Shown here one piece after another: positions 1 to 64,000 of a stretch of DNA of 64,000 nt (within the stretch, counting starts at the first letter, position 1; the number at the start of each line of letters is the position of its first letter). Origin of the DNA: Psychrobacter sp. Choline-02u-9. GTDB taxonomy: Bacteria > Pseudomonadota > Gammaproteobacteria > Pseudomonadales > Moraxellaceae. The stretch covers positions 1-64,000 of the forward strand of contig NZ_PJBF01000043.1 of the NCBI RefSeq assembly GCF_002836505.1, given 5' to 3'. The position numbers and the translations under genes were made by a program. The notes under the pieces were generated by a model. That model was given only the letters and a program-made list of their open reading frames with translations. It ran no database searches and was not told where the DNA came from.

Positions 1-54
1 ATTGAACCTCTTAGATAAAGTAAAAATCTAAAATTTAGTTATTATAGCTATAGG

Positions 55-95
55 ATAAAAAAATCACCCACAAGCAGCTACTGCCTGTGAGTGAT
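55..95 (-). terminator. Intrinsic terminator of the symporter operon
   Basis: Read on the minus strand, an imperfect stem (ATCAC...GTGAT outer pairs, with TCACA/TGTGG-type inner pairs around a short GTAG loop) is followed by a run of seven T. It lies just past the stop of the sodium symporter gene, so it should end that two-gene transcript. Confidence 0.75.
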
Positions 96-130
96 ATATA
101 GTAACAGAAGATATATCCTCAGTTGTGAGC

Positions 131-1999
131 TTAGTGGTCGACCGCACCGCCAGCGCCACGTGGAGAACGTACGCTCTCAACCAGCTCTTGAATATGTGCT
201 GGTGGTGGCGCAGTAGCATAAGATACAGCGAATGCTACGATGAAGTTAAGCAATGCACCAACTGCACCAAATGATAGTGGTGAGATACCAAATAACCAGT
301 ACTCTTCAGTATCAGGGAAGTTCGCTGTACCACTGATGAAGAACCAACCTTTGAACATAAAGATATAGACAAGAACGACTATTAAACCAGTCAACATACC
401 TGCAATAGCGCCAAGATTGTTGATGCGTTTAGAGAAAATACCCATCATTAACACAGGGAACAATGAAGAGGCAGCAATACCGAAGGCCAGTGCTACGACC
501 TGTGCGGCAAACCCTGGCGGATTCATACCTAAGTAAGTTGCTACTACAATCGCCACACCCATAGTGATACGAGCATATTTTAGCTCTTGTTTATCAGTGA
601 TATTTGGGTTTAAGTTACGTTTGATCAAGTCATGACTGATGGCTGATGAAATTGCGAGCAGTAGGCCTGCAGCGGTTGATAGTGCTGCTGCCAAACCACC
701 TGCAGCAATCAGACCAATAACCCATGGTGGAAGCTGTGCAATTTCTGGATTCGCTAGAACTAAGATATCAGCGTTAACATCAAGCTCGTTACCTGCCCAT
801 CCAGCGTTAGCAAAACGACCATCAAGCTCTGCATCATGTGCAATACGAGCGGTTTCTACCGCTGCAGTTGCTGCAGCAACATCGCCACCGTCAGTTTGAG
901 CAGTATTGAGGGCGATCTGAGCAGCACCTAACCCACTATCACTGTACAACTGAATACGACCATCATTGTTTAGATCGTTATACTTGATAAGACCTGTTTC
1001 TTCCCATGTCATCATCCAGTCTGGACGTTGATCATATTCTAGAGGCGCTTCTGCAACCCCTTGTGGGTAAACGGTGTCAATTAGGTTTAGACGAGCCATA
1101 GCACCTACTGCTGGAGCAGTAAAGTATAGTAGCGAGATAAATACCAGTGTCCAACCTGCTGTCCAACGTGCATCAGCCACTTTAGGTACAGTGAAAAAAC
1201 GAATGATAACGTGTGGTAGACCTGCTGTACCGATCATTAGCGTCAAGGTAAATAGCACCATGTTTAGCTTGTTAGGAACATCAGCCGTATAAGAGGCAAA
1301 TCCTAAGTCAGTCACAACTTGGTTAAGCTTAGTCAAAATAGGGACACCTGACTCGACATGGTTTGAAAACAAACCAAGGCCTGGAATCGGGTTACCGGTC
1401 AACTCAAGTGAAATAAAGACAGCAGGAATAGTATAGGCAATCATCAGAACCACATACTGTGCAACCTGCGTATAGGTAATCCCTTTCATACCACCAAGTA
1501 CGGCATAGAAGAAGACAACAATAGCCGCAATGATAAGACCAGTACTACTCTCAACTTCTAAGAAGCGCGAGAATGCAACACCAGCACCGGTCATCTGACC
1601 GATAACGTAAGTGGTCGATGCGGTAATCAAACAGACCACAGCAATCATAGCAGCCGTTTTTGAGTAAAAACGATCGCCGATAAAATCAGGAACCGTGAAC
1701 TTACCGAACTTACGTAAATAAGGCGCTAAAAGCATCGCTAGCAGAACGTAACCGCCAGTCCAACCCATCAAATAGGTAGAAGCGCCATAACCACTAGCAG
1801 CAATAAGACCTGCCATTGAGATAAATGACGCCGCACTCATCCAGTCAGCAGCTGTTGCCATACCGTTAACGACCGGATGGACACCACCACCAGCAACATA
1901 AAATTCACTGGTTGAACCAGCACGAGCCCAAATCGCGATACCGAAATAGAGAGCGAAGGATAGACCCACAAAAATAAGATTAATTACAAATTGACTCAT
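131..1999 (-). CDS. Sodium:solute symporter large subunit (SSS family, DUF4212-associated type)
   Basis: A 622-residue multi-spanning inner-membrane protein of the sodium:solute symporter family, matching the VC_2705-like branch that pairs with a DUF4212 small subunit. Recognisable features are the FYVAGGG segment near residue 34, the DWMSAASF segment near residue 52 and many hydrophobic helices. A long polar loop at about residues 303-425 interrupts the helices and carries DLNNDGRI (342-349), an EF-hand-like calcium-loop pattern, and DVNAD (407-411). The start has an AGGAA ribosome site and lies 4 nt after the DUF4212 stop, so the two genes form one operon. The substrate is probably a small carboxylate such as acetate, but nothing visible proves this. 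Confidence 0.9.
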   Translation of the reverse strand: MSQFVINLIFVGLSFALYFGIAIWARAGSTSEFYVAGGGVHPVVNGMATAADWMSAASFISMAGLIAASGYGASTYLMGWTGGYVLLAMLLAPYLRKFGKFTVPDFIGDRFYSKTAAMIAVVCLITASTTYVIGQMTGAGVAFSRFLEVESSTGLIIAAIVVFFYAVLGGMKGITYTQVAQYVVLMIAYTIPAVFISLELTGNPIPGLGLFSNHVESGVPILTKLNQVVTDLGFASYTADVPNKLNMVLFTLTLMIGTAGLPHVIIRFFTVPKVADARWTAGWTLVFISLLYFTAPAVGAMARLNLIDTVYPQGVAEAPLEYDQRPDWMMTWEETGLIKYNDLNNDGRIQLYSDSGLGAAQIALNTAQTDGGDVAAATAAVETARIAHDAELDGRFANAGWAGNELDVNADILVLANPEIAQLPPWVIGLIAAGGLAAALSTAAGLLLAISSAISHDLIKRNLNPNITDKQELKYARITMGVAIVVATYLGMNPPGFAAQVVALAFGIAASSLFPVLMMGIFSKRINNLGAIAGMLTGLIVVLVYIFMFKGWFFISGTANFPDTEEYWLFGISPLSFGAVGALLNFIVAFAVSYATAPPPAHIQELVESVRSPRGAGGAVDH

Positions 2000-2003
2000 G
2001 GGG

Positions 2004-2264
2004 CTATTCCTCGTCTACGCCATATTGTTTGTCTAACTTATTCATACGCCAAGCGTAAAAGAAAATTAGGATGATAAATATACCAATGGATCCTTGCTGA
2101 GCAAACCAAAAGCCCAGATCAGTACCACCGATTTTGATACCAGCTAACAATGGACGAAACAAGATACCAAAGCCATATGAGCATAGCGCCCAAACAACCA
2201 AGCTGCCGAGAATGAGACGAATATTGGCGCGCCAATATCCAGATGGATCGTTGTGGTTTTCCAT
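2004..2264 (-). CDS. DUF4212 symporter small subunit
   Basis: An 86-residue protein with two hydrophobic segments (about residues 14-35 and 49-70) and charged ends, typical of DUF4212 proteins encoded directly before VC_2705-type sodium symporters. It probably sits in the inner membrane as an accessory subunit of the next gene. The start is supported by AAGGAG about 9 nt upstream. Only 4 nt separate its stop from the symporter start, so translation is likely coupled. Its biochemical contribution to transport is not known to me. Confidence 0.88.
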   Translation of the reverse strand: MENHNDPSGYWRANIRLILGSLVVWALCSYGFGILFRPLLAGIKIGGTDLGFWFAQQGSIGIFIILIFFYAWRMNKLDKQYGVDEE

Positions 2265-3038
2265 AGGACAACTCCTTTTGTCTTACCTAAAAAATATCAA
2301 CCATATAAAAAGAACTGCGATTATTTCTTACCACGAAAAGTATAAAAAATAGTCAGGTACTGCTTTATATAGTGAAAACGATGATGCGTGATAGTACGTT
2401 TAATGCTCGGTAATTCTCTACTTCAAATAAAAGTAGTTAACTATTTAAGCATCGTATTGACCTAAACCATCGAATGGCAAAAATAACGTTTCTTGAGGAA
2501 GACAGAAGGGTGGACTATCCAGTGTCTTTTTAACAATCTCGTCTTCCTGACAAGAGTTTTAATCTTTTTAACGCGCTAACCTATTGTACAGCTTGATAGC
2601 TTCTTGTACTGCTTAATAGTTTCGATAACCGTAAAACAGGCTAAACGGATATAGAATTTATATTAGCACGGTTTAATAAATATAATTGCAAACTACTGCG
2701 CATGAGTAATAATTAAATTACTAACAATTAGTTTGTTTGGCATTCATTAAAAAACCTAACGTTACGCAAATGGTACGGCAACCGTGTAATTTGTGCGATT
2801 AAATTATCACTTAATCTATTCTATATAAGCTGAAACATAAGCATTATTTATTTTAAAAATAATTATATGAAATCGATAAGTAAACGTGATGGTCACATGT
2901 CGCTCAATATCTATATCATGCACGTGTCTTTTTGGTATCAGGTATTTTGCGCAGAGCTTTCTATAGTCCATAGCAATCAAAATATGATATCGATATGAAA
3001 TTTAAGTAACGCGTATAAAGAATTAATAAGGAGCCCAT
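2265..3038. promoter_or_regulatory. Divergent intergenic region (774 bp) with a hairpin
   Basis: A/T-rich gap between the leftward DUF4212/symporter operon and the rightward AgcS gene, so it should hold both promoters. An inverted repeat AGGAAGAC (2496-2503) / GTCTTCCT (2541-2548) is extended by CTTG/CAAG with a small bulge, giving a stem with a 37-nt loop. ACTAA-CAA-TTAGT near 2720 is a small dyad. No convincing gene was found. Confidence 0.4.
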
Positions 3039-4535
3039 ATGAACGAAGGGATAGTAGGTTGGTTTAATAACATCGTAAATTATGGTGTCGGTATTATCTG
3101 GGGTAACAATGACTGGCTAATTGCTAGTAACCCTTGGTATGGATTACTGATGTTCTTACTAATTGGTGCGGGTCTTTACTTTACCGTTGTGACACGTTTT
3201 ATTCAGTTTCGTCATTTTGGTCATATGTGGAAGTTGCTACGCGTGTCCAACCAAGGACGCAAAGATGGTGGTATTAGCTCGTTTGAAGCATTGATGACGT
3301 CACTGGCAGCGCGTGTTGGTACTGGTAACTTGGCAGGTGTGGCAATTGCCATCTATTTGGGTGGACCAGGTGCTGTATTCTGGATGTGGATGACGGCACT
3401 GGTCGGTATGTCGACCAGCTTTATCGAGTCAACCTTAGCACAGGCCTACAAAGTACCGCACAATGATAATGTGTACCGCGGTGGCCCAGCTTATTACATC
3501 GAAAAAGGTTTAGGCAAACGCTGGCTCGCTGTGTTTTTCTCATTATGTTTGTTAGTGGCCTTTGGTTTGGCATTCAATGGCGTACAATCCAACACCATCG
3601 CTCAAGCGACCAATGAAGCCTTTGGTGTGCCAACGTGGATGACAGGTTTGGTACTGGTAGTACTGGTAGCGCCAGTGGTATTCGGTGGTTTGCGCTCAGT
3701 AGCTCGTATCGCGGGTAAAATCGTACCAGTGATGGCTATCTTGTACATCCTGCTAGCGCTATTCATTATCGTGACTAACTTCAGCCAGTTCCCAGCAGCG
3801 ATCGCGTTGATTGTAAAATCAGCATTTGGCTTTGAGCAAGCGGCAGGCGGTGTCATCGGTTATGGTATTGCGCAGGCAATGATTAACGGTATCAAACGTG
3901 GTTTGTTCTCTAACGAAGCAGGTATGGGTTCAGCGCCGAATGCTGCAGCAACGGCAAAGAGTCATCCTGATCATCCAGCAGTGCAGGGTTTTATGCAGAT
4001 GCTAGGTGTATTTATGGATACCCTTATCATTTGTACCGCGACGGCGTCGATTATTATCTTGTCTGGTGTGGTCGATCCTAATATCGAGCAAGAAGGTATT
4101 CAGTTAACTCAGCTAGCTTTATCACAGTATGTCGGTGACCTAGGTGTGGTGTTTGTGGCGATTGCGATTTTCTTCTTCTCATTTACGTCTATCATCGCCA
4201 ACTACAGCTACGGTGAGTCAAATCTTGAGTTTATCTCTGGTGCCAAAAACGCCAAAGTGATGATCATGATTTTCCGCTTCCTAGTATTAGGTATGGTATT
4301 TATTGGCTCTGTTGCTAGCCTACCTGCTATATGGAACTTCGCTGACTTATCTATGGGTCTAATGGCCTTGGTCAACTTAGTGGCTATTTTGCTCTTGTCT
4401 CCTGTTGCGTTAAGAATACTACGTGACTATGAGCGTCAGGTAAAAGAGGGTAAAACAGGCGATCAGATTAAGTTTGATCCTGATAACTTTGTAAAACTCA
4501 GAGATGAAGCCAACCGTGACGCTTGGACAGACTAA
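3039..4535 (+). CDS. Alanine/glycine:cation symporter (AgcS family)
   Basis: A 498-residue inner-membrane transporter of the AgcS family, which takes up alanine or glycine with sodium or protons. Signature stretches include GTGNLAGVAIAIY near residue 95 and NEAGMGSAPNAAA near residue 293, with about eleven hydrophobic segments. Length is normal for the family. The start follows AAGGAGCC with good spacing. It is a single-gene unit ended by a strong hairpin just downstream. Which amino acid it prefers cannot be read from the sequence. Confidence 0.93.
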   Translation: MNEGIVGWFNNIVNYGVGIIWGNNDWLIASNPWYGLLMFLLIGAGLYFTVVTRFIQFRHFGHMWKLLRVSNQGRKDGGISSFEALMTSLAARVGTGNLAGVAIAIYLGGPGAVFWMWMTALVGMSTSFIESTLAQAYKVPHNDNVYRGGPAYYIEKGLGKRWLAVFFSLCLLVAFGLAFNGVQSNTIAQATNEAFGVPTWMTGLVLVVLVAPVVFGGLRSVARIAGKIVPVMAILYILLALFIIVTNFSQFPAAIALIVKSAFGFEQAAGGVIGYGIAQAMINGIKRGLFSNEAGMGSAPNAAATAKSHPDHPAVQGFMQMLGVFMDTLIICTATASIIILSGVVDPNIEQEGIQLTQLALSQYVGDLGVVFVAIAIFFFSFTSIIANYSYGESNLEFISGAKNAKVMIMIFRFLVLGMVFIGSVASLPAIWNFADLSMGLMALVNLVAILLLSPVALRILRDYERQVKEGKTGDQIKFDPDNFVKLRDEANRDAWTD

Positions 4536-4573
4536 GTAGCATTGATTGGTAAAAGTTGCTTGTTCTAAGCATT

Positions 4574-4614
4574 AAAAAACCGCCTTTCTCTTACGAAGAG
4601 AAGGGCGGTTTTTA
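4574..4614. terminator. Bidirectional intrinsic terminator
   Basis: A-run, stem ACCGCC..TCTCTT / AAGAGA..GGCGGT with a short loop, then T-run. It sits between the convergent AgcS gene and the ETF-ubiquinone oxidoreductase gene and can serve both. Confidence 0.9.
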
Positions 4615-4671
4615 TTGGAGCGCAGTTTTAATGATATTAACTGTACCAGCTCAAATCAGAATTATCCTGAT

Positions 4672-6456
4672 TTACATGTTTGGATAGTTAGGACCACCGC
4701 CACCTTCTGGCGTTACCCAGGTGATGTTCTGTGAAGGGTCTTTGATATCACAGGTCTTACAATGCACACAGTTCTGCGCATTGATGACAAACTTAGCGCC
4801 TTCAGCGTCTTTGACCACTTCGTATACACCCGCTGGGCAGTATAAACGTGCAGGCTCAGCGTACAACGGTAAGTTGATTGAAATAGGTACCGTTGGATCA
4901 GTAAGTTTTAGATGCGTTGGCTGATCTTCTGCATGGTTGGTGTTAGAGATAAATACCGACGACAATTTATCAAATACTAACTTACCATCAGGCTTAAGAT
5001 AGGTTGGTTGATAAGCATGATTAGCACGCTCCAACTGATCGTAATCTGGGATATTGTCATGTAAAGTGAATGGCATTTTACCTTTTAGCAAGTTGTGCTC
5101 GATAAAGGTGAAAGCGCCGCCCATGAACAGACCCATACGGTGAATCGCAGGTGAGAAGTTGCGCGACTCATAGTTATCTTGATACAACCATGACTCTTTG
5201 TACATTGTGCTATAAGCAACCACTTCATCATGCTGACGGTCAGCTTGCAGCGCCTCAAAAATAGCTTCGGCTGCGAGCATACCTGACTTCATCGAGGTAT
5301 GCGTGCCTTTGATTTTTGCTGGGTTTAAGAAACCAGCGTCATCACCTACCAACACGCCACCCGGGAAGGTGAACTTCGGTAATGAGTTTAGACCACCTTT
5401 GGTCAACGCACGTGCACCGTAAGAAATACGCTTACCGCCTTCTAAAACATTTTTGATAACAGGGTGCGTTTTCAAGCGCTGCATTTCATCAAATGGAGAC
5501 ATGTAAGGATTGTGGTAAGACAAATCAGCCACAAGACCAAAGCTTACTTGATTGTTTTCATCAAAGTATAACCACCAGCCACCAGTAGAGCCAGTTTCAG
5601 TCAATGGCCAGCCAAGACCATGCATAACAACGCCTTGCTCATGCTTTTCAGGCTCAACTTCCCATAGCTCTTTTAGACCGATACCATAATGCTGAGGATC
5701 AGAGTCTTTATCTAGATCAAAACGGCTGATTAAGCGTTTGCCTAAATGCCCACGGCTACCTTCGGCAAAAATAGTATATTTGGCAAGGAGCTCATAACCA
5801 GGCTCAAAACTTGGCTTGGCTTCACCATTGGCGGCCACACCCATATCACCCGTTAACACACCTCTGACCGAACCGTCGTCATTGTATAAGATGTCATCGG
5901 CAGGGAAGCCTGGGAACATCATAACTTCAAGCTCTTCTGCCTGTACGGCTAACCAACGAACGACATTACCTAGCGAGACAATATAGTTGCCGTCGTTATG
6001 CATCGGACCTGGAATCAAAGAGTCAGGCACTTTAGTTGAGCGTGTGGCAGAGTTCAAATAATAGAAACGATCTTCTGTCGCTGGCACGTTAAGCGGTGCG
6101 CCTTTTTCTTTCCAGTCAGGGATTAGCTCATTTAGAGCGCGTGGCTCGATGACTGCGCCAGACAACGTATGGGCACCAAACTCAGAGCCTTTTTCGACCA
6201 CACAAACCATAAACTCATCATTACCAGCTTCAATAGCGAGCTGGCGCAAACGTATGGCAGCAGACAGACCTGCAGGTCCACCACCAACGATGATGACATC
6301 GAACTCCATTGATTCGCGTTCGACTTCAGGTTCCGCGGCAACTGGCGCTACGACTGGTTCTGCTTTATCTAGCGTTGCGGTCTCTGTCGCTACTGGTGCG
6401 TCAGCATTCACAGTATTACCATCGATAACTGGCGTTTGATTGTCTTGCTCTTGCAT
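4672..6456 (-). CDS. Electron transfer flavoprotein-ubiquinone oxidoreductase
   Basis: A membrane-associated flavo-iron-sulfur enzyme that passes electrons from reduced ETF, produced by acyl-CoA dehydrogenases and related enzymes, to ubiquinone. The FAD Rossmann motif GGGPAGL is at about residues 58-64. The C-terminus carries the 4Fe-4S cysteines (YCPAGVYE, then CVHCKTCDI near residues 560-572) and ends GGGGPNYPNM. It is 594 residues against roughly 540-550 in typical bacterial members, because of an Ala/Val/Glu-rich N-terminal extension of about 48 residues before the FAD domain. No better in-frame start was found after the extension except Met50, so the extension may be real or the start may be internal. 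It fits functionally with fadB/fadA further along. Confidence 0.95.
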   Translation of the reverse strand: MQEQDNQTPVIDGNTVNADAPVATETATLDKAEPVVAPVAAEPEVERESMEFDVIIVGGGPAGLSAAIRLRQLAIEAGNDEFMVCVVEKGSEFGAHTLSGAVIEPRALNELIPDWKEKGAPLNVPATEDRFYYLNSATRSTKVPDSLIPGPMHNDGNYIVSLGNVVRWLAVQAEELEVMMFPGFPADDILYNDDGSVRGVLTGDMGVAANGEAKPSFEPGYELLAKYTIFAEGSRGHLGKRLISRFDLDKDSDPQHYGIGLKELWEVEPEKHEQGVVMHGLGWPLTETGSTGGWWLYFDENNQVSFGLVADLSYHNPYMSPFDEMQRLKTHPVIKNVLEGGKRISYGARALTKGGLNSLPKFTFPGGVLVGDDAGFLNPAKIKGTHTSMKSGMLAAEAIFEALQADRQHDEVVAYSTMYKESWLYQDNYESRNFSPAIHRMGLFMGGAFTFIEHNLLKGKMPFTLHDNIPDYDQLERANHAYQPTYLKPDGKLVFDKLSSVFISNTNHAEDQPTHLKLTDPTVPISINLPLYAEPARLYCPAGVYEVVKDAEGAKFVINAQNCVHCKTCDIKDPSQNITWVTPEGGGGPNYPNM

Positions 6457-6860
6457 ACCTACTCCTAAACTTTTAGTGGCTTATCTCAGGGCATCATTAG
6501 CTTAACAACTGAATAATAGACTTGCGGCGCTAACGTCACTCAGACATATGGCTGCCCGATAAAACTGTCTTTGCGGCATCAATTGACCCGTCATGGTTAA
6601 TACCAATTTATCTAAGGATATCAACGCATAACGTAAGATGTGTCATCAATACAACACCCACTTGACCATTTCAATAAAAAATCGTTACTCATTATAAAAG
6701 AAAAGTCCTACAAACACGATACGCATTTATGAGTATCGATGCTAAGGTAATGTTAAGAAAATGAGGTTGTTATAACGATAAAGTTTCATCATACCTGAAA
6801 CAAAAATTTATAGTAATAATAGATAAGCCAAACTTTGAATACTAAATAAAGGAATTAATA
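6457..6860. other. Intergenic region (404 bp)
   Basis: A/T-rich gap between two divergent genes, expected to contain both promoters. I see no hairpin, repeat or small gene that stands out. Confidence 0.3.
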
Positions 6861-7658
6861 ATGAATAACGATAATAACAGCACTGAAGACAGCAATGAAA
6901 GAATAGCGGAAGCCCCGATCAGTAAGACTTCTAGCCTAGATAGCTTAGATAATTTGGATGCACTAAGCCAGTATATTAAGTCTACGAAAGGCACTCGCGA
7001 AGGGCGTGCGATACCACCACTTGAAAAATGGCATCCTGAAGATATTGCTGATATGGATTTGACTATCAAGGCAAACGGAGAGTGGTGGCATGAAGGCGGT
7101 CAAATGACCCGTGAGTCATTGGTCAGCTTGTTTGCCACGATACTATGGAAAGAAGAAAATAATGGCACTACTGAGTACTTTTTAAAGACCCCTGTACAGA
7201 AAATCCGTATCCAAGTTGAAGATGCACCACTTCTTATTAATGATGTCGGTATTGTCAATGAAGATGATATGAGTTGGTTGGAGTTTACAACGACGACAGG
7301 AGATGTGGTTCGCTTAGACGATGAGCATTCGATTGTATTAAAGGCGTATAATTCTAATAAGAGCGATTCTAATGACAGCGACTTTAATAACAGTGACTTT
7401 AGTGAAAGCGACTTTCATAACAGTGATACAGCGAATCAATTGAGTACCGCTGACGATGTTGCAGATTCTCAAGAATTAGCATCTACAGAACAAGTACGCC
7501 CATACATGATGGTCAGAAATGGATTGACTGCGCTTATCGGCCGCAATACTTTTTATCACCTGACTGAAATTGGAGCATTATCAGAAGACAATGGTAATAC
7601 GATATTAACATTACAGAGTGGTGGCCAATCTTACTCATTATCGATGCCTACTGAGTAA
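6861..7658 (+). CDS. DUF1285 domain protein with a low-complexity insert
   Basis: A 265-residue cytosolic protein. Residues about 52-163 and 213-262 match the DUF1285 pattern: PPLEKWHPE, IKANGEWWHEGG, LFATILW, then YMMVRNGLTALIGRNTFYHL. Between the two parts lies a polar insert (about 164-212) with repeats of the form xNSDF, rich in Asn, Ser and Asp. The N-terminal 45 residues are also polar and low in complexity. The start has AAGGAATT just upstream. The function of DUF1285 is not established. It is not obviously in an operon with murI, which starts 217 nt later. Confidence 0.85.
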   Translation: MNNDNNSTEDSNERIAEAPISKTSSLDSLDNLDALSQYIKSTKGTREGRAIPPLEKWHPEDIADMDLTIKANGEWWHEGGQMTRESLVSLFATILWKEENNGTTEYFLKTPVQKIRIQVEDAPLLINDVGIVNEDDMSWLEFTTTTGDVVRLDDEHSIVLKAYNSNKSDSNDSDFNNSDFSESDFHNSDTANQLSTADDVADSQELASTEQVRPYMMVRNGLTALIGRNTFYHLTEIGALSEDNGNTILTLQSGGQSYSLSMPTE

Positions 7659-7875
7659 GTATTATGTCTATCTATTAATTGCTGTATGCCGATGAGTGCT
7701 ATAATTTTATAATGTCGCTTGATTATCTATTGGGTTGAAAAATTATTATTGTATAAAGGTAGTCGATAGACAGCCGACGTAGAGTAACGTCATACACGCA
7801 ACATATATAGCGCATTTAAGCATTTAACTGAGTAATGAAATTGATGAATAATATGATAATGGCATTAGCATAAAT

Positions 7876-8865
7876 ATGGATATCAAAAACCAGACAGTCG
7901 GAAAGCTCAGACCGTGTGTCGATATATCTGTTGACCAGAGTCTCAAAGCTATTGATCTAGTAGATGTCAATAAACATGCTGGTAACACAGTTGTAAGCGA
8001 TAAAAACCGTAGCGCGCCCATTGGCGTGTTTGATTCTGGTGTTGGCGGTTTGTCTGTTTATTTGCATTTAGCACAGCAGCTGCCTACTGAGCGTTATGTA
8101 TATTACGCCGATACGCTGAACGTACCTTATGGCAATCGCGACAGCGAAGATATTGAAGCATTAACACTAAAAGCCGTAGAGTGGTTACATAAGCAAGGCT
8201 GTAAGCTGATTGTTATTGCTTGCAACAGTGCTTCAGCATATGCGCTAGATACCGCCCGACGCTGTTATCCACATATACCTATTGTGGGTCTTGTCCCTGC
8301 ATTAAAGCCTGCGGTATTGGCGAGTAAGAGTGGTCATGTAGCGGTGCTAGCAACCAAAGCGACTTTGAATGGCACCTTATTAAATGATGTTATTGTCAAT
8401 TTTGCTAAACCTAATAATACAGTAGTCACTAAGTATTTTGATCCGCAACTGGTACCTTGGGTAGAAGCAGGTATGTCAGAACAAGACGAGACAGCCGAAA
8501 GATTACGTCAACAGATACGAGTATTTGCTGATGAAGGTGTCGATCAGTTAGTATTGGGATGTACACATTATCCGTTTTTTAAGACATTCTTGTTAGATGA
8601 GATTGCACAGCAGCAGCTACCAATACAAGTCATTGATTCTGGTCAAGCGATTGCTGAACGGGTTAGACAGCTATTGATTGCAAACAACTTGTCTGCATCA
8701 TTGATGAGTGAAAAACGAGAAAATCTGTCACAAAAAACCAGTAATAAAAATACCATTACTAGACCGCCATTAACTTTTCACGCCACTAAATATAGTGATA
8801 GACTATGCGCTTTAGTTGAGCGCTTACTCGGTACGGAAATGGCACTGCAATACTACTCTCACTAG
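7876..8865 (+). CDS. murI: Glutamate racemase
   Basis: Converts L-glutamate to D-glutamate for peptidoglycan. The family signatures are clear: IGVFDSGVGGLS, YYADTLNVPYG, the first catalytic cysteine in ACNSAS, and the second in LGCTHYPF. At 329 residues it is longer than usual (about 265-290) because of roughly 48 residues before the first strand and a polar stretch near residues 272-300. The annotated ATG has no clear ribosome site, and no other Met lies between it and the conserved core, so the true start is uncertain although the gene identity is not. Confidence 0.96.
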   Translation: MDIKNQTVGKLRPCVDISVDQSLKAIDLVDVNKHAGNTVVSDKNRSAPIGVFDSGVGGLSVYLHLAQQLPTERYVYYADTLNVPYGNRDSEDIEALTLKAVEWLHKQGCKLIVIACNSASAYALDTARRCYPHIPIVGLVPALKPAVLASKSGHVAVLATKATLNGTLLNDVIVNFAKPNNTVVTKYFDPQLVPWVEAGMSEQDETAERLRQQIRVFADEGVDQLVLGCTHYPFFKTFLLDEIAQQQLPIQVIDSGQAIAERVRQLLIANNLSASLMSEKRENLSQKTSNKNTITRPPLTFHATKYSDRLCALVERLLGTEMALQYYSH

Positions 8866-9036
8866 TTATTATCAAAGCTAGTGATATCAATACGCTGTAT
8901 GCAACGCTGACTCAGTTAAAATAAATTGAGTGCATCTTTTCAAGCTAAGAGTATGCTAGGCTGAGCAAGACAAGATTTTTGTGTTCTATCTCACACCTTA
9001 TCCTTTTTATGTCACGACCTACGCTTAGAGGTAATT

Positions 9037-10044
9037 GTGCCGAATCGTCGCTATCATATTCATATTATATGCGCTGACAATGACCAGTTGTTGGTTCTAG
9101 ACAGCTTAGCGATATTTTTTCAGGCGCGCGCATTTCTGACCTATGATGTTTCTAGTAAATTATCTAAAGCCTCTTTTTATGGGCGTCAGTGTATTGACTC
9201 TTGTGATTATGCAGTCATGATCGTTGGCGACAGCTACGGGACTGTGCAAAAAAACGGTGTTAGCCAGATGCATTTAAGTTATCTAAATGCCAAAGCGAAG
9301 CTTAAGCCGCTAATTGTGCTGGTCAAAAACCATTCTCCAGACGCCGACATCAGCCGACAACTTCAAGAGTTTATTAAGTTAGTCACCAAGCAAGATAACC
9401 AGCTACATTACTATGATACGGAAGAAGATATTGAGCCATTGCTAGTACAGGCTCATTATAATGCCGTCGCCAATAATAAAATGATAGGTGGCTGGGTCAG
9501 AGCGAATGATGAAGAGGATACTACTAGTAAAAAGGTCGTGTATGAGAAGCCAGTCGATGTATTACCTAGTACTACCGAGGTAGAGAAAAACAGTCCTGAT
9601 GAAGAAGACTTTATATCGGATAAGGTTAGTGAGCCAATTGAGTTAACGGAGTTTTTTGAGATTCAATATAGTGCTCAGGCTTATGAGGGTGGCAATCTAA
9701 CGGACGTAACCAGATCACTCACACTCTCGTGGCACGAGATACTCATGACACTCATGAGAATACCGTCTACTTTTTCGAGCTATGGCTTGCAAAATGCCAT
9801 CAATCGTTTGATTACCGCTAAAGCGGAAGTAGACATTAAAAAAGAGATGCCAAACGTTCATGCTGTCTCACGCTGCCAAATCTCTCAAGCTGATATCAAT
9901 AATTTGCAACGTAAGCTAGTCAGTGCAAATTGGATACAACTAATGACTTATGGTACGCGAGTATCACAAGAGCTTTGGAAGCTTACCTTCTACGCAAAAA
10001 ACCTACTGCAAAGTCATACCTCAAATACGAATAAACAAGACTAG
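9037..10044 (+). CDS. DUF4062-like protein
   Basis: A 335-residue protein beginning at GTG with an AGAGGT ribosome site 6-7 nt upstream. The N-terminal 110 residues resemble the DUF4062 domain (IHIICAD, DSCDYAVMIVGDSYGTV, then a hydrophobic strand PLIVLVK), a Rossmann/TIR-like fold found in stress and defence proteins. A polar acidic linker (about 160-205) leads to a C-terminal region of unknown relationship with a short helical segment. It lies alone between murI and a small acidic protein. The domain match is from memory of the family pattern, and the function is unknown. Confidence 0.6.
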   Translation: MPNRRYHIHIICADNDQLLVLDSLAIFFQARAFLTYDVSSKLSKASFYGRQCIDSCDYAVMIVGDSYGTVQKNGVSQMHLSYLNAKAKLKPLIVLVKNHSPDADISRQLQEFIKLVTKQDNQLHYYDTEEDIEPLLVQAHYNAVANNKMIGGWVRANDEEDTTSKKVVYEKPVDVLPSTTEVEKNSPDEEDFISDKVSEPIELTEFFEIQYSAQAYEGGNLTDVTRSLTLSWHEILMTLMRIPSTFSSYGLQNAINRLITAKAEVDIKKEMPNVHAVSRCQISQADINNLQRKLVSANWIQLMTYGTRVSQELWKLTFYAKNLLQSHTSNTNKQD

Positions 10045-10251
10045 TAATTATTATTCGCTAGCGCGTTCAAAAATAGTCATCTAAAACGTCCATTTTGGCA
10101 TCACGACTACGTTTTGTAATACAAAGCATACGTGCAATGCTTGTGAATCTTCCTCAGACCCGTAATAATAAAGTCAGTTAGTTAGCAGTATTAACAGCGT
10201 TAACTATTTTAGAATGAGAACTATAATATTAATAATTAGGGAGAGCGTACG

Positions 10252-10551
10252 ATGAGCAATGCTAAAAATGACGAGTTAAAAAGAGAGATTGATGGTCTAG
10301 AAAAGTCCATGCATGATGCTGATCAGTTTCATACGTTAGAAGAGCAAGTAGCAGATATGAAACGCCGCGGTATAGATCCTAGCAAGGCCTACAAAGATTT
10401 AGACAGTAAAGCGGAAGATGAAGATTGGGGCGATGCGACTTGGAAAGAAAATGGTAAGTGGGAGCCAAAAACGGCTGCCGATCTAGATGACAAAGCTCGT
10501 GAAAATTGGAATGGCGACAATGGTCAACCTAAGCCACCACCTATTGTTTAG
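10252..10551 (+). CDS. Small acidic hypothetical protein
   Basis: A 99-residue soluble protein, very rich in Asp, Glu and Lys, with no Cys and no membrane segment. An N-terminal helical part (about 1-45, heptad-like) is followed by a Trp-containing tail (DWGDATWKENGKWEP) and a PPP end. AGGGAG lies about 9 nt before ATG and a perfect terminator follows, so it is a genuine single-gene unit. I do not recognise the family. Confidence 0.75.
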   Translation: MSNAKNDELKREIDGLEKSMHDADQFHTLEEQVADMKRRGIDPSKAYKDLDSKAEDEDWGDATWKENGKWEPKTAADLDDKARENWNGDNGQPKPPPIV

Positions 10552-10604
10552 ACAGGTATTTTAAGAAAATGAGATAAGTTCTATTAATAACTATATATAA
10601 ATAA

Positions 10605-10636
10605 GAAAGCCACGCTATCGTTAGCGTGGCTTTTTT
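10605..10636 (+). terminator. Intrinsic terminator
   Basis: Perfect stem AAGCCACGCTA / TAGCGTGGCTT with a short TCGT-type loop, followed by a T-run. It ends the small acidic protein gene and could also act for the convergent transglycosylase gene. Confidence 0.9.
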
Positions 10637-10668
10637 GATGCGTCTAAATAGCGTTATTTATATTGCTA

Positions 10669-12129
10669 CTATGAACCTTGGTCTATACGAACAAGTTTGA
10701 TAGTACCATCGGCATCAGTAACGCGGCGATAACGTATATTGCTAGAAGTTGAGGAGCTCACTGATGGCTGAGATGAGTAGCTACTAGGAGCAGTCGTTTG
10801 CTGCTGAATTAATTGTCCCATGCGATCGGCAGGTGCAGGATTCAGGGGCTGGCTGTTTGCAGGCTGGCCGTATTGAGTTTGACTCGGCGCTGCATTGCCA
10901 ACGATGGCGCGATAGAATTTTTGACCTGCGCGTCCGTCAGCTGGGAAAATACCGCGACTAGTCTGGTATTGCTGGATAGCAGTACGAGTATTGTCTCCGA
11001 TGATGCCATCTACACCGCCGATATCATAACCTGCGTTTAACAACGCTTGCTGAATGTCTTTGGCCTGCTGGCGGCTGATACCAGGATCGTCGGTCGGCCA
11101 AGCAGTGATAAAGTCTGTTTTGCTGCTGTCTTCGCGAGTGATTAGATCTGATAAGTGTGCGATAGCCAGCGCGTAGTTCTCTGAGGCATTATAAGAGTAG
11201 AAAGTGTCAAAGTTTTTACCGACCAAGAAAGCAGGGCCTTCCATTCCAGCAGGTAATAATAAGCCTGCACTGCTCAAGTCATATGGTAACGGACTGCCAT
11301 TAGCCAATGTCAGACCTTGTTCACGCCAGTGGCTTATCGATTTTTTGTCTTTGCGATTAGATGCGGCCCAAAATCCATCAGGTAGTTTGACTTCATAGCC
11401 CCAAGGCTCGCCAGTACGATAGCCACGATTATCCAAGAAGTTTGCTGTAGAAGCGAGTGCATCAGGTACGCTATTGACCAAGTCACGACGACCGTCACCA
11501 TCGAAATCTACTGCCAATTCTAAAAAGGTGCTTGGCATAAACTGCGTCTGTCCAAAGGCACCTGCCCATGAGCCTGTCATATCATTTGGTGCGATATCAC
11601 CGTTTTGCACGATTTTTAGCGCATTGGCGTACTCACCTTGAAAGTAGCTTTGACGACGATCGAAACAAGATAAGGTCGCTAAAGACTCAAATAATGGCTT
11701 TTTACCTAGCGTTTGACCAAAGTTAGACTCTACGCCCCAGACACCGAGCACATGCTCAGCTTTTACGCCATAACGCGATTCGATTTGACGTAGGGTAGAG
11801 CCCCATTGACGCTTGGCTCGGATACCGTCCTCGACACGCTCTTTGTCTACCAATGCTGATAAGTAGTCCCAGACATCTTTTTGAAACTCTGGCTGGTAGT
11901 TGAGTGACTGAATGACACTAGGATCAGGCTGGCTTGGGCGATAGTTATTAAAAGTATAGCTATCAACACCGCTAAATTTGCTAGAGTTTTTTAGATTGTC
12001 TAAGCACTGTTGAAACTCGCTATTGGATAAATCAGGTGCTGGCGGCTGCGCGGCTTGAGCAGTAGTAGCAAGGCTGATGCCGACAGCAACACTAAGCAGC
12101 GACAAAGTAGAAAAAGGAGTCAAACGCAT
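10669..12129 (-). CDS. Lytic murein transglycosylase (SLT_2/MltB type) with peptidoglycan-binding domain
   Basis: A 486-residue exported enzyme that cleaves the glycan backbone of peptidoglycan without hydrolysis. A Sec signal peptide (MRLTPFSTLSLLSVAVGISL, AQA cleavage near residue 26) is followed by the SLT_2 catalytic domain with the glutamate in GVWGVESNFG (near 133) and AGAFGQTQFMPS. A PG_binding_1 domain follows (about 355-410, GYDIGGVDGIIGDNTRTAI). The last 70 residues are Pro/Gln/Ser-rich. No lipobox cysteine is seen, so it is probably a soluble periplasmic form rather than a lipoprotein. Confidence 0.93.
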   Translation of the reverse strand: MRLTPFSTLSLLSVAVGISLATTAQAAQPPAPDLSNSEFQQCLDNLKNSSKFSGVDSYTFNNYRPSQPDPSVIQSLNYQPEFQKDVWDYLSALVDKERVEDGIRAKRQWGSTLRQIESRYGVKAEHVLGVWGVESNFGQTLGKKPLFESLATLSCFDRRQSYFQGEYANALKIVQNGDIAPNDMTGSWAGAFGQTQFMPSTFLELAVDFDGDGRRDLVNSVPDALASTANFLDNRGYRTGEPWGYEVKLPDGFWAASNRKDKKSISHWREQGLTLANGSPLPYDLSSAGLLLPAGMEGPAFLVGKNFDTFYSYNASENYALAIAHLSDLITREDSSKTDFITAWPTDDPGISRQQAKDIQQALLNAGYDIGGVDGIIGDNTRTAIQQYQTSRGIFPADGRAGQKFYRAIVGNAAPSQTQYGQPANSQPLNPAPADRMGQLIQQQTTAPSSYSSQPSVSSSTSSNIRYRRVTDADGTIKLVRIDQGS

Positions 12130-12356
12130 GAAAATATCCTATAAACGTTAAAATAGTTATCGAAAGGCAAAAAATGATATTAACGTAGAGTAACCAATCT
12201 AAACAGTAAAGAAAAGCTGTCGAAGTACCAAGGTTATAAATGGTTACGATAAATTGACGCTGCCGTGAGATTAGAAGAGGATTTCATAAAGCTGAAAATG
12301 CAAAGCGTTAAACAGTATTTCAACTCGAGGTCTATTTCTGAGAAGGTAGAACCTGT

Positions 12357-13070
12357 TTATTTGGCTAGCACACTATCTAGCTCTTTTATAAAGCTATGAA
12401 TCCGTGCCGCATTTTTGCCCAAATCACTCTGTCCAACTCGCGACTTACTACGAATATCAACTAAGCGCTCGCTATCGTTGTCAGTCACACGAATGATCAC
12501 ATCATCTTCAAACCCAAACCAAGCAGTCGTATCTGTTGCTTCGATGATACCTTTATCTACATCAACATTTACAAGCTCCCACCCTAAATTTTCTATGGCT
12601 TGTTTGGATGCCTCAACCAATTCAGGCTTTGACTGAGCATAGGTCAGTGTCTGCAAATCAGGATAGGCTGTACGTTGTTGTTCAGCCACTTCTGCACCTG
12701 CGTACGCTACGGGATTTGGCGCATCTGCACGTAGTGGAGCAGTCGCGACAAACTCAGGCGGATTCACCAAATCGGTAGAAATATCGTGAATAGGTGGTAC
12801 ATTTTTGGCCGTATTCATCATGCTAAGCGGGACAGCAATTGCAGCGATAGCAAATACGGCTGAGGCTAATGCGCTCCCAAGACTGGCTGTATTCCGTTTA
12901 AATAATAGCTGAATAGCTAACAATACCAATGCTGCGATACCAGCAAATAACCCAAATTTAAACCCTGTAAACGCAGTGCCTAATTCTACAACGCCAAATT
13001 TGTACAATGGGCCTGCCAGAGCGACTAGCAGAATAGCAATTACACTAGTTAGGCCGATTATTATTTTCAT
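12357..13070 (-). CDS. DUF1499 membrane protein
   Basis: A 237-residue protein with about three hydrophobic segments in the first 100 residues (about 4-22, 36-56, 66-87) and a C-terminal DUF1499 domain (NPVAYAG near 120, then WELVNVDVDKGIIEATDTT and DIRSKSRVGQSDLGKNA). The DUF1499 pattern of a YPDL segment and a terminal RSxSRVGxSDxGxN motif is clear. The start codon follows GGAGAAAATGA. Function unknown. It lies 49 nt beyond the thiopurine methyltransferase stop and may share its transcript. Confidence 0.88.
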   Translation of the reverse strand: MKIIIGLTSVIAILLVALAGPLYKFGVVELGTAFTGFKFGLFAGIAALVLLAIQLLFKRNTASLGSALASAVFAIAAIAVPLSMMNTAKNVPPIHDISTDLVNPPEFVATAPLRADAPNPVAYAGAEVAEQQRTAYPDLQTLTYAQSKPELVEASKQAIENLGWELVNVDVDKGIIEATDTTAWFGFEDDVIIRVTDNDSERLVDIRSKSRVGQSDLGKNAARIHSFIKELDSVLAK

Positions 13071-13119
13071 TCATTTTCTCCATTGCGATTTAGCAGCTTA
13101 TTGAAGGTTACATGAGTTT

Positions 13120-13812
13120 TTATTTATTGCTCAATAGCCAAACATGTTCTGTGACGGTGATATCAGGTGCAGAGCCTATAGAGGAAGGCTTATTCGCTAG
13201 CTCACAGATTTGATAGTGAGCGCTATAATACTGCTCTAGTTGGTTGGCATTAATAGAGAAGGGTGGTCCATTCTTTTTACGCTGATCGTAATTTAGCGTG
13301 AGTAAAAGCTGCGGTGTTATTTCATTGTTAGCACCATCAGCTTTACTGGTATCGCTACTAAGTTTCCGCACTTGCTCACTATATTTCACACGCATATCGG
13401 CTGGCAGGGCGATTAATGCCGCTTTATCATATACTGCATCAATAGAGCCAACATCTTCAAAAGTCAGTGCAAAAATATCAGCGACCCATAAAGTGATGGT
13501 CTGTCCCGACAACTGGCCTTGATAGTATCTAATCGCTGGATTGTCTGCCTGTTGATAGACGGTAGGTTCGATGTTTTGCTCAGCAAAAAATGCTTGTACG
13601 GCTGTTTCGACCAATTCAACGCCCACCACGTCATAGCCTTGCGTCGCTAGCCAAACCATATCGATAGATTTACCACAAAGCGGAACGAAAATTCGGCTAC
13701 CCGCAGTTAAATTGAGGCGGTTAAAGTACTCAATCAATAATGGATTGACCATAGATTGATTGAATCCAATGCGACCTTCTTGCCAACGTTTGTGCCAAAA
13801 CTCAAGGTTCAT
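13120..13812 (-). CDS. tpm: Thiopurine S-methyltransferase family protein
   Basis: A 230-residue SAM-dependent methyltransferase. Recognition rests on the N-terminus MNLEFWHKRWQEGRIGFNQ, the FVPLCGKSIDMVWLA glycine-motif region, VVGVELVE, and the YDKAALIALP segment. In bacteria this family methylates thiopurines and selenium or tellurium oxyanions. I chose the ATG at 13812 because GAGGAT lies about 5 nt upstream. An earlier in-frame start would place that ribosome site inside the coding sequence. Confidence 0.93.
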   Translation of the reverse strand: MNLEFWHKRWQEGRIGFNQSMVNPLLIEYFNRLNLTAGSRIFVPLCGKSIDMVWLATQGYDVVGVELVETAVQAFFAEQNIEPTVYQQADNPAIRYYQGQLSGQTITLWVADIFALTFEDVGSIDAVYDKAALIALPADMRVKYSEQVRKLSSDTSKADGANNEITPQLLLTLNYDQRKKNGPPFSINANQLEQYYSAHYQICELANKPSSIGSAPDITVTEHVWLLSNK

Positions 13813-13885
13813 GCTGCCATCCTCTATTTGCAAGTTTCTATATATAAGGTTCTAATCTTGATCTGATATATCAAAGGAATAACTA

Positions 13886-13922
13886 ATAAAAAGCCAAACA
13901 CCTATAATATAAGTGTTTGGCT
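13886..13922 (-). terminator. Intrinsic terminator after msrA
   Basis: A perfect 10-bp stem AGCCAAACAC / GTGTTTGGCT with an 11-nt loop. On the minus strand it is followed by TTTTTA, so it ends the msrA transcript. Confidence 0.88.
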
Positions 13923-13975
13923 GGTATCTAACATTAGGCTAAGAAACTTTTTGAATAAATAATGTCTTATTCAAT

Positions 13976-14497
13976 TTAGCTAACCATATATTTGCTAAAT
14001 TCTTTACGCAGTTTGGCAAGCTTTGGTGGAATTGCAAAGTTACAGTAAGCTTGTCCTGGGTTTCTGTTGAAGAAATCTTGATGTGAGTCTTCTGCCTGAT
14101 AAAATTCAACGGCAGGATGTACTTCCGTCACCACATTAACACCCATATCGCGTAACTTATTGATGGTACGGTCAACGGTCGGTTTTTGACTGTCTTCGGT
14201 ATAAAAGACCACGCTGCGATACTGACTACCAACGTCATTGCCTTGACGATCCATCGTGGTGGGATCATGCGTAGCAAAGAAGACATCGAGTATTACTTCT
14301 AACGGGACGATAGACTCATCAAATTTGACTTTGATGACTTCGACATGACCAGTCGTACCACTACAGACAGCTTCATAATTGGCAGAGACAGCATCGCCGC
14401 CCATGTAGCCTGAGACGACAGATTGCACACCTTTTACCGATAAAAATACAGACTCGGTGCACCAGAAGCAGCCGCCACCTAATACGATCGTTTGCAT
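13976..14497 (-). CDS. msrA: Peptide-methionine (S)-S-oxide reductase
   Basis: Repairs oxidised methionine by reducing the S-sulfoxide. The catalytic motif GCFWCTE is at residues 9-15, with VVSGYMGG, GHVEVIKVKFDE and the FNRNPGQAYC segment downstream. Length (173) is normal for a stand-alone MsrA with no MsrB fusion. The start is close to an AGGAAAAA stretch on the minus strand. Confidence 0.97.
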   Translation of the reverse strand: MQTIVLGGGCFWCTESVFLSVKGVQSVVSGYMGGDAVSANYEAVCSGTTGHVEVIKVKFDESIVPLEVILDVFFATHDPTTMDRQGNDVGSQYRSVVFYTEDSQKPTVDRTINKLRDMGVNVVTEVHPAVEFYQAEDSHQDFFNRNPGQAYCNFAIPPKLAKLRKEFSKYMVS

Positions 14498-14756
14498 AAT
14501 TTTTTCCTATTATTATAAATATGGGTTAAGCGCTATATTTGGTAGTGATGCTCTCGTTTTTCAATGCTTCTTTCAAACGTCTCATTACCCTTGGCACTAT
14601 TTATTCAGCTTAGCAGGCAAGCCAAAGGCGATAAGTAACAAACAGTAATGTTATAATGGGCTTTTGCTATCTTGCTTCTTTATCAACTGATAATGACAAG
14701 CGAACTACCAAGCAAAATTCACCAAGTAATTCTTAATTTCAGTTCTATTCTAAAAA

Positions 14757-15554
14757 ATGAGTCGTCCCATGAGCCAATCCCAGCCTGCTATCAAACATGA
14801 CACCCTATTTGATAAACCGTTTACCACGCCACTGGATAAGGCCGCACGCTTTTCATTTGATGAGCAAGTGGTGGCTTGTTTCCCTGACATGATTCGTCGC
14901 AGTGTACCTGGTTATGGGCAGGTACTGGCTATGCTACCCATATTTGCCCGTCGTCATTGCAAGTATCGTCAGCAGAGCGATAGTGGTCAGCGTGTTAGTC
15001 GTGTTTATGACTTGGGCTGTTCATTGGGCGCAGCCAGTATGACGCTAGCTGGTGAATTCGATCCACAAGACTTGCAGATTAAAGCAATTGATATATCACC
15101 AGCGATGACGACCGAGGCGACCACGCTACTGAGTGAGAATTATCCTGAGCACGATATCGAAGTAATCACAGCAGATATCCGCGATATTGAGCTTGCGCCG
15201 TGCGATATGGTGATTTTGAACTTGACGCTACAGTTTTTGCCAGCTGCTGATAGGGTGGCAGTATTAGAGAAAATTTATGCGGCATTAAGTGAAGGCGGCA
15301 TATTGGTACTGACTGAAAAAACCCATGCGTTTGATGAGCAATATGATGCATGGTTAGTAGAGCGTTATTACGACTTCAAACGTGCCAATGGTTATACCGA
15401 GATGGAAATCAGTGGCAAGCGTAATGCGTTAGAAAATGTGCTGATTACTGACACATTAGATGAGCATCATGCACGGTTGAGTGATGTTGGCTTTAAACGT
15501 CATCTGACGTGGTTTCAGTTTTTGAACTTCGTCTCTATTGTGGCGTTTAAATAA
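14757..15554 (+). CDS. cmoA: Carboxy-S-adenosyl-L-methionine synthase
   Basis: Makes carboxy-SAM from SAM and prephenate. CmoB then uses it to form 5-carboxymethoxyuridine at the wobble position of tRNAs. Seen motifs are [20 protein letters not shown] near the N-terminus, the SAM-binding [11 protein letters not shown] and the [10 protein letters not shown] segment. The ORF is 265 residues. A second ATG at 14769 gives 261 residues, and neither start has a strong ribosome site. cmoB follows 50 nt later in the same direction, the usual arrangement. Confidence 0.96.
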
Positions 15555-15604
15555 TCCTTACTTTTAACACAGTTATTTCTTAATCAATACGGTAACCTGC
15601 TTTT

Positions 15605-16651
15605 ATGCTCAACGACACTATCATCAACGCCGAACGCGAATTATATCTAACTCTACTAGAGTTGGCACAGCAGCAGCCAAACGCTTATGAATGGCTCAAA
15701 CGATTACCAACATGGCTAGGTGATATAAAAGACAAAGCTAACTATGCGCATGCGCCTGCCTACCAAGCGTCAGTTGCTCGTTTGCCAAACTTAGCTGTCA
15801 ATAACGTCGATCTAAACAGCGATACATTGACGATTGAGGCAAATCTAAATGAGTCTCAGCGCAAACAAACAACAGCACTATTAAAGCAGTTGATGCCGTG
15901 GCGTAAAGGCCCATTTCAGATTGGCGGTCAAATCGGCGATGATGAGTCAGGTATTAAGATCGATACTGAGTGGCATAGTGATTGGAAATGGAAACGTGTT
16001 GCGCCGCATTTAAGTAGATTGGACGGTCGCCGCGTATTGGATGTGGGCGGTGGCTCCGGTTATCATGGCTGGCGCATGGCAGGGGCTGGCGCGGATACGG
16101 TTATTATCATTGATCCGTCATGCTTGTTTTATCATCAGTTTATGGCGATTCGTCATTTCGTTGGTGCCGCAGACGTTAGTGATACAGGCCGTTACCGTAC
16201 GCATTATATCCCTGTACCGCTTGAAGCGTTACCTGAGCACAGTCAGCTGTTCGATACCGTATTTAGCATGGGAGTGCTGTACCATCGCCAGTCACCGTTT
16301 GAGCATTTACAACAGCTTAAAGGACAGTTGGTCAAAGGTGGTGAGTTGGTACTTGAGACGTTGGTGATTGAAGGTGATGCCAATACTGTACTGGTGCCGC
16401 ACGACCGCTACGCGCAGATGAATAACGTCTATTTCTTGCCATCGGTGTCGGCATTAATTGGCTGGTTAGAGAAAGCAGGGTTTTTAGACGTGCGCTGCGT
16501 CGATGTGGCAGTCACCTCGACTGAGGAACAACGACAAACCGAATGGATGACCTATCATTCGTTAGCAGATTTTTTAGATCCTAATGATTCTACTAAGACC
16601 GTCGAAGGATATCCTGCTCCCATGCGTGCGACTTTGATTGCCAAAAAGTAG
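15605..16651 (+). CDS. cmoB: tRNA U34 carboxymethyltransferase
   Basis: Transfers the carboxymethyl group of carboxy-SAM to 5-hydroxyuridine at tRNA position 34. Family marks are [13 protein letters not shown] near residue 97, [15 protein letters not shown], the binding loop [16 protein letters not shown] and [12 protein letters not shown]. At 348 residues it is close to the usual length (about 323). It is the partner of the preceding cmoA, so tRNA wobble modification is encoded as a two-gene unit. Confidence 0.96.
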
Positions 16652-16685
16652 CATTGATGGTGGTAGCTAACATAAGGAAAGCACT

Positions 16686-17813
16686 ATGAAGACATTGAAG
16701 ACTTTTATTGTAGCTACCATCAGCTTGCTATCGCTACCTGCTATGGCAGGTTATGGAACTGTATCCGAAGGCTGGGGCTTTGTACAAGACGACTGGCAAG
16801 TGGTTTGTGATAATACGCGGACTTGTCGAGCGGCTGGTTACGCTAGTGAAGCACTAATAGATGAGCCTGCCTCAATATTGCTCACAGCGTTGCCAAAAGT
16901 AGCTCTGCCAAAAGCGCAAATTCAGTTTATCTCAGAAGTGCCGCTAGATGATCTGAAGCCTGCTGAGCTTTGGCTGAATAATAAAAACTATGGTGTACTG
17001 CAAGCCAACAAAAAAGACAGTCTACTATACGACTTATCAGCCAAGCAGACTCAAGCACTGCTTGATCATGCTCGTATAGTGACTAAGATAGAAATTAGAG
17101 CAGGCGACAACTACTGGCAGATTAGCGATAAAGGCATGTCAGCAGTATTGCTTAAACTAGACGATGTACAAGGTCGAGTAGGGACGCCGATAGCATTGGT
17201 TAGTAAGAACCACCCAAATCGTCAACGTCCTAAAGTAGCTTTGCCAAAACCAATCATTCAAAAAGCATTTGCGTATTCAGCAAAAGACAATAAAACACTT
17301 GCTCCATCAAAGCTGGCGTATTTTCAGAAAAATATTGATAACTGGGTCGATATTAATGTCGAGCAGCTTATAGGGTCCAAGGACGCGATGGGCGACTGTG
17401 AGCTGATTAACCCAAAAACTGAAACATATCAGCGAATGTCAGAGTATGGCTCTACGCTGCTTGGTTGGGATTTTATACCGGTTGATGATAGCTATACGTT
17501 AGCCGCGCATAGTTGCTGGCTAGGCGCTTACAATTCCAGTAACGGCTATTGGCTCATTGATAATGCAAAACCTAGCAAGCCTACGCTTATCACGACAGCA
17601 GGGAATGATTATTTTGATGGTGAGATTTTCGCTACTCACAAAGACCGAGGTATCGGTGACTGCTGGAACCGTACTGCATGGACGTGGAATGGTAAAACGT
17701 TTGCTAAGAGTGAAGAGTCTAGTACGGGCATGTGCCGAGGTTTTGCTGGCGGAGCGTGGGACCTACCAACTTATGTGAGTCAGGTCACAAAAAATGATGC
17801 TAAGGCTCAATAG
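16686..17813 (+). CDS. DUF1176 exported protein
   Basis: A 375-residue protein with a Sec signal peptide (hydrophobic core near residues 7-20, cut after AMA or AGY). The mature part fits DUF1176: WQVVCDNTRTCRAAGY near residue 32, the mid-region GDNYWQISDKGMSAVLLKLDD, and a C-terminal cysteine pattern (GDCELI, SCWLGAYN, GDCWNRTAWTW). Six or so cysteines suggest disulfides in the periplasm. The start follows AAGGAAAG. Function of DUF1176 is unknown. It lies 34 nt after cmoB, so co-transcription is possible. Confidence 0.88.
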   Translation: MKTLKTFIVATISLLSLPAMAGYGTVSEGWGFVQDDWQVVCDNTRTCRAAGYASEALIDEPASILLTALPKVALPKAQIQFISEVPLDDLKPAELWLNNKNYGVLQANKKDSLLYDLSAKQTQALLDHARIVTKIEIRAGDNYWQISDKGMSAVLLKLDDVQGRVGTPIALVSKNHPNRQRPKVALPKPIIQKAFAYSAKDNKTLAPSKLAYFQKNIDNWVDINVEQLIGSKDAMGDCELINPKTETYQRMSEYGSTLLGWDFIPVDDSYTLAAHSCWLGAYNSSNGYWLIDNAKPSKPTLITTAGNDYFDGEIFATHKDRGIGDCWNRTAWTWNGKTFAKSEESSTGMCRGFAGGAWDLPTYVSQVTKNDAKAQ

Positions 17814-17964
17814 CTTATTTGATTTAGAAGACTTTGATCTAAGAAGCCTTGATTTAAATGACTGACACCTTATAAAGCGCAGCAGTCACAAGCCATACAT
17901 TACATTTTTAGTTTTGCTACTTATGTCCTAAGCGATATCAAAGGATAGTGATAAAAATGGCCAA

Positions 17965-18183
17965 TTAGATTAACCATTTTTTGAAAGCGACTTCCATGAC
18001 TATCTTAAGGATAAAACCAACAGAACCTGCGCCTAGGGCTAAGAATATCCAAAAAGTACCAGCGCGCCCAGCTTCAGACGTTTTAGAGATATCCCACATA
18101 ATAAAAAACAAGAAAGCGATGAATATCGGCAACAAGACGTACAGTCCCCAACTGGTGACAGTACTGGCGGCAATAGCAAACAT
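17965..18183 (-). CDS. DUF2788-like small membrane protein
   Basis: A 72-residue protein with two hydrophobic helices (about residues 11-30 and 42-64) joined by a polar turn with KTSEAGRAGTF. The pattern LYVLLPIFIAFLFFIMWD followed by a glycine-rich second helix is what I associate with DUF2788 proteins of gammaproteobacteria. Probably an inner-membrane protein of unknown role, transcribed away from argS. Confidence 0.75.
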   Translation of the reverse strand: MFAIAASTVTSWGLYVLLPIFIAFLFFIMWDISKTSEAGRAGTFWIFLALGAGSVGFILKIVMEVAFKKWLI

Positions 18184-18561
18184 GGCGTAATCCTATAATA
18201 GAGTAGTAACGCGTCTTCTATATTTTAGAAGAGCCGTACAAACCATTATTATAACGTGGAAGCAGTCAGGTATAAACGACTGCCCAGTATTGAGCAACAG
18301 TAACGCTACAATTCACGTTATGAGTTATTTATCAGTTTTGCATCATTGATATTAGTCAGCCCAAATCACGATAACGGTAAGATTTTAGTGCTAATTTTGG
18401 CGCAAATGGTGCAATAAAGCGCAAAGATTGTTATATTTACAGGTTACTTATCTTTTTACATTATTCTATCCCTGCAATGTCGGCCGCTATTATAATAAGC
18501 AGTTATCGATTGCTCGCATTCGCACCGTTTTTGTTGTTTATTTAATTGAGTTCAAATTCCT
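18184..18561. promoter_or_regulatory. Divergent region before argS, with three phased 7-mers
   Basis: The 378-bp gap should hold promoters for the DUF2788 gene (-) and argS (+). Three copies of GYGCAAW occur at 18400-18406 (GCGCAAA), 18409-18415 (GTGCAAT) and 18419-18425 (GCGCAAA), spaced 9-10 bp, close to one helical turn. They could be binding sites for an unknown regulator. No gene is seen. Confidence 0.3.
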
Positions 18562-20391
18562 ATGTCACAAGCCCAAATTGATACGCTTGCATCCCTATTT
18601 AATGATGCAATTCAAACCCTACAAGCAGATGGTACGCTACCAAGCGATTGGCAAAACAACAGTCAAATTACCCGTACAAAAGATTTAAGTCACGGTGATT
18701 TTGCCAGTAATATCGCACTAACGGCAGCGAAAGCAGCCAAGGCCAATCCGCGTCAACTTGCTGAAAAAATCGTCAGCGCATTGCCTGACAATCAAGATAT
18801 TCGCCAAGTAGAAATCGCAGGACCAGGGTTTATCAACGTATTCTTAAACTCGGAAGCTAAGTTTTCCGTATTGGATGATATCTTCACATTGCAAGATCGC
18901 TTTGGCTTGAGTAATCAGTTTGACGGTCAAAAAGTCCAAGTTGAGTTCGTCTCTGCCAATCCAACGTCAAGTCTGCACGTTGGTCACGGTCGCGGTGCTG
19001 CATTTGGCATGAGCGTTGCTAACCTGCTAGAAGCTATCGGCTATGACGTCACGCGTGAATATTATGTAAATGATGCTGGTCGTCAAATGGACATCTTGGC
19101 CACCAGTACATATTTACGTTATCTACAGCTAAATGGTGAAGAGATAACTTTCCCAGTTAACGCCTATCAAGGTGATTATGTCAGTGACATCGCCCAGACG
19201 CTAAAAACACAGCATGGCGATAGCTACGTACATAGCTTTGCAAACGTTGCCAAAGATGTGCCAGAAGATGCTCAGTTTGAGATTAATGCTGACGGCGAAA
19301 AGACCTTAGTTTCAGGTGATAAAGAAGCGCATATTGATGGCTTGATTGCCAATAGTAAGTCTTTGCTAGGTGACAGCTATGCGTTATTTTTAAACGCAGC
19401 CTTGAGCAGTATTTTGGCGGATATCAAAGACGACTTAAACGACTTTGGCGTGAGCTACGAGTGCTGGTTTAGCGAAAGATCTATCGATAGCGAGATTGAG
19501 CCTGTTCTACAGATACTAGATGACAAAGGCTACCTATACGAAAAAGACGGCAATATTTGGTTTAAATCGACCGATTTTGGCGATGAGAAAGACCGTGTGG
19601 TACGCCGTGCCAATGGTCAGTCGACGTATTTTGCTTCTGACATCGCTTATCATAAAAACAAGTTTGATCGCGGCTTTGATAAAGTCATTAACGTTTGGGG
19701 CGCAGACCACCATGGTTATGTCCCACGCGTAAAAGCCGCTCTATTGGCTCTTGGGATTGATGCCGAACGCCTTGACGTGGTGCTTGTACAGTTTGTCGCG
19801 TTATGGCGTGGTTCTGAAAAGGTACAAATGTCTTCGCGTTCTGGTCAGTTTGTGACTTTGCGTGAGCTACGTGCAGAAGTCGGTAACGATGCTGCACGAT
19901 TCTACTATGTCGCGCGTAAGCCTGAAGTGCATGTTGATTTTGATTTAGAACTTGCCAAATCACAAAGCAAAGACAATCAAGTGTATTATATCCAGTATGC
20001 TCATGCGCGCGTTTGCCGCGTGTTAGAAAAACTGGCAACCTACGATTTGGCAGTAGATGATGCTGTTGGTTTGGCACATCAAGATTTGCTAAGTGCACCA
20101 AACGAAGACGAGCTGATTAAACTGTTAGCAGGATATCCAGCGACGTTACTTCGCGCAGCGACTGGTTACGAGCCGCACGTCTTGACCAACTACCTAAAAG
20201 AGCTGGCGGCATTGTTCCATGGTTGGTATGACACCAACCGTATCTTGCCTATGAGCCTGACGTCAGGTGAAACGCCAAGTCAAGATGAGCTAGACTTAAT
20301 GCAAGCACGTTTGCGTCTGTCCAAAGCCGTTAGACAGGTACTGGCAAATGGGCTTAGCCTGCTAGGCTTGTCTGCACCGTCTAGCATGTAG
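18562..20391 (+). CDS. argS: Arginyl-tRNA synthetase
   Basis: Class I aminoacyl-tRNA synthetase that charges tRNA-Arg. The HIGH-type motif is SSLHVGHGRG near residue 137 and the KMSK-type region is KVQMSSRSGQFVTL near 420. It has the N-terminal additional domain and the C-terminal DALR anticodon-binding domain (YAHARVCRV onwards). It is 609 residues, about 30 longer than the E. coli enzyme, with extra sequence around residues 205-265. The long 5' neighbour gap suggests its own promoter. Confidence 0.98.
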   Translation: MSQAQIDTLASLFNDAIQTLQADGTLPSDWQNNSQITRTKDLSHGDFASNIALTAAKAAKANPRQLAEKIVSALPDNQDIRQVEIAGPGFINVFLNSEAKFSVLDDIFTLQDRFGLSNQFDGQKVQVEFVSANPTSSLHVGHGRGAAFGMSVANLLEAIGYDVTREYYVNDAGRQMDILATSTYLRYLQLNGEEITFPVNAYQGDYVSDIAQTLKTQHGDSYVHSFANVAKDVPEDAQFEINADGEKTLVSGDKEAHIDGLIANSKSLLGDSYALFLNAALSSILADIKDDLNDFGVSYECWFSERSIDSEIEPVLQILDDKGYLYEKDGNIWFKSTDFGDEKDRVVRRANGQSTYFASDIAYHKNKFDRGFDKVINVWGADHHGYVPRVKAALLALGIDAERLDVVLVQFVALWRGSEKVQMSSRSGQFVTLRELRAEVGNDAARFYYVARKPEVHVDFDLELAKSQSKDNQVYYIQYAHARVCRVLEKLATYDLAVDDAVGLAHQDLLSAPNEDELIKLLAGYPATLLRAATGYEPHVLTNYLKELAALFHGWYDTNRILPMSLTSGETPSQDELDLMQARLRLSKAVRQVLANGLSLLGLSAPSSM

Positions 20392-20478
20392 TGCTTTTCT
20401 AATATGTGACATGAGTATAGACAGCTGATAGCATTAATTCGATGATGATAGTTAAATCCAGTAGGGAGAACGAGATCC

Positions 20479-21282
20479 ATGCTAGCCAAAAAACCTAAAG
20501 GCGCAACAGAAAAGCGCAAATCAAGTAGCGTATCAGGCTTATTGTGGATGTTTGTTGGGGCCGTATTGACCCTTATGATTGGGGTGTTTATCTACCTCTC
20601 ACCATTATTCAATTTCAGCCCCGCTGATGGTAGTGCTGAGAACGATTCTGATCGCCAAGTACAGCCACGTGTGGATACTGATACTGACAATGGCGATTAT
20701 GAGTTCTACGATATTTTACCTAATCAAGAGATGGCAACCATCCCTGACGAAGATATCGCTGACATTGATAATGATCAAATAGGTGATATAGGTGCGTTTG
20801 AACCAGACGTCGTCGTGACTCAACCAGATAGTGATGCAGGCAGTACCGAAACGGGCAGCTTCGGTGGTTCGGAAAATGCGACTGTCGAACCTGCTGGTGC
20901 TAACAATGCTGGGTCGAGTGAGGATATCGTTGTCGTTGAAGAAGATGCAACTTATGATGGTACGCCGCCTGCTACTAGTAACGCTACAACCCGCAATAAC
21001 AGTGCAGCAGCAGGGACGGCGAGCATCCAAGCTGCCAAACCTGCAGCGACCTATATCTTGCAGATCAATAGCTTTAGTGATGCAGATGAAGCAGATCGTC
21101 GCCGTGCGCAAGTACTGATGGCGGGTGTCGATGCTCGCGTGGTCAAAAACACGACGGGCAATGGCTTGCCAATTTATCAAGTCATCTCGCGTCCTTTGAA
21201 TAACCGTCAAGCAGTAACGACGGCACAGCAGCGCCTACAGAACAATGGTATAGACTCTATTATCGTTGAACAGCGTCGCTAG
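20479..21282 (+). CDS. SPOR-domain membrane protein
   Basis: A 267-residue bitopic protein. A basic cytoplasmic start (KKPKGATEKRKSSS) is followed by one membrane helix (about 19-38), a long acidic low-complexity periplasmic linker (about 50-180) and a C-terminal SPOR domain (about 190-265: TYILQINSFSDADEADRRRA, then a GNGLPIYQVISRPLNNRQ strand). SPOR domains bind denuded glycan at the division septum. It resembles the protein often encoded directly after argS in gammaproteobacteria (FtsN-like/DedD-like), which supports the call. AGGGAGAACG precedes the ATG. Confidence 0.88.
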   Translation: MLAKKPKGATEKRKSSSVSGLLWMFVGAVLTLMIGVFIYLSPLFNFSPADGSAENDSDRQVQPRVDTDTDNGDYEFYDILPNQEMATIPDEDIADIDNDQIGDIGAFEPDVVVTQPDSDAGSTETGSFGGSENATVEPAGANNAGSSEDIVVVEEDATYDGTPPATSNATTRNNSAAAGTASIQAAKPAATYILQINSFSDADEADRRRAQVLMAGVDARVVKNTTGNGLPIYQVISRPLNNRQAVTTAQQRLQNNGIDSIIVEQRR

Positions 21283-21312
21283 GTTCAGTCGTTTAAAGTT
21301 ATTGTATTTATT

Positions 21313-21341
21313 AAAAAAGCGTCGTAATGACGCTTTTTTTA
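21313..21341 (+). terminator. Intrinsic terminator
   Basis: Stem AAGCGTC / GACGCTT with a 5-nt loop and a run of seven T. Ends the argS-SPOR transcript. Confidence 0.9.
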
Positions 21342-21401
21342 TCTCTTTATTTTATCAAAATCTTTCTAGCTGTTTTATCCTATTAAACGTCCATTAAGAG
21401 T

Positions 21402-22502
21402 ATGGCTATGACCGTATCTAACTCAGTAACACCGCAAGCAGGCATTATTAAAGCGTTCTTTCAAAAATACTTTATCGATGCTTTTACTGGTATGGCTCTC
21501 GGGCTATTTGTCACGTTGATCGCAGGTCTAATTATCTCGCAAATCGGTGGCTGGTTAGATTTGCCAGCATTGGTCGCGGTCGGGAAACTTGCCTCGATAT
21601 TAATGGGTGCTGGTATCGGGGTAGGTATCGCTTACTATCTCAAAGCACCAACGCTAGTGATGCTTAGCTGCCTCGTAGCGGGTATGCTTGGTGCCCATTC
21701 CGAAGCACTAATGGCAGGCACGCTCTTTACGCCGCAAGTGGGTGGGCCTGCAACCTTTGTAGCACTGCCGGGTAATCCCATTGGTGCTTATCTGACCTCT
21801 GTGTTTGCTTATCGTACTGGCACTTGGGTCGCTGGTAAGACGAAGCTTGATATTCTATTGGTGCCATTGGTTGTGTGTGGTATTGCACTATTAGTCTGCG
21901 CACTGCTTAATCCGCCGATCGTAGCAGGGGTCGCTGCGATCGGCCAGGGTATTCATGCCGCTACTGAATTACAGCCCCTGCTAATGGGTATCGTCATTGC
22001 TGTAGTGGTTGGTATTTTATTGACCCTACCAACGTCAAGTGCAGCTATTTGTATTGCTATTGGGCTTGGTGGCTTGGCGGGCGGGGCAGCAGTGGTTGGC
22101 TGTGCAGCGCATATGATTGGTTTTGCTGTTGCAAGTTTTAAAGACAATGGCGTTAGTGGCGTTATCTCTCAAGGCTTGGGTACCAGTATGCTGCAAATCC
22201 CTAATGTGCTCAGAAAACCTATCGTTCTGCTACCTGCTGTCATTGCTAGCGCTATTGTTGGGCCGATCGCGACCGTTGGTTTTGGATTAGCTTGTACCGC
22301 GACAGGTGCGGGTATGGGTACTGCTGGTTTGGTCGGTGTGTTTGGGGTGATTGAAGCGTCACAAGAGATTATGAGCACTGGTCAGCTGTGGACAGCGATT
22401 ATTCTATTGATGTTTGTACTGCCTGCGGTGATTGCAGGGTTGGTGGCTTATATCATGCGCCGTATAGGCTGGTTAGTCGCTGGTGATATGAAGCTGCCTT
22501 AA
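21402..22502 (+). CDS. PTS IIC-like membrane protein (PfoR/COG3641 type)
   Basis: A 366-residue protein with about ten hydrophobic segments and many Gly/Ala. It fits the PTS_EIIC_2 family, whose members resemble PTS sugar IIC components but are not linked to known EIIA/EIIB partners. Helpful stretches are GNPIGAYLTSVFAYRTGTWVAG (the first 20 residues or so near 125) and LTLPTSSAAICIAIGL near 207. No EIIA or EIIB gene lies nearby, so active phosphotransfer is doubtful. The gene is flanked by terminators on both sides and stands alone. Substrate unknown. Confidence 0.8.
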   Translation: MAMTVSNSVTPQAGIIKAFFQKYFIDAFTGMALGLFVTLIAGLIISQIGGWLDLPALVAVGKLASILMGAGIGVGIAYYLKAPTLVMLSCLVAGMLGAHSEALMAGTLFTPQVGGPATFVALPGNPIGAYLTSVFAYRTGTWVAGKTKLDILLVPLVVCGIALLVCALLNPPIVAGVAAIGQGIHAATELQPLLMGIVIAVVVGILLTLPTSSAAICIAIGLGGLAGGAAVVGCAAHMIGFAVASFKDNGVSGVISQGLGTSMLQIPNVLRKPIVLLPAVIASAIVGPIATVGFGLACTATGAGMGTAGLVGVFGVIEASQEIMSTGQLWTAIILLMFVLPAVIAGLVAYIMRRIGWLVAGDMKLP

Positions 22503-22577
22503 TCTTTGAAGTATTGAACTGAAATATCATCAATAGTCTCAAAATTCAGTCTTATCCTCAATCGGCAATAACAATGC

Positions 22578-22616
22578 TTAAAAAAGCCCAGCTACGACTA
22601 TAGCTGGGCTTTTTAT
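22578..22616. terminator. Bidirectional intrinsic terminator
   Basis: AAAAA, stem GCCCAGCTA / TAGCTGGGC and TTTTT, placed between the convergent IIC-like gene and the SDR gene. Confidence 0.9.
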
Positions 22617-22663
22617 ATATAAATTCATCACTTTCTCATGAAATAGGCAGTGTTTATAAAATA

Positions 22664-23650
22664 TTATTTGACCGTCTTTAGCTTCTTATGACGACGTGGT
22701 TTTAGCTTGCGGGACAGTTGATGGAAGTCGTTCAGCACTTGACTATAATGTGAGGGAAATACACGTTGGATGGCATCAATCATCTTGGCATCGTTACCAA
22801 TCAGGCAGCGCTGTTGGTTGGTCGCTGCGGCATATAGGATAATCCAAGCCGCTTCATTGGCATCGAATTTTAAGAATTTATTAAAACTTCTGATGGTTTT
22901 AGGCCCAGTACTCATACCAATATCATGGATGCTCTCATTGCCGCGCGCACTGTTGGCAATATTGGTTTTGATGCCACCTGGATGGATACAAGTCGCTGAT
23001 ACTCCGCAGTTCTGAATGTTTAGCTCTTGGCGTAAGCTCTCTGTGAAGCCGCGTACGGCAAATTTACTAGAGTTGTAGGCGGACTGTGATGGCTGAGCGG
23101 TCAAACCAAACAGACTTGAGATATTGATAATATGTCCATGCTCGCCAAACTGGCTTTGTTTAACGCTGTTTTTGATTAATGGTAAAAATGCCTTAGTGCC
23201 GTAAACCACGCCCCAAAAATTAATGTTCATTACCCATTCAAGCTCACTAATACTACTGCCTTCGACAGTAGAGTAGAGCGCGACACCTGCATTGTTAAAG
23301 ATAAAATTTACTTTGCCATGATCGCTCATGACGCTATCAGCCCACGATTCTACAGCTTTATGATCTGACACATCGAGTACAGTCATCGTGACGTTGACAT
23401 CATAATTGGTAAGTAACTGTTTGGTCGCTGCCAGTTGTTCAGGATTGATGTCTGATAGTGCAACGTGACAGCCCATTTTTGCTAAATGAACGGCCAGCTC
23501 ACGCCCCATACCAGAGCCTGCGCCTGTGATAGCAGCGACATGGTTGCGATAGTAGGATTCAACGTCCGAGTCATCCAATGAAGCATGGTTAGAAGAAAAT
23601 GGTAAATGTTGGCGCAATGAAGTCGCCATAGCGGTCACATGGTTGAGCAT
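22664..23650 (-). CDS. Short-chain dehydrogenase/reductase
   Basis: A 328-residue SDR enzyme. The NAD(P)-binding TGAGSGMG motif is near residue 36 of the mature frame, the NNAG motif and the catalytic Ser...YxxxK set (ISSLFGL, then YNSSK) are present, and CIHPGGIKTNI follows. It has an extra N-terminal segment of about 35 residues and a basic C-terminal tail (KLKPRRHKKLK). The ATG at 23650 is preferred over an upstream TTG because AAAGGA lies about 9 nt upstream of it. Substrate unknown; such proteins often act on acyl or steroid-like alcohols. Confidence 0.88.
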   Translation of the reverse strand: MLNHVTAMATSLRQHLPFSSNHASLDDSDVESYYRNHVAAITGAGSGMGRELAVHLAKMGCHVALSDINPEQLAATKQLLTNYDVNVTMTVLDVSDHKAVESWADSVMSDHGKVNFIFNNAGVALYSTVEGSSISELEWVMNINFWGVVYGTKAFLPLIKNSVKQSQFGEHGHIINISSLFGLTAQPSQSAYNSSKFAVRGFTESLRQELNIQNCGVSATCIHPGGIKTNIANSARGNESIHDIGMSTGPKTIRSFNKFLKFDANEAAWIILYAAATNQQRCLIGNDAKMIDAIQRVFPSHYSQVLNDFHQLSRKLKPRRHKKLKTVK

Positions 23651-23834
23651 AATAAACAATCCTTTGTCTTATTAATCATATGAGTTGTAAGGACTATATA
23701 TAGTGGTATATAGAAATAAAGTATAAAGGTCAAAACAGACTATCTACATTAGCATGGTTTGCACTGATGCTTACTCGCGATTGATAAACGCTGCTGTCAT
23801 TTCAGGACAGAAGTAATGAATGTCGCCAATTTTC

Positions 23835-23879
23835 AGTAGGCAAGTTATCTAGTAGGCAAGCTATCTAACAGATAACTTG
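23835..23879. repeat. Tandem 16-bp repeat with an inverted partial copy
   Basis: AGTAGGCAAGTTATCT (23835-23850) is repeated directly at 23851-23866 with one mismatch. AGATAACTTG at 23870-23879 is an exact inverted copy of the last ten bases of the first unit. It lies just downstream of the clpX terminator in a non-coding gap. Confidence 0.8.
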
Positions 23880-23894
23880 ATTAAATAATAGGCA

Positions 23895-23934
23895 TAAAAA
23901 AAGCGCCTGAGCTTATTTAGCCAGACGCTTTTTT
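23895..23934 (-). terminator. Intrinsic terminator of clpX
   Basis: On the minus strand, AAGCGTCTGGCT pairs imperfectly with AGCTCAGGCGCTT and is followed by a run of seven T. A second hairpin (TAGTCCG at 23937-23943 with CGGACTA at 23954-23960) lies between it and the clpX stop. Confidence 0.75.
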
Positions 23935-23977
23935 AGTAGTCCGCTAATGATAACGGACTATTTATAACAATTATAAC

Positions 23978-25252
23978 TTAAGCAATTTTAGGTACTTTAC
24001 CTTCATTGATAACGTCCGCATCAACCATTACAGTTTTAGCATTTTCCATAGAAGGTAGCTCATACATGGTCTCAAGCAGCGCATTTTCTACGATAGAACG
24101 TAGACCACGAGCACCAGTCTTACGCTCCATTGCTTTTTTGGCGATGGCATCTAGTGCTCCTTGGGTAAAGCTAATTTCAGCACCTTCCATATCGAACAAG
24201 TACTTGTACTGTTTTACCAGTGCGTTCTTAGGTTCGGTCAGGATTTGTACCAAGGCTGCTTCATCTAGCTCTTGCAGTGCCGCAAGTACTGGCAGACGAC
24301 CGATCAGCTCAGGAATCAGACCAAACTTGATCAGATCTTCTGGCTCGACTTCTTGTAGCAAGTCTGAGCTACGACGGCTGTCGTCTTTTGAGCTAACATC
24401 GGCGTTAAAACCAATACCGCCTTTTTCGGTACGTTGCTGAATGACTTTATCAAGTCCAGCAAATGCACCACCAACGATGATTAGGATGTTGCTGGTATCA
24501 ACTTGGATCAACTCTTGCTGTGGGTGCTTACGACCACCGTGCGGCGGGATAGCAGCTACAGTACCTTCGATTAGCTTTAGCAACGCTTGCTGCACGCCTT
24601 CACCTGACACATCACGCGTGATAGATGGGTTGTCGCCTTTTTTACTGATTTTGTCGATTTCATCAATATAGATGATACCTTGCTCAGCTTTGGCCACATC
24701 ATAGTCAGAAGCTTGAAGTAGCTTTTGTACGATGTTTTCAACGTCTTCACCAACATAACCAGCTTCGGTTAAGGTCGTGGCATCAGCCATCGCAAAAGGT
24801 ACATCTAATAGACGAGCTAAGGTTTGCGCAAGTAGCGTCTTACCAGAACCAGTTGGACCGATTAGCAAGATATTACTCTTAGCCAATTCTACCATTGCAT
24901 CGTCAGCGCCGATCTTGGCTTTTTTGCTGTCGTTGGCTAGCGTCTGGCTAACTTTTAGACGTTTGTAATGGTTATAGACGGCAACAGCCAATGCTTTTTT
25001 GGCAGCGTCCTGACCGATGACATATTCATCAAGCTTGGCACGCAGCTCTTTTGGCGTTGGTAGTTTTTTATTGACCCAAGAAGTATCTACTTCGCTATCG
25101 TCATCACCGTGCTCTGCGCTGTCTGCGATTAAGTCAGTACATAGCTCGATACATTCATTGCAGATATTGGCATCGTCAGCAGCAATCAGTTGCTGTACAT
25201 CGCTTTTGGCTTTACCGCAAAACGAACACTGCGGGGTATTATCTTCTGCCAT
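23978..25252 (-). CDS. clpX: ATP-dependent Clp protease ATP-binding subunit ClpX
   Basis: AAA+ unfoldase that feeds substrates to ClpP. The N-terminal zinc-binding domain has CSFCGK and CNECIELC, the Walker A is GPTGSGKT near residue 133, the Walker B is [10 protein letters not shown], and the C-terminal region has [11 protein letters not shown]. Length (424) is normal. It lies 187 nt downstream of clpP in the same direction. In this genome the usual tig-clpP-clpX order is broken by the urease operon on the far side of clpP. Confidence 0.98.
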
Positions 25253-25439
25253 AAAAGGCGCTCCTAAAATTTAAAACTGGTTAGTTTATTTGTAGTATGT
25301 CAATTATCGTATTCATTCAATGGTCATACCTTCCAATAGATCAGGTATGACATTGATAACGGTTTATCGTACGGCAAATAAACTATAAAAGGTCTTATGA
25401 CTGCACTCTCGATGAAGAGGCATCACGTTAATGCTTAGA

Positions 25440-26114
25440 TTACAAAGACTCGGGGCGACGCTCTAATACTTCGTCAACCAAACCATACTCTTTGGCTTCT
25501 TGTGCATCTAACCAATAATCACGCTCAACGTCTTTTTCGATTTTTTCTACTGGCTGACCAGTGCGCTCAGCTAAGATACTATTTAGACGTGCACGAGTTT
25601 TAAGGATTTCACGAGCATTAATTTCGATATCTGTTGCTTGACCCTGCGCGCCGCCTGAAGGCTGATGAATCATAACGCGAGCATTAGCAAGTGAATAGCG
25701 CTTGCCTTTTTGACCAGCGGCCAATAGGAATGAACCCATGCTGTAAGCACCGCCCATACAGATAGTAGATACTTCAGGTTTGATGAAGTTCATGGTATCG
25801 AAAATAGCCAAGCCAGCGCTTACTGAGCCGCCTGGTGAGTTGATATACAAATGGATATCTTTGTCAGGGTTTTCAGCTTCTAAGAATAGCAACTGGGCAA
25901 CGATAAGGTTAGCCATGTTGTCTTCGACCTGACCGGTCAAAAAGATAACGCGCTCACGTAATAGACGTGAAAAAATATCAAACGAGCGTTCACCGCGTGA
26001 GGACTGTTCAACCACCATAGGTACTAAAGCCGCTTGTGTGGTCTGTACTTCTTTGTGCGCACTCATCAGCATATCAAAATGCGGGTTGGCAGTGATGCGA
26101 TCATAATCTGTCAT
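25440..26114 (-). CDS. clpP: ATP-dependent Clp protease proteolytic subunit
   Basis: Serine protease that forms the barrel of the ClpXP machine. The catalytic Ser lies in [14 protein letters not shown] and the His in [17 protein letters not shown], with the Asp in the C-terminal part ([11 protein letters not shown]). At 224 residues it includes a short N-terminal propeptide region. A heat-shock-type promoter lies about 80 nt upstream. The ATG is preceded by AGGACTTTTCT, a modest ribosome site. Confidence 0.98.
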
Positions 26115-26198
26115 AGAAAAGTCCTATCGATAAATGTATAAAATAAAAATGGATTGAATGATTTTATTGTCTAGTAGTTTTTGACTAATGGGTTGTTT

Positions 26199-26225
26199 AT
26201 AAGGGGGCTGCGCTCACTATTCAAG
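26199..26225 (-). promoter_or_regulatory. Candidate sigma-32 heat-shock promoter of clpP
   Basis: On the minus strand, CTTGAAT (26225-26219) and CCCCTTAT (26206-26199) are separated by 12 bp. This is close to the sigma-32 consensus CTTGAAA - 11 to 16 bp - CCCCATNT. The implied start site would give clpP a leader of roughly 75-80 nt. Heat-shock control of clpP is well established in E. coli. Confidence 0.65.
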
Positions 26226-26558
26226 CCTACAAAACTGGTTTGTGCATAAAATAGGTGAAAAAGTGACCCTCCGATATTGCTAGGACTCATTACTTATATT
26301 AAAACTGATACTAAAAATACGTCTAGAAGTAGATAAATACTATCTTATCTATTATCAAGTCGTACAGATATCGACAGTATCTGTATCGATACAAATAGCG
26401 TAAATCATGTCTGACCTGACTTTTTAACATAGAATACCTGATTAATAGCCCTATAATCCACCTATCTTACTGACTAAGCCTGCAAATAGTTATGCGTTTA
26501 GTATTTTTGCTTATCTAATGTCCTCAGAGAGTATTGCGCTAACAATAACGCTAAAAAA

Positions 26559-26594
26559 TGCACCGTTATGGACAAAATGTACCGTTTTGGTGCA
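26559..26594 (+). promoter_or_regulatory. Pair of NtrC-type binding sites
   Basis: TGTACCGTTTTGGTGCA (26578-26594) matches the NtrC dyad TGCACC-N5-GGTGCA at all but one position. TGCACCGTTATGGACAA (26559-26575) matches its left half and the central GG. The two lie 19 bp apart start to start, about two helical turns. They are upstream of the urease operon, a classic NtrC-regulated target in enteric bacteria. Confidence 0.6.
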
Positions 26595-26755
26595 AATATC
26601 TGCTGATTTTATAAATAGATAAGGCTCAAAAAACGTTTAGAAAATAGCTGGAAATATACGGTTATTTTTATCGTCCAATCCAAAAAAGAAAAAGCACAGA
26701 CAAATCAAAGTTTTGAGTTGGTAAGGTTTTTATTTGACTATCTGCTATCAAGAGT

Positions 26756-26771
26756 TGGCACAGTGCTTGTA
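26756..26771 (+). promoter_or_regulatory. Candidate sigma-54 promoter of the urease operon
   Basis: TGGCAC-N5-TTGTA (26756-26771) fits the sigma-54 consensus TGGCAC-N5-TTGCA with correct -24/-12 spacing and one deviation at the usually conserved C of the -12 GC. It lies about 160 bp downstream of the two NtrC-type dyads and about 205 bp before ureD, a usual enhancer-promoter geometry. Confidence 0.5.
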
Positions 26772-26977
26772 TCAATAAAAACATTGACGCTTTTATTTAT
26801 CGTGGTGCGCTATAGGCACGATAAATGGTGTACGCTGTATTTCTCCGTTATTATTCTGATATTACTGTCGCTAATGTACTGTAGTTAACGATTGGCAATA
26901 GGGTTCTTAACACATAGCAAATGATAGCTGTCATACAAAATACTGAAACATATTTAATTGGTAAATGAGTATATAAA

Positions 26978-28006
26978 ATGAGTTGGGCCTCTTCTTTAGC
27001 ATTAAGCTTTGACACTGTTAGCAGTACAAGTACGGCCAAAGAAGGTACGGCTGATAACTCAAAAACGCGGCTTTATCATCGTAAGCATACAGGTGCCTTG
27101 ATGGTACAGCGTGCTCTATATCCTGAGCCAAGCGTACAGCAGGGTATTTGTCACATACTAATGTTGTACCCGCCAGCCGGTATCGCAGGTGGCGATACGT
27201 TGACCATAGACCTAAACTTAGATAGTGGTAGCCACGCTGTTATCACCACACCAGGGGCAGGTAAGTGGTACGGCAAGGACAGCGTTAGCCAAAAACATAA
27301 AGCTCCGTTGGGCGCCAACGACACTCACCAAAGTATGGATCAAAATGAAATAGCTGCCTATGCAAGCCAACATGTACAGGCAAACCTCGCAGCACATACC
27401 CGTTTAGAATGGCTGCTGCAAGAGAGTATCATTTATAACGAAGCCAATATGCATGCAGTGAGTCGCTTCGATTTGACAGATTCCTCTAGTCTACTAACAT
27501 GGGAGATTAGCGTATTTGGGCGGCAAGCTTACGACGAGCAGTTTTTGCAAGGGCATTATCATACTGGATTGAACATCTACCGAGATGGTAAGGTTGTCGT
27601 TGCTGAGCGAGTGGCACAGGCAGCACAAAATCGCTGGTTTACCTCAAATTTAGGATTAGCAAACCAGCATATTTATGGATCGTTTTGGGCAGTACCAAGC
27701 TTAATCGATGTCCATGACAATCTTGCACTCTCCGCGTCACAAACCACGCAATCGACCGAAACAGCCCAAGCAACTATCAAGCAGTCATTAACCCGCTATC
27801 TAGACAATACCGTAGCAGCATTACGACAAGTAATTGCTCAAGCACAACTGCCTGTCTACTGCACTCATAATTGCCAAGCGATCAATATCCGCTACATTGG
27901 CTCAGATGTACGAGGTTGTTTTGAAGCGTTTTATCAGCTAAGAGAAGTCTTGCGAGATCATTGGTGGCAACTTGAGCCTTGTCGTCCACGTATTTGGGAC
28001 ACCTAA
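26978..28006 (+). CDS. ureD: Urease accessory protein UreD
   Basis: First gene of the urease operon. UreD binds apo-urease and forms the UreD-UreF-UreG platform for nickel delivery. Recognised by RLYHRKHTGALMVQRALYPE near residue 32, the YPPAGIAGGDTL motif and TTPGAGKWYG, plus CRPRIWDT at the end. It is 342 residues, longer than the usual 270-280, with extra polar sequence around residues 105-125. The ribosome site before the ATG is weak. A spacer of 118 nt separates it from ureA. Confidence 0.95.
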   Translation: MSWASSLALSFDTVSSTSTAKEGTADNSKTRLYHRKHTGALMVQRALYPEPSVQQGICHILMLYPPAGIAGGDTLTIDLNLDSGSHAVITTPGAGKWYGKDSVSQKHKAPLGANDTHQSMDQNEIAAYASQHVQANLAAHTRLEWLLQESIIYNEANMHAVSRFDLTDSSSLLTWEISVFGRQAYDEQFLQGHYHTGLNIYRDGKVVVAERVAQAAQNRWFTSNLGLANQHIYGSFWAVPSLIDVHDNLALSASQTTQSTETAQATIKQSLTRYLDNTVAALRQVIAQAQLPVYCTHNCQAINIRYIGSDVRGCFEAFYQLREVLRDHWWQLEPCRPRIWDT

Positions 28007-28124
28007 TACGGCCACTTTTAATAATGAAACTAAGATATATTGCGACTATTTTTAATCGATATTTAATGCTTTGAAAACCTCTAATCTGCTATAAATATAA
28101 TGATAAGTACAATAAGGAATTGTC

Positions 28125-28427
28125 ATGCACCTGACCCCAACAGAAAAAGACAAACTCATGCTATTTACGGCTGGTATGGTGGCTGAGCGTCGCAAAAATC
28201 GCGGTGTTAAACTCAATTATCCCGAAGCCATCGCTTATATCAGTATGCTGCTGATGGAAGGCGCACGAGACGGTAAAAGAGTCGCCGAGCTGATGAGTGA
28301 AGGTGCTACGTATTTGTCTGCTGATGATGTCATGGAAGGGGTGGCAGAGATGGTCGATGAAGTGCAAATCGAGGCGACCTTTCCTGATGGCACCAAACTG
28401 GTCACGGTACATAATCCCATCGTGTAA
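28125..28427 (+). CDS. ureA: Urease subunit gamma
   Basis: Smallest structural subunit of urease, 100 residues. The start [20 protein letters not shown] and the stretches [12 protein letters not shown] and [21 protein letters not shown] are all diagnostic. AAGGAATT lies 7 nt before the ATG. It is separate here, while the beta and alpha subunits that follow are fused. Confidence 0.98.
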
Positions 28428-28483
28428 CGCTGTATACCATTGTTATAGCACTGAAATGCTCACTATAAAATAAGGCGGCTACC

Positions 28484-30667
28484 ATGCAAGCAGGCGAATA
28501 CCATATCCAAGATGGCGATATTATCTTAAACCAAGGGCGACAGGTGCAGACCATCAGTGTGAGTAATACTGGTGATAGACCTATCCAAATCGGCTCGCAT
28601 TATCACTTTTATGAAGTCAATGATGCCTTGAGTTTTGAGAGAGAGCAGACTCGGGGTTTTCGTCTCAATATTATCTCTGGAACCGCCGTACGTTTTGAAC
28701 CTGGTCAATCGCGGGAAGTAGAATTGGTAGCATACGCTGGCAAGCAAGATGTATATGGTTTTGCTGGGCGCGTCATGGGCGCCGCTCATCCAGACGAAGC
28801 ATTAGAGAGCACTACTGATAAAAAGGTAACCACTACTTCGCAGAAGCGAGTCAGTCGTCGTATTTATGCTGAGCATTTTGGTCCTACCACAGGTGACAAG
28901 GTTCGCCTAGCCGACACGGAATTGTGGCTACAGGTTGAGGCTGACTTGACCAGTTATCAGGATACTGATCAGGCTGCAGCACTGCAAAACGGTGAGCGTG
29001 CTAGCAAACCTATCGAGATAAAAGGCGAAGAAGTCAAATTTGGTGGTGGTAAAGTCATCCGTGATGGCATGGGACAAGGACAGTTACTAGGCGCGGAAGT
29101 TGCCGATACGGTTATTACCAATGCATTGGTCGTTGACTATACAGGCATCTATAAAGCGGATATTGGTATCAAAGATGGTCGTATCAGTGCCATTGGCAAA
29201 GCGGGCAATCCTGATATCCAGCCCGCTATTGATATTCCTATTGGCGGAGCTACCGAAATCATCTCTGGCGAAGGCAAAATCCTGACAGCAGGTGGCGTCG
29301 ATAGTCATATTCATTTTATCGCGCCCCAGCAGTGTGAGACGGCGCTTATGTCAGGGGTAACTACGATGCTGGGCGGCGGCACAGGGCCAGCTCAAGGTAC
29401 GCTCGCTACTACTTGTACACCAGGGGCGTATCATATTGCCTCAATGCTAAAGTCTACTGATAGTATCCCTATGAATATTGGACTACTGGGTAAAGGCAAT
29501 GTGAGTGTACCAGAACCCATTGCTGAACAAATCGAAGCAGGTGCCGTGGGGCTGAAGCTACATGAAGATTGGGGTACAACACCGCAAGCTATTGATAACT
29601 GCTTGAGTGTCGCTGACGACTATGATGTGCAGGTGGCCATTCATACCGATACTTTAAATGAAAGTGGCTATCTAGAGAGTACACTTGCTGCTTTTAAAAA
29701 CCGCTGTATCCATACTTTTCATACTGAAGGGGCAGGTGGTGGCCATGCGCCCGATATTCTAAAGGCTATTGGCGAGTCGCATGTGCTGCCATCTTCAACC
29801 AACCCAACGCGACCATACACCGTCAATACCATTGATGAGCATCTCGATATGCTGATGGTTTGTCATCACCTAAGTCCTGCTATTGCTGAAGATGTGGCCT
29901 TTGCTGAGAGCCGTATTCGTCAAGAAACCATCGCCGCAGAAGATATCTTGCATGATTTGGGTGCTATCTCGATGATGAGTAGTGATTCGCAAGCGATGGG
30001 GCGGGTGGGTGAAGTAGTCATCCGTACATGGCAAACCGCGCACAAAATGAAAGTTCAACGTGGCCATCTAGCGCCAGATGCAACGGCGAACATTGAGGAT
30101 GAGCAACAGTACATCACTTTGACAGACTATGACCAAAGCGCGGATAACGACAACTTTCGTATCAAACGCTATATCGCAAAATATACCATAAATCCTGCGA
30201 TTACTCACGGTATCAGCGATATGGTCGGCTCAATCGAAGTAGGTAAATGGGCAGATATAGTGCTATGGTCGCCCAAGTTTTTTGGGGTAAAGCCTGAGTG
30301 CATCATCAAAGGCGGGCTTATCGCTGCGGTACCGATGGGCGATATTAATGCCTCTATTCCTACTCCTCAGCCTGTGCATTATCGTCCTATGTTTGCTACA
30401 TATCCAAAATCGGTTGCCCAGACCAGCATTACCTTTATGTCGCAAGCGGCGATCGACAAACAAGTGGATAAGCAGCTTGGGTTGACCAAAGTCATTCAGC
30501 CAGTACACGGCATCCGTAAAATTCGTAAAAGCGATATGCGCTTTAACAGCTACTGCCCAGATATGGATATCAATCCTGAGACTTATGAAGTACGTGCCGA
30601 TGGTAAGACACTGACCTGCGAGCCAGCTGATGTATTACCCATGGCACAGCGTTACTTCTTATTTTAA
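28484..30667 (+). CDS. ureC: Fused urease beta-alpha subunit (UreB-UreC)
   Basis: One 727-residue protein covering UreB (about 1-102: [28 protein letters not shown]) and UreC (about 124-727: [20 protein letters not shown] onward), joined by about 20 polar residues. No stop or usable start separates them; the nearest in-frame Met is residue 98, inside UreB. UreC keeps the nickel ligands His275 and His277 (SHIHF), the carbamylated Lys358 (VGLKLH), His387 (IHTD), His413 (HTEGAGGG) and Asp501 (SSDSQAMGR), and the flap residues Cys460-His461. About 23 extra residues (158-180) sit before [10 protein letters not shown]. Urea hydrolysis to ammonia and carbamate in the cytosol. All key residues are present, so activity is likely. 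Confidence 0.95.
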
Positions 30668-30829
30668 AGCTTATGATGCACGTTTATAAGAGCTCTAGGA
30701 CAGTGAGCCATAAACCATGTATACCAATAGTCAGTTGGTTTCTTGAATGAGATCGTATCTTTATTCCCAACACTTTTACCATCAATACTATTGACCAATA
30801 GTTTGAGCAACAACAGCCAGAGAAGAATA

Positions 30830-31468
30830 ATGAAAATATTTAATACCCGTTTAAGTACGCTTAGCGATGTCCAAAAAGCGCAATTGGCAGAACAGTATCA
30901 AGCCGATGATTATCTGCTGTTAAACTTTGATACTCGTCAGCATTCTCGCTTTAGAGCCATTACTGTTTCAGGTGAGGCAGTTGGTGTTGACTTGCCTCGT
31001 ACAGGTGTACTAAAAGGAAATGATGTCCTTATCAATGCAGCAGGGGAGTTGATGCAAGTCATCGCCAAGCCGCAAGCGGTGACCAAAGTGACGGCTGCAG
31101 ATGATTTTCTACTAATGAAAGGCGCTTATCACTTGGGCAACCGTCATGTGCCATTGATGTTTGACCACAGTTTTGATCAGGGTAATGCAGGCTATGCGTT
31201 ATATTTTGAAAACGATCATGTACTTGCACAAATGTTAGAAAATCTTGGTCTACATATCGAGTCTACGTCAGTGCCTTTTGAGCCTGAAACGGGCGCTTAT
31301 CAAACGGGACAAGGGCATGCGCATGGCCACTCTCACTCCCATGCACATTCGCATAGTGACTCTCATAGTCATAAGAAAAGTCATAGCCATGACGAAAGCC
31401 ACAGCCACGGACATCACCATAGCCATAGCCATCATGATGCGCCTGTAGGTCGTTCAAATGATGGTTGA
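30830..31468 (+). CDS. ureE: Urease accessory protein UreE (nickel metallochaperone)
   Basis: Delivers nickel to the UreG-containing activation complex. The core shows DDYLLLNFDTRQHSRFRA, AYHLGNRHVPLMF with the metal-site His, and YALYFENDHVL. The tail (163-202) holds 19 histidines in 40 residues, interleaved with Ser, Gly, Ala and Asp, a strong nickel reservoir. I chose the ATG at 30830 (212 residues) because the family begins at MKIFNT and AGAAGAA precedes it; an upstream TTG would add 29 unrelated residues. Its stop overlaps ureF by 11 nt. Confidence 0.95.
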   Translation: MKIFNTRLSTLSDVQKAQLAEQYQADDYLLLNFDTRQHSRFRAITVSGEAVGVDLPRTGVLKGNDVLINAAGELMQVIAKPQAVTKVTAADDFLLMKGAYHLGNRHVPLMFDHSFDQGNAGYALYFENDHVLAQMLENLGLHIESTSVPFEPETGAYQTGQGHAHGHSHSHAHSHSDSHSHKKSHSHDESHSHGHHHSHSHHDAPVGRSNDG

Positions 31469-32252
31469 TACCAGTGCTCAGCCTGCTCAATCTGCCCAAC
31501 TTGGACAGCTACTGATGCTGGCATCGAGCAATTTGCCGATTGGTAGTTATACCTATTCGCAAGGTGTGGAGTCAGCGATTGAGTCAGGGGTTGTCTCTGA
31601 TGAAGCCAGTACGCTTACATTTATGCAGGACTATCTAGCGCTTGCAGTGATTGGCTACGAGTTGCCCGTATTAGGGCTAATAATGTGTGCGCTCAGCCAA
31701 GGTCATGAAGCGCTAGCGGCAAATCTGGCACATGATTATCATGCTGGTCTCGAGAGTAAAGAGTTTGTACTGGAGTCGCAGCAATTGGCACAGGCAATGG
31801 TGTCTTGGCTCAACGAAGTCCTGAGTCTTGGCATACCGGCCGAAATACCTGAAGATGGGTTTTTACCGCTATTTGCTCATGTTGCTCAGCATTGGCAACT
31901 GCCACTAGCGCAGTCGATGACTACTTATGGATTTGCGCAATTAGAGAATATGGTGCTCGCCGCTGTCAAGACAGTGCCGCTAGGACAAATGGCAGGTCAG
32001 CGTATTCTGTGGCAATTGCAAAGCGATCTGGGTGCTCAGGTTGATGCTCTAAGCGCTAATGTGCAACAGGCTTTCGATGCTTTAATCACATCGATAAATA
32101 CTATGGATACCTTAGATACAAGTGAAGAACCAGACTGTCAGCAGTTATGCCAAGACCTCTATGAATCGCTTAATATCTCGAATAACTTGCCCAATTTGGC
32201 TATTCTTTCGAGCATGCACGAGGAGCAATACAGTCGGTTGTTCCGCTCATAA
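31458..32252 (+). CDS. ureF: Urease accessory protein UreF
   Basis: Partner of UreD and UreG in the urease activation complex, controlling GTPase use by UreG. Family stretches are LLMLASSNLPIGSYTYSQGVESAIE near residue 18 (first 20 residues of this are typical), MTTYGFAQLENM, and a C-terminal MHEEQYSRLFRS end. Length 264 is slightly above average, from a polar region near 215-235. It starts inside the ureE stop region, so translation is probably coupled. Confidence 0.95.
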   Translation: MMVDTSAQPAQSAQLGQLLMLASSNLPIGSYTYSQGVESAIESGVVSDEASTLTFMQDYLALAVIGYELPVLGLIMCALSQGHEALAANLAHDYHAGLESKEFVLESQQLAQAMVSWLNEVLSLGIPAEIPEDGFLPLFAHVAQHWQLPLAQSMTTYGFAQLENMVLAAVKTVPLGQMAGQRILWQLQSDLGAQVDALSANVQQAFDALITSINTMDTLDTSEEPDCQQLCQDLYESLNISNNLPNLAILSSMHEEQYSRLFRS

Positions 32253-32309
32253 TTTTATCTTTATTTCTATTTATACTTATTAATATACAAACTGTTTTAG
32301 GAAATTAAT

Positions 32310-32999
32310 ATGTCTCTAACTCCGCTCAAACCAAAAAACTCTAATGTTGCATCAGATGTACAAACTGATAGTGATAGCCAGAAACCATCTTCTGCCTTAT
32401 CGTGCTTACGCCTTGGTATTGGCGGGCCAGTTGGTAGTGGTAAGACTGCTTTGACTTTAAGGCTATGCCAAAACCTGCGTGATACGGTCAATATGGCAGT
32501 GGTGACCAATGACATCTATACCAAAGAAGATTCAGAGTTTTTGACCCGCAATGATGCCATGCCCGCTGAGCGTATCCGCGGCGTAGAGACGGGCGGCTGT
32601 CCGCATACGGCTATCCGCGAAGATGCTTCTATTAATCTGACTGCGATTGCTGAGCTACAAGCGACTTTTGAAGGGTTGGAGTTGATTATCATTGAGTCAG
32701 GTGGCGACAATCTAGCTGCGACATTTAGCCCAGAGTTGTCTGACTTGACCTTGTACGTCATTGATGTCTCTGCAGGCGATAAGATACCTCGTAAAGGTGG
32801 CCCCGGCATTACCAAGTCTGATTTGTTGATTATTAATAAGACTGACCTTGCACCAATGGTTGGTGCTTCGCTTGAAGTGATGGAACGCGATGCCAAAAAA
32901 ATGCGTGGCGACAAACCTTTTGTTTTTAGCAATATGAAAACGGGTGATGGGCTAAATGAGATTATCGCCTTTATTAAAGAACATGGCATGCTTGCCTAA
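32310..32999 (+). CDS. ureG: Urease accessory GTPase UreG
   Basis: SIMIBI-class GTPase that drives nickel insertion into urease. The P-loop [13 protein letters not shown] is at about residues 38-50, with TNDIYTKED, the metal-binding [16 protein letters not shown] (Cys-Pro-His), the [14 protein letters not shown] switch and the NKTD specificity motif. It is 229 residues, with about 30 polar N-terminal residues in addition to the usual core. AGGAAATTA precedes the ATG. Confidence 0.98.
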
Positions 33000-33049
33000 A
33001 GAGCAGATGAGCTTTTACCATTAAAATATAAAGAATAAGGAAAAACCGC

Positions 33050-33799
33050 ATGACACAGTGTACAAAAGGTCTTCATATCGAAAGCTCTCGCTTTTCACAA
33101 GTGCTCTCAGCTCCTCATATCGTATCTGGTTCGGCTGTGATGACGTCACTAATGCTACCGTCATTGGCGCAGGCGCATTCAGGTCATATTCACTCGACTA
33201 CCGCGCAAGCGCCGTCATTTTTGGGTACGTTGCAAGCAGGACTGATGCATCCAGTAACTGGCCTTGATCATTTGTTTTTAGCAGTCGGCATGGGCATGTT
33301 GTTTTATGGCCTGCAAAAGCAGCGCTTAGGCATGATGTCATTGACGGCAGGGTTGTCATTAGGCGCGATATTGGGCACGGCTGGTGTGCTGATTGGCGGT
33401 ATTGCATTTGTTGCATCATCTGGGCTAATTGAAGTGGCAATATCACTGTCGGTAGTCGTATTGGCTATGGTCTTGATGAGCCAAAAAAGCAGACAAGAAG
33501 CATTCTCTGCTCAGACCCATACAGCACGCACGCCAAGTATTCAGCGGCTGTCATTGTTTGGTTTTGGTGGTCTGGCAGTGTTTCATGGCATGGCACACGC
33601 GATGGAAGTACCAGCGAATGTCGGTGTGAGCGGTCAGCTAGGATTTTATGCAGGGATGATGGTCACGATGCTAGCGCTATATGCAGTTGGTACGCTGGTT
33701 AGTCAGCAGTTGCAGCAACGCTTTAGTGATAGCTTGTGGTTACAGCGAGGACTAGTGCTGCTAGGATTGAGCGCCGTATTTGCACCTGTTTTGGTATAA
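33050..33799 (+). CDS. ureJ: HupE/UreJ family membrane protein
   Basis: A 249-residue membrane protein with about six to seven hydrophobic helices. The family motif HPVTGLDHLFLAVGMG near residue 66 carries the conserved His and Asp thought to handle nickel, and the early HSGHIH stretch follows a cleavable-looking signal (ending AQA near 43). FHGMAHAME near 180 is a further His-rich site. In urease operons such proteins are proposed nickel permeases or secondary transporters. It lies 51 nt after ureG, and a strong terminator follows, so it closes the operon. Confidence 0.88.
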   Translation: MTQCTKGLHIESSRFSQVLSAPHIVSGSAVMTSLMLPSLAQAHSGHIHSTTAQAPSFLGTLQAGLMHPVTGLDHLFLAVGMGMLFYGLQKQRLGMMSLTAGLSLGAILGTAGVLIGGIAFVASSGLIEVAISLSVVVLAMVLMSQKSRQEAFSAQTHTARTPSIQRLSLFGFGGLAVFHGMAHAMEVPANVGVSGQLGFYAGMMVTMLALYAVGTLVSQQLQQRFSDSLWLQRGLVLLGLSAVFAPVLV

Positions 33800-33859
33800 A
33801 GCGCGCTTTATAGTACAAGTACGATGTTTGCTGCTGAACTTACTTAGCTAGCGAACGCC

Positions 33860-33903
33860 ATAAAAAATGCGCCCCCGATCAAAAGGTCGGGGGCGCATTT
33901 TAG
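33860..33903. terminator. Strong bidirectional terminator after the urease operon
   Basis: Stem ATGCGCCCCCGA / TCGGGGGCGCAT with flanking A-run and T-run. It separates the rightward urease operon from the leftward tig gene. Confidence 0.93.
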
Positions 33904-33952
33904 TTTTGATAACCGACTACAGCATATCTCAAAAGACAGCTTGTCGTATTAA

Positions 33953-35296
33953 TTACATTGCTTGCTGCTGTTGTTGCTGAGCAGCTAGCAAATCTTGGTA
34001 GCTCACTTCTTTATCCGTGACTTTACCTTGCTCGATTAGATAATCAACCACTTGGTCTTCTAGAACGACAGACTCAATGTTCGCGCGCTGTTGCTTATCA
34101 GTGGTGTAGTACTCGATCACTTCTGCTGGATCTTCATAGTTTTCAGCGGCTTCTTTAATGAAAGTCTCAACGCGGTCTTGGTCCACTTCGATACCTTTGG
34201 TGTCGATAACACGAGCAACGATGATGCCAAGACGGGCAGCACGTAGCGCTTGCTCTTCGAACAATTCATTTGGCAGCATGTCTTTATCGAAGCTATCAGC
34301 ATTGGCACCGAATTGCTGAGAAAAACGTTGCATCATCATGTTGCGTTGACGCTCGATTTCTTGCTCTAGCATGGCGTTTGGCACATCAAACTCGTTCTTT
34401 TCTAGTAGCGCATCAAAAGTCGCTTGTTTTACTTGGCTACGCGCTGCGTTCTTGATTTCGCGTTCCATGTTTTTACGCACGTCTTCTTTCAACTTCTCAA
34501 CGCCGCCTTCTTTAACACCGAATAGCTCTAGGAACGCATCATCAATTTCAGGTAATTTTGATTTCTCAACCAATTTTACGTTGATTTTGAATTGCGCTTC
34601 TTTACCCGCTAAGTTTTCAGCTTGATAATCTTCTGGGAACGTGACGTCGATCACTTTTTCTTCGCCAGCTTTCATGCCTTTGATACCATCTTCAAAGCCT
34701 GGAATCATCTGGTTGCTACCTATGACCAATTTGAAGTCTTCAGATGAGCCGCCTTCGAATTTTTCGCCGTCGATTGAGCCTTCAAAGTCAAAGGTTACTT
34801 GGTTGTCTTTGGCCGCTTTACCTTTTTTCTCAACGAACTCTTCACGTTGTTTTTGTAGGTTTTCGATCATTGTGTCGACGTCTTCTTCGCTAACTTTAGC
34901 CGTGTGACGCTCAACTTCGATTTCATCGATACCTTGGACGTCAACTTCTGGGAAGATCTCGACAGTGGCTTGATAAACCAAGAAATCGTCTTCTAGTTTT
35001 ACATCGTCGATGTTAGGCATGCCAACTGCGCGGATGTCTTCAGATTTGATCGCTTCAAAAACGGTATCACGGATCACATCGTTGATGACTTCTTGTTGAA
35101 TGCCAGCACCGTACTGTGAACGGATATGTGACATAGGGACATTACCTTTACGGAAACCGTCAATCTTGGCAGTTTTCGCTACTTGGCGAATACGGCCTTC
35201 AACTTTGTTTTGAATTTTTTCAACGGGTACTTTAACCGTTAGCTGAGTTTCTTTATTAGATAGCTTGTTGGTTGTGACTTGTAAATCTGTAGCCAT
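33953..35296 (-). CDS. tig: Trigger factor
   Basis: Ribosome-associated chaperone with peptidyl-prolyl isomerase activity. The N-terminal ribosome-binding part has the [12 protein letters not shown] signature near residue 48 and the FKBP domain spans about 150-245 ([30 protein letters not shown]). The C-terminal substrate-binding arms follow, ending in a Gln-rich tail. Length 447 is normal. It points toward clpP, as in the conserved tig-clpP-clpX order, but the urease operon lies between them. Confidence 0.98.
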
Positions 35297-35827
35297 GTTA
35301 ATTACACCTTTAGGATTAAATCGTACTTTGAATTAAATAGTACTTAGGGTTAAATGGTAATAGACAATCGTGCCGCAAAATACGGGCGCGTGCTGCTGAT
35401 TGCCGCTGGAATAAAATAGGGGATATTGATAGCGCGCAATTTCGCAGCCCATGCCTGTAGCAATCGCTACTGACACAAAAATGTGAAACGCTTTATTTTA
35501 ATAAACGCTACCAAATATCAATAATAAGCCGTTAATGTACCGCATAATAACGCTTTTTGCTCAATTATACAGACAAATAACGGCTTTCAATAAAATTTTA
35601 AAAGTAGAACAGTATAATCTATCTGTTTATTAAAGTAAAAATTATCTCTTTGATGGCATGTTTCCTTATGTTGTTTGCTCTTGTATGGCTTAATTTTATA
35701 TAAAAAATCAGTCATATTCGTATTCAATAAATAAGATAACGGATAAAAAACAGCGATAAGGTTGTAAGCGCATTATGAGCATTAAGCGCACTTACGGATA
35801 GCTATAGATAGAATAGCTATAAGGTAC
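35297..35827. promoter_or_regulatory. Intergenic region upstream of tig with degenerate direct repeats
   Basis: 531 bp, A/T-rich, with the tig promoter expected on the minus strand. Right next to the tig start lie three degenerate units sharing TTAAAT-N-GTA, at about 35315-35330, 35332-35347 and 35350-35360. No gene, tRNA or strong hairpin was found in the rest. Confidence 0.35.
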
Positions 35828-36481
35828 TTATAAAGGTATCTGCGCCAATAGCTGCTGGATTGCCTGACTACGATGGCTGATGCTGTTTTTATCAGCAGCG
35901 CTTAGACTAGCCGCACTGGCTTGCAAGTCAGGTAACCAAAACAATGGATCATAGCCAAAACCGCCGTCACCATGCGCTGTCTCTGAAATCTCGCCATGCC
36001 ATAATCCTTGGGCGATGATTGGTAACGGATCATCAGCATGACGTACCATTGCCAGTACGCAAACAAACATACCTTTGATCGGAGCATCTGGACTCGCTGC
36101 GCGGATAGGTTGCAAGTCAGCGACGAGCTTGGCATTGTTTTTACTATCGTTGCCGTGCTCACCAGCGTAGCGAGCAGAGTAGATACCTGGCGCATTACCT
36201 AGTGCAGGCACGCACAGTCCTGAATCATCAGCGATAGCAGGCAGTCCACTGATACGGCTCGCATGACGGGCTTTGATAATAGCGTTTTCCACAAAGCTTA
36301 GACCATCCTCGATGGCGTCTTCAATATCGAGATGACCTTGCGGGACAATCGTCACGTCCAAGTTCGCTTCGGCAAATAGCCGTTTAAACTCAGCCAACTT
36401 GCCTTTGTTATTACTGGCCAGTACCCATTGGTTGCCAGATGTCGGATGGGTAGCAGTTAACGAGGTATCAGTAATACTCAT
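35828..36481 (-). CDS. rdgB: Non-canonical purine NTP pyrophosphatase (RdgB/HAM1)
   Basis: Removes ITP, dITP and XTP from the nucleotide pool. Motifs are VLASNNKGKLAEF near residue 21, DDSGLCVPALGNAPGIYSAR, GDGGFGYDPLFW and the terminal SHRSQAI. It is 217 residues, with about 17 polar residues before the core. Two other ATG/Met options do not exist before the core, so the start at 36481 is likely. It is divergent from sodB. Confidence 0.96.
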   Translation of the reverse strand: MSITDTSLTATHPTSGNQWVLASNNKGKLAEFKRLFAEANLDVTIVPQGHLDIEDAIEDGLSFVENAIIKARHASRISGLPAIADDSGLCVPALGNAPGIYSARYAGEHGNDSKNNAKLVADLQPIRAASPDAPIKGMFVCVLAMVRHADDPLPIIAQGLWHGEISETAHGDGGFGYDPLFWLPDLQASAASLSAADKNSISHRSQAIQQLLAQIPL

Positions 36482-37033
36482 AAAGTCAGTCCGTTATATG
36501 AAAATGATGAAAAATTATTATTCGAGTAGGCTTTATTTATCTTCTGTAGCGTTAATCGGTAAATTGTTTGTCGATTGAAGTAGTTATACTAACAATGATA
36601 ACGCATGAGTTTAGAGTGAATGCAGTTACCGCTTAATAAATAACCAATCGCTATACAGATTGTACGGGCTATAACATTTGGTAACTGATATTATTGGTCA
36701 CTATTGCTATAATAGATACCAAGCTACAGTGAATTATATCTTATAGCTTGTGAATATTAATTTAATAAAAGTCTATAAAGTCAGAGACTTGGCTTTTTGG
36801 CGAAGAATAATAGCAATAAGTAACCGCTAGGTTAATTTTGGATTCATAATGATACGTGATATTGTATTGAGCAGTACCGTGTATCAAGCGATAAAGTTCA
36901 TTTCAAACAATAAACTCAGCCAATTTAGTCCGCTATTTTATAGTGTTTTTTACGGTGTAAAAATAGCGTAAAATCCAGTTTCTATAAGCAAGTTTTTATA
37001 AACTAACGGCTAAACAGCAAGGATAAAATAATT
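36482..37033. promoter_or_regulatory. rdgB-sodB divergent region with an operator-like dyad
   Basis: 552 bp, A/T-rich. About 65 bp before sodB, CGCTATTTT (36931-36939) pairs exactly with AAAATAGCG (36960-36968). A second palindrome, TTTTTAC-GGT-GTAAAAA (36947-36963), overlaps the right arm. The placement near the sodB promoter suggests an operator. I do not recognise it as a Fur or SoxS site. Confidence 0.45.
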
Positions 37034-37663
37034 ATGTCAAACATTACTTTACCAGACCTACCATATGCAAAAGACGCACTAGAGCCACATATCAGTGCCG
37101 AAACGCTAGAGTATCATCATGACAAGCACCATGCTGCTTATGTAAACAAGCTAAAAGACATGTTGCCAGGTTCTGGTCTAGAAGACAAAACATTGCCAGA
37201 AATCATCGTAGCGACTGCTAAAGATGACAGCAAGCAAGGTATGTTCAACCAAGCAGCTCAAGTATGGAACCACACGTTTTATTGGAACTGCATGACGCCA
37301 ACGAACGGCGGCGGCGAACCTACTGGCGATCTAAAAGCAAAAATCGAAGAAGATTTCGGTAGCTACGACAAGTTCCGTGAAGAGTTCAAAAATGCAGCGT
37401 TGACTCAGTTTGGTTCAGGTTGGGCATGGCTAGTTGCTGATAAAGTCGGTGGCAAATTGTCAATCGCCAAAACTGCTAACGCTGACACCCCACTTGCACA
37501 TGACCAAGTAGCGGTATTGACTTGTGATGTATGGGAACACGCTTACTATGTAGATTACCGTAACCGTCGTCCTGACTATGTTGATACGTTCCTAGACAAG
37601 CTAGTGAACTGGGACTACGCAAACGCAAAATATAAAGGTCAAGATGCTGGCGTTGAAGAGTAA
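37034..37663 (+). CDS. sodB: Superoxide dismutase [Fe]
   Basis: Converts superoxide to oxygen and hydrogen peroxide. Iron-type marks are the start LPDLPYAKDALEPHIS, the metal ligands His in YHHDKHHAAYV, AAQVWNHTFYWNCMTP (Ala-Ala-Gln before the second His and YWNCM favour Fe over Mn), FGSGWAWL and DVWEHAYYVDYRNRRPDYV with Asp and His ligands. Length 209 is slightly longer than E. coli SodB (193), mostly in an internal loop near residue 55. A clear terminator follows. Confidence 0.97.
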   Translation: MSNITLPDLPYAKDALEPHISAETLEYHHDKHHAAYVNKLKDMLPGSGLEDKTLPEIIVATAKDDSKQGMFNQAAQVWNHTFYWNCMTPTNGGGEPTGDLKAKIEEDFGSYDKFREEFKNAALTQFGSGWAWLVADKVGGKLSIAKTANADTPLAHDQVAVLTCDVWEHAYYVDYRNRRPDYVDTFLDKLVNWDYANAKYKGQDAGVEE

Positions 37664-37689
37664 TCTTTAACGACTAAGTATTTGATTGA

Positions 37690-37721
37690 AAAAAGGGACA
37701 CCGAGAGGTGTCCTTTTTTTT
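37690..37721. terminator. Intrinsic terminator after sodB
   Basis: AAAAAGGGACACC / GGTGTCCTTTTTTTT with a GAGA loop. It lies between the convergent sodB and SDR genes. Confidence 0.9.
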
Positions 37722-37791
37722 GTGATAACTTTCTATAATAGCTTTCTATTTTGATATCTGATCAAAACATATTTTTGATAGAGCATCGCTA

Positions 37792-38532
37792 TTAGGCAAT
37801 ACCACCGTTTGCACCGATATTTTGTCCAGTAACCCAAGCCGCTTCTTCACTGACCAAAAATGCTACCACATGAGCAATATCGACTGGTTCACCGATACGA
37901 TTAAACGGTGACATGCTAGCAAGTCTTTCTACCGTGTCATCCGATTTACCTTGATGAAATAGCTCGGTATCAGTAGGGCCGGGAGATACTGCATTGACCG
38001 TGATGTTGCGCGCGCCAACTTCTTTGGCAAATATACGGGTTAGCTGATCGACCGCGCCTTTGGTCGCACAGTAGGTGCCGTAACTAGGTAGCAGCATGCG
38101 AGTGGTTGTGCTTGAGAGATTTACGACACGACCACCGTCGTTGAGTTTAGTCGCAGCTTCACGCAATGTATTGAACGTGCCTTTTACATTGATAGCAAAT
38201 ATACGATCAAAGTCTTCGTCGGTGGTCTCGGCAATGGGTTTATTAATCATTATGCCTGCGCTATTGACCAAAATATCTGGCTTACCAAACGCGCTGATAG
38301 TGGCATCAAACATTGCTTCGACTTGCTTGGTATTGCTGACATCAGCTTGAATGGCAATGGCTTCACCACCTGCTGATTTAATCTGGCTTACGATATCATT
38401 CGCTGCTGAATCATCATTTGCATAATTAATGACGGTTTTAGCCCCTGATTCTGCAAGTGATAAGGCTATCTGTGCGCCGATACCTTTTGATGAACCGGTT
38501 ACAATCGCGACTTTATTTTTTAGTGTTGTCAT
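37792..38532 (-). CDS. Short-chain dehydrogenase/reductase (3-oxoacyl-ACP reductase-like)
   Basis: A 246-residue classical SDR. TGSSKGIGAQIA carries the cofactor motif. NSAG, the catalytic Ser in VNLSSTTTRM, YGTYCATKGA (Tyr and Lys) and VSPGPTDTELF complete the signature. The length fits the FabG-like glucose/3-oxoacyl-ACP reductase group. I chose the ATG at 38532 because GGAGAAAG lies 5 nt upstream; the longer frame begins at a TTG inside that ribosome site. The specific substrate cannot be told. Confidence 0.9.
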   Translation of the reverse strand: MTTLKNKVAIVTGSSKGIGAQIALSLAESGAKTVINYANDDSAANDIVSQIKSAGGEAIAIQADVSNTKQVEAMFDATISAFGKPDILVNSAGIMINKPIAETTDEDFDRIFAINVKGTFNTLREAATKLNDGGRVVNLSSTTTRMLLPSYGTYCATKGAVDQLTRIFAKEVGARNITVNAVSPGPTDTELFHQGKSDDTVERLASMSPFNRIGEPVDIAHVVAFLVSEEAAWVTGQNIGANGGIA

Positions 38533-38740
38533 CGATACTTTCTCCAATATTATCAGTGAATATCAGTACGCTTATATTGCGTTTTGACTGATGTCTCTTG
38601 ATTAGTAGGATATAAGTTACCAGTGTGCAAAACGAATAAGTAGAACGATTCTGTATGCTTGTTTTTAGATAAGTGTATGAGCTGGGTTTCTGTAGGTTTG
38701 AAAGATAAAAATTTTGCGTTGCTGAGGGTTTGGATAAGAC

Positions 38741-38767
38741 AAAAGGACGCTGTGAGGCGTCCTTTTT
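38741..38767. terminator. Intrinsic terminator at the edge of the HEPN/DUF262 module
   Basis: AAAAGGACGC / GCGTCCTTTTT with a 6-nt loop. It ends the leftward HEPN/DUF262 transcript. Confidence 0.88.
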
Positions 38768-38792
38768 GTAGTATAAATTTTTGTCATCGTTC

Positions 38793-39290
38793 TTATACTA
38801 AATCAGTTTGAGTATTTACATTCAAAACAGTTTCAACCTCACGAACAATTTTCTTCGTCAAAAGGTAGTTGGTTTGAAGTTCACGAAATGTGAGGTTCAA
38901 AGTTCCTTTCTTATGTACAACTGCATGACGAGCCTTAAGCAAGGAATCCCAAGCTGCATGTTCTGGTGAATTCTCTATATCTTTGAAAAATAAAGTTTTG
39001 TACGAATTATCAAACCTATTCAAAGTTTCGTTAATTTTTCCAAGGTCAGGACTTCTAAATTTCTGTGACAGAGTCTTTTTTATATAATTTATAGCGTGTA
39101 AATCGCCACACTGTTCAGCTCGTTTAACAAATACGGATTCAAGGTGGTCTTCATATTCTGATACAATTAACAAGACGAGACCAGCAACTAAGTACGTTTC
39201 TACCTCTCTATATCTAGCCTCACTAGAGTCAAAGCTAGCTATATGCTCGCCACAGAGCTTTAGTGCATTCTCAATTCTTTGATATAGCAT
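38793..39290 (-). CDS. HEPN-domain protein (MAE_28990/MAE_18760-like)
   Basis: A 165-residue, mostly alpha-helical protein without a signal or membrane helix. Near its C-terminus ARHAVVHKKG gives R121-x4-H126, the R-x(4-6)-H motif of HEPN RNases, and the helical pattern resembles the HEPN group often paired with DUF262. Its ATG overlaps the TAA of the upstream DUF262 gene as TAATG, so the two are translationally coupled. Both are far richer in A/T than their neighbours. A ribonuclease toxin or effector role is inferred, not shown. Confidence 0.7.
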   Translation of the reverse strand: MLYQRIENALKLCGEHIASFDSSEARYREVETYLVAGLVLLIVSEYEDHLESVFVKRAEQCGDLHAINYIKKTLSQKFRSPDLGKINETLNRFDNSYKTLFFKDIENSPEHAAWDSLLKARHAVVHKKGTLNLTFRELQTNYLLTKKIVREVETVLNVNTQTDLV

Positions 39291-40375
39291 TATTGCACCA
39301 AATATTGTTTAGCAAGGTTCATTCGCAACTCAATGATTGACTCATCAGCTGTTGCTCCTCGCACACCCTTGACGAAATTTTCATCTGATTTAAGTTTTTC
39401 ATATGATTCTGCTAGATTATCTTTAAAACCATGAATTGCTAGAGTTGTGAATATCGAATCATATGCTGCTACATTTAAGCCAGACCATATGTGGAAAGGT
39501 TTTTCGCCTAAAGTATCTACAATATCATCACAAGTTTTCTTAAATAGTTCTTCTAGTCTTCGATACTTAATATCTGTTATTTCCTGATTATCTCTCATGT
39601 AGTTGGACATAAAGTCTTTGATTGGTCGTTCATAATTCTCTCCATTTTCATAAAATGCAAAAAATCGTAAAATAAGCTCTACATCTTTTTGTCTTTTATG
39701 CGGAGTCACGCTACCAAATATTTTTCTCCAATTTCCATATTCATTGAGCTCGCACAAAAGGTCATTGAACGAACCATGATATACACAGTTTCGGATCTCT
39801 TGCCCGACTAGTTGAGTACCACCAGTGTTTAGCCGTTCAAAAATATGATAAATGCTAGTATTTCCGTTTGGTGTTATCTGCTTAATGATAAATGCTCTTA
39901 AGACGCTATCATTTAGCTTATTGAAAGCTAGCTGATTTGATTCTTGAAGGTCGGCATAAGTTTTATTGTAATAAGGGCTTTTTTCGTTAAGTCCTGTTAA
40001 ATGGAATACTTTTCTTTTGTTATTCGAGTCAGGCTCACCAAAATAACCATCGAAAAAATATACTACAGTCATTAGTCTTTGCTGACCATCTATCACTAAC
40101 TGTTCATTATTAGCTTCATCAGTGAACAAAAATATCGAAGGGACGGGCAGTCCAAGCAAGAATGATTCGATTAGTCTACTTGCTTGTTTGATATTCCATA
40201 CGTAGTTACGTTGAAAACCTGGTACTGTCATTGAGCCCTTTTTAAATTTAGAAACTAGTCCTTCTAAAGTATAATCAGCAGGGTAAGTAATGACCTCATA
40301 CTCAGCCGGTGTTGCTTCGAGGTCATTATTTTCACTTTGGAGCTCTTCTAGCCCATCGTTATAGTCTATAGTCAT
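39290..40375 (-). CDS. DUF262 domain protein (GmrS-like N-terminal domain)
   Basis: A 361-residue cytosolic protein. FQRNYVW (54-60) and IDGQQRLMTV (95-104, the DGQQR motif) mark DUF262, a ParB-like domain found in type IV restriction GmrSD and many abortive-infection systems. It lacks the large GmrD HNH part, and the HEPN partner may take the nuclease role. Hand counts of two 60-base lines in this gene gave 16 and 17 G/C, compared with 33 of 60 in the neighbouring DUF72 gene, which points to recent transfer. No mobility gene is next to it. Confidence 0.85.
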   Translation of the reverse strand: MTIDYNDGLEELQSENNDLEATPAEYEVITYPADYTLEGLVSKFKKGSMTVPGFQRNYVWNIKQASRLIESFLLGLPVPSIFLFTDEANNEQLVIDGQQRLMTVVYFFDGYFGEPDSNNKRKVFHLTGLNEKSPYYNKTYADLQESNQLAFNKLNDSVLRAFIIKQITPNGNTSIYHIFERLNTGGTQLVGQEIRNCVYHGSFNDLLCELNEYGNWRKIFGSVTPHKRQKDVELILRFFAFYENGENYERPIKDFMSNYMRDNQEITDIKYRRLEELFKKTCDDIVDTLGEKPFHIWSGLNVAAYDSIFTTLAIHGFKDNLAESYEKLKSDENFVKGVRGATADESIIELRMNLAKQYLVQ

Positions 40376-40641
40376 TTTATTCTCTTAACATCGTTGTTTA
40401 AACTACGGAAGTCTTTATATATATTTGTATAGTATGATATTGGTTAGTAGACTTGAATGAGCTATTGTAAAATACCATACTCTTCGGATTTAACGCCTAT
40501 AGCTGTCAAGAAAAATTGAGATTTTCTCTTGAATAGAGTTGAAGAGTTAATGTCTATAACATAAATAAAGCTTGGATATAATACTATGCTGTATTCGCAT
40601 TAGGCTAGATTTTAGTAGTGATAGCCTTGTAATGTAAGTAT

Positions 40642-41460
40642 TCACAAAACCTCAAACCCAAACTTGCCCAACGCTTCACGCAACATCGCAATATTATAAT
40701 AAGCATGTGCATTTACAGTGTTTTGAAAGAAAATATAGAGCGTATCAAAATGCTGACGCTGGTTGGCAATCGCTTGTGCCCAGTCCTGCATCTCCGACTC
40801 ACTATAGCGATAATCATGGCGATCAGCCGCGCTCATCGCATCCCACCAGTTTAGGTTATTGCCGTGCATACGTAGATAGCCAGTGCGTTCAGTAAATATC
40901 AATCGTGATGGTGGCAGTCCGCTAACTTTGGGATAATCGACGCTACACCAAATGAGACCTTGCTGCTGGAAGCTATCAACCACTTGCGGTGTGTGCCAGC
41001 CATTATGACGAAACTCAATGGCGAGTGGATAGTCTTGAAACCAACTGACGAGATTGGCCAGATACAGACGATGCTCGCGAGTACGGTCAAAACCGTGTGG
41101 GAACTGAAGCAATAATGGCGCTAAAGCATTTGCTTCGATAAGCGGGGATAAGGCGTTTAGAAATGCCTGTGCATGCTCGGGTGTGCCTTTGCGAGCGTGG
41201 GTAAAGTCTTGATGCAGTTTGACGGCAAACTTTAACTGGCTGTCGGCTTGCACGTAGGCTTTATTGACCATACCCGCGAACGCTTTTTGCCCGATGGGCG
41301 CATAAAAGGTACTGTTGATTTCGACTGCGCCATATTGTTTGGCGTACTCACGTAAGAAGTCGGTTTTTTTGGTGCCGGTGGGATACAGCGTACCGAGCAA
41401 ATCGGTATCGCTATAGCCACCAGTGCCGAGGTAAATGCGCGGGGTAGGGGAACTGTCCAT
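40642..41460 (-). CDS. DUF72 family protein (TIM-barrel)
   Basis: A 272-residue cytosolic protein of the DUF72 (YecE-like) family. Typical stretches are IYLGTGGYSDTDLLGTLYP near the start, YGAVEINSTFYAPIG, FAVKLHQDFTH, LLLQFPHGF, LAIEFRHNGWH and YLRMHGNNLNWW. The family fold is a TIM-barrel of unknown activity. I used the ATG at 41460; the GTG three codons earlier is an alternative with no better ribosome site. Confidence 0.9.
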   Translation of the reverse strand: MDSSPTPRIYLGTGGYSDTDLLGTLYPTGTKKTDFLREYAKQYGAVEINSTFYAPIGQKAFAGMVNKAYVQADSQLKFAVKLHQDFTHARKGTPEHAQAFLNALSPLIEANALAPLLLQFPHGFDRTREHRLYLANLVSWFQDYPLAIEFRHNGWHTPQVVDSFQQQGLIWCSVDYPKVSGLPPSRLIFTERTGYLRMHGNNLNWWDAMSAADRHDYRYSESEMQDWAQAIANQRQHFDTLYIFFQNTVNAHAYYNIAMLREALGKFGFEVL

Positions 41461-41531
41461 GTTGACCACTCATTGCCGTTTTGGGTAATAAAATTTACTA
41501 AGATATCTACTTTCGACTGCTATTTGACAAG

Positions 41532-42608
41532 CTACTTTTTACGCGACCAGAGCCATTCAATCAGTGCCAGTAGTGCATCATTATCTGTGCCAACGGTATC
41601 TTCATTGTCGCTAAGCTCACGACTATGTAGTTCATGAGAAATGGCTGCACGCCCGTCATTAAACAATGATTGCGCATAGCTGGTCGCGTCATCGACACCC
41701 ATTAGTTTTACATAGGTAGATTTGTCTAGTTTTTCATCACTACCCGCAGGCTTACCAAGTGTATCTGTCGTCATGGTGACGTCTAGCACATCGTCTTGGA
41801 CTTGAAAGGCGAGACCGATATATTGCGCGCATTCTTGCAATGCCATGCGCTGTGGGGCCGTTGCACCAGCACAGACGCCGCCCATGAGCATCGCCGCTTC
41901 AATCAATGCCCCTGTCTTATCACGGTGAATGGCTTCTAAATCATCCTGTGCAATATTGGCACTGGCTTCGGCATTGAGGTCTAGCATTTGACCTGACACC
42001 ATGCGTCTGGCGCGCGGCGCAAATATTGCCATAAGCTGACTTGCGATATTTGCATCGAATGGCGCAAAGGTTGGCATCTCCGCGGTTAGTACTTCAAAGG
42101 CTAGTGTCTGCAATACATCTCCTGCCAGCAGAGCCGTCGCTTCATCAAAGGCGATATGAGCCGTCGGCTGACCACGGCGCAGCTCATCATCATCCATACA
42201 GGGCAAATCATCATGCACTAACGAATAAGTATGCAATAGCTCTACCGCCAATGCAGCACGGCGCGACATATCATAGTCTGAGTCGTTTTCTAGTAGCGTG
42301 TCCAGATCAGCATCGAGAGTATCGATATCATCATTAGGTTCGTCTGTACGTTCATTATTACTGTTATTAATACTGGCAAAAGCGCTGGCAACCATCAGTG
42401 GGCGTACCAGTTTGCCTTGACCCGTCATGACATAGTGGCAAGCATCTACTAGCGGGCTAGGGAGCTTGGCATAAGCAAACAAGACCTCGATATCTTGCGC
42501 CAATTGCTCGCGCACAGCACCATGAAACTGCTCAGTGCTTTGAAAAGAGACAAAGTTAGAAGGGATGAAGCCAGTAGAGGTAGTGCTAGAAGTAAGGGAA
42601 ACAGTCAT
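41532..42608 (-). CDS. ispA: Polyprenyl (farnesyl/geranyl) diphosphate synthase
   Basis: Class I trans-prenyltransferase that builds farnesyl diphosphate for quinones and cell-wall lipid carriers. The first Asp-rich motif is DDLPCMDDDELRRG near 133 and the second FQVQDDVLDVT near 245, with GKLVRP near 65. At 358 residues it is about 60 longer than typical IspA. A strongly acidic Asn/Asp-rich insert (about 81-114) sits between the GKLVRP region and the first DDxxD motif, and the N-terminus is Ser/Thr-rich. The chain length of the product is inferred from family resemblance. Confidence 0.92.
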   Translation of the reverse strand: MTVSLTSSTTSTGFIPSNFVSFQSTEQFHGAVREQLAQDIEVLFAYAKLPSPLVDACHYVMTGQGKLVRPLMVASAFASINNSNNERTDEPNDDIDTLDADLDTLLENDSDYDMSRRAALAVELLHTYSLVHDDLPCMDDDELRRGQPTAHIAFDEATALLAGDVLQTLAFEVLTAEMPTFAPFDANIASQLMAIFAPRARRMVSGQMLDLNAEASANIAQDDLEAIHRDKTGALIEAAMLMGGVCAGATAPQRMALQECAQYIGLAFQVQDDVLDVTMTTDTLGKPAGSDEKLDKSTYVKLMGVDDATSYAQSLFNDGRAAISHELHSRELSDNEDTVGTDNDALLALIEWLWSRKK

Positions 42609-43474
42609 AATCCAACCATTTATCAGGGATACAGTAAAACTTATTAGGGATAAGGTAAAAACGCTATTAGTGTAGCATGATCAGTCATATCGCTTATGTG
42701 ACACACGGTATCAATTGATTGTTTTTTGCATTTTTCTGCCGAAGGCTATTCGAAAGTAGAGCAATCTTAGCTGCAATATAACGACAAGATTTCGTTACCG
42801 ATGGATGATGTCACTCTCTGGTTGAATATGTTCTGATAAAAGAGCAAGCTAGGCTAGCACGTTCATCTTATTACCGTAGAAAAATGGTACTGAATGCTTA
42901 CACTGAATAGCTAGCACTGACCAAGTAGCATTTATTCAGTAGCGCTAACGGACTGTCATTCCAAAGATGGCATGCATGAAGTCAACAACACGAAATAAAT
43001 CTAAACTAACAATTCAGTATACATTTATTCACTAAAATACTTTTAACGTAAGGTAAATGCCTGCAAGTGATTTAAGAGTGACTTGCGAGTATGGTATTAG
43101 CTTGTGACAGTTAGGGGCATAATCCCCTACACTAATTGACGTGAAAATGGTCTGATGGTGACCCTACTGGGTTTTTTCTCAGGATGTTCAATCGTCGATA
43201 CCGAGTGTTAGACCAAGTCTCAGTCAATATTTTGAACATCAGTACCTGCAACAGCAGTACATAAATGAAGCGTCATATGATGTCATGCAAGAGACGCAAA
43301 ATGCGTGCATCATGATGAACGCTGGATAATAAAGACATCTTCACTTGTGAGCTGGTTATATGTTTGTCTTTATAACATGACAAGCGCACAGTGCTATTAC
43401 CCATTTTACTAACAGTAACTGGCTATTTATTTTAATTCAAAACGTAGCTTTCGTTATATAGAAAGGAGTTTCAA
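42609..43474. promoter_or_regulatory. 866-bp non-coding region upstream of fadB with several RNA-like hairpins
   Basis: No ORF is supported here. Three structures stand out. One is TAGGGG-CATAAT-CCCCTA (43112-43129), extendable by AGT/ACT with a one-base bulge. The second is a pair of overlapping, mutually exclusive stems: GGTC/GACC (43149-43163) and ACCC/GGGT (43161-43172), the latter followed by TTTTT. The third is GATGTTCAA (43183-43191) pairing with TTGAACATC (43232-43240). Together they look like a structured leader or small RNA with an attenuator-like switch, about 300 nt before fadB. Confidence 0.45.
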
Positions 43475-45634
43475 ATGGTATACCAAGGAAATCGCATCAC
43501 GGTGACAATGCTAGAGGATGGCATCGCCAACATGCAGTACAACGCCGAAAATGAGAGCGTGAACAAATTTGATGCCGAAACCAACAAACAGTTTGGTGAA
43601 GCAGTTAGTGCGTTAGAAAAAGCCGACAACGTAAAAGGTCTTATCGTTACTTCAGCCAAAGGCGTGTTTATCGCTGGTGCTGATATCACAGAATTCGTCG
43701 GTTCTTTCAAAAAATCAGAAAGCGAGATCAAAGATTGGGTCGTTCATGTTAATGACGCTTTCAATCGTTTTGAAGACCTACCATTCCCTAAAGTAGCTGC
43801 TATCAATGGCGCGGCGATGGGCGGCGGTTGTGAAATGACTTTGGTTTGTGAATACCGTGTCATGAGTGACAAAGCCATCATCGGTTTGCCAGAAACTCAG
43901 CTAGGTATCTTCCCAGGTTTCGGCGGTACAGTTCGTAGTACGCGTATCATCGGTATCGATAACGCACTTGAGCTGATCGCGACTGGTAGCCCAAAGAAAG
44001 CATTGGCAGCATTGAAGCTAGGCTTGGTTGATGCAACGGTTCCTGCTGATGACTTGCAAGATGCAGCAATTGACCTAGTCAAAAAATGTATCTCAGGTGA
44101 GCTTGATTGGAAAGCAAAACGTGAAGAAAAACTGGCTCCAGTTAAGCTAAACCAGCTTGAGCAAGCAATGGCGTTCAACAGTGCCAAAGGTGCTATTTTC
44201 GCTAAAGCCAATCCTAAGCAATACCCAGCACCAGCAATCGCTATCGAAACGATTGAAAAGCACGTTAATTTATCACGTGACAAAGCAATCGAAGTAGAAG
44301 CTGCTGGTTTTGCGAAAGCGGCTAAGACGCCACAAGCAGAGAGCTTGGTTGGTCTATTCTTAAACGATCAGCTAGTCAAAAAACTGGCCAAAAAACACAG
44401 CAAGCAAGCACACGACATCAGCGAAGCCGCTGTACTAGGCGCTGGTATCATGGGTGGCGGTATCGCTTATCAAGCAGCCAGCAAAGGCTTGCCAATCATC
44501 ATGAAAGATATCAAGTCTGAGCAATTAGACCTTGGTATGGGCGAAGCGAGCAAACTACTTGGCAAAATGGTAGAACGCGGCAAGATGACCCCAGCAAAAA
44601 TGGGTGAAACGTTGAGCCGTATCCGTCCTACTTTGAACTACGGTGATTTTGCTGAGACTGATATCGTAATCGAAGCGGTCGTAGAAAATCCAAACGTGAA
44701 GCGTGCGGTACTTAAAGAAGTAGAAGGCTTGGTAAAAGACGACTGTATCCTAGCGTCAAACACCTCGACTATCTCTATTACGTTCCTAGCAGAAGCGCTT
44801 GAGCGTCCAGAAAACTTCGTTGGTATGCATTTCTTCAACCCAGTACATCGTATGCCACTCGTCGAAGTTATCCGCGGTGAGAAATCATCTGAAGAAGCCA
44901 TCGCGACTACCGTTGCACTTGCTTCTAAAATGGGTAAAGTGCCAGTAGTAGTTAACGACTGCCCAGGTTTCTTGGTAAACCGTGTATTGTTCCCATACTT
45001 TGGCGCGTTTGACTTGCTACTGAAGCAAGGTGCTGACTTTGCTCATGTCGATAAAGTTATGGAAAAATTCGGCTGGCCGATGGGCCCTGCATACCTAATC
45101 GACGTGGTCGGTCTAGATACAGGTGTACATGGCGCAGCAGTGATGGCTGATGGTTTCCCTGACCGCATGAAGCCTGATTATAAAGGTGCTATCCAGCATC
45201 TATATGACAATGAGCGTCTGGGTCAGAAAAACGGTATCGGTTTCTATAAGTACGAAATGGACAAGCGCGGTAAGCCAAAGAAAGTTGCTGATGAAGCCAC
45301 TTACGAGTTGCTAAAAGCCACGACTGACAGCGAAAAGCAAACGTTTGACGATCAAGCAATCATTGATCGCACTATGATTGCCTTCTGCAACGAAACCGTT
45401 CGCTGCCTAGAAGACAACATCGTAAGCACACCAAGCGAGGCCGACATGGCGATGATTATGGGCGTAGGTTTCCCTCCATTCCGTGGTGGCCCTTGCCGTT
45501 ATGTGGACCAAATGGGTCTAGATAACTACTTGGCACTATGTGAAAAATACGCACATCTTGGCAAAGCTTATGAAGCGCCACAAAAGATTCGCGACATGGC
45601 AGCCGCAGGCGAGACTTTTTACGCAACAGCGTAA
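43475..45634 (+). CDS. fadB: Fatty acid oxidation complex subunit alpha
   Basis: Multifunctional beta-oxidation enzyme: enoyl-CoA hydratase/isomerase (about 1-190, with [16 protein letters not shown]) and 3-hydroxyacyl-CoA dehydrogenase (about 310-715, with the NAD motif [14 protein letters not shown] and [14 protein letters not shown]). Length 719 matches FadB. GAAAGGAG lies upstream of the ATG with good spacing. fadA, its complex partner, follows 230 nt later. The long spacer between them holds a striking RNA-like structure. Confidence 0.97.
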
Positions 45635-45662
45635 TAGTCAGTCATTACTAGGATGAAGTGCA

Positions 45663-45724
45663 GTACGTTTGCTATTTTGCATGAAAGCAATTGAGACATG
45701 AATCGTCTCCAATAGCGAACGTAC
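45663..45724. ncRNA. Predicted three-way-junction RNA element between fadB and fadA
   Basis: GTACGTTTGCTATT (45663-45676) pairs with AATAGCGAACGTAC (45711-45724) over all 14 positions (one G-T wobble). Inside sit two complete hairpins: TTGC-ATGAAA-GCAA (45677-45690) and GAGAC-ATGAATC-GTCTC (45693-45709). This leaves almost no unpaired spacer. A further imperfect hairpin (AAA-T-GTAC with GTAC-TTT around CTATT) follows near 45771-45790. It starts 28 nt after the fadB stop. It may set relative expression of fadB and fadA or be a repeat element. I do not recognise a named family. Confidence 0.55.
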
Positions 45725-45819
45725 GATTATAGTTGGTTCAGTTTAATGCTAGTACGAGTAAATCAAGCGCAAATGTACCTATTGTACTTTGAGCGAGATT
45801 AACAAGGTAATAGTCGTAA

Positions 45820-47037
<1,218 letters not shown>

Positions 47038-47094
47038 TCTCATTTACATAAACAAGATTATTTGAACACTCAATAAGTAGCTACTCGCTAACGA

Positions 47095-47128
47095 AAAACC
47101 TCTAGTCATAACGGCTAGAGGTTTTTTT
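47095..47128 (+). terminator. Intrinsic terminator of the fad operon
   Basis: AACCTCTAG / CTAGAGGTT stem with a 9-nt loop, preceded by an A-run and followed by TTTTTTT. Confidence 0.92.
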
Positions 47129-47321
47129 ATAGATCAAATTAATAGTTGGCCAGTTAGTAAATCATAGAGTCGAAAAACACAGTATCACGGTGATTAAAAA
47201 TTATCTCCATTGACGCATTCATGAAACTATGACTAAATAAGAGGAAGATGAACCATGGCACTGTTTATGATAATTCTAAAATAGTTTTAGTTGCAACTGT
47301 CAGCCGTACAAGGAGTGTACT

Positions 47322-47897
47322 ATGTCTACTATGATTAATGATCGCACCTATCGAATCGCTCGTGAGAATACCCAAGCAATGATTGTCGATGTGCAAGAGC
47401 GTTTAACGCCGCATATCTATGATCACGAAAATATCGTAAAAAAAACCGTTACCTTGATTAAAGGGCTGCAAGCGCTCAATATTCCAATCATGCTCAATGA
47501 ACAATATAAAAAAGGATTGGGCGATACCTTACCAGAGCTGCGCGACGTACTCGAAGGAGACAATGCCAAGAGCTTTGAAAAGGTCACCTTTAGTGCCTGC
47601 GACAACAATGATTCATGGCACCATCTAGCGCAGCAGAACCGTAGTACTGTTCTGCTCTTTGGTGCTGAAGCTCATGTCTGTATCATGCAAACGGCACTGG
47701 ATTTATTGGATAATGGTATGCAGCCTGTCATTATTGGGGATGCGGTGGGTTCTCGTTTTCCTTATGACAAAAAGCAAGCAATTCGCCGTATTCGCCGTGC
47801 AGGTGGGGTAATCAGCACTGTTGAATCAATCTTATTTGAGCTGTGCCGTAGCAGTGAAGATCCTGCGTTTAAAACCATTATTAATTTGATTAAGTAG
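47322..47897 (+). CDS. Isochorismatase-family hydrolase
   Basis: A 191-residue cysteine hydrolase. Asp near residue 24 (MIVDVQERLTP), a Lys in the NEQYKKGLGDTLPEL region and the nucleophile Cys in LFGAEAHVCIMQTALDLL form the expected Asp-Lys-Cys set. The profile is closest to the YcaC-like or nicotinamidase-related branch. The ATG has AAGGAGTG upstream. The substrate is not clear from sequence alone. It is a single-gene unit. Confidence 0.87.
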   Translation: MSTMINDRTYRIARENTQAMIVDVQERLTPHIYDHENIVKKTVTLIKGLQALNIPIMLNEQYKKGLGDTLPELRDVLEGDNAKSFEKVTFSACDNNDSWHHLAQQNRSTVLLFGAEAHVCIMQTALDLLDNGMQPVIIGDAVGSRFPYDKKQAIRRIRRAGGVISTVESILFELCRSSEDPAFKTIINLIK

Positions 47898-48136
47898 GTG
47901 GTTAATATTTAGGTGCTTAAGGACTTGGATAAATAGGGACTCAATTTGACCATTTATTTTCTAATTTATAATAGATAGCGCTTGGTAAAATAAGCGCTAT
48001 TTTTTTGACAACGGTAATAGTCTTTTAACCATTGTTAGATATCAAACTAACTATAATATCTTGAACAATGAAACTTAAAATCGCCAGAACTCATAAATAT
48101 TTAAAACCAATAACTAGAGAAAACCAGAGAAAATCA

Positions 48137-48766
48137 ATGTCGCAAGCCAGCTCTATATCACTCACTAATTCCAAATCTACTTCACATATCGACATCGACG
48201 ATGTCACTCATTTCTTATTGGAGTTAGATGCGCTCAAGCGCGTGAGTCGCCGCAGCTATGTGACACAGACTACTCGTAAAGAAAACTCTGCCGAACATTC
48301 TTGGCATTTAGCGATGGCCTGTTGGTCGATTGCTGAATTATTTGCACTAGACGTCAATCATGAAAAATTGCTGAAGATGGCATTGGTTCATGATTTGGGT
48401 GAGATTGATGCGGGGGATACTTTTTTATATGCTGATACGCGTACTGATGCACACGTCGAAGAGCGTGCAGGCATTGCCAGATTGCAACGTGAGCGAGGCA
48501 ATGGCATTAGTGATTTAAGCGAAGTTTGGGAAGCGCAGGAAACAGGAAGTAGCAAAGAGAGTCAGTTACTCAGAGTGGTCGATCGCTTATTGCCGTTTTT
48601 ACTCAATCTAAATACCGATGGTAAAACATGGATTGAGCTTGGTGTTACGCGCTCGCAGGTGGCGGGTGCGCATGCATTTATCGAAGACAGCTTTCCTCCT
48701 ATTCATGATTGGCTCTCACATAATATTGCATACGCAGCTCAGCAAGGCTGGCTGATTGATGCGTAA
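48137..48766 (+). CDS. HD-domain hydrolase (YfbR/HDDC2-like)
   Basis: A cytosolic HD phosphohydrolase. The metal-binding set is visible: AEHSWHLAMACW, ALVHDLGEIDAGDTF (the HD pair) and the later Asp in LRVVDRLLPF. Family members are 5'-deoxynucleotidases or related. I used the ATG at 48137 (209 residues), which follows GAGAAAATCA. The longer frame starting at 48068 adds 23 polar, poorly conserved-looking residues. The exact substrate is inferred from the family. Confidence 0.85.
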   Translation: MSQASSISLTNSKSTSHIDIDDVTHFLLELDALKRVSRRSYVTQTTRKENSAEHSWHLAMACWSIAELFALDVNHEKLLKMALVHDLGEIDAGDTFLYADTRTDAHVEERAGIARLQRERGNGISDLSEVWEAQETGSSKESQLLRVVDRLLPFLLNLNTDGKTWIELGVTRSQVAGAHAFIEDSFPPIHDWLSHNIAYAAQQGWLIDA

Positions 48767-48786
48767 ATCTGCATAAGTAGCAGGCA

Positions 48787-48838
48787 TAAAAAAAGCCCAA
48801 TTAAGCTTTATGATTCACGCTTAACTGGGCTGATATTT
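48787..48838 (-). terminator. Terminator between HD hydrolase and psd
   Basis: On the minus strand, AGCCCAGTTAAGC pairs with GCTTAATTGGGCT (one mismatch) around a 12-nt loop and is followed by TTTTTTT, so it mainly ends psd. The plus-strand T-run is weaker. Confidence 0.85.
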
Positions 48839-48860
48839 TCAGTACTCTTATACAGGCGTG

Positions 48861-49697
48861 TTATTGAGCGTTCGCCATTCCTAGCAATTGACCCATTTGC
48901 ACGACGCTATTGGCTTGCATACTATCTAGCCAGTCAGCCTTCGCTGCTTTTGGTAATACCACGATAGCCGTTGAGCCTAGATAGAAGCGTCCAAGCTCTT
49001 CGCCTGCTGCAAACTGCATGTCATGATCAGACTCGAATATGTCGTCAGTACGAGCAATCTTGCCAGTGGCGACAGTTTCAATACCAGCGACGATCATAGC
49101 ACCAACCATCACGACAGCTGCTTTGCCGTACTTGGTATCAAACATACAGACCAGACGCTCATTACGCGCAAACAAGTCTGGCACGTTAGCCGCCGTAGTA
49201 TTGTTGACCGAAAATAGCGTGCCAGGTACATAGCGAGTCTTGGTCAATGTGCCAGTAAACGGCATATGCACACGGTGATAATTGCTAGGTGCTAAGTAGA
49301 TAGTTGCAAAACTACCATCAGCAAAATAACTGCCATCTTCACTATCAGCAAGCAATTGGCCGACATCATAGTGACGACCTTTTGCCTGTAGCAGTTTGTG
49401 ATCTTCGATTTGTCCTAGCTGAGAGATAATACCGTCCGCAGGGCTCACGATACCGTTTGCCGTGGCGTCGATAGTACGAGCATCTTCTTTTAACTCGCGG
49501 GTAAAAAAGTCATTAAAACTTTCATAAGCGTTAAGGCTTTGGCGTTCGTACTCGTCTAAGCTGATATTATAAGCTTTAGCAAAGCTACGAATAAAGGTGC
49601 GTTTGACATAAGGATGACGACTGGCGGCCAAACGTCCAGCGACTTTACTGAGCTTTTGCTGCGGCACAAGCTGTTGTAAGGTGGTAAATACATTCAT
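48861..49697 (-). CDS. psd: Phosphatidylserine decarboxylase proenzyme
   Basis: Makes phosphatidylethanolamine at the inner membrane. Seen are the FNDFFTRELK stretch near residue 65, the VSPADGIISQLG region, YHRVHMPFTGTL and the self-cleavage triad LGST near residue 248 (pyruvoyl formation at the Ser). I used ATG at 49697 (MNVFTTLQQLVPQQ, 278 residues), where the family usually begins; an in-frame ATG at 49754 would add 19 residues. Neither start has a strong ribosome site. Confidence 0.94.
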   Translation of the reverse strand: MNVFTTLQQLVPQQKLSKVAGRLAASRHPYVKRTFIRSFAKAYNISLDEYERQSLNAYESFNDFFTRELKEDARTIDATANGIVSPADGIISQLGQIEDHKLLQAKGRHYDVGQLLADSEDGSYFADGSFATIYLAPSNYHRVHMPFTGTLTKTRYVPGTLFSVNNTTAANVPDLFARNERLVCMFDTKYGKAAVVMVGAMIVAGIETVATGKIARTDDIFESDHDMQFAAGEELGRFYLGSTAIVVLPKAAKADWLDSMQANSVVQMGQLLGMANAQ

Positions 49698-49971
49698 AAT
49701 AAGGCTACCAAAATAAGGTGTAATGTAATAGGGGCGTGTTGGAAATTCGACCATGGCACTGACAGTGGCTAAAATTGCGCCATACTACGTTGTAAATCTA
49801 GATAAGGCATGAGCATTATCGTCGTTTGACGCCTTGTCTGGAACAGTTTTAGCGATCCGCAGTACCTATTTGTGAATATCAAACACGCCCTAATAATAGT
49901 TAAGTTAATGACGGTATTTTATCATGGACAGCATATTATTGTATGGCCATAATCTGTTAAGGAATTAGTAA

Positions 49972-50424
49972 ATGAAAGCACTCATACAGCGGGTGAAGCA
50001 CGCTAGTGTGGTCGTCGATCAACAGTGTATTGGTGAGATTGAGCATGGAGTATTGGCATATATTGGCTTAGGGCATGAAGACGATTTCGCCGCTGCACAG
50101 CGTATGATTGACAAAATACTGACTTATCGCATTTTTGAAAATGACGAAGATCCGGCCAAATTTGGTAAACTGGATAAAAACGTTCAGCAGATTGGTGGTG
50201 GGCTATTATTGGTCTCGCAATTTACCTTGATGGCAAAAACAGACAAAGGTCGCCGTCCAGACTTTGGTGGTGCGATGGCACCTGCTGCGGCGCAAGCATT
50301 ATTTGAACAACTGGTCGATTATGCCAAAACTAAGCACCCGAACGTGGCAACTGGTCAGTTTGGTGCGGATATGCAAGTGTCGAGTGTCAATGATGGGCCG
50401 CTTAATTTTTTACTAGAAATCTGA
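49972..50424 (+). CDS. dtd: D-aminoacyl-tRNA deacylase
   Basis: Hydrolyses mischarged D-aminoacyl-tRNAs. The start MKALIQRVKHASVVVD, the GGLLLVSQFTL motif and the GRRPDFGGAM stretch are typical. The C-terminal Gly-cisPro motif appears as NDGPLNFLLE, where many DTDs have NxGPVT; the Gly-Pro pair itself is kept. Length 150 is normal. AAGGAATTAGTAA precedes the ATG. Confidence 0.96.
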   Translation: MKALIQRVKHASVVVDQQCIGEIEHGVLAYIGLGHEDDFAAAQRMIDKILTYRIFENDEDPAKFGKLDKNVQQIGGGLLLVSQFTLMAKTDKGRRPDFGGAMAPAAAQALFEQLVDYAKTKHPNVATGQFGADMQVSSVNDGPLNFLLEI

Positions 50425-50431
50425 TTTTAGA

Positions 50432-50465
50432 GTGTCATCAAGCTGTCATAATTAATCCGTTTAAT
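50432..50465 (+). promoter_or_regulatory. Pho box and -10 element of phoB
   Basis: GTGTCAT-CAAG-CTGTCAT (50432-50449) is two 7-bp repeats with a 4-bp linker, the classic PhoB site (CTGTCAT-N4-CTGTCAC) with two deviations. TTTAAT at 50460-50465, 10 bp further on, fits as the -10 element, since Pho boxes stand in for the -35. It lies about 70 bp before the phoB ATG, implying autoregulation. Confidence 0.75.
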
Positions 50466-50536
50466 AGGTAGAGACTGGTGAGTATATATCGCCTTTTTAA
50501 ATGCTAGATTTTGTCCGCTAACACCGAGAATGTCCT

Positions 50537-51241
50537 ATGTATAATGAGCAAATTTTGATTGTTGAAGATGAGCCTGCGATTCGTGAAATGGTTGTCATGA
50601 CGCTAGAGATGGCTGGGTTTGATAGCTTGCAAGCGGCAGATGTGTCAGAGGCGCATCAGCAAGTGGTAGATCATAGACCATCACTGATACTGTTAGATTG
50701 GATGTTGCCGGGTGACAAGAGCGGTGTGGATTTTTGTCGTATGCTCAAAAATGATGAACTACTCTCTGAAATACCAGTCATTATGCTAACGGCAAAAAGT
50801 GAAGAAGACAGTAAGGTGCATGGTCTTGATGCAGGCGCAGATGATTATATGACCAAGCCTTTTTCGACTCGTGAGCTGATTTCTAGAATCAAAGCCGTAC
50901 TACGCCGCAGTAGTGCTATGAGTAGCGATAAACCTATCGAAATTGGACAGTTAAGTCTAGATACCAAGAGTCAGCGTGTGACAGCTGCAGGTAAAATCGT
51001 TGATGTTGGGCCCACAGAGTATCGCCTATTGGCATTTTTTATGAGTCACCCTGAGCGCGCCTATACACGAACGCAGCTACTCGATCAGGTATGGGGCGGC
51101 AATGTATATATCGAAGACCGAACCATCGATGTGCATATCAAACGTCTACGTAAATTACTGCGACCTTATGACTGTGATACATTGATACAGACGGTACGTG
51201 GAACAGGCTACCGATTTTCTAGCCTGATTGAGCCAAGTTAA
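50537..51241 (+). CDS. phoB: Phosphate regulon response regulator PhoB
   Basis: OmpR-type response regulator. The receiver domain has acidic residues at 10-12 (EDE), the phosphoacceptor Asp54 in LLDWMLPG and a Lys in MTKPFS. The winged-helix effector domain has GPTEYRLLAFFM and YIEDRTIDVHIKRLRKLL. Length 234 is normal. It lies between its own Pho box and phoR, and controls phosphate scavenging genes. Confidence 0.96.
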   Translation: MYNEQILIVEDEPAIREMVVMTLEMAGFDSLQAADVSEAHQQVVDHRPSLILLDWMLPGDKSGVDFCRMLKNDELLSEIPVIMLTAKSEEDSKVHGLDAGADDYMTKPFSTRELISRIKAVLRRSSAMSSDKPIEIGQLSLDTKSQRVTAAGKIVDVGPTEYRLLAFFMSHPERAYTRTQLLDQVWGGNVYIEDRTIDVHIKRLRKLLRPYDCDTLIQTVRGTGYRFSSLIEPS

Positions 51242-51299
51242 TCTTGTACAAATAATGCCGCAGCAATATAAAGGCAGCGGATAGTGGTAAGGATAAAAA

Positions 51300-52391
51300 A
51301 TGGACAAGATAGCGCCAGCACAACGTGAGCAATCAGCTCTATTAGAGCAAATATCTACTCAAAGTACAGCGGAGCAACTCAAAAAAATCGGCAGTGCACT
51401 ACGAGCCTTGCGCGATGCAGTGATTTTGCTCAACAACAATGATGGTCTGGAATGGTGGAATCAGGCAGCACAAGACTTATTGCTGCTACAGCCAGAAGAT
51501 AAAGGTCAAAATATTTTTGACTTTATCACTGTACCTGAGTTCCGCCAGTATTATGAAGGTACAACGATACCTAACGATGGCGTCCATATAGAATCATGGC
51601 GAGATCCTAGTCGCTACTTAAAGTGTGAACTGACCCCTTTCGGTGATGAAAAACTGCTGTTTGTATATGATGTGACCCGCTTGCGGCACTTAGAGCAAAT
51701 GCGTCAGGATTTTGTCGCAAATGTCTCGCATGAGCTTAGAACACCATTGACGGTAATGATGGGCTACCTAGAAAATTTCTCCGATCAGCCAGATATGCCG
51801 CCGCAATGGCGTCGTGGTTTTGAGCTGATGACCCAGCAAACAGCCCGTATGAACAGAATTGTGAACGACTTACTGCTATTGTCTAAGATTGAAATCGAAG
51901 AGTCACACGAGCTGCATTACATAGATATGACTAAGCTACTGACCAATATCTATGACGATGCACAGGCCTACAACCAAGCGTACAAACACATCATTCATTT
52001 GCATATAGATACGTATGATGGGCTGTACGGGTCAGAGATGTACTTGAATAGTGCGCTATCCAATCTAGTAATCAATGCGATCAAATATACGCCAAAGGGT
52101 GGCAATATCACTATCAGCTGGACAAGGACGTCTGATGGCTGCCGTTTCGCGGTCGAAGATGATGGGATCGGTATTGCGTCAGAGCATATCGCCCGTTTGA
52201 CAGAGCGTTTCTATCGTATCGACAAAGGTCGTAGCCGTGCAACAGGTGGTACGGGGTTGGGATTAGCGATTGTAAAACACGTACTGCACCAGCACGAAGC
52301 GCAATTGCAAATCGATTCAGTAGAAGGGGAAGGGTCGACATTTAGTGTGGTATTTCCTTCAAACTACGTCAGATCCGTCACAGCCAATTAA
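51300..52391 (+). CDS. phoR: Phosphate regulon sensor kinase PhoR-like, without membrane segments
   Basis: Histidine kinase pairing with PhoB. A PAS-like domain (about 30-125) leads to the H-box FVANVSHELRTPLTVMMGYL with His144, the N-box NLVINAIKYTPKGG, the G1/G2 boxes DDGIGI and GGTGLGLAIV. It is 363 residues. E. coli PhoR (about 430) begins with membrane helices, but here the N-terminus (MDKIAPAQREQS...) is hydrophilic and no hydrophobic helix is seen. It starts 58 nt after phoB, so there is no room for a missed N-terminus. Confidence 0.92.
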   Translation: MDKIAPAQREQSALLEQISTQSTAEQLKKIGSALRALRDAVILLNNNDGLEWWNQAAQDLLLLQPEDKGQNIFDFITVPEFRQYYEGTTIPNDGVHIESWRDPSRYLKCELTPFGDEKLLFVYDVTRLRHLEQMRQDFVANVSHELRTPLTVMMGYLENFSDQPDMPPQWRRGFELMTQQTARMNRIVNDLLLLSKIEIEESHELHYIDMTKLLTNIYDDAQAYNQAYKHIIHLHIDTYDGLYGSEMYLNSALSNLVINAIKYTPKGGNITISWTRTSDGCRFAVEDDGIGIASEHIARLTERFYRIDKGRSRATGGTGLGLAIVKHVLHQHEAQLQIDSVEGEGSTFSVVFPSNYVRSVTAN

Positions 52392-52498
52392 TATAATTTC
52401 TGGCTTATATTAGCGTTGGTTTTTCGGCTTCGATCTTTTGGTTAATACAAACTTAGCACTACTTCAAATTAGGTTAACGACATACCTTTCTGTATTCG

Positions 52499-53116
52499 CT
52501 AATCCTTTTGCAAAAGTGGATAAGGGTTGACCGCACTGCCATTAATATAGATACCATAGTGTACATGTGTCGGTGTTCCTTTTGCATTACCGCTATCACC
52601 CACATAACCTATCACGTCGCCCTGATTGACCCAGTCATTGGGGGAGATGTCAGCATAGTCCTCTAGATGAGCGTAGTAATGTCCTGCGCCACCAGGCCCT
52701 ACCACCACGACTACGCGCCCACCTAATGTGTTCTCACCAACTTTGCTTACTACGCCTTGTGTGGTCGACTGCACAGGAGTGTTGCGCGGCGCAAAGATAT
52801 CGATGCCTTCGTGGGAGCGGCCTTGGCTACGTGCCGCGCCCCAAGTGTCTGTCAGGTTTCGTTCTGGTAGTGGACTGGGCAAGCTGTTTTCGGTCGGCAG
52901 TTCTTGTTGCAATAGACTCAATTGCTGCCATTTGGCAACCACAAATGACTGCGTCTGTTGGCTAATACTAGGTAGTAGCTTATCGAAGACAAATAACAGT
53001 GCTAGCAATACGATAGCCTTAATCAATAGGCTTATTAAACGACTAAAAAAAGAAGGTCTGGGAGGCTGGTTATTTCCATCTGCTAGCATTGATGTCTCAT
53101 ATATATTTGATGTCAT
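52499..53116 (-). CDS. M23 family metallopeptidase (LytM-type)
   Basis: A peptidoglycan endopeptidase-like protein. One membrane segment ([20 protein letters not shown] region) is followed by a periplasmic LytM domain with the zinc-ligand motifs [18 protein letters not shown] and THVHYGIYI. All zinc ligands are present, so activity is likely. The start is unclear: the longest frame begins at an unlikely TTG at 53221, and I took the ATG at 53116, with another possible at 53089. It diverges from the exonuclease gene. Confidence 0.85.
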
Positions 53117-53286
53117 TTGAGTTTTGATTATAAAAGCTTCGTCTAACAACGTATGTATCGCATTGTTATCTATCGTTTTTACCCCCATAGATATTCTTAT
53201 GGTTAAGAATATAGACAGCAAATACAGTTTTATCTACTTAACATTTCTGCTGAGCATAGACAGTTGCTACTGATGGTTAATACTTT

Positions 53287-54009
53287 ATGAATGATGCTTT
53301 TAAGCCTACTGATATTTCTGCCACGCGCGAAACAGCGCTGGTTATCGATACCGAAACAGATCAGGGCAGTGATCCCAGACCTATCCAAGTTGCTACTATC
53401 AATGTAGCAACTGGTTTTGAGTGGATGAAATACTTTAATAGTGGTCGATCTATTTCACCTATTGTCATAAAGGTGCATGGTATTACCGATGATGATGTAG
53501 CTGGTCTTGAGCGTTTTGAGCTGGATCAGTTTGAGCTGCCAGAGTATTTGATTGGTCATAATGTACGCTTTGATTGGCGAGTGATTGGCAGTCCTTCTGC
53601 TAAGCTGATTTGTACAGTGAGACTTGCGCGGGCAGCCTTTCCAGAATGGCGTGCTTACGGTCAATCTAAGTGTATCGAGCAGCTGTTGGGCAAGGGTGAG
53701 GCGAGTGCAATGACAATTGCCGCTCATGACGCGCTTGGCGATGCTCGAATGTGTTATTTGCTGTATCAAGCATGCTGCGAGCGTCTAGAGATTGCGCCGA
53801 CAGATTTTGCAGCGGCACATGCTATCTCTAATAAAGCGACCCCTGTGAGCAAGATGCCGTTTGGTAAGCATAAAGGCAAACCGATCAAAGATGTGCCCAT
53901 CAGCTATGTTAAATGGATGATAGGCAATATTCATAATATGCAGCCTTCGCTGTATTCGGCACTGACTAAACGTTTACAGCTAGAAGAAGCGGAAAACGCG
54001 GAAAAGTAA
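53287..54009 (+). CDS. DnaQ-like 3'-5' exonuclease with C-terminal DUF3820
   Basis: A 240-residue protein. The exonuclease part shows VIDTET (Exo I), IGHNVRFDW (Exo II) and AAHDALGDARMCY (Exo III), the DEDDh set. The C-terminal region, KMPFGKHKGKPIKDVPISYVKW, is a DUF3820 domain. This ExoX-like combination degrades short single strands in repair or RNA turnover. The ribosome site before ATG is weak. Confidence 0.9.
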   Translation: MNDAFKPTDISATRETALVIDTETDQGSDPRPIQVATINVATGFEWMKYFNSGRSISPIVIKVHGITDDDVAGLERFELDQFELPEYLIGHNVRFDWRVIGSPSAKLICTVRLARAAFPEWRAYGQSKCIEQLLGKGEASAMTIAAHDALGDARMCYLLYQACCERLEIAPTDFAAAHAISNKATPVSKMPFGKHKGKPIKDVPISYVKWMIGNIHNMQPSLYSALTKRLQLEEAENAEK

Positions 54010-54057
54010 TCTAAGTTATCATAGGTCTGCTATGTAAGGTGCGACATGGTGCTAAGC

Positions 54058-55023
54058 TTATGGTTGGTCGTGCAACCATGTCACTGCCATTTGCCATAGC
54101 TGCGGTGCTTTGATATTGGTCTTACTGCTAAAATAGCGCATATGACCGATATTATTTAGTCCAAAATCCTCAGGGTCTAAGAATCGCTTTTCGACAGGCA
54201 TTTTTGTAAATACCCTTATCATATCGTCCATGTTTTCACTGTTGGCGATATCATCATCGCTAAAGCCAAGCCACAGTGCTGGCATGCTGAGCTCATCATA
54301 GAAATGCGTATGTATGCTTTTGCCAAATGCGGTCTTGATATAGCCTTCGCCATTGCACCATTCACGCCATTGACGCGCTACTCCGCGTGGTAGCGGCTCA
54401 CCCATACCGATTTTGTCTGACGGCGTATAGCCTAGTGTTAAATTAGTGAATGGAATAAACGCATCCATAAAGCCCATAGCTTTGAGTTTATATGGCATGC
54501 CCATGTTTTTGATACGCCCTGACGAGCAAGCGACATTGAACACTGAGCCAATCGCCTGATAATTGGGCATCAAGCCAATGAGCTGACCACCTGCGCTATG
54601 ACCGATAAGATGATAAGTCGCATCAGGAAACTCATCTTGTAAGGCATCAAGTACAGCTGGCATGTCGTGGCGACCCCAACTGATTAAGGAAGCGCTACAT
54701 TTTGCCAGTTCGGTCGATAGTGACTCACCGATTCCTTCATTATCAAAGGTCAGCACTCCAAAGCCGCTTTCTGCTAGGTAGGTCGCAAAATTATGATAAA
54801 AGTGACGCTTAATACCTGTGGCAGGTGCCATCATGACGGCTTTTTTTGTTGCATCTTTAGGGCGATAGACCGTGGCTGCCAATGCTTGGTTGCGATCGGT
54901 CATGATGCTTAATGAGTAAGTATCAATATTGCTCGCGTCATTCGTATTGCTTTTACTAGTGAGATTGCTATTAACCACAGAGCTTGATAGCTCGGCAGTA
55001 GGAGAGGTGTTGTGATTATCCAT
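54058..55023 (-). CDS. Alpha/beta hydrolase
   Basis: A 321-residue soluble hydrolase. The nucleophile elbow is LIGHSAGGQL near residue 150, and GFGVLTFDNEGIGES sits at the usual oxyanion region. A late Asp and NNIGHMRYF (His) would complete the triad. The first 35 residues are Ser/Asn/Thr-rich and probably disordered. It resembles the serine aminopeptidase/lysophospholipase-like S33 group. The substrate is unknown. Confidence 0.85.
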   Translation of the reverse strand: MDNHNTSPTAELSSSVVNSNLTSKSNTNDASNIDTYSLSIMTDRNQALAATVYRPKDATKKAVMMAPATGIKRHFYHNFATYLAESGFGVLTFDNEGIGESLSTELAKCSASLISWGRHDMPAVLDALQDEFPDATYHLIGHSAGGQLIGLMPNYQAIGSVFNVACSSGRIKNMGMPYKLKAMGFMDAFIPFTNLTLGYTPSDKIGMGEPLPRGVARQWREWCNGEGYIKTAFGKSIHTHFYDELSMPALWLGFSDDDIANSENMDDMIRVFTKMPVEKRFLDPEDFGLNNIGHMRYFSSKTNIKAPQLWQMAVTWLHDQP

Positions 55024-55326
55024 GGGTATACCTTAGTATTTTTATTAGTAGATAATGAATATCGAACTATGATGAACAATAAATGCGCATCTTGAAAGTG
55101 TAGTCGTTGCGTAGTGATAAATCGTTGTGACTATGTGGTAGCATTGCTTATGTTAAGATAAATGCTGGCAAGACAGTTGCTCAAATATGACTTACAAGTT
55201 TTGTATAGCTTGGCTGAGTTTGTCTTATGAATCATGTGCATGACAATATAAATGACAGGTGTCGGTATGCAGCCTTCACTAATAACAAGCGCTCAATAAA
55301 AACTGACAGGTAATTAAGGAAGCTAT

Positions 55327-56010
55327 ATGCAAATGAAAATCAACGATGATACTTATGACGTAATCACGAGTAAAGACATTACAAATATCGAAAAAGCAGT
55401 CGATAAGTCTGCCTTGTCAATGCCGCTCGTGGCTGTGTATTGCGGTTCGCGCTTGGGCAATGGTGATGTGTATGAACAGGCGGCACGCGAGCTTGGCAGT
55501 GCTTTGGCAAATAATGGCATGGGGCTAGTATATGGTGGCGCTAGTATCGGTCTGATGGGCGCAGTTGCGGATGAAGTAATCAATGGCGGCGCGCAAGCAG
55601 TGGGCGTGATTCCAACCTTTATGCTCAAGCACGAAATCGCTCACGAGCAGCTGACTCGTTTGCATTTGACTGACACTATGCACACGCGTAAGACCGTTAT
55701 GGCAGAGTATGCCGATGCCTTTATCACGCTACCAGGCGGGCTAGGAACATTAGAAGAGATTATGGAAATCGCCACGTGGCGTCAATTGTACCAGCACGAA
55801 AAACCAATGATTATTCTAAATATCAATGGTTTTTATGACCGTATGATTGAGCATTTGAAATATACCACTGAGCAAGGCTTTATGAAGCAGGAAGATTTAG
55901 ACCGTCTAGTGGTGTGCAATACCATCAGCGAAGCGATCGATATGCTACAGACAGTAGTGACCATAGATGATGCTGTGGATACAGAAAAGATGGCAGGCAG
56001 TAATAGTTAA
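55327..56010 (+). CDS. LOG family protein (cytokinin riboside phosphoribohydrolase-like)
   Basis: A 227-residue Rossmann-fold protein. VYCGSRLGN near residue 37, VYGGASIGLMGAVAD and the signature PGGLGTLEEIMEIATWRQL (PGGxGTxxE) are all present. Family members cleave N6-modified or plain nucleoside monophosphates, though bacterial roles are poorly known. About 35 N-terminal and 20 C-terminal residues are extra to the core. AAGGAAG precedes the ATG. Confidence 0.9.
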   Translation: MQMKINDDTYDVITSKDITNIEKAVDKSALSMPLVAVYCGSRLGNGDVYEQAARELGSALANNGMGLVYGGASIGLMGAVADEVINGGAQAVGVIPTFMLKHEIAHEQLTRLHLTDTMHTRKTVMAEYADAFITLPGGLGTLEEIMEIATWRQLYQHEKPMIILNINGFYDRMIEHLKYTTEQGFMKQEDLDRLVVCNTISEAIDMLQTVVTIDDAVDTEKMAGSNS

Positions 56011-56062
56011 GCCGTATAGCTATTTATACATAGCAAATGCTTAAATATTAAAAGCTATGACG

Positions 56063-56106
56063 AAAAAAGGAGCAGATAACCAAATCTCGGTTATCTGCTC
56101 CTTTGT
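56063..56106. terminator. Intrinsic terminator
   Basis: GGAGCAGATAACC / GGTTATCTGCTCC, perfect 13-bp stem with a 6-nt loop. The T-run is clean on the minus strand (ending the FAD enzyme gene) and weaker on the plus strand (LOG gene). Confidence 0.92.
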
Positions 56107-56142
56107 TATATGTATTAACAACCTATCAGCGAATCATGTCTA

Positions 56143-57762
56143 TTAGGCATCAGCAGGCGTGAGATCGTCCAATGCTACTTCACGAATACTATGATTAACA
56201 TGAGCCATAGCGATTGGAAATCCACGCTGCTCAGCGAGCTCACGAGCAACCTCATCGACAGCGAGGCTATCGTTATGGACAAGATATGACCACTCATGGG
56301 CATAGCGACTACGATTCAGAGGTGTATCGTTCTCTATCAAGCCTAGATTTGTCAGCTCATTAACTATTTGATCAGCGGCAATCAAGGTCGAAGATGCTTT
56401 GACGTTTTCTGCACGGGCATAGCGTATATTAGAGTACAAGCTCACGTCAGCGACTCGCAGCGTATCATCCTGCCCAGGAATCTGCTGCCCACCATATAGT
56501 GCGTTACCAACAGTACGTGCGCTGTTAAATGTCGGTACAAACTCCGCCACATACTCAATCGCTTGCTGACTACGTGCCTGTAGGGGCGCTTTATCCCAAC
56601 CATCTTCAATATAATGCACATATTGCTGTGGCAGTTTGGGCTGCGCACTGTCTTCACTCGATGCGACAAGACCATCATCAAACAGAGTAATGGCTTTACT
56701 CATACCGTGAATCTGAAAGTATCCGCCAGGGTAGGGAGTAAGCTGCGCCATGCCTTCTGGCGTTCCTCGTTGACCGTAGACGATAATCTCTGGTATCTGT
56801 CCACCAGCATCGCCCCAATGGGTCACATAAGACGATTTGAACTCGACCATACGTGTGACTTCGACACCGACCATATCGTCAATAACACCTGTACGGAATC
56901 CGCAAGCATTGACTAGATAATCAACTTCAATAGACTCAGGCTGAGAGGCATGTTCTTGACTATGGATTTGTTGATAGTCGATACGCCATTTGGTGACATG
57001 ATGGTCAGCGTTGGTACAGTTCTCACAATCTACTGGTACGACTTTTTGCACAGCAGTTTCGGTAAATACGTGCGCATTATCGTATTCTTCAAGTGCAAGT
57101 TTGGCAGAAGCGGCTAAACGAAAAATGTTCCAACCATATTCTTGGACAACAATTAACGGAAATTTAACTTTGTTTAAATCCAAGTATCTAGCGACTGGAA
57201 CCATCCATTCATCAATCGTACTTGGTACAGCGACTTGCTCACGTTCAGACAGCTCAATCAATTGCTCATGGCTGTAGAGTTGATAGTAATCTTCAGGCTC
57301 ACCCAATACCTTATTATTAGCATCTTGCTCGATCAATTCTTGATAAGCATCGGTCAAAATGTCTAAACGCGGTAGTAAATCTTCAGGCAGTCCTTCGTCA
57401 CGTGTCGGTACAGCAAACACAGTAGGACGGACGTCAATAGTGTGCGGATACAAACGCAAAATATCGATACATTGCTTAAGCAGCGCTACGCAATCTTCGT
57501 CCGGTATTTCACGGTACAAGTTACCACCTGCATGCAAATGACACATAGGTGGTCCATCAATGAGAGATTTTTTCTTTTCAAACAAATAGGTCTCTAATCC
57601 TAACGCAGCAAGTCGAATCGCAATCGTCGATCCCGCAGTACCGCCGCCCAAAATGCCAACGCGCTTTTTAGGTTGAGTGTTTTGTGCCCCATAAGATAAC
57701 ACCCCAGAATGAGCGTCACGATTAAAGGATTGAGCGTATTTTTTATCAAAAGACTGAGTCAT
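56143..57762 (-). CDS. FAD-dependent oxidoreductase of unknown substrate
   Basis: A 539-residue flavoprotein. The N-terminal FAD motif GILGGGTAGSTIAIRLAALG (near 35) is followed by EKKKSLIDGPPMCHLHAGG and the PQQYV and GYFQIHGMSK regions in the catalytic part. No signal peptide or membrane segment was seen. It looks like a standalone cytosolic oxidoreductase. I do not recognise the subfamily. Confidence 0.8.
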   Translation of the reverse strand: MTQSFDKKYAQSFNRDAHSGVLSYGAQNTQPKKRVGILGGGTAGSTIAIRLAALGLETYLFEKKKSLIDGPPMCHLHAGGNLYREIPDEDCVALLKQCIDILRLYPHTIDVRPTVFAVPTRDEGLPEDLLPRLDILTDAYQELIEQDANNKVLGEPEDYYQLYSHEQLIELSEREQVAVPSTIDEWMVPVARYLDLNKVKFPLIVVQEYGWNIFRLAASAKLALEEYDNAHVFTETAVQKVVPVDCENCTNADHHVTKWRIDYQQIHSQEHASQPESIEVDYLVNACGFRTGVIDDMVGVEVTRMVEFKSSYVTHWGDAGGQIPEIIVYGQRGTPEGMAQLTPYPGGYFQIHGMSKAITLFDDGLVASSEDSAQPKLPQQYVHYIEDGWDKAPLQARSQQAIEYVAEFVPTFNSARTVGNALYGGQQIPGQDDTLRVADVSLYSNIRYARAENVKASSTLIAADQIVNELTNLGLIENDTPLNRSRYAHEWSYLVHNDSLAVDEVARELAEQRGFPIAMAHVNHSIREVALDDLTPADA

Positions 57763-58319
57763 TGTCGTCGTTGTATCCTTAATAGCATCTGTATTAGGCC
57801 GTGCTCGGTATATGTATCAAATGTTCTATATTTCTTGATATGAGTGCGAAGGTAATTAAGTTCAACACACAAATCTGAACTTCAATAGTCATCTTTTCTA
57901 TTGTTTAGCCATTCTTCATCTCTATAGGTTTATTTTACGAAGAACTACAGACAATATGATGGGAAATACGTAAGAAGATGCATGAGTTTTGTCAACGAGT
58001 CGCTATATGTGTGAATTTTTTCAGACAAACGAGCCTGTCTAAAAATAGAGTAAACGAGAGAAGTGGCAAACTTGTGAAATCGAAAATAAGCTCGTTTTAT
58101 TATTTTGTAAAATTCGACCGCTTTTGTAAGTATATATATTGGTAGCCGAGATAACTTAAATGCATATGCTATATTCATTTTGCTTAACAAGAAGCGTAGG
58201 TTCTGTTTTGATGACTGTTCAGAATTACAAATGTCAAAATTAACAAAAGGGACAGTCGATAAAGTAAACGACAACAAGCTTATCGCTATAAAAAATACGA
58301 CTAAAATTACAAGGAGGTT
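57763..58319. other. 557-bp intergenic region
   Basis: A/T-rich gap between two divergent genes, expected to hold both promoters. A small inverted pair AAAATAA/TTATTTT lies around 58082-58106. A frame of 110 codons on the minus strand (57945-58277) looks like chance. I see nothing else. Confidence 0.3.
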
Positions 58320-58322
58320 ATG

Positions 58323-58757
58323 ATGAAAAATATAATGATGTTATCGGCACTAACAGGTGTATTAACACTAACTGGCTGTACTACTTTAAAAAACGTAGTC
58401 GGTAACGATATGTCAGGTACGCATGAAGTACAGGCAACCAGCAACAATACAGCACCAGTCACTAGCAAGAATGGGGTGTTGGTAGATGCTACCAACCATA
58501 TGACGTTGTATACGTTTGATAAAGATTCTATGAACCAGTCAGATTGCGGTGCAGCCTGCCAAGTTGTTTGGCCAATTTTCAAAGCGCCTAGCGATTCTAA
58601 AGCTTCAGGTCAGTTTGCTGCCTTTAAGCGTGAAGATGGCAAATATCAATGGGCAATGAACGGTAAGCCTTTATACTTCTATGCTAATGACACAAAAGTT
58701 GGTGACAAAGACGGTGATGATAAACTTGGCGTTTGGCATGTTATCCCAAGTAAATAG
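58323..58757 (+). CDS. Secreted lipoprotein (COG4315-type repeat)
   Basis: A 144-residue exported lipoprotein. The signal peptide ends at the lipobox LTGC near residue 18. The rest fits the COG4315 family (repeat of YxFxxD type: MTLYTFDKDSMNQSDCGAAC, VWPIF, and PLYFYANDTKVGDKDGDD). I used the second of two adjacent ATGs, since AAGGAGG is spaced best for it. Function unknown; such proteins are often found with other periplasmic redox or surface proteins. Confidence 0.85.
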   Translation: MKNIMMLSALTGVLTLTGCTTLKNVVGNDMSGTHEVQATSNNTAPVTSKNGVLVDATNHMTLYTFDKDSMNQSDCGAACQVVWPIFKAPSDSKASGQFAAFKREDGKYQWAMNGKPLYFYANDTKVGDKDGDDKLGVWHVIPSK

Positions 58758-58795
58758 TATGCATTAGATATAAACTGACTCGAAAACGTTAACGC

Positions 58796-58839
58796 AAAAA
58801 AGCAGCCTGCCCTCAATTATAGAGGCAGGCTGCTTTTTG
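58796..58839. repeat. Inverted terminator repeat, copy A
   Basis: AAAAAAGCAGCCTGCC..TC / GA..GGCAGGCTGCTTTTT, an intrinsic bidirectional terminator between the lipoprotein gene (+) and the FemAB-like gene (-). It is nearly identical to copy B at 60116-60160 in reverse orientation. Confidence 0.85.
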
Positions 58840-58879
58840 TTTGTTTGGTGTTATTCTCTAGTATTAGATGCAATCTGTA

Positions 58880-59971
58880 CTATGTCACATTTGCTAAAGG
58901 CTCAACCTGAATGGTCTCTAACACTTCTTCTTTGCTAGGCTCTTTTCTATATAAAGGAAAAAAGTCTGAGAGCAGATCACTTTCCGTGAACCAGATATCC
59001 GCTACTAACTCTGTATATTTTGCTACGTTGACGATGAGCCTGTAAGTCTTAAATAGTAACTCTTGTGAGCTAAAGCCTTTCTTATACTCATATAAAGAAT
59101 CTAAATTGGAGCCAACGCCGCCACCAAGATGTAGCACTTCATAACGGTTCTCTCGTCCCCAATTGCGAGCGACATGAGTGATAAGTTTAGAAGGTTGTAG
59201 ATGTGTATAAGCGTTCAGCGTGCCGCCAAGATGGAACTGCATAATGCCAGACTCTTGGCAGAGCGTATATATAGAGGACCCGATTGGTTTATCGTCTTGA
59301 TAGGCGGTTATCAACAGTATTTTTTCTTGAAGGTTTTCAAGCAAATTAAAAAAATAATCATCATCAAAGAAGTAATAATCACTGGCCTTGACGTTTCGCA
59401 TTGTCTCTTTATAAATGTCTGAAAACACCATGGCGTTTTGCCTAGTCAAGAATTCTGTTTTTGTCACGACATCCATTTTTATGGCTTTTTTGATACCGCG
59501 GCGATGTCGATTTTGTGTTTCGCTCCAATGCTCTTCTTCTGACTTACTCAAATCAGACACCAGAGTCAGCCCGTGAGTCAGTGCTTTGCCAACTGTGGGT
59601 ATCCATTCTTTATTAATAATCGGATGCAACCGCATAAACAAAGACACGCAGCCTCTCTCGCAAAGAAAAGCTCTTATCTCATCTAGTACGACGTCTAACT
59701 CGGCATCAGTGAGGGTTTTGTCCATCAACGGGCCACCGTAACCATAAGTGGAAGTAGCATCCCAGTGCTCTGAGTCAATGTCTCTAACTATGATAGGTAA
59801 CAATACTTCCTTGTTCTTATAGTGAGCGATGATGCCTTGAGGCTTGCCTTTGTCGATGACAGCTGAGGCCGCAATCCAACCAGATAAGTGATATATATCA
59901 AAATGATGATTTGATACCTTCTTATCCCACTCAGCATCTATCGCTATGTAATCAACTTGTACTGTATCCAC
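58880..59971 (-). CDS. FemAB/GNAT-like acyltransferase
   Basis: A 363-residue cytosolic protein with an acyltransferase fold. WDATSTYGYGGPLMD near residue 70, GIKKAIKM, DDKPIGSSIYTLCQESGIMQFHLGGT and LHLGGGVGSNLDSLYEYKKGF near the C-terminus fit the FemAB-related or BioF2-like GNAT group, whose members add amino acids or acyl groups to wall or surface polymers. It is flanked by two near-identical inverted terminator hairpins, which suggests that it was inserted. Substrate unknown. Confidence 0.75.
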   Translation of the reverse strand: MDTVQVDYIAIDAEWDKKVSNHHFDIYHLSGWIAASAVIDKGKPQGIIAHYKNKEVLLPIIVRDIDSEHWDATSTYGYGGPLMDKTLTDAELDVVLDEIRAFLCERGCVSLFMRLHPIINKEWIPTVGKALTHGLTLVSDLSKSEEEHWSETQNRHRRGIKKAIKMDVVTKTEFLTRQNAMVFSDIYKETMRNVKASDYYFFDDDYFFNLLENLQEKILLITAYQDDKPIGSSIYTLCQESGIMQFHLGGTLNAYTHLQPSKLITHVARNWGRENRYEVLHLGGGVGSNLDSLYEYKKGFSSQELLFKTYRLIVNVAKYTELVADIWFTESDLLSDFFPLYRKEPSKEEVLETIQVEPLANVT

Positions 59972-60115
59972 GTTGCTGCTCCCTCAGTGTTGCGTTATAT
60001 ATTCGTAAATCCGTATATACGAATATAACAACAAATTATGAAGCCTTCAAGTATATAAAAACCTTTTATGTAAAATAATGAATATACTATTAGAGCGTAG
60101 AAGAATCTATAGGAA

Positions 60116-60160
60116 ATAAAAAAGCAGCCTGCCTCTATAAATGAGGGTAGGCTGCTTTTC
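60116..60160. repeat. Inverted terminator repeat, copy B
   Basis: AAAAAAGCAGCCTGCCTC / GAGGGTAGGCTGCTTTTC. Read on the opposite strand it matches copy A (58796-58839) with about two differences. By position it ends the YceI transcript. Confidence 0.85.
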
Positions 60161-60195
60161 TCGTTCTGGTCGAAAGCTATTAGAGAGCTATAAGC

Positions 60196-60786
60196 TTACT
60201 TTGATTTTTTTTCTACTAGCTCGCCATCGATTTGGATAGGAACATTGGTCGTAATACCAGCAGAGTAGGCTGTCATACCATAAGCTGCACGGTCTATAGT
60301 GCCAGTAGCACGGAAGCCAACGACTGGCTCTTTGGTCAGAGGGCTGTTATCGATTTTGTTCAGCGTTAAATTAAGAGTTAGCGGCTTGGTTTGACCCAGT
60401 AAAGTAAAGTCCCCAGTTACTTTTGCTTGCTGCGGATTTACAAAATTAACCTGAGTAGATTTAAAGCTCATAGTAGGGTATTTTTTAACGTTAAAGAACT
60501 CTTCCGTTTTTAAATGTTTGTCACGGGCAGCCCAAGCAGTATCGATACTGTCTGTATCAATGACAAAGTTCAGCTGGGTTTGGTTAGGGTTCTTTAGATC
60601 AAATTTAACGGTACCGTCTACATCGCTAAAGTGTCCCATGACCGTAGAAAATCCCATGTGATCAACTGAGAAACCGACACGAGTGTGAGAGTTATCTAGT
60701 TGCCACTGAGTCGGCAGTGCAGCGCTTGCCATGGTAGTGATAGAAAGTATTGAGCTGATCAATAGGGCTTTTGTAGTGGTTTTCAT
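60196..60786 (-). CDS. YceI family periplasmic protein
   Basis: A 196-residue exported lipocalin-like protein. Signal peptide (MKTTTKALLISSILSITTM, ending ASA near residue 22), then WQLDNSHTRVGFSVDHMGFS, FDLKNPNQTQLNF, KHLKTEEFFNVKKYPTMSF and PVVGFRATGTIDRAAYGM, all typical of YceI. Binding of isoprenoid-like ligands is a family inference. Length is normal. Confidence 0.95.
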   Translation of the reverse strand: MKTTTKALLISSILSITTMASAALPTQWQLDNSHTRVGFSVDHMGFSTVMGHFSDVDGTVKFDLKNPNQTQLNFVIDTDSIDTAWAARDKHLKTEEFFNVKKYPTMSFKSTQVNFVNPQQAKVTGDFTLLGQTKPLTLNLTLNKIDNSPLTKEPVVGFRATGTIDRAAYGMTAYSAGITTNVPIQIDGELVEKKSK

Positions 60787-61288
60787 TGAATAGTCCTTAC
60801 ATAGTATTAGGGTATTGGTGCTCGCCGATGAACAAAGAAGAAAACATTTTTTGTAAAAAATGAGTAAATATATTGTAGCTATGTGTCCTAGAGTTGCGAT
60901 AAATAAATAGCGCAGCCAACCTATATTTGGTTAGATTAACTACATATAAAAATGTAATTGATTAATATATCTAACCAAAACATTGTACTGGGTTAACTCA
61001 TACATCTCAACACTATTTCTCTATTATTGACAACTTATCACATATCTCTATCACAACTGCTCCTTGCGTCTTACGTCAAAAACCGTTAAAATCGCGGTTT
61101 AATTTTCCCGCTGGGGATAGGCTAAGCGAACAGAAGGGTGGTGTTGGGTGCTGGAATAAGCCAGTGACGCAGTTGCCATACTTGTAATGTCCTTAGTGCC
61201 TCAGTTACGTATGTCATTATTTGTTTGATACATCATCGATGATGCTGTATTTAGACGTTGTACATACATCGGACCTAGAGAGTATATT
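60787..61288. promoter_or_regulatory. Divergent yceI-rpmE2 region with a large imperfect palindrome and a possible leader
   Basis: 502 bp. TTTGGTTAGAT (60927-60937) pairs exactly with ATCTAACCAAA (60970-60980), and the A/T-rich spacer itself holds TACAT/ATGTA. The arm centres are 43 bp apart, about four helical turns. Further on, AAACCG/CGGTTT near 61080-61102 and a G-rich stretch near 61115-61170 may be part of the rpmE2 leader. CATCATCGATGATG (61231-61244) is a perfect palindrome. No Zur box is recognised. Confidence 0.4.
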
Positions 61289-61567
61289 ATGCGTAAAGAT
61301 ATCCATCCTAATTACCAAGAAGTTTTATTCCACGACACTAACGCTGACGTGTTCTTTTTGACTCGCTCAACTGCTAAGACTAAAGCGACTCGTGAATACG
61401 AAGGTAAAGAATACCCATACTACCCACTTGATATCTCAAGTGCGTCGCATCCATTCTATACTGGTGAGCAACGTAAAACTTCTACTGAAGGTCGTGTTGC
61501 AAGCTTCAACAAACGCTTTGGCGCATTTGGTGGCCGTAGCAAGAAAGCCGCAGACGCTGCTGAATAA
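61289..61567 (+). CDS. rpmE2: 50S ribosomal protein L31 type B
   Basis: A 92-residue ribosomal protein of the zinc-free L31 type. [20 protein letters not shown], the [10 protein letters not shown] stretch and [26 protein letters not shown] are characteristic, and it lacks the CxxC pair of the zinc-binding form. Type B genes are commonly expressed in zinc shortage. A perfect hairpin (ATTTACAC/GTGTAAAT, 61567-61587) lies right at the stop, followed by a terminator. Confidence 0.96.
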
Positions 61568-61604
61568 TTTACACTTATGGTGTAAATATATTTCGCTAAG
61601 CAAT

Positions 61605-61636
61605 AAAAAACCGCTGATTATTCAGCGGTTTTTTTT
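61605..61636. terminator. Bidirectional intrinsic terminator
   Basis: AACCGCTGA-TTAT-TCAGCGGTT with flanking A- and T-runs, between the convergent rpmE2 and SGNH hydrolase genes. Confidence 0.92.
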
Positions 61637-61664
61637 GTGTAGATAGATCAATATTTGCGTGTTT

Positions 61665-62507
61665 TTAGCAATCCCTCTGAGCGGCGGATGAGTCTAATAG
61701 TTGGGTAATGTTCTCCACGATCTGCTGTGCCCAATAACCGTACATTAGGCTACTAGGATGAAAGCCATCACTAGCGAACATCACGGCAATATCAATAGGC
61801 TGACCATTGCCATGCTCTGATATCATACGCGCAAAGTCAGTTGCCATATAATTGACACCGTCATGAGCAGCACAGACCTGCTGCAATATCTCATCAAGTA
61901 CCGATGCTTTTGCACCCACAAAGTTATTGAGCGGAGCAGGTATTGCAGGCATTTGCGCCATCGGCGGCAAACTTAAAAAAACCAGTTCTCGTACGCCAAA
62001 TTTACGCTGTGCAATATTGATAATGTCTTCAATTTGCTGTTGCCACTTATGCACAGAGACATTGGACGTTGTATCATTGACCCCTACGCTTAGCAACATC
62101 ACATCGATAGACTGCTCAGGAGCGGGTAAGACATATAACCTGCGTAGAATATCAAAGCTGGTATGACCTGTTGTCGCTTGCAATGACCAGTTAAGTCGAG
62201 CAAAGTTCGATTGGATAGCTTTGTTTTGCTCCAGTATCGGAATGAGCTTACCGACCAACGCTTCTTGCTGGGTCTGGCTACCCACGCCTGCTGCTGCCGA
62301 ATCGCCGACGACCATGAGGTTAAATGTCTTAGCGTCTCGCGTTGATACTTCATCATTCGCTTGAGGCAGCTCAATTACGCCGTGCCTTTCGCCATGTGGT
62401 TCAGGCAAGCGAACCGTATCACGCTTGATTTTGCGACCTTGATAGAGGTAGACAGGGGCAAGTAAAACGTCCTTTGTGACTGATGTCAGCTTACTAGTGT
62501 CTACCAT
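61665..62507 (-). CDS. SGNH/GDSL hydrolase
   Basis: A 280-residue lipase/esterase-type enzyme. Block I is LMVVGDSAAAGVGSQ, block III is SVGVNDTT, and the C-terminal block has DGFHPSSLMYGYWAQ (the Asp-His pair). A hydrophobic short start (VTKDVLLAPVYLYQG) is not a typical signal peptide. Its ATG overlaps the stop of the upstream phosphoribosyltransferase gene by 7 nt, so translation is coupled. Substrate unknown. Confidence 0.88.
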   Translation of the reverse strand: MVDTSKLTSVTKDVLLAPVYLYQGRKIKRDTVRLPEPHGERHGVIELPQANDEVSTRDAKTFNLMVVGDSAAAGVGSQTQQEALVGKLIPILEQNKAIQSNFARLNWSLQATTGHTSFDILRRLYVLPAPEQSIDVMLLSVGVNDTTSNVSVHKWQQQIEDIINIAQRKFGVRELVFLSLPPMAQMPAIPAPLNNFVGAKASVLDEILQQVCAAHDGVNYMATDFARMISEHGNGQPIDIAVMFASDGFHPSSLMYGYWAQQIVENITQLLDSSAAQRDC

Positions 62508-63898
62508 CCCGCACGTTCCCTAATAGTCGTGAGACTGTCTTCAATTAACAACTGACCATCGACGTAGACATCACGTAATAGATTATCAGTTGGATCGCTC
62601 ATCTCATTTTCTTTGACGGTTGTTAGCTGGCCGCTGTTGTCTTTTACCAGTGCCAATCGTCCTTTTTTCGAGCGCTTCGAGCGGCTGGTGACGGGATCTT
62701 TGTAAATATCCTTCCATGCGCCATCGATAGAGATAGCGCTAGATTTCATCGCCCAACTCATGGTGTCGCGGTTGACTTGCTGCAATAGACCACCGCCCAT
62801 GCCAAATGTTACGTTTTCTGCGCTAAAGCCTGCTTTCATGATCACATCAATGATATTGCTCAAGCTTTGTGCACTGATACCATCCCCTTGGATAATCCGC
62901 ACGTAATCGGGCAGTACTTTATAGCCCTTACTGTTTATAGTCGTACCGAATTTCACCGCTAGACGCTCTAAGGCTTCACGTACCACTTTGGTAGGCTCAC
63001 CACTGTCTGGCCTGATGACGAGCGTACCACCCATGTTTTTGACGTCTTCTTTTAAGGTATCGCCCCAGATATTATCAATCGCGTTCCATAAGTCATAGCT
63101 GTCAGAGACGACCGAAAACGCTTTGTCTGTGCCACCAAACTGTTCAATCATATTGGCAAATGCAGCGGTCTCTCCATCACGTCCCCATGCTGTCATCGTA
63201 CTGTGCTCGGCCGCTGGGATAGAAAATGCAGGCATATCGTCGCCCATCTGATACCAACGACTGGCAGCGACCAATGCCGTCATCGAATCAGTACCTGCAA
63301 AATTCACCAAGTGCGCTAAGCTACCGAGCGCGACGGATTCTTGGCTAGAAGCACCGCGCGAGCCAAAATCATGCAGTCGAAAAGTGAGCGAATCGATATT
63401 GTCCGCTGACTTCTCTAAGGCTTTACGAATGATGCCTTTGCAATAATGAGAGACGCTAGCGACGGTGGATGGATACCAAATAGCGCGTAGTAGGGCGGTC
63501 TCGATATAACTTGGCAGCCAATAAAACTCAGGGTCGGTATTGATAACCTGACAAACCACGTTAGATACGGGTACTATGCTGCCTTCGGCGACGGCCTCGA
63601 TGCGTAGTGGCAAGTAGCCGTCATGTTTATCGACCAGATGCTCCCATCCTGCTCGGTTGAAAGTCAAACCGTGCGCTTGAATGACCATTTCGGCTTCGTC
63701 GATATCTTGATGAGTGATGGGAGTGCTTAAGTATTCCTTGATAAAAGCTTGCAAGCCAAAGAACACCACATCGTAGTCGCCTTTGCGCGCTTCGACATAA
63801 CTGGACAGATACTCACTACCGCTTGGGTACTGCACCCAATGTGAGGTTTTATAGCTGTCGCTATTTAAGATTAAATTGTTCAAATTGCTGGTGTACAT
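62501..63898 (-). CDS. nadV: Nicotinamide phosphoribosyltransferase (NAMPT/NadV type)
   Basis: NAD salvage enzyme joining nicotinamide to PRPP. LILNSDSYKTSHWVQYPSG near the start, RLHDFGSRGASSQESV, IPAAEHSTM, IIQGDGISAQSL and FGMGGGLLQQVNRDT are all family marks. I used the ATG at 63898 (465 residues), preceded by GAGGAG 8 nt upstream, rather than the longer frame to 63997. A nicotinate-specific role cannot be excluded from sequence alone, but the length and motifs favour NAMPT. Confidence 0.93.
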   Translation of the reverse strand: MYTSNLNNLILNSDSYKTSHWVQYPSGSEYLSSYVEARKGDYDVVFFGLQAFIKEYLSTPITHQDIDEAEMVIQAHGLTFNRAGWEHLVDKHDGYLPLRIEAVAEGSIVPVSNVVCQVINTDPEFYWLPSYIETALLRAIWYPSTVASVSHYCKGIIRKALEKSADNIDSLTFRLHDFGSRGASSQESVALGSLAHLVNFAGTDSMTALVAASRWYQMGDDMPAFSIPAAEHSTMTAWGRDGETAAFANMIEQFGGTDKAFSVVSDSYDLWNAIDNIWGDTLKEDVKNMGGTLVIRPDSGEPTKVVREALERLAVKFGTTINSKGYKVLPDYVRIIQGDGISAQSLSNIIDVIMKAGFSAENVTFGMGGGLLQQVNRDTMSWAMKSSAISIDGAWKDIYKDPVTSRSKRSKKGRLALVKDNSGQLTTVKENEMSDPTDNLLRDVYVDGQLLIEDSLTTIRERAGW

Positions 63899-63922
63899 CA
63901 CAGAACTCCTCTGCGTTGAGAT

Positions 63923-63956
63923 GCCGCAGCTGCTTTTTTTTAATGACAGTTGCGGC
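63923..63956 (-). promoter_or_regulatory. Hairpin in the leader of nadV
   Basis: On the minus strand, GCCGCAACTG and CAGCTGCGGC can pair with one mismatch around an A-rich loop, about 25 nt before the nadV ATG. It may affect translation or be part of a regulatory leader. It touches the window edge, so its full context is not visible. Confidence 0.35.
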
Positions 63957-64000
63957 GGTGGTGAGCCATTACCGTCTATCGGTGCCGGCAGAAACAAGTA

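Follow-up and report, generated by a model that had tools for sequence, protein, structure and literature searches.

A fused beta-alpha urease chain beside a free gamma subunit in Psychrobacter and related Moraxellaceae

The urease operon in a 64,000-nucleotide stretch of DNA from Psychrobacter sp. Choline-02u-9 (contig NZ_PJBF01000043.1, positions 1 to 64,000; hereafter the window) very probably encodes a working nickel urease built from a free gamma subunit and one beta-alpha chain, with the fusion dating back to an ancestor of the genus and of two related genera. Urease is the textbook case of subunit fusion, with its subunits found as three chains, as gamma-beta plus alpha, or as one chain. 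A free gamma subunit together with a beta-alpha chain is a fourth urease layout, and the pair itself is already known to STRING.

A beta-alpha chain in a complete urease operon

The fused gene, ureBC, occupies positions 28484-30667 of the forward strand as a single open frame that runs from ATG to stop over 727 codons (727 aa; calculated mass 78.8 kDa). Pfam placed Urease_beta (PF00699) at residues 4-99, Urease_alpha at residues 122-260, and Amidohydro_1 at residues 266-614, while NCBIfam assigned residues 1-100 to UreB and 121-727 to UreC. These domain matches bear out the claim of the first-pass annotation that UreB and UreC lie in one frame, beta first, with neither a stop nor a start between them. 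On this basis, the chain comprises a beta domain (residues 1-99; 28484-28780, +), an inter-domain linker (residues 100-121; 28781-28846, +), and an alpha domain that holds the nickel and catalytic residues (residues 122-727; 28847-30664, +; assigned from Pfam, NCBIfam, and residue comparison). The linker, described earlier as polar and about 20 residues long, was found by codon reading to contain no stop and no in-frame ATG, GTG, or TTG, and an internal start that would yield a separate alpha subunit was rejected for this reason. In the genome, UreB occurs at a single place, and the fused protein likewise gave a single match.

The operon order is ureD-A-BC-E-F-G-hupE, all on the forward strand. 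The gamma subunit is, as had been noted, a free-standing gene (ureA, 28125-28427, 100 aa; PF00547, 1.3e-46; TIGR00193), and in each of 38 further fused loci whose gene order was examined, ureA directly preceded the fusion. Upstream of it lies the accessory gene ureD (26978-28006; PF01774, 1e-37), and downstream of the fusion follow ureE (30830-31468; PF05194 and PF02814), whose histidine-rich C-terminal tail was read directly, ureF (31458-32252; PF01730, 2.5e-25), ureG (32310-32999; TIGR00101, 4.4e-100), and a gene for a HupE/UreJ membrane protein (33050-33799; PF04955, 1.5e-16), which we take to be a probable nickel permease. The window thus contains complete gamma, beta, and alpha domains, the active-site residues, and ureD, E, F, and G, as expected of a nickel urease (UreABC).

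Ten active-site residues were present in ureBC (H275, H277, K358, H360, H387, H413, C460, H461, R477, and D501) and were invariant in all 191 UreC sequences compared (65 fused and 126 unfused); their roles (nickel ligands, carbamylated lysine, catalytic His, and flap Cys) were presumed to be those of Klebsiella urease. The nickel ligands and catalytic residues are therefore intact, as first reported, and from such a catalytic site it is sound to infer that the fused urease should be active.

Some features around the operon deserve mention. The operon sits between clpP and tig, both on the reverse strand (window positions 25440-35296). Flanks of up to ~4-6 kb, some of them cut short by contig ends, were compared for 34 further fused loci of the family, a set outside the window's 26 closest relatives; clpP-clpX adjoined the operon in one of these loci only (L060) and tig in none. 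An Rfam match to RF02514 (5' ureB sRNA, 86.7 bits) at 29059-29342 on the reverse strand lies antisense to the alpha coding region, and it probably reflects similarity of the coding sequence, an antisense RNA being also possible. Residues 97-161, which span the join, aligned with PDB entry 2mm8, a fragment named 'Urease' (E 1.5e-6) that we take to be the plant urease peptide Jaburetox; the match speaks for homology of this region only.

Predicted structure and a variable insert

The AlphaFold2 model of ureBC, computed from an alignment of 62 sequences, reached a mean pLDDT of 83 and a pTM of 0.90, with lower values along the linker (74 at residues 101-110 and 67 at residues 111-120). The five best Foldseek matches of the model were all plant ureases (TM-score 0.87-0.88 by query length). 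When aligned with jack bean urease (7kns) by VIA-align 2, the model matched end to end, with residues 1-727 lying on positions 132-840 of the plant chain (673 residues aligned, rmsd 2.6, Z 46.8); Klebsiella alpha chains tied with jack bean in Z (47.0) and covered residues 121-727 of the model only. These matches suggest that the fused chain resembles a plant urease minus its gamma part, a plant-like fold that is predicted here by a method trained on solved ureases.

The alpha domain carries an insert close to its N-terminus (residues 158-180; 28955-29023, +). The loop at residues 153-180 has 28 residues in the window versus six in fused relatives that lack the insert, i.e., ~22 extra residues, so that the insert first read from the sequence is real, and a gap of about the same size opens opposite it in the jack bean alignment. 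This loop is hypervariable, ranging from 6 to 62 residues across the 61 fused family loci and taking the short six-residue form in seven of them (five of the genus and two of another genus), and the insert was not seen in four unrelated fused proteins (L113, L129, L138, and L140) examined at full length. Its length thus varies independently of the fusion. Since seven of the 61 fused loci and the four unrelated fusions do without it, we rejected the idea that the insert is part of the fusion and regard it as a separate event, probably a later one. With a pLDDT under 50 at residues 160-176, it is modelled as what is probably a disordered surface loop.

Distribution of the fusion

The fused protein found a match in 79 of 105 genomes of the genus, and the remaining 26 were without any match. 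The fused gene was present in 58/105 genomes and separate ureB and ureC genes in 22, with one genome (G013) having both. Fifty-six of the 58 fused genomes have an unbroken copy; in G013 the copy (L045) has a stop in the beta part, and in G075 it ends early (L055). These broken copies, together with the genomes that gave no match, indicate that the enzyme is dispensable in some species. A survey of the family (299 genomes, 147 with UreB) recovered three more fused loci (G110, G135, and G186) in two other genera, while the other 65 of the 68 UreB-bearing family genomes outside the genus had short frames only. The search for fusions in Psychrobacter and its relatives that had been proposed as a check was therefore positive, and it modifies the earlier view of the fusion as unusual: it does differ from the gamma-beta chain of Helicobacter and the one chain of plants, but with 58/105 genus genomes it is not the oddity of a single genome. 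The same distribution bears on the possibility that the fusion arose from an error of sequencing or assembly. We found no points in favor of such an error, and 60 other family loci from separate assemblies share the join while differing in their linkers, which refutes it and leaves it a negligible probability.

Beyond the family, the whole-genome surveys spanned one phylum. The fusion was found in none of the 140 UreB-matching genomes of the order outside the family, three of which (G309, G336, and G525) gave only fragments or a sub-threshold match, and in none of 83 further genomes of the class with above-cut-off matches, a count that leaves out two long-frame matches below the cut-off (G776 and G896). 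The phylum survey (149 of 398 genomes with a match) yielded, among the matches listed, one more fusion (G1056, confirmed as L113).

Several other urease arrangements came to light in these genomes. In G013, the fused ureBC with its internal stop coexists with separate ureB and ureC genes of another lineage (L076), a situation that looks like a replacement of the native urease in progress. In G224, a distant second urease (L098, 49% identity in alpha) has a UreB frame of 234 aa that probably joins gamma to beta, and it accompanies the ordinary unfused L097 of that genome. On Acinetobacter plasmids (e.g., NZ_CP026416.1, 56158-58726), 6 of 30 records among the matches listed have a GNAT acetyltransferase annotated along with ureB and ureC, and the acetyltransferase gene is probably located between the two.

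Origin of the family fusion and parallel cases

A first tree, built from 119 of 191 UreC sequences so chosen that any two share less than 95% identity, united the fused family proteins in one clade (SH-aLRT 100), with the unfused ureases of Acinetobacter and its kin as the sister group (99). A second tree of 102 hand-chosen rows out of 210, with the longest branches among those left out, was concordant (99 for the fused clade and 99 for the sister grouping). Rows were dropped as duplicates (L001, L002, and L029-L031), for want of a hit (L117), or for want of UreC in the stretch (L090). The named Acinetobacter rows fell among rows of the same family in the first tree, and kinship of the window's family with Acinetobacter is suggested. 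These trees are most simply read as a single fusion event in the urease native to the family. In the genus, the unfused ureases (L066-L087 in 22 genomes; nine rows in the tree) have only 60-65% identity in alpha and grouped beside Halomonadaceae in seven of nine rows (support 100) and six of eight rows (99) in the two trees, with the other two rows near Oceanospirillaceae/Arenicella at weaker support in both. These unfused ureases thus look horizontally acquired, and further unfused family ureases (L088, L089, and L098) were also placed elsewhere in the 119-sequence tree.

Four beta-alpha fusions emerged from 86 loci checked outside this clade (80 named contigs, five phylum loci, and one order locus), namely L113 from a family that we label f271, Neptuniibacter marinus (L129), and two metagenome-assembled genomes, of Arenicella (L138) and Oceanobacter (L140). 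Four other long frames (L112, L114, L115, and L116) turned out not to be beta-alpha fusions, and L117, which had matched below the cut-off for the family, yielded no hit. The f271 family, probably alphaproteobacterial as judged by its tree neighbors, had UreB in 64 of 75 genomes, and 58 of its 67 UreB places lay in frames of at least 684 aa; the 20 places fetched comprised 17 complete beta-alpha fusions, two that were cut but spanned both halves, and one that ran off its contig.

A common origin of all bacterial beta-alpha fusions was rejected for each pair of groups by AU tests, with p values of 2.9e-6 for Moraxellaceae and f271, 2.6e-5 for Moraxellaceae and Oceanospirillaceae/Arenicella, and 2.2e-4 for f271 and Oceanospirillaceae/Arenicella. 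These tests used quick trees of 85 chosen rows out of 210, and the groups follow fusion state and taxon, the pairing having been made after the first tree was seen. The fusion thus apparently arose separately in at least two other bacterial lineages. The three Oceanospirillaceae/Arenicella rows lay on one side of a branch with a support of only 57, so that they could represent one or two events. In L113, L129, and L140, the linker contains an in-frame ATG, which makes a separate alpha start possible there.

Linker evolution and meaning of the fusion

Mechanistically, ureB and ureC of the family's own operon would have merged into one frame in the ancestor when the stop codon of ureB and the start codon of ureC were lost. 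The resulting chain would fold like the beta and alpha parts of a plant urease and join gamma, probably as (gamma, beta-alpha)3, with UreD, E, F, and G loading nickel as usual. The main mechanical effect would be that beta cannot dissociate and is made 1:1 with alpha. The C-terminus of beta would also be tied to alpha, which may limit the oligomer contacts of the ureB loops, and loops of ureB are tied to oligomeric state in a 2020 paper on Yersinia urease (PMC7547064). In Klebsiella urease, mass spectrometry is reported to show beta dissociating ahead of the other subunits (PMC4009401, a 2013 Cell paper), so a beta-alpha fusion would change the assembly order. Tethering beta to alpha may aid assembly, or it may be that nothing but the loss of alpha that any stop would cause preserves the frame.

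Across the 61 fused family loci, the linker is hypervariable in sequence and 18-53 aa long (in the stretch matching window residues 100-126) with the frame kept throughout, which is partly by construction as an open frame was what the loci, including the window, were selected for. Of the 61 linkers, 45, the window's included, are free of in-frame ATG, GTG, and TTG codons, and a start codon is present in the other 16. In the fused clade, we found no member with a split linker, and the unfused loci of the genus fall elsewhere in the tree. Pairs with an alpha dS of 0.2-1.0 gave median dN/dS values of 0.021 in beta (369 pairs), 0.020 in alpha with its insert left out (370 pairs), and 0.336 in the linker (320 pairs). 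The beta and alpha halves are thus under equal and strong purifying selection (dN/dS 0.02).

Such a pattern fits, with a probability that we place slightly short of even, a chance fusion that brought no benefit and whose frame is kept only to make alpha, the start and ribosome site of which were lost. Wherever the linker is without a start codon (45 loci), alpha lacks an ordinary start and would be lost through any stop; the fast evolution (dN/dS 0.34) and free length of the linker are as expected if only the frame matters; and 22 genomes of the genus use unfused ureases. By the trees and AU tests, the same pair has nonetheless been fused more than once, and the fusion is widespread in two lineages, which suggests that the fusion is at least readily tolerated. 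A neutral ratchet of this kind is compatible with all of our main description except the benefit to assembly. We consider it quite improbable that the chain is cut in the linker after translation to give an ordinary three-chain urease. The polar and fast-evolving linker, where model confidence is lower, is probably accessible, but it has no clear conserved site and varies freely in length and sequence, and the motif S-x-K-x-V/I-S/D/P-R that recurs before alpha in most loci also resembles an ordinary alpha N-terminus.

More tentatively, the fourth layout may have been reached at least three times because tying down beta helps assembly, cohesion, or nickel acceptance, an explanation that we hold to be possible though on the unlikely side. 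If true, these ureases would provide a naturally occurring exception to the way in which subunit fusions tend to copy the existing assembly order, and possibly a second route towards a plant-like single chain. Returning to our main reading of a working urease fused in an ancestor of the genus and its two relatives, the layout is the norm in much of one genus and is also widespread in a second family, apparently through independent origins, and the occurrence of fused and unfused enzymes within one genus or family offers natural pairs for comparing adaptive with neutral fusion. We also expect that gene finders looking for separate ureB and ureC may mislabel fused operons.

Comparison with known ureases

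Three layouts appear in the available text of the literature on urease, i.e., three-chain, two-chain (gamma-beta plus alpha), and one-chain (PMC10100864 and PMC7547064). A STRING-based survey already names beta and alpha among the pairs that fuse, STRING listing beta as fusing with alpha, and states that such a fusion would not conserve the order (PMC4009401). Apart from this STRING statement, no description of bacterial ureases that pair a free gamma with a fused beta-alpha chain was found in the accessible portions of the open-licence literature, which also took in PMC3816311, PMC10459573, PMC6862595, PMC5785014, and PMC9723696.

The closest relative of the enzyme is the unfused three-chain urease of Acinetobacter and other Moraxellaceae, which forms the sister clade and shares the same operon parts in most cases. 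The unfused Moraxellaceae ureases (L091-L097 and L099-L101) have ~71-73% identity in alpha and 65-75% in beta. They differ in that beta and alpha are separate genes in the Acinetobacter type and fused in the window, which, having both in one gene, also sets the enzyme apart from the Klebsiella type. Helicobacter urease likewise has two chains per functional unit, but it joins gamma to beta, whereas in the window the end of ureA (28427) lies before the start of the fused frame (28484), which leaves gamma free.

Plant ureases (jack bean 3la4/7kns and pigeon pea 4g7e) are similar to ureBC in having beta followed by a linker and alpha, and in their full-length structural match. They differ in that gamma is also joined at the front of the plant chain (PMC10100864), while in the window it is a separate gene. 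The identity of ureBC with plant urease is ~52%, and Klebsiella alpha alone scores higher (868 vs 810 bits), so that nothing in these comparisons, made with a tree that leaves plants aside, points to a common ancestry of the join. The fusions of f271, Neptuniibacter, Oceanobacter, and Arenicella have the same layout as the window, with a free gamma and a beta-alpha frame, and are distinguished from it by their separate origins (tree and AU tests) and, in the four examined at full length, by an alpha loop without the insert.
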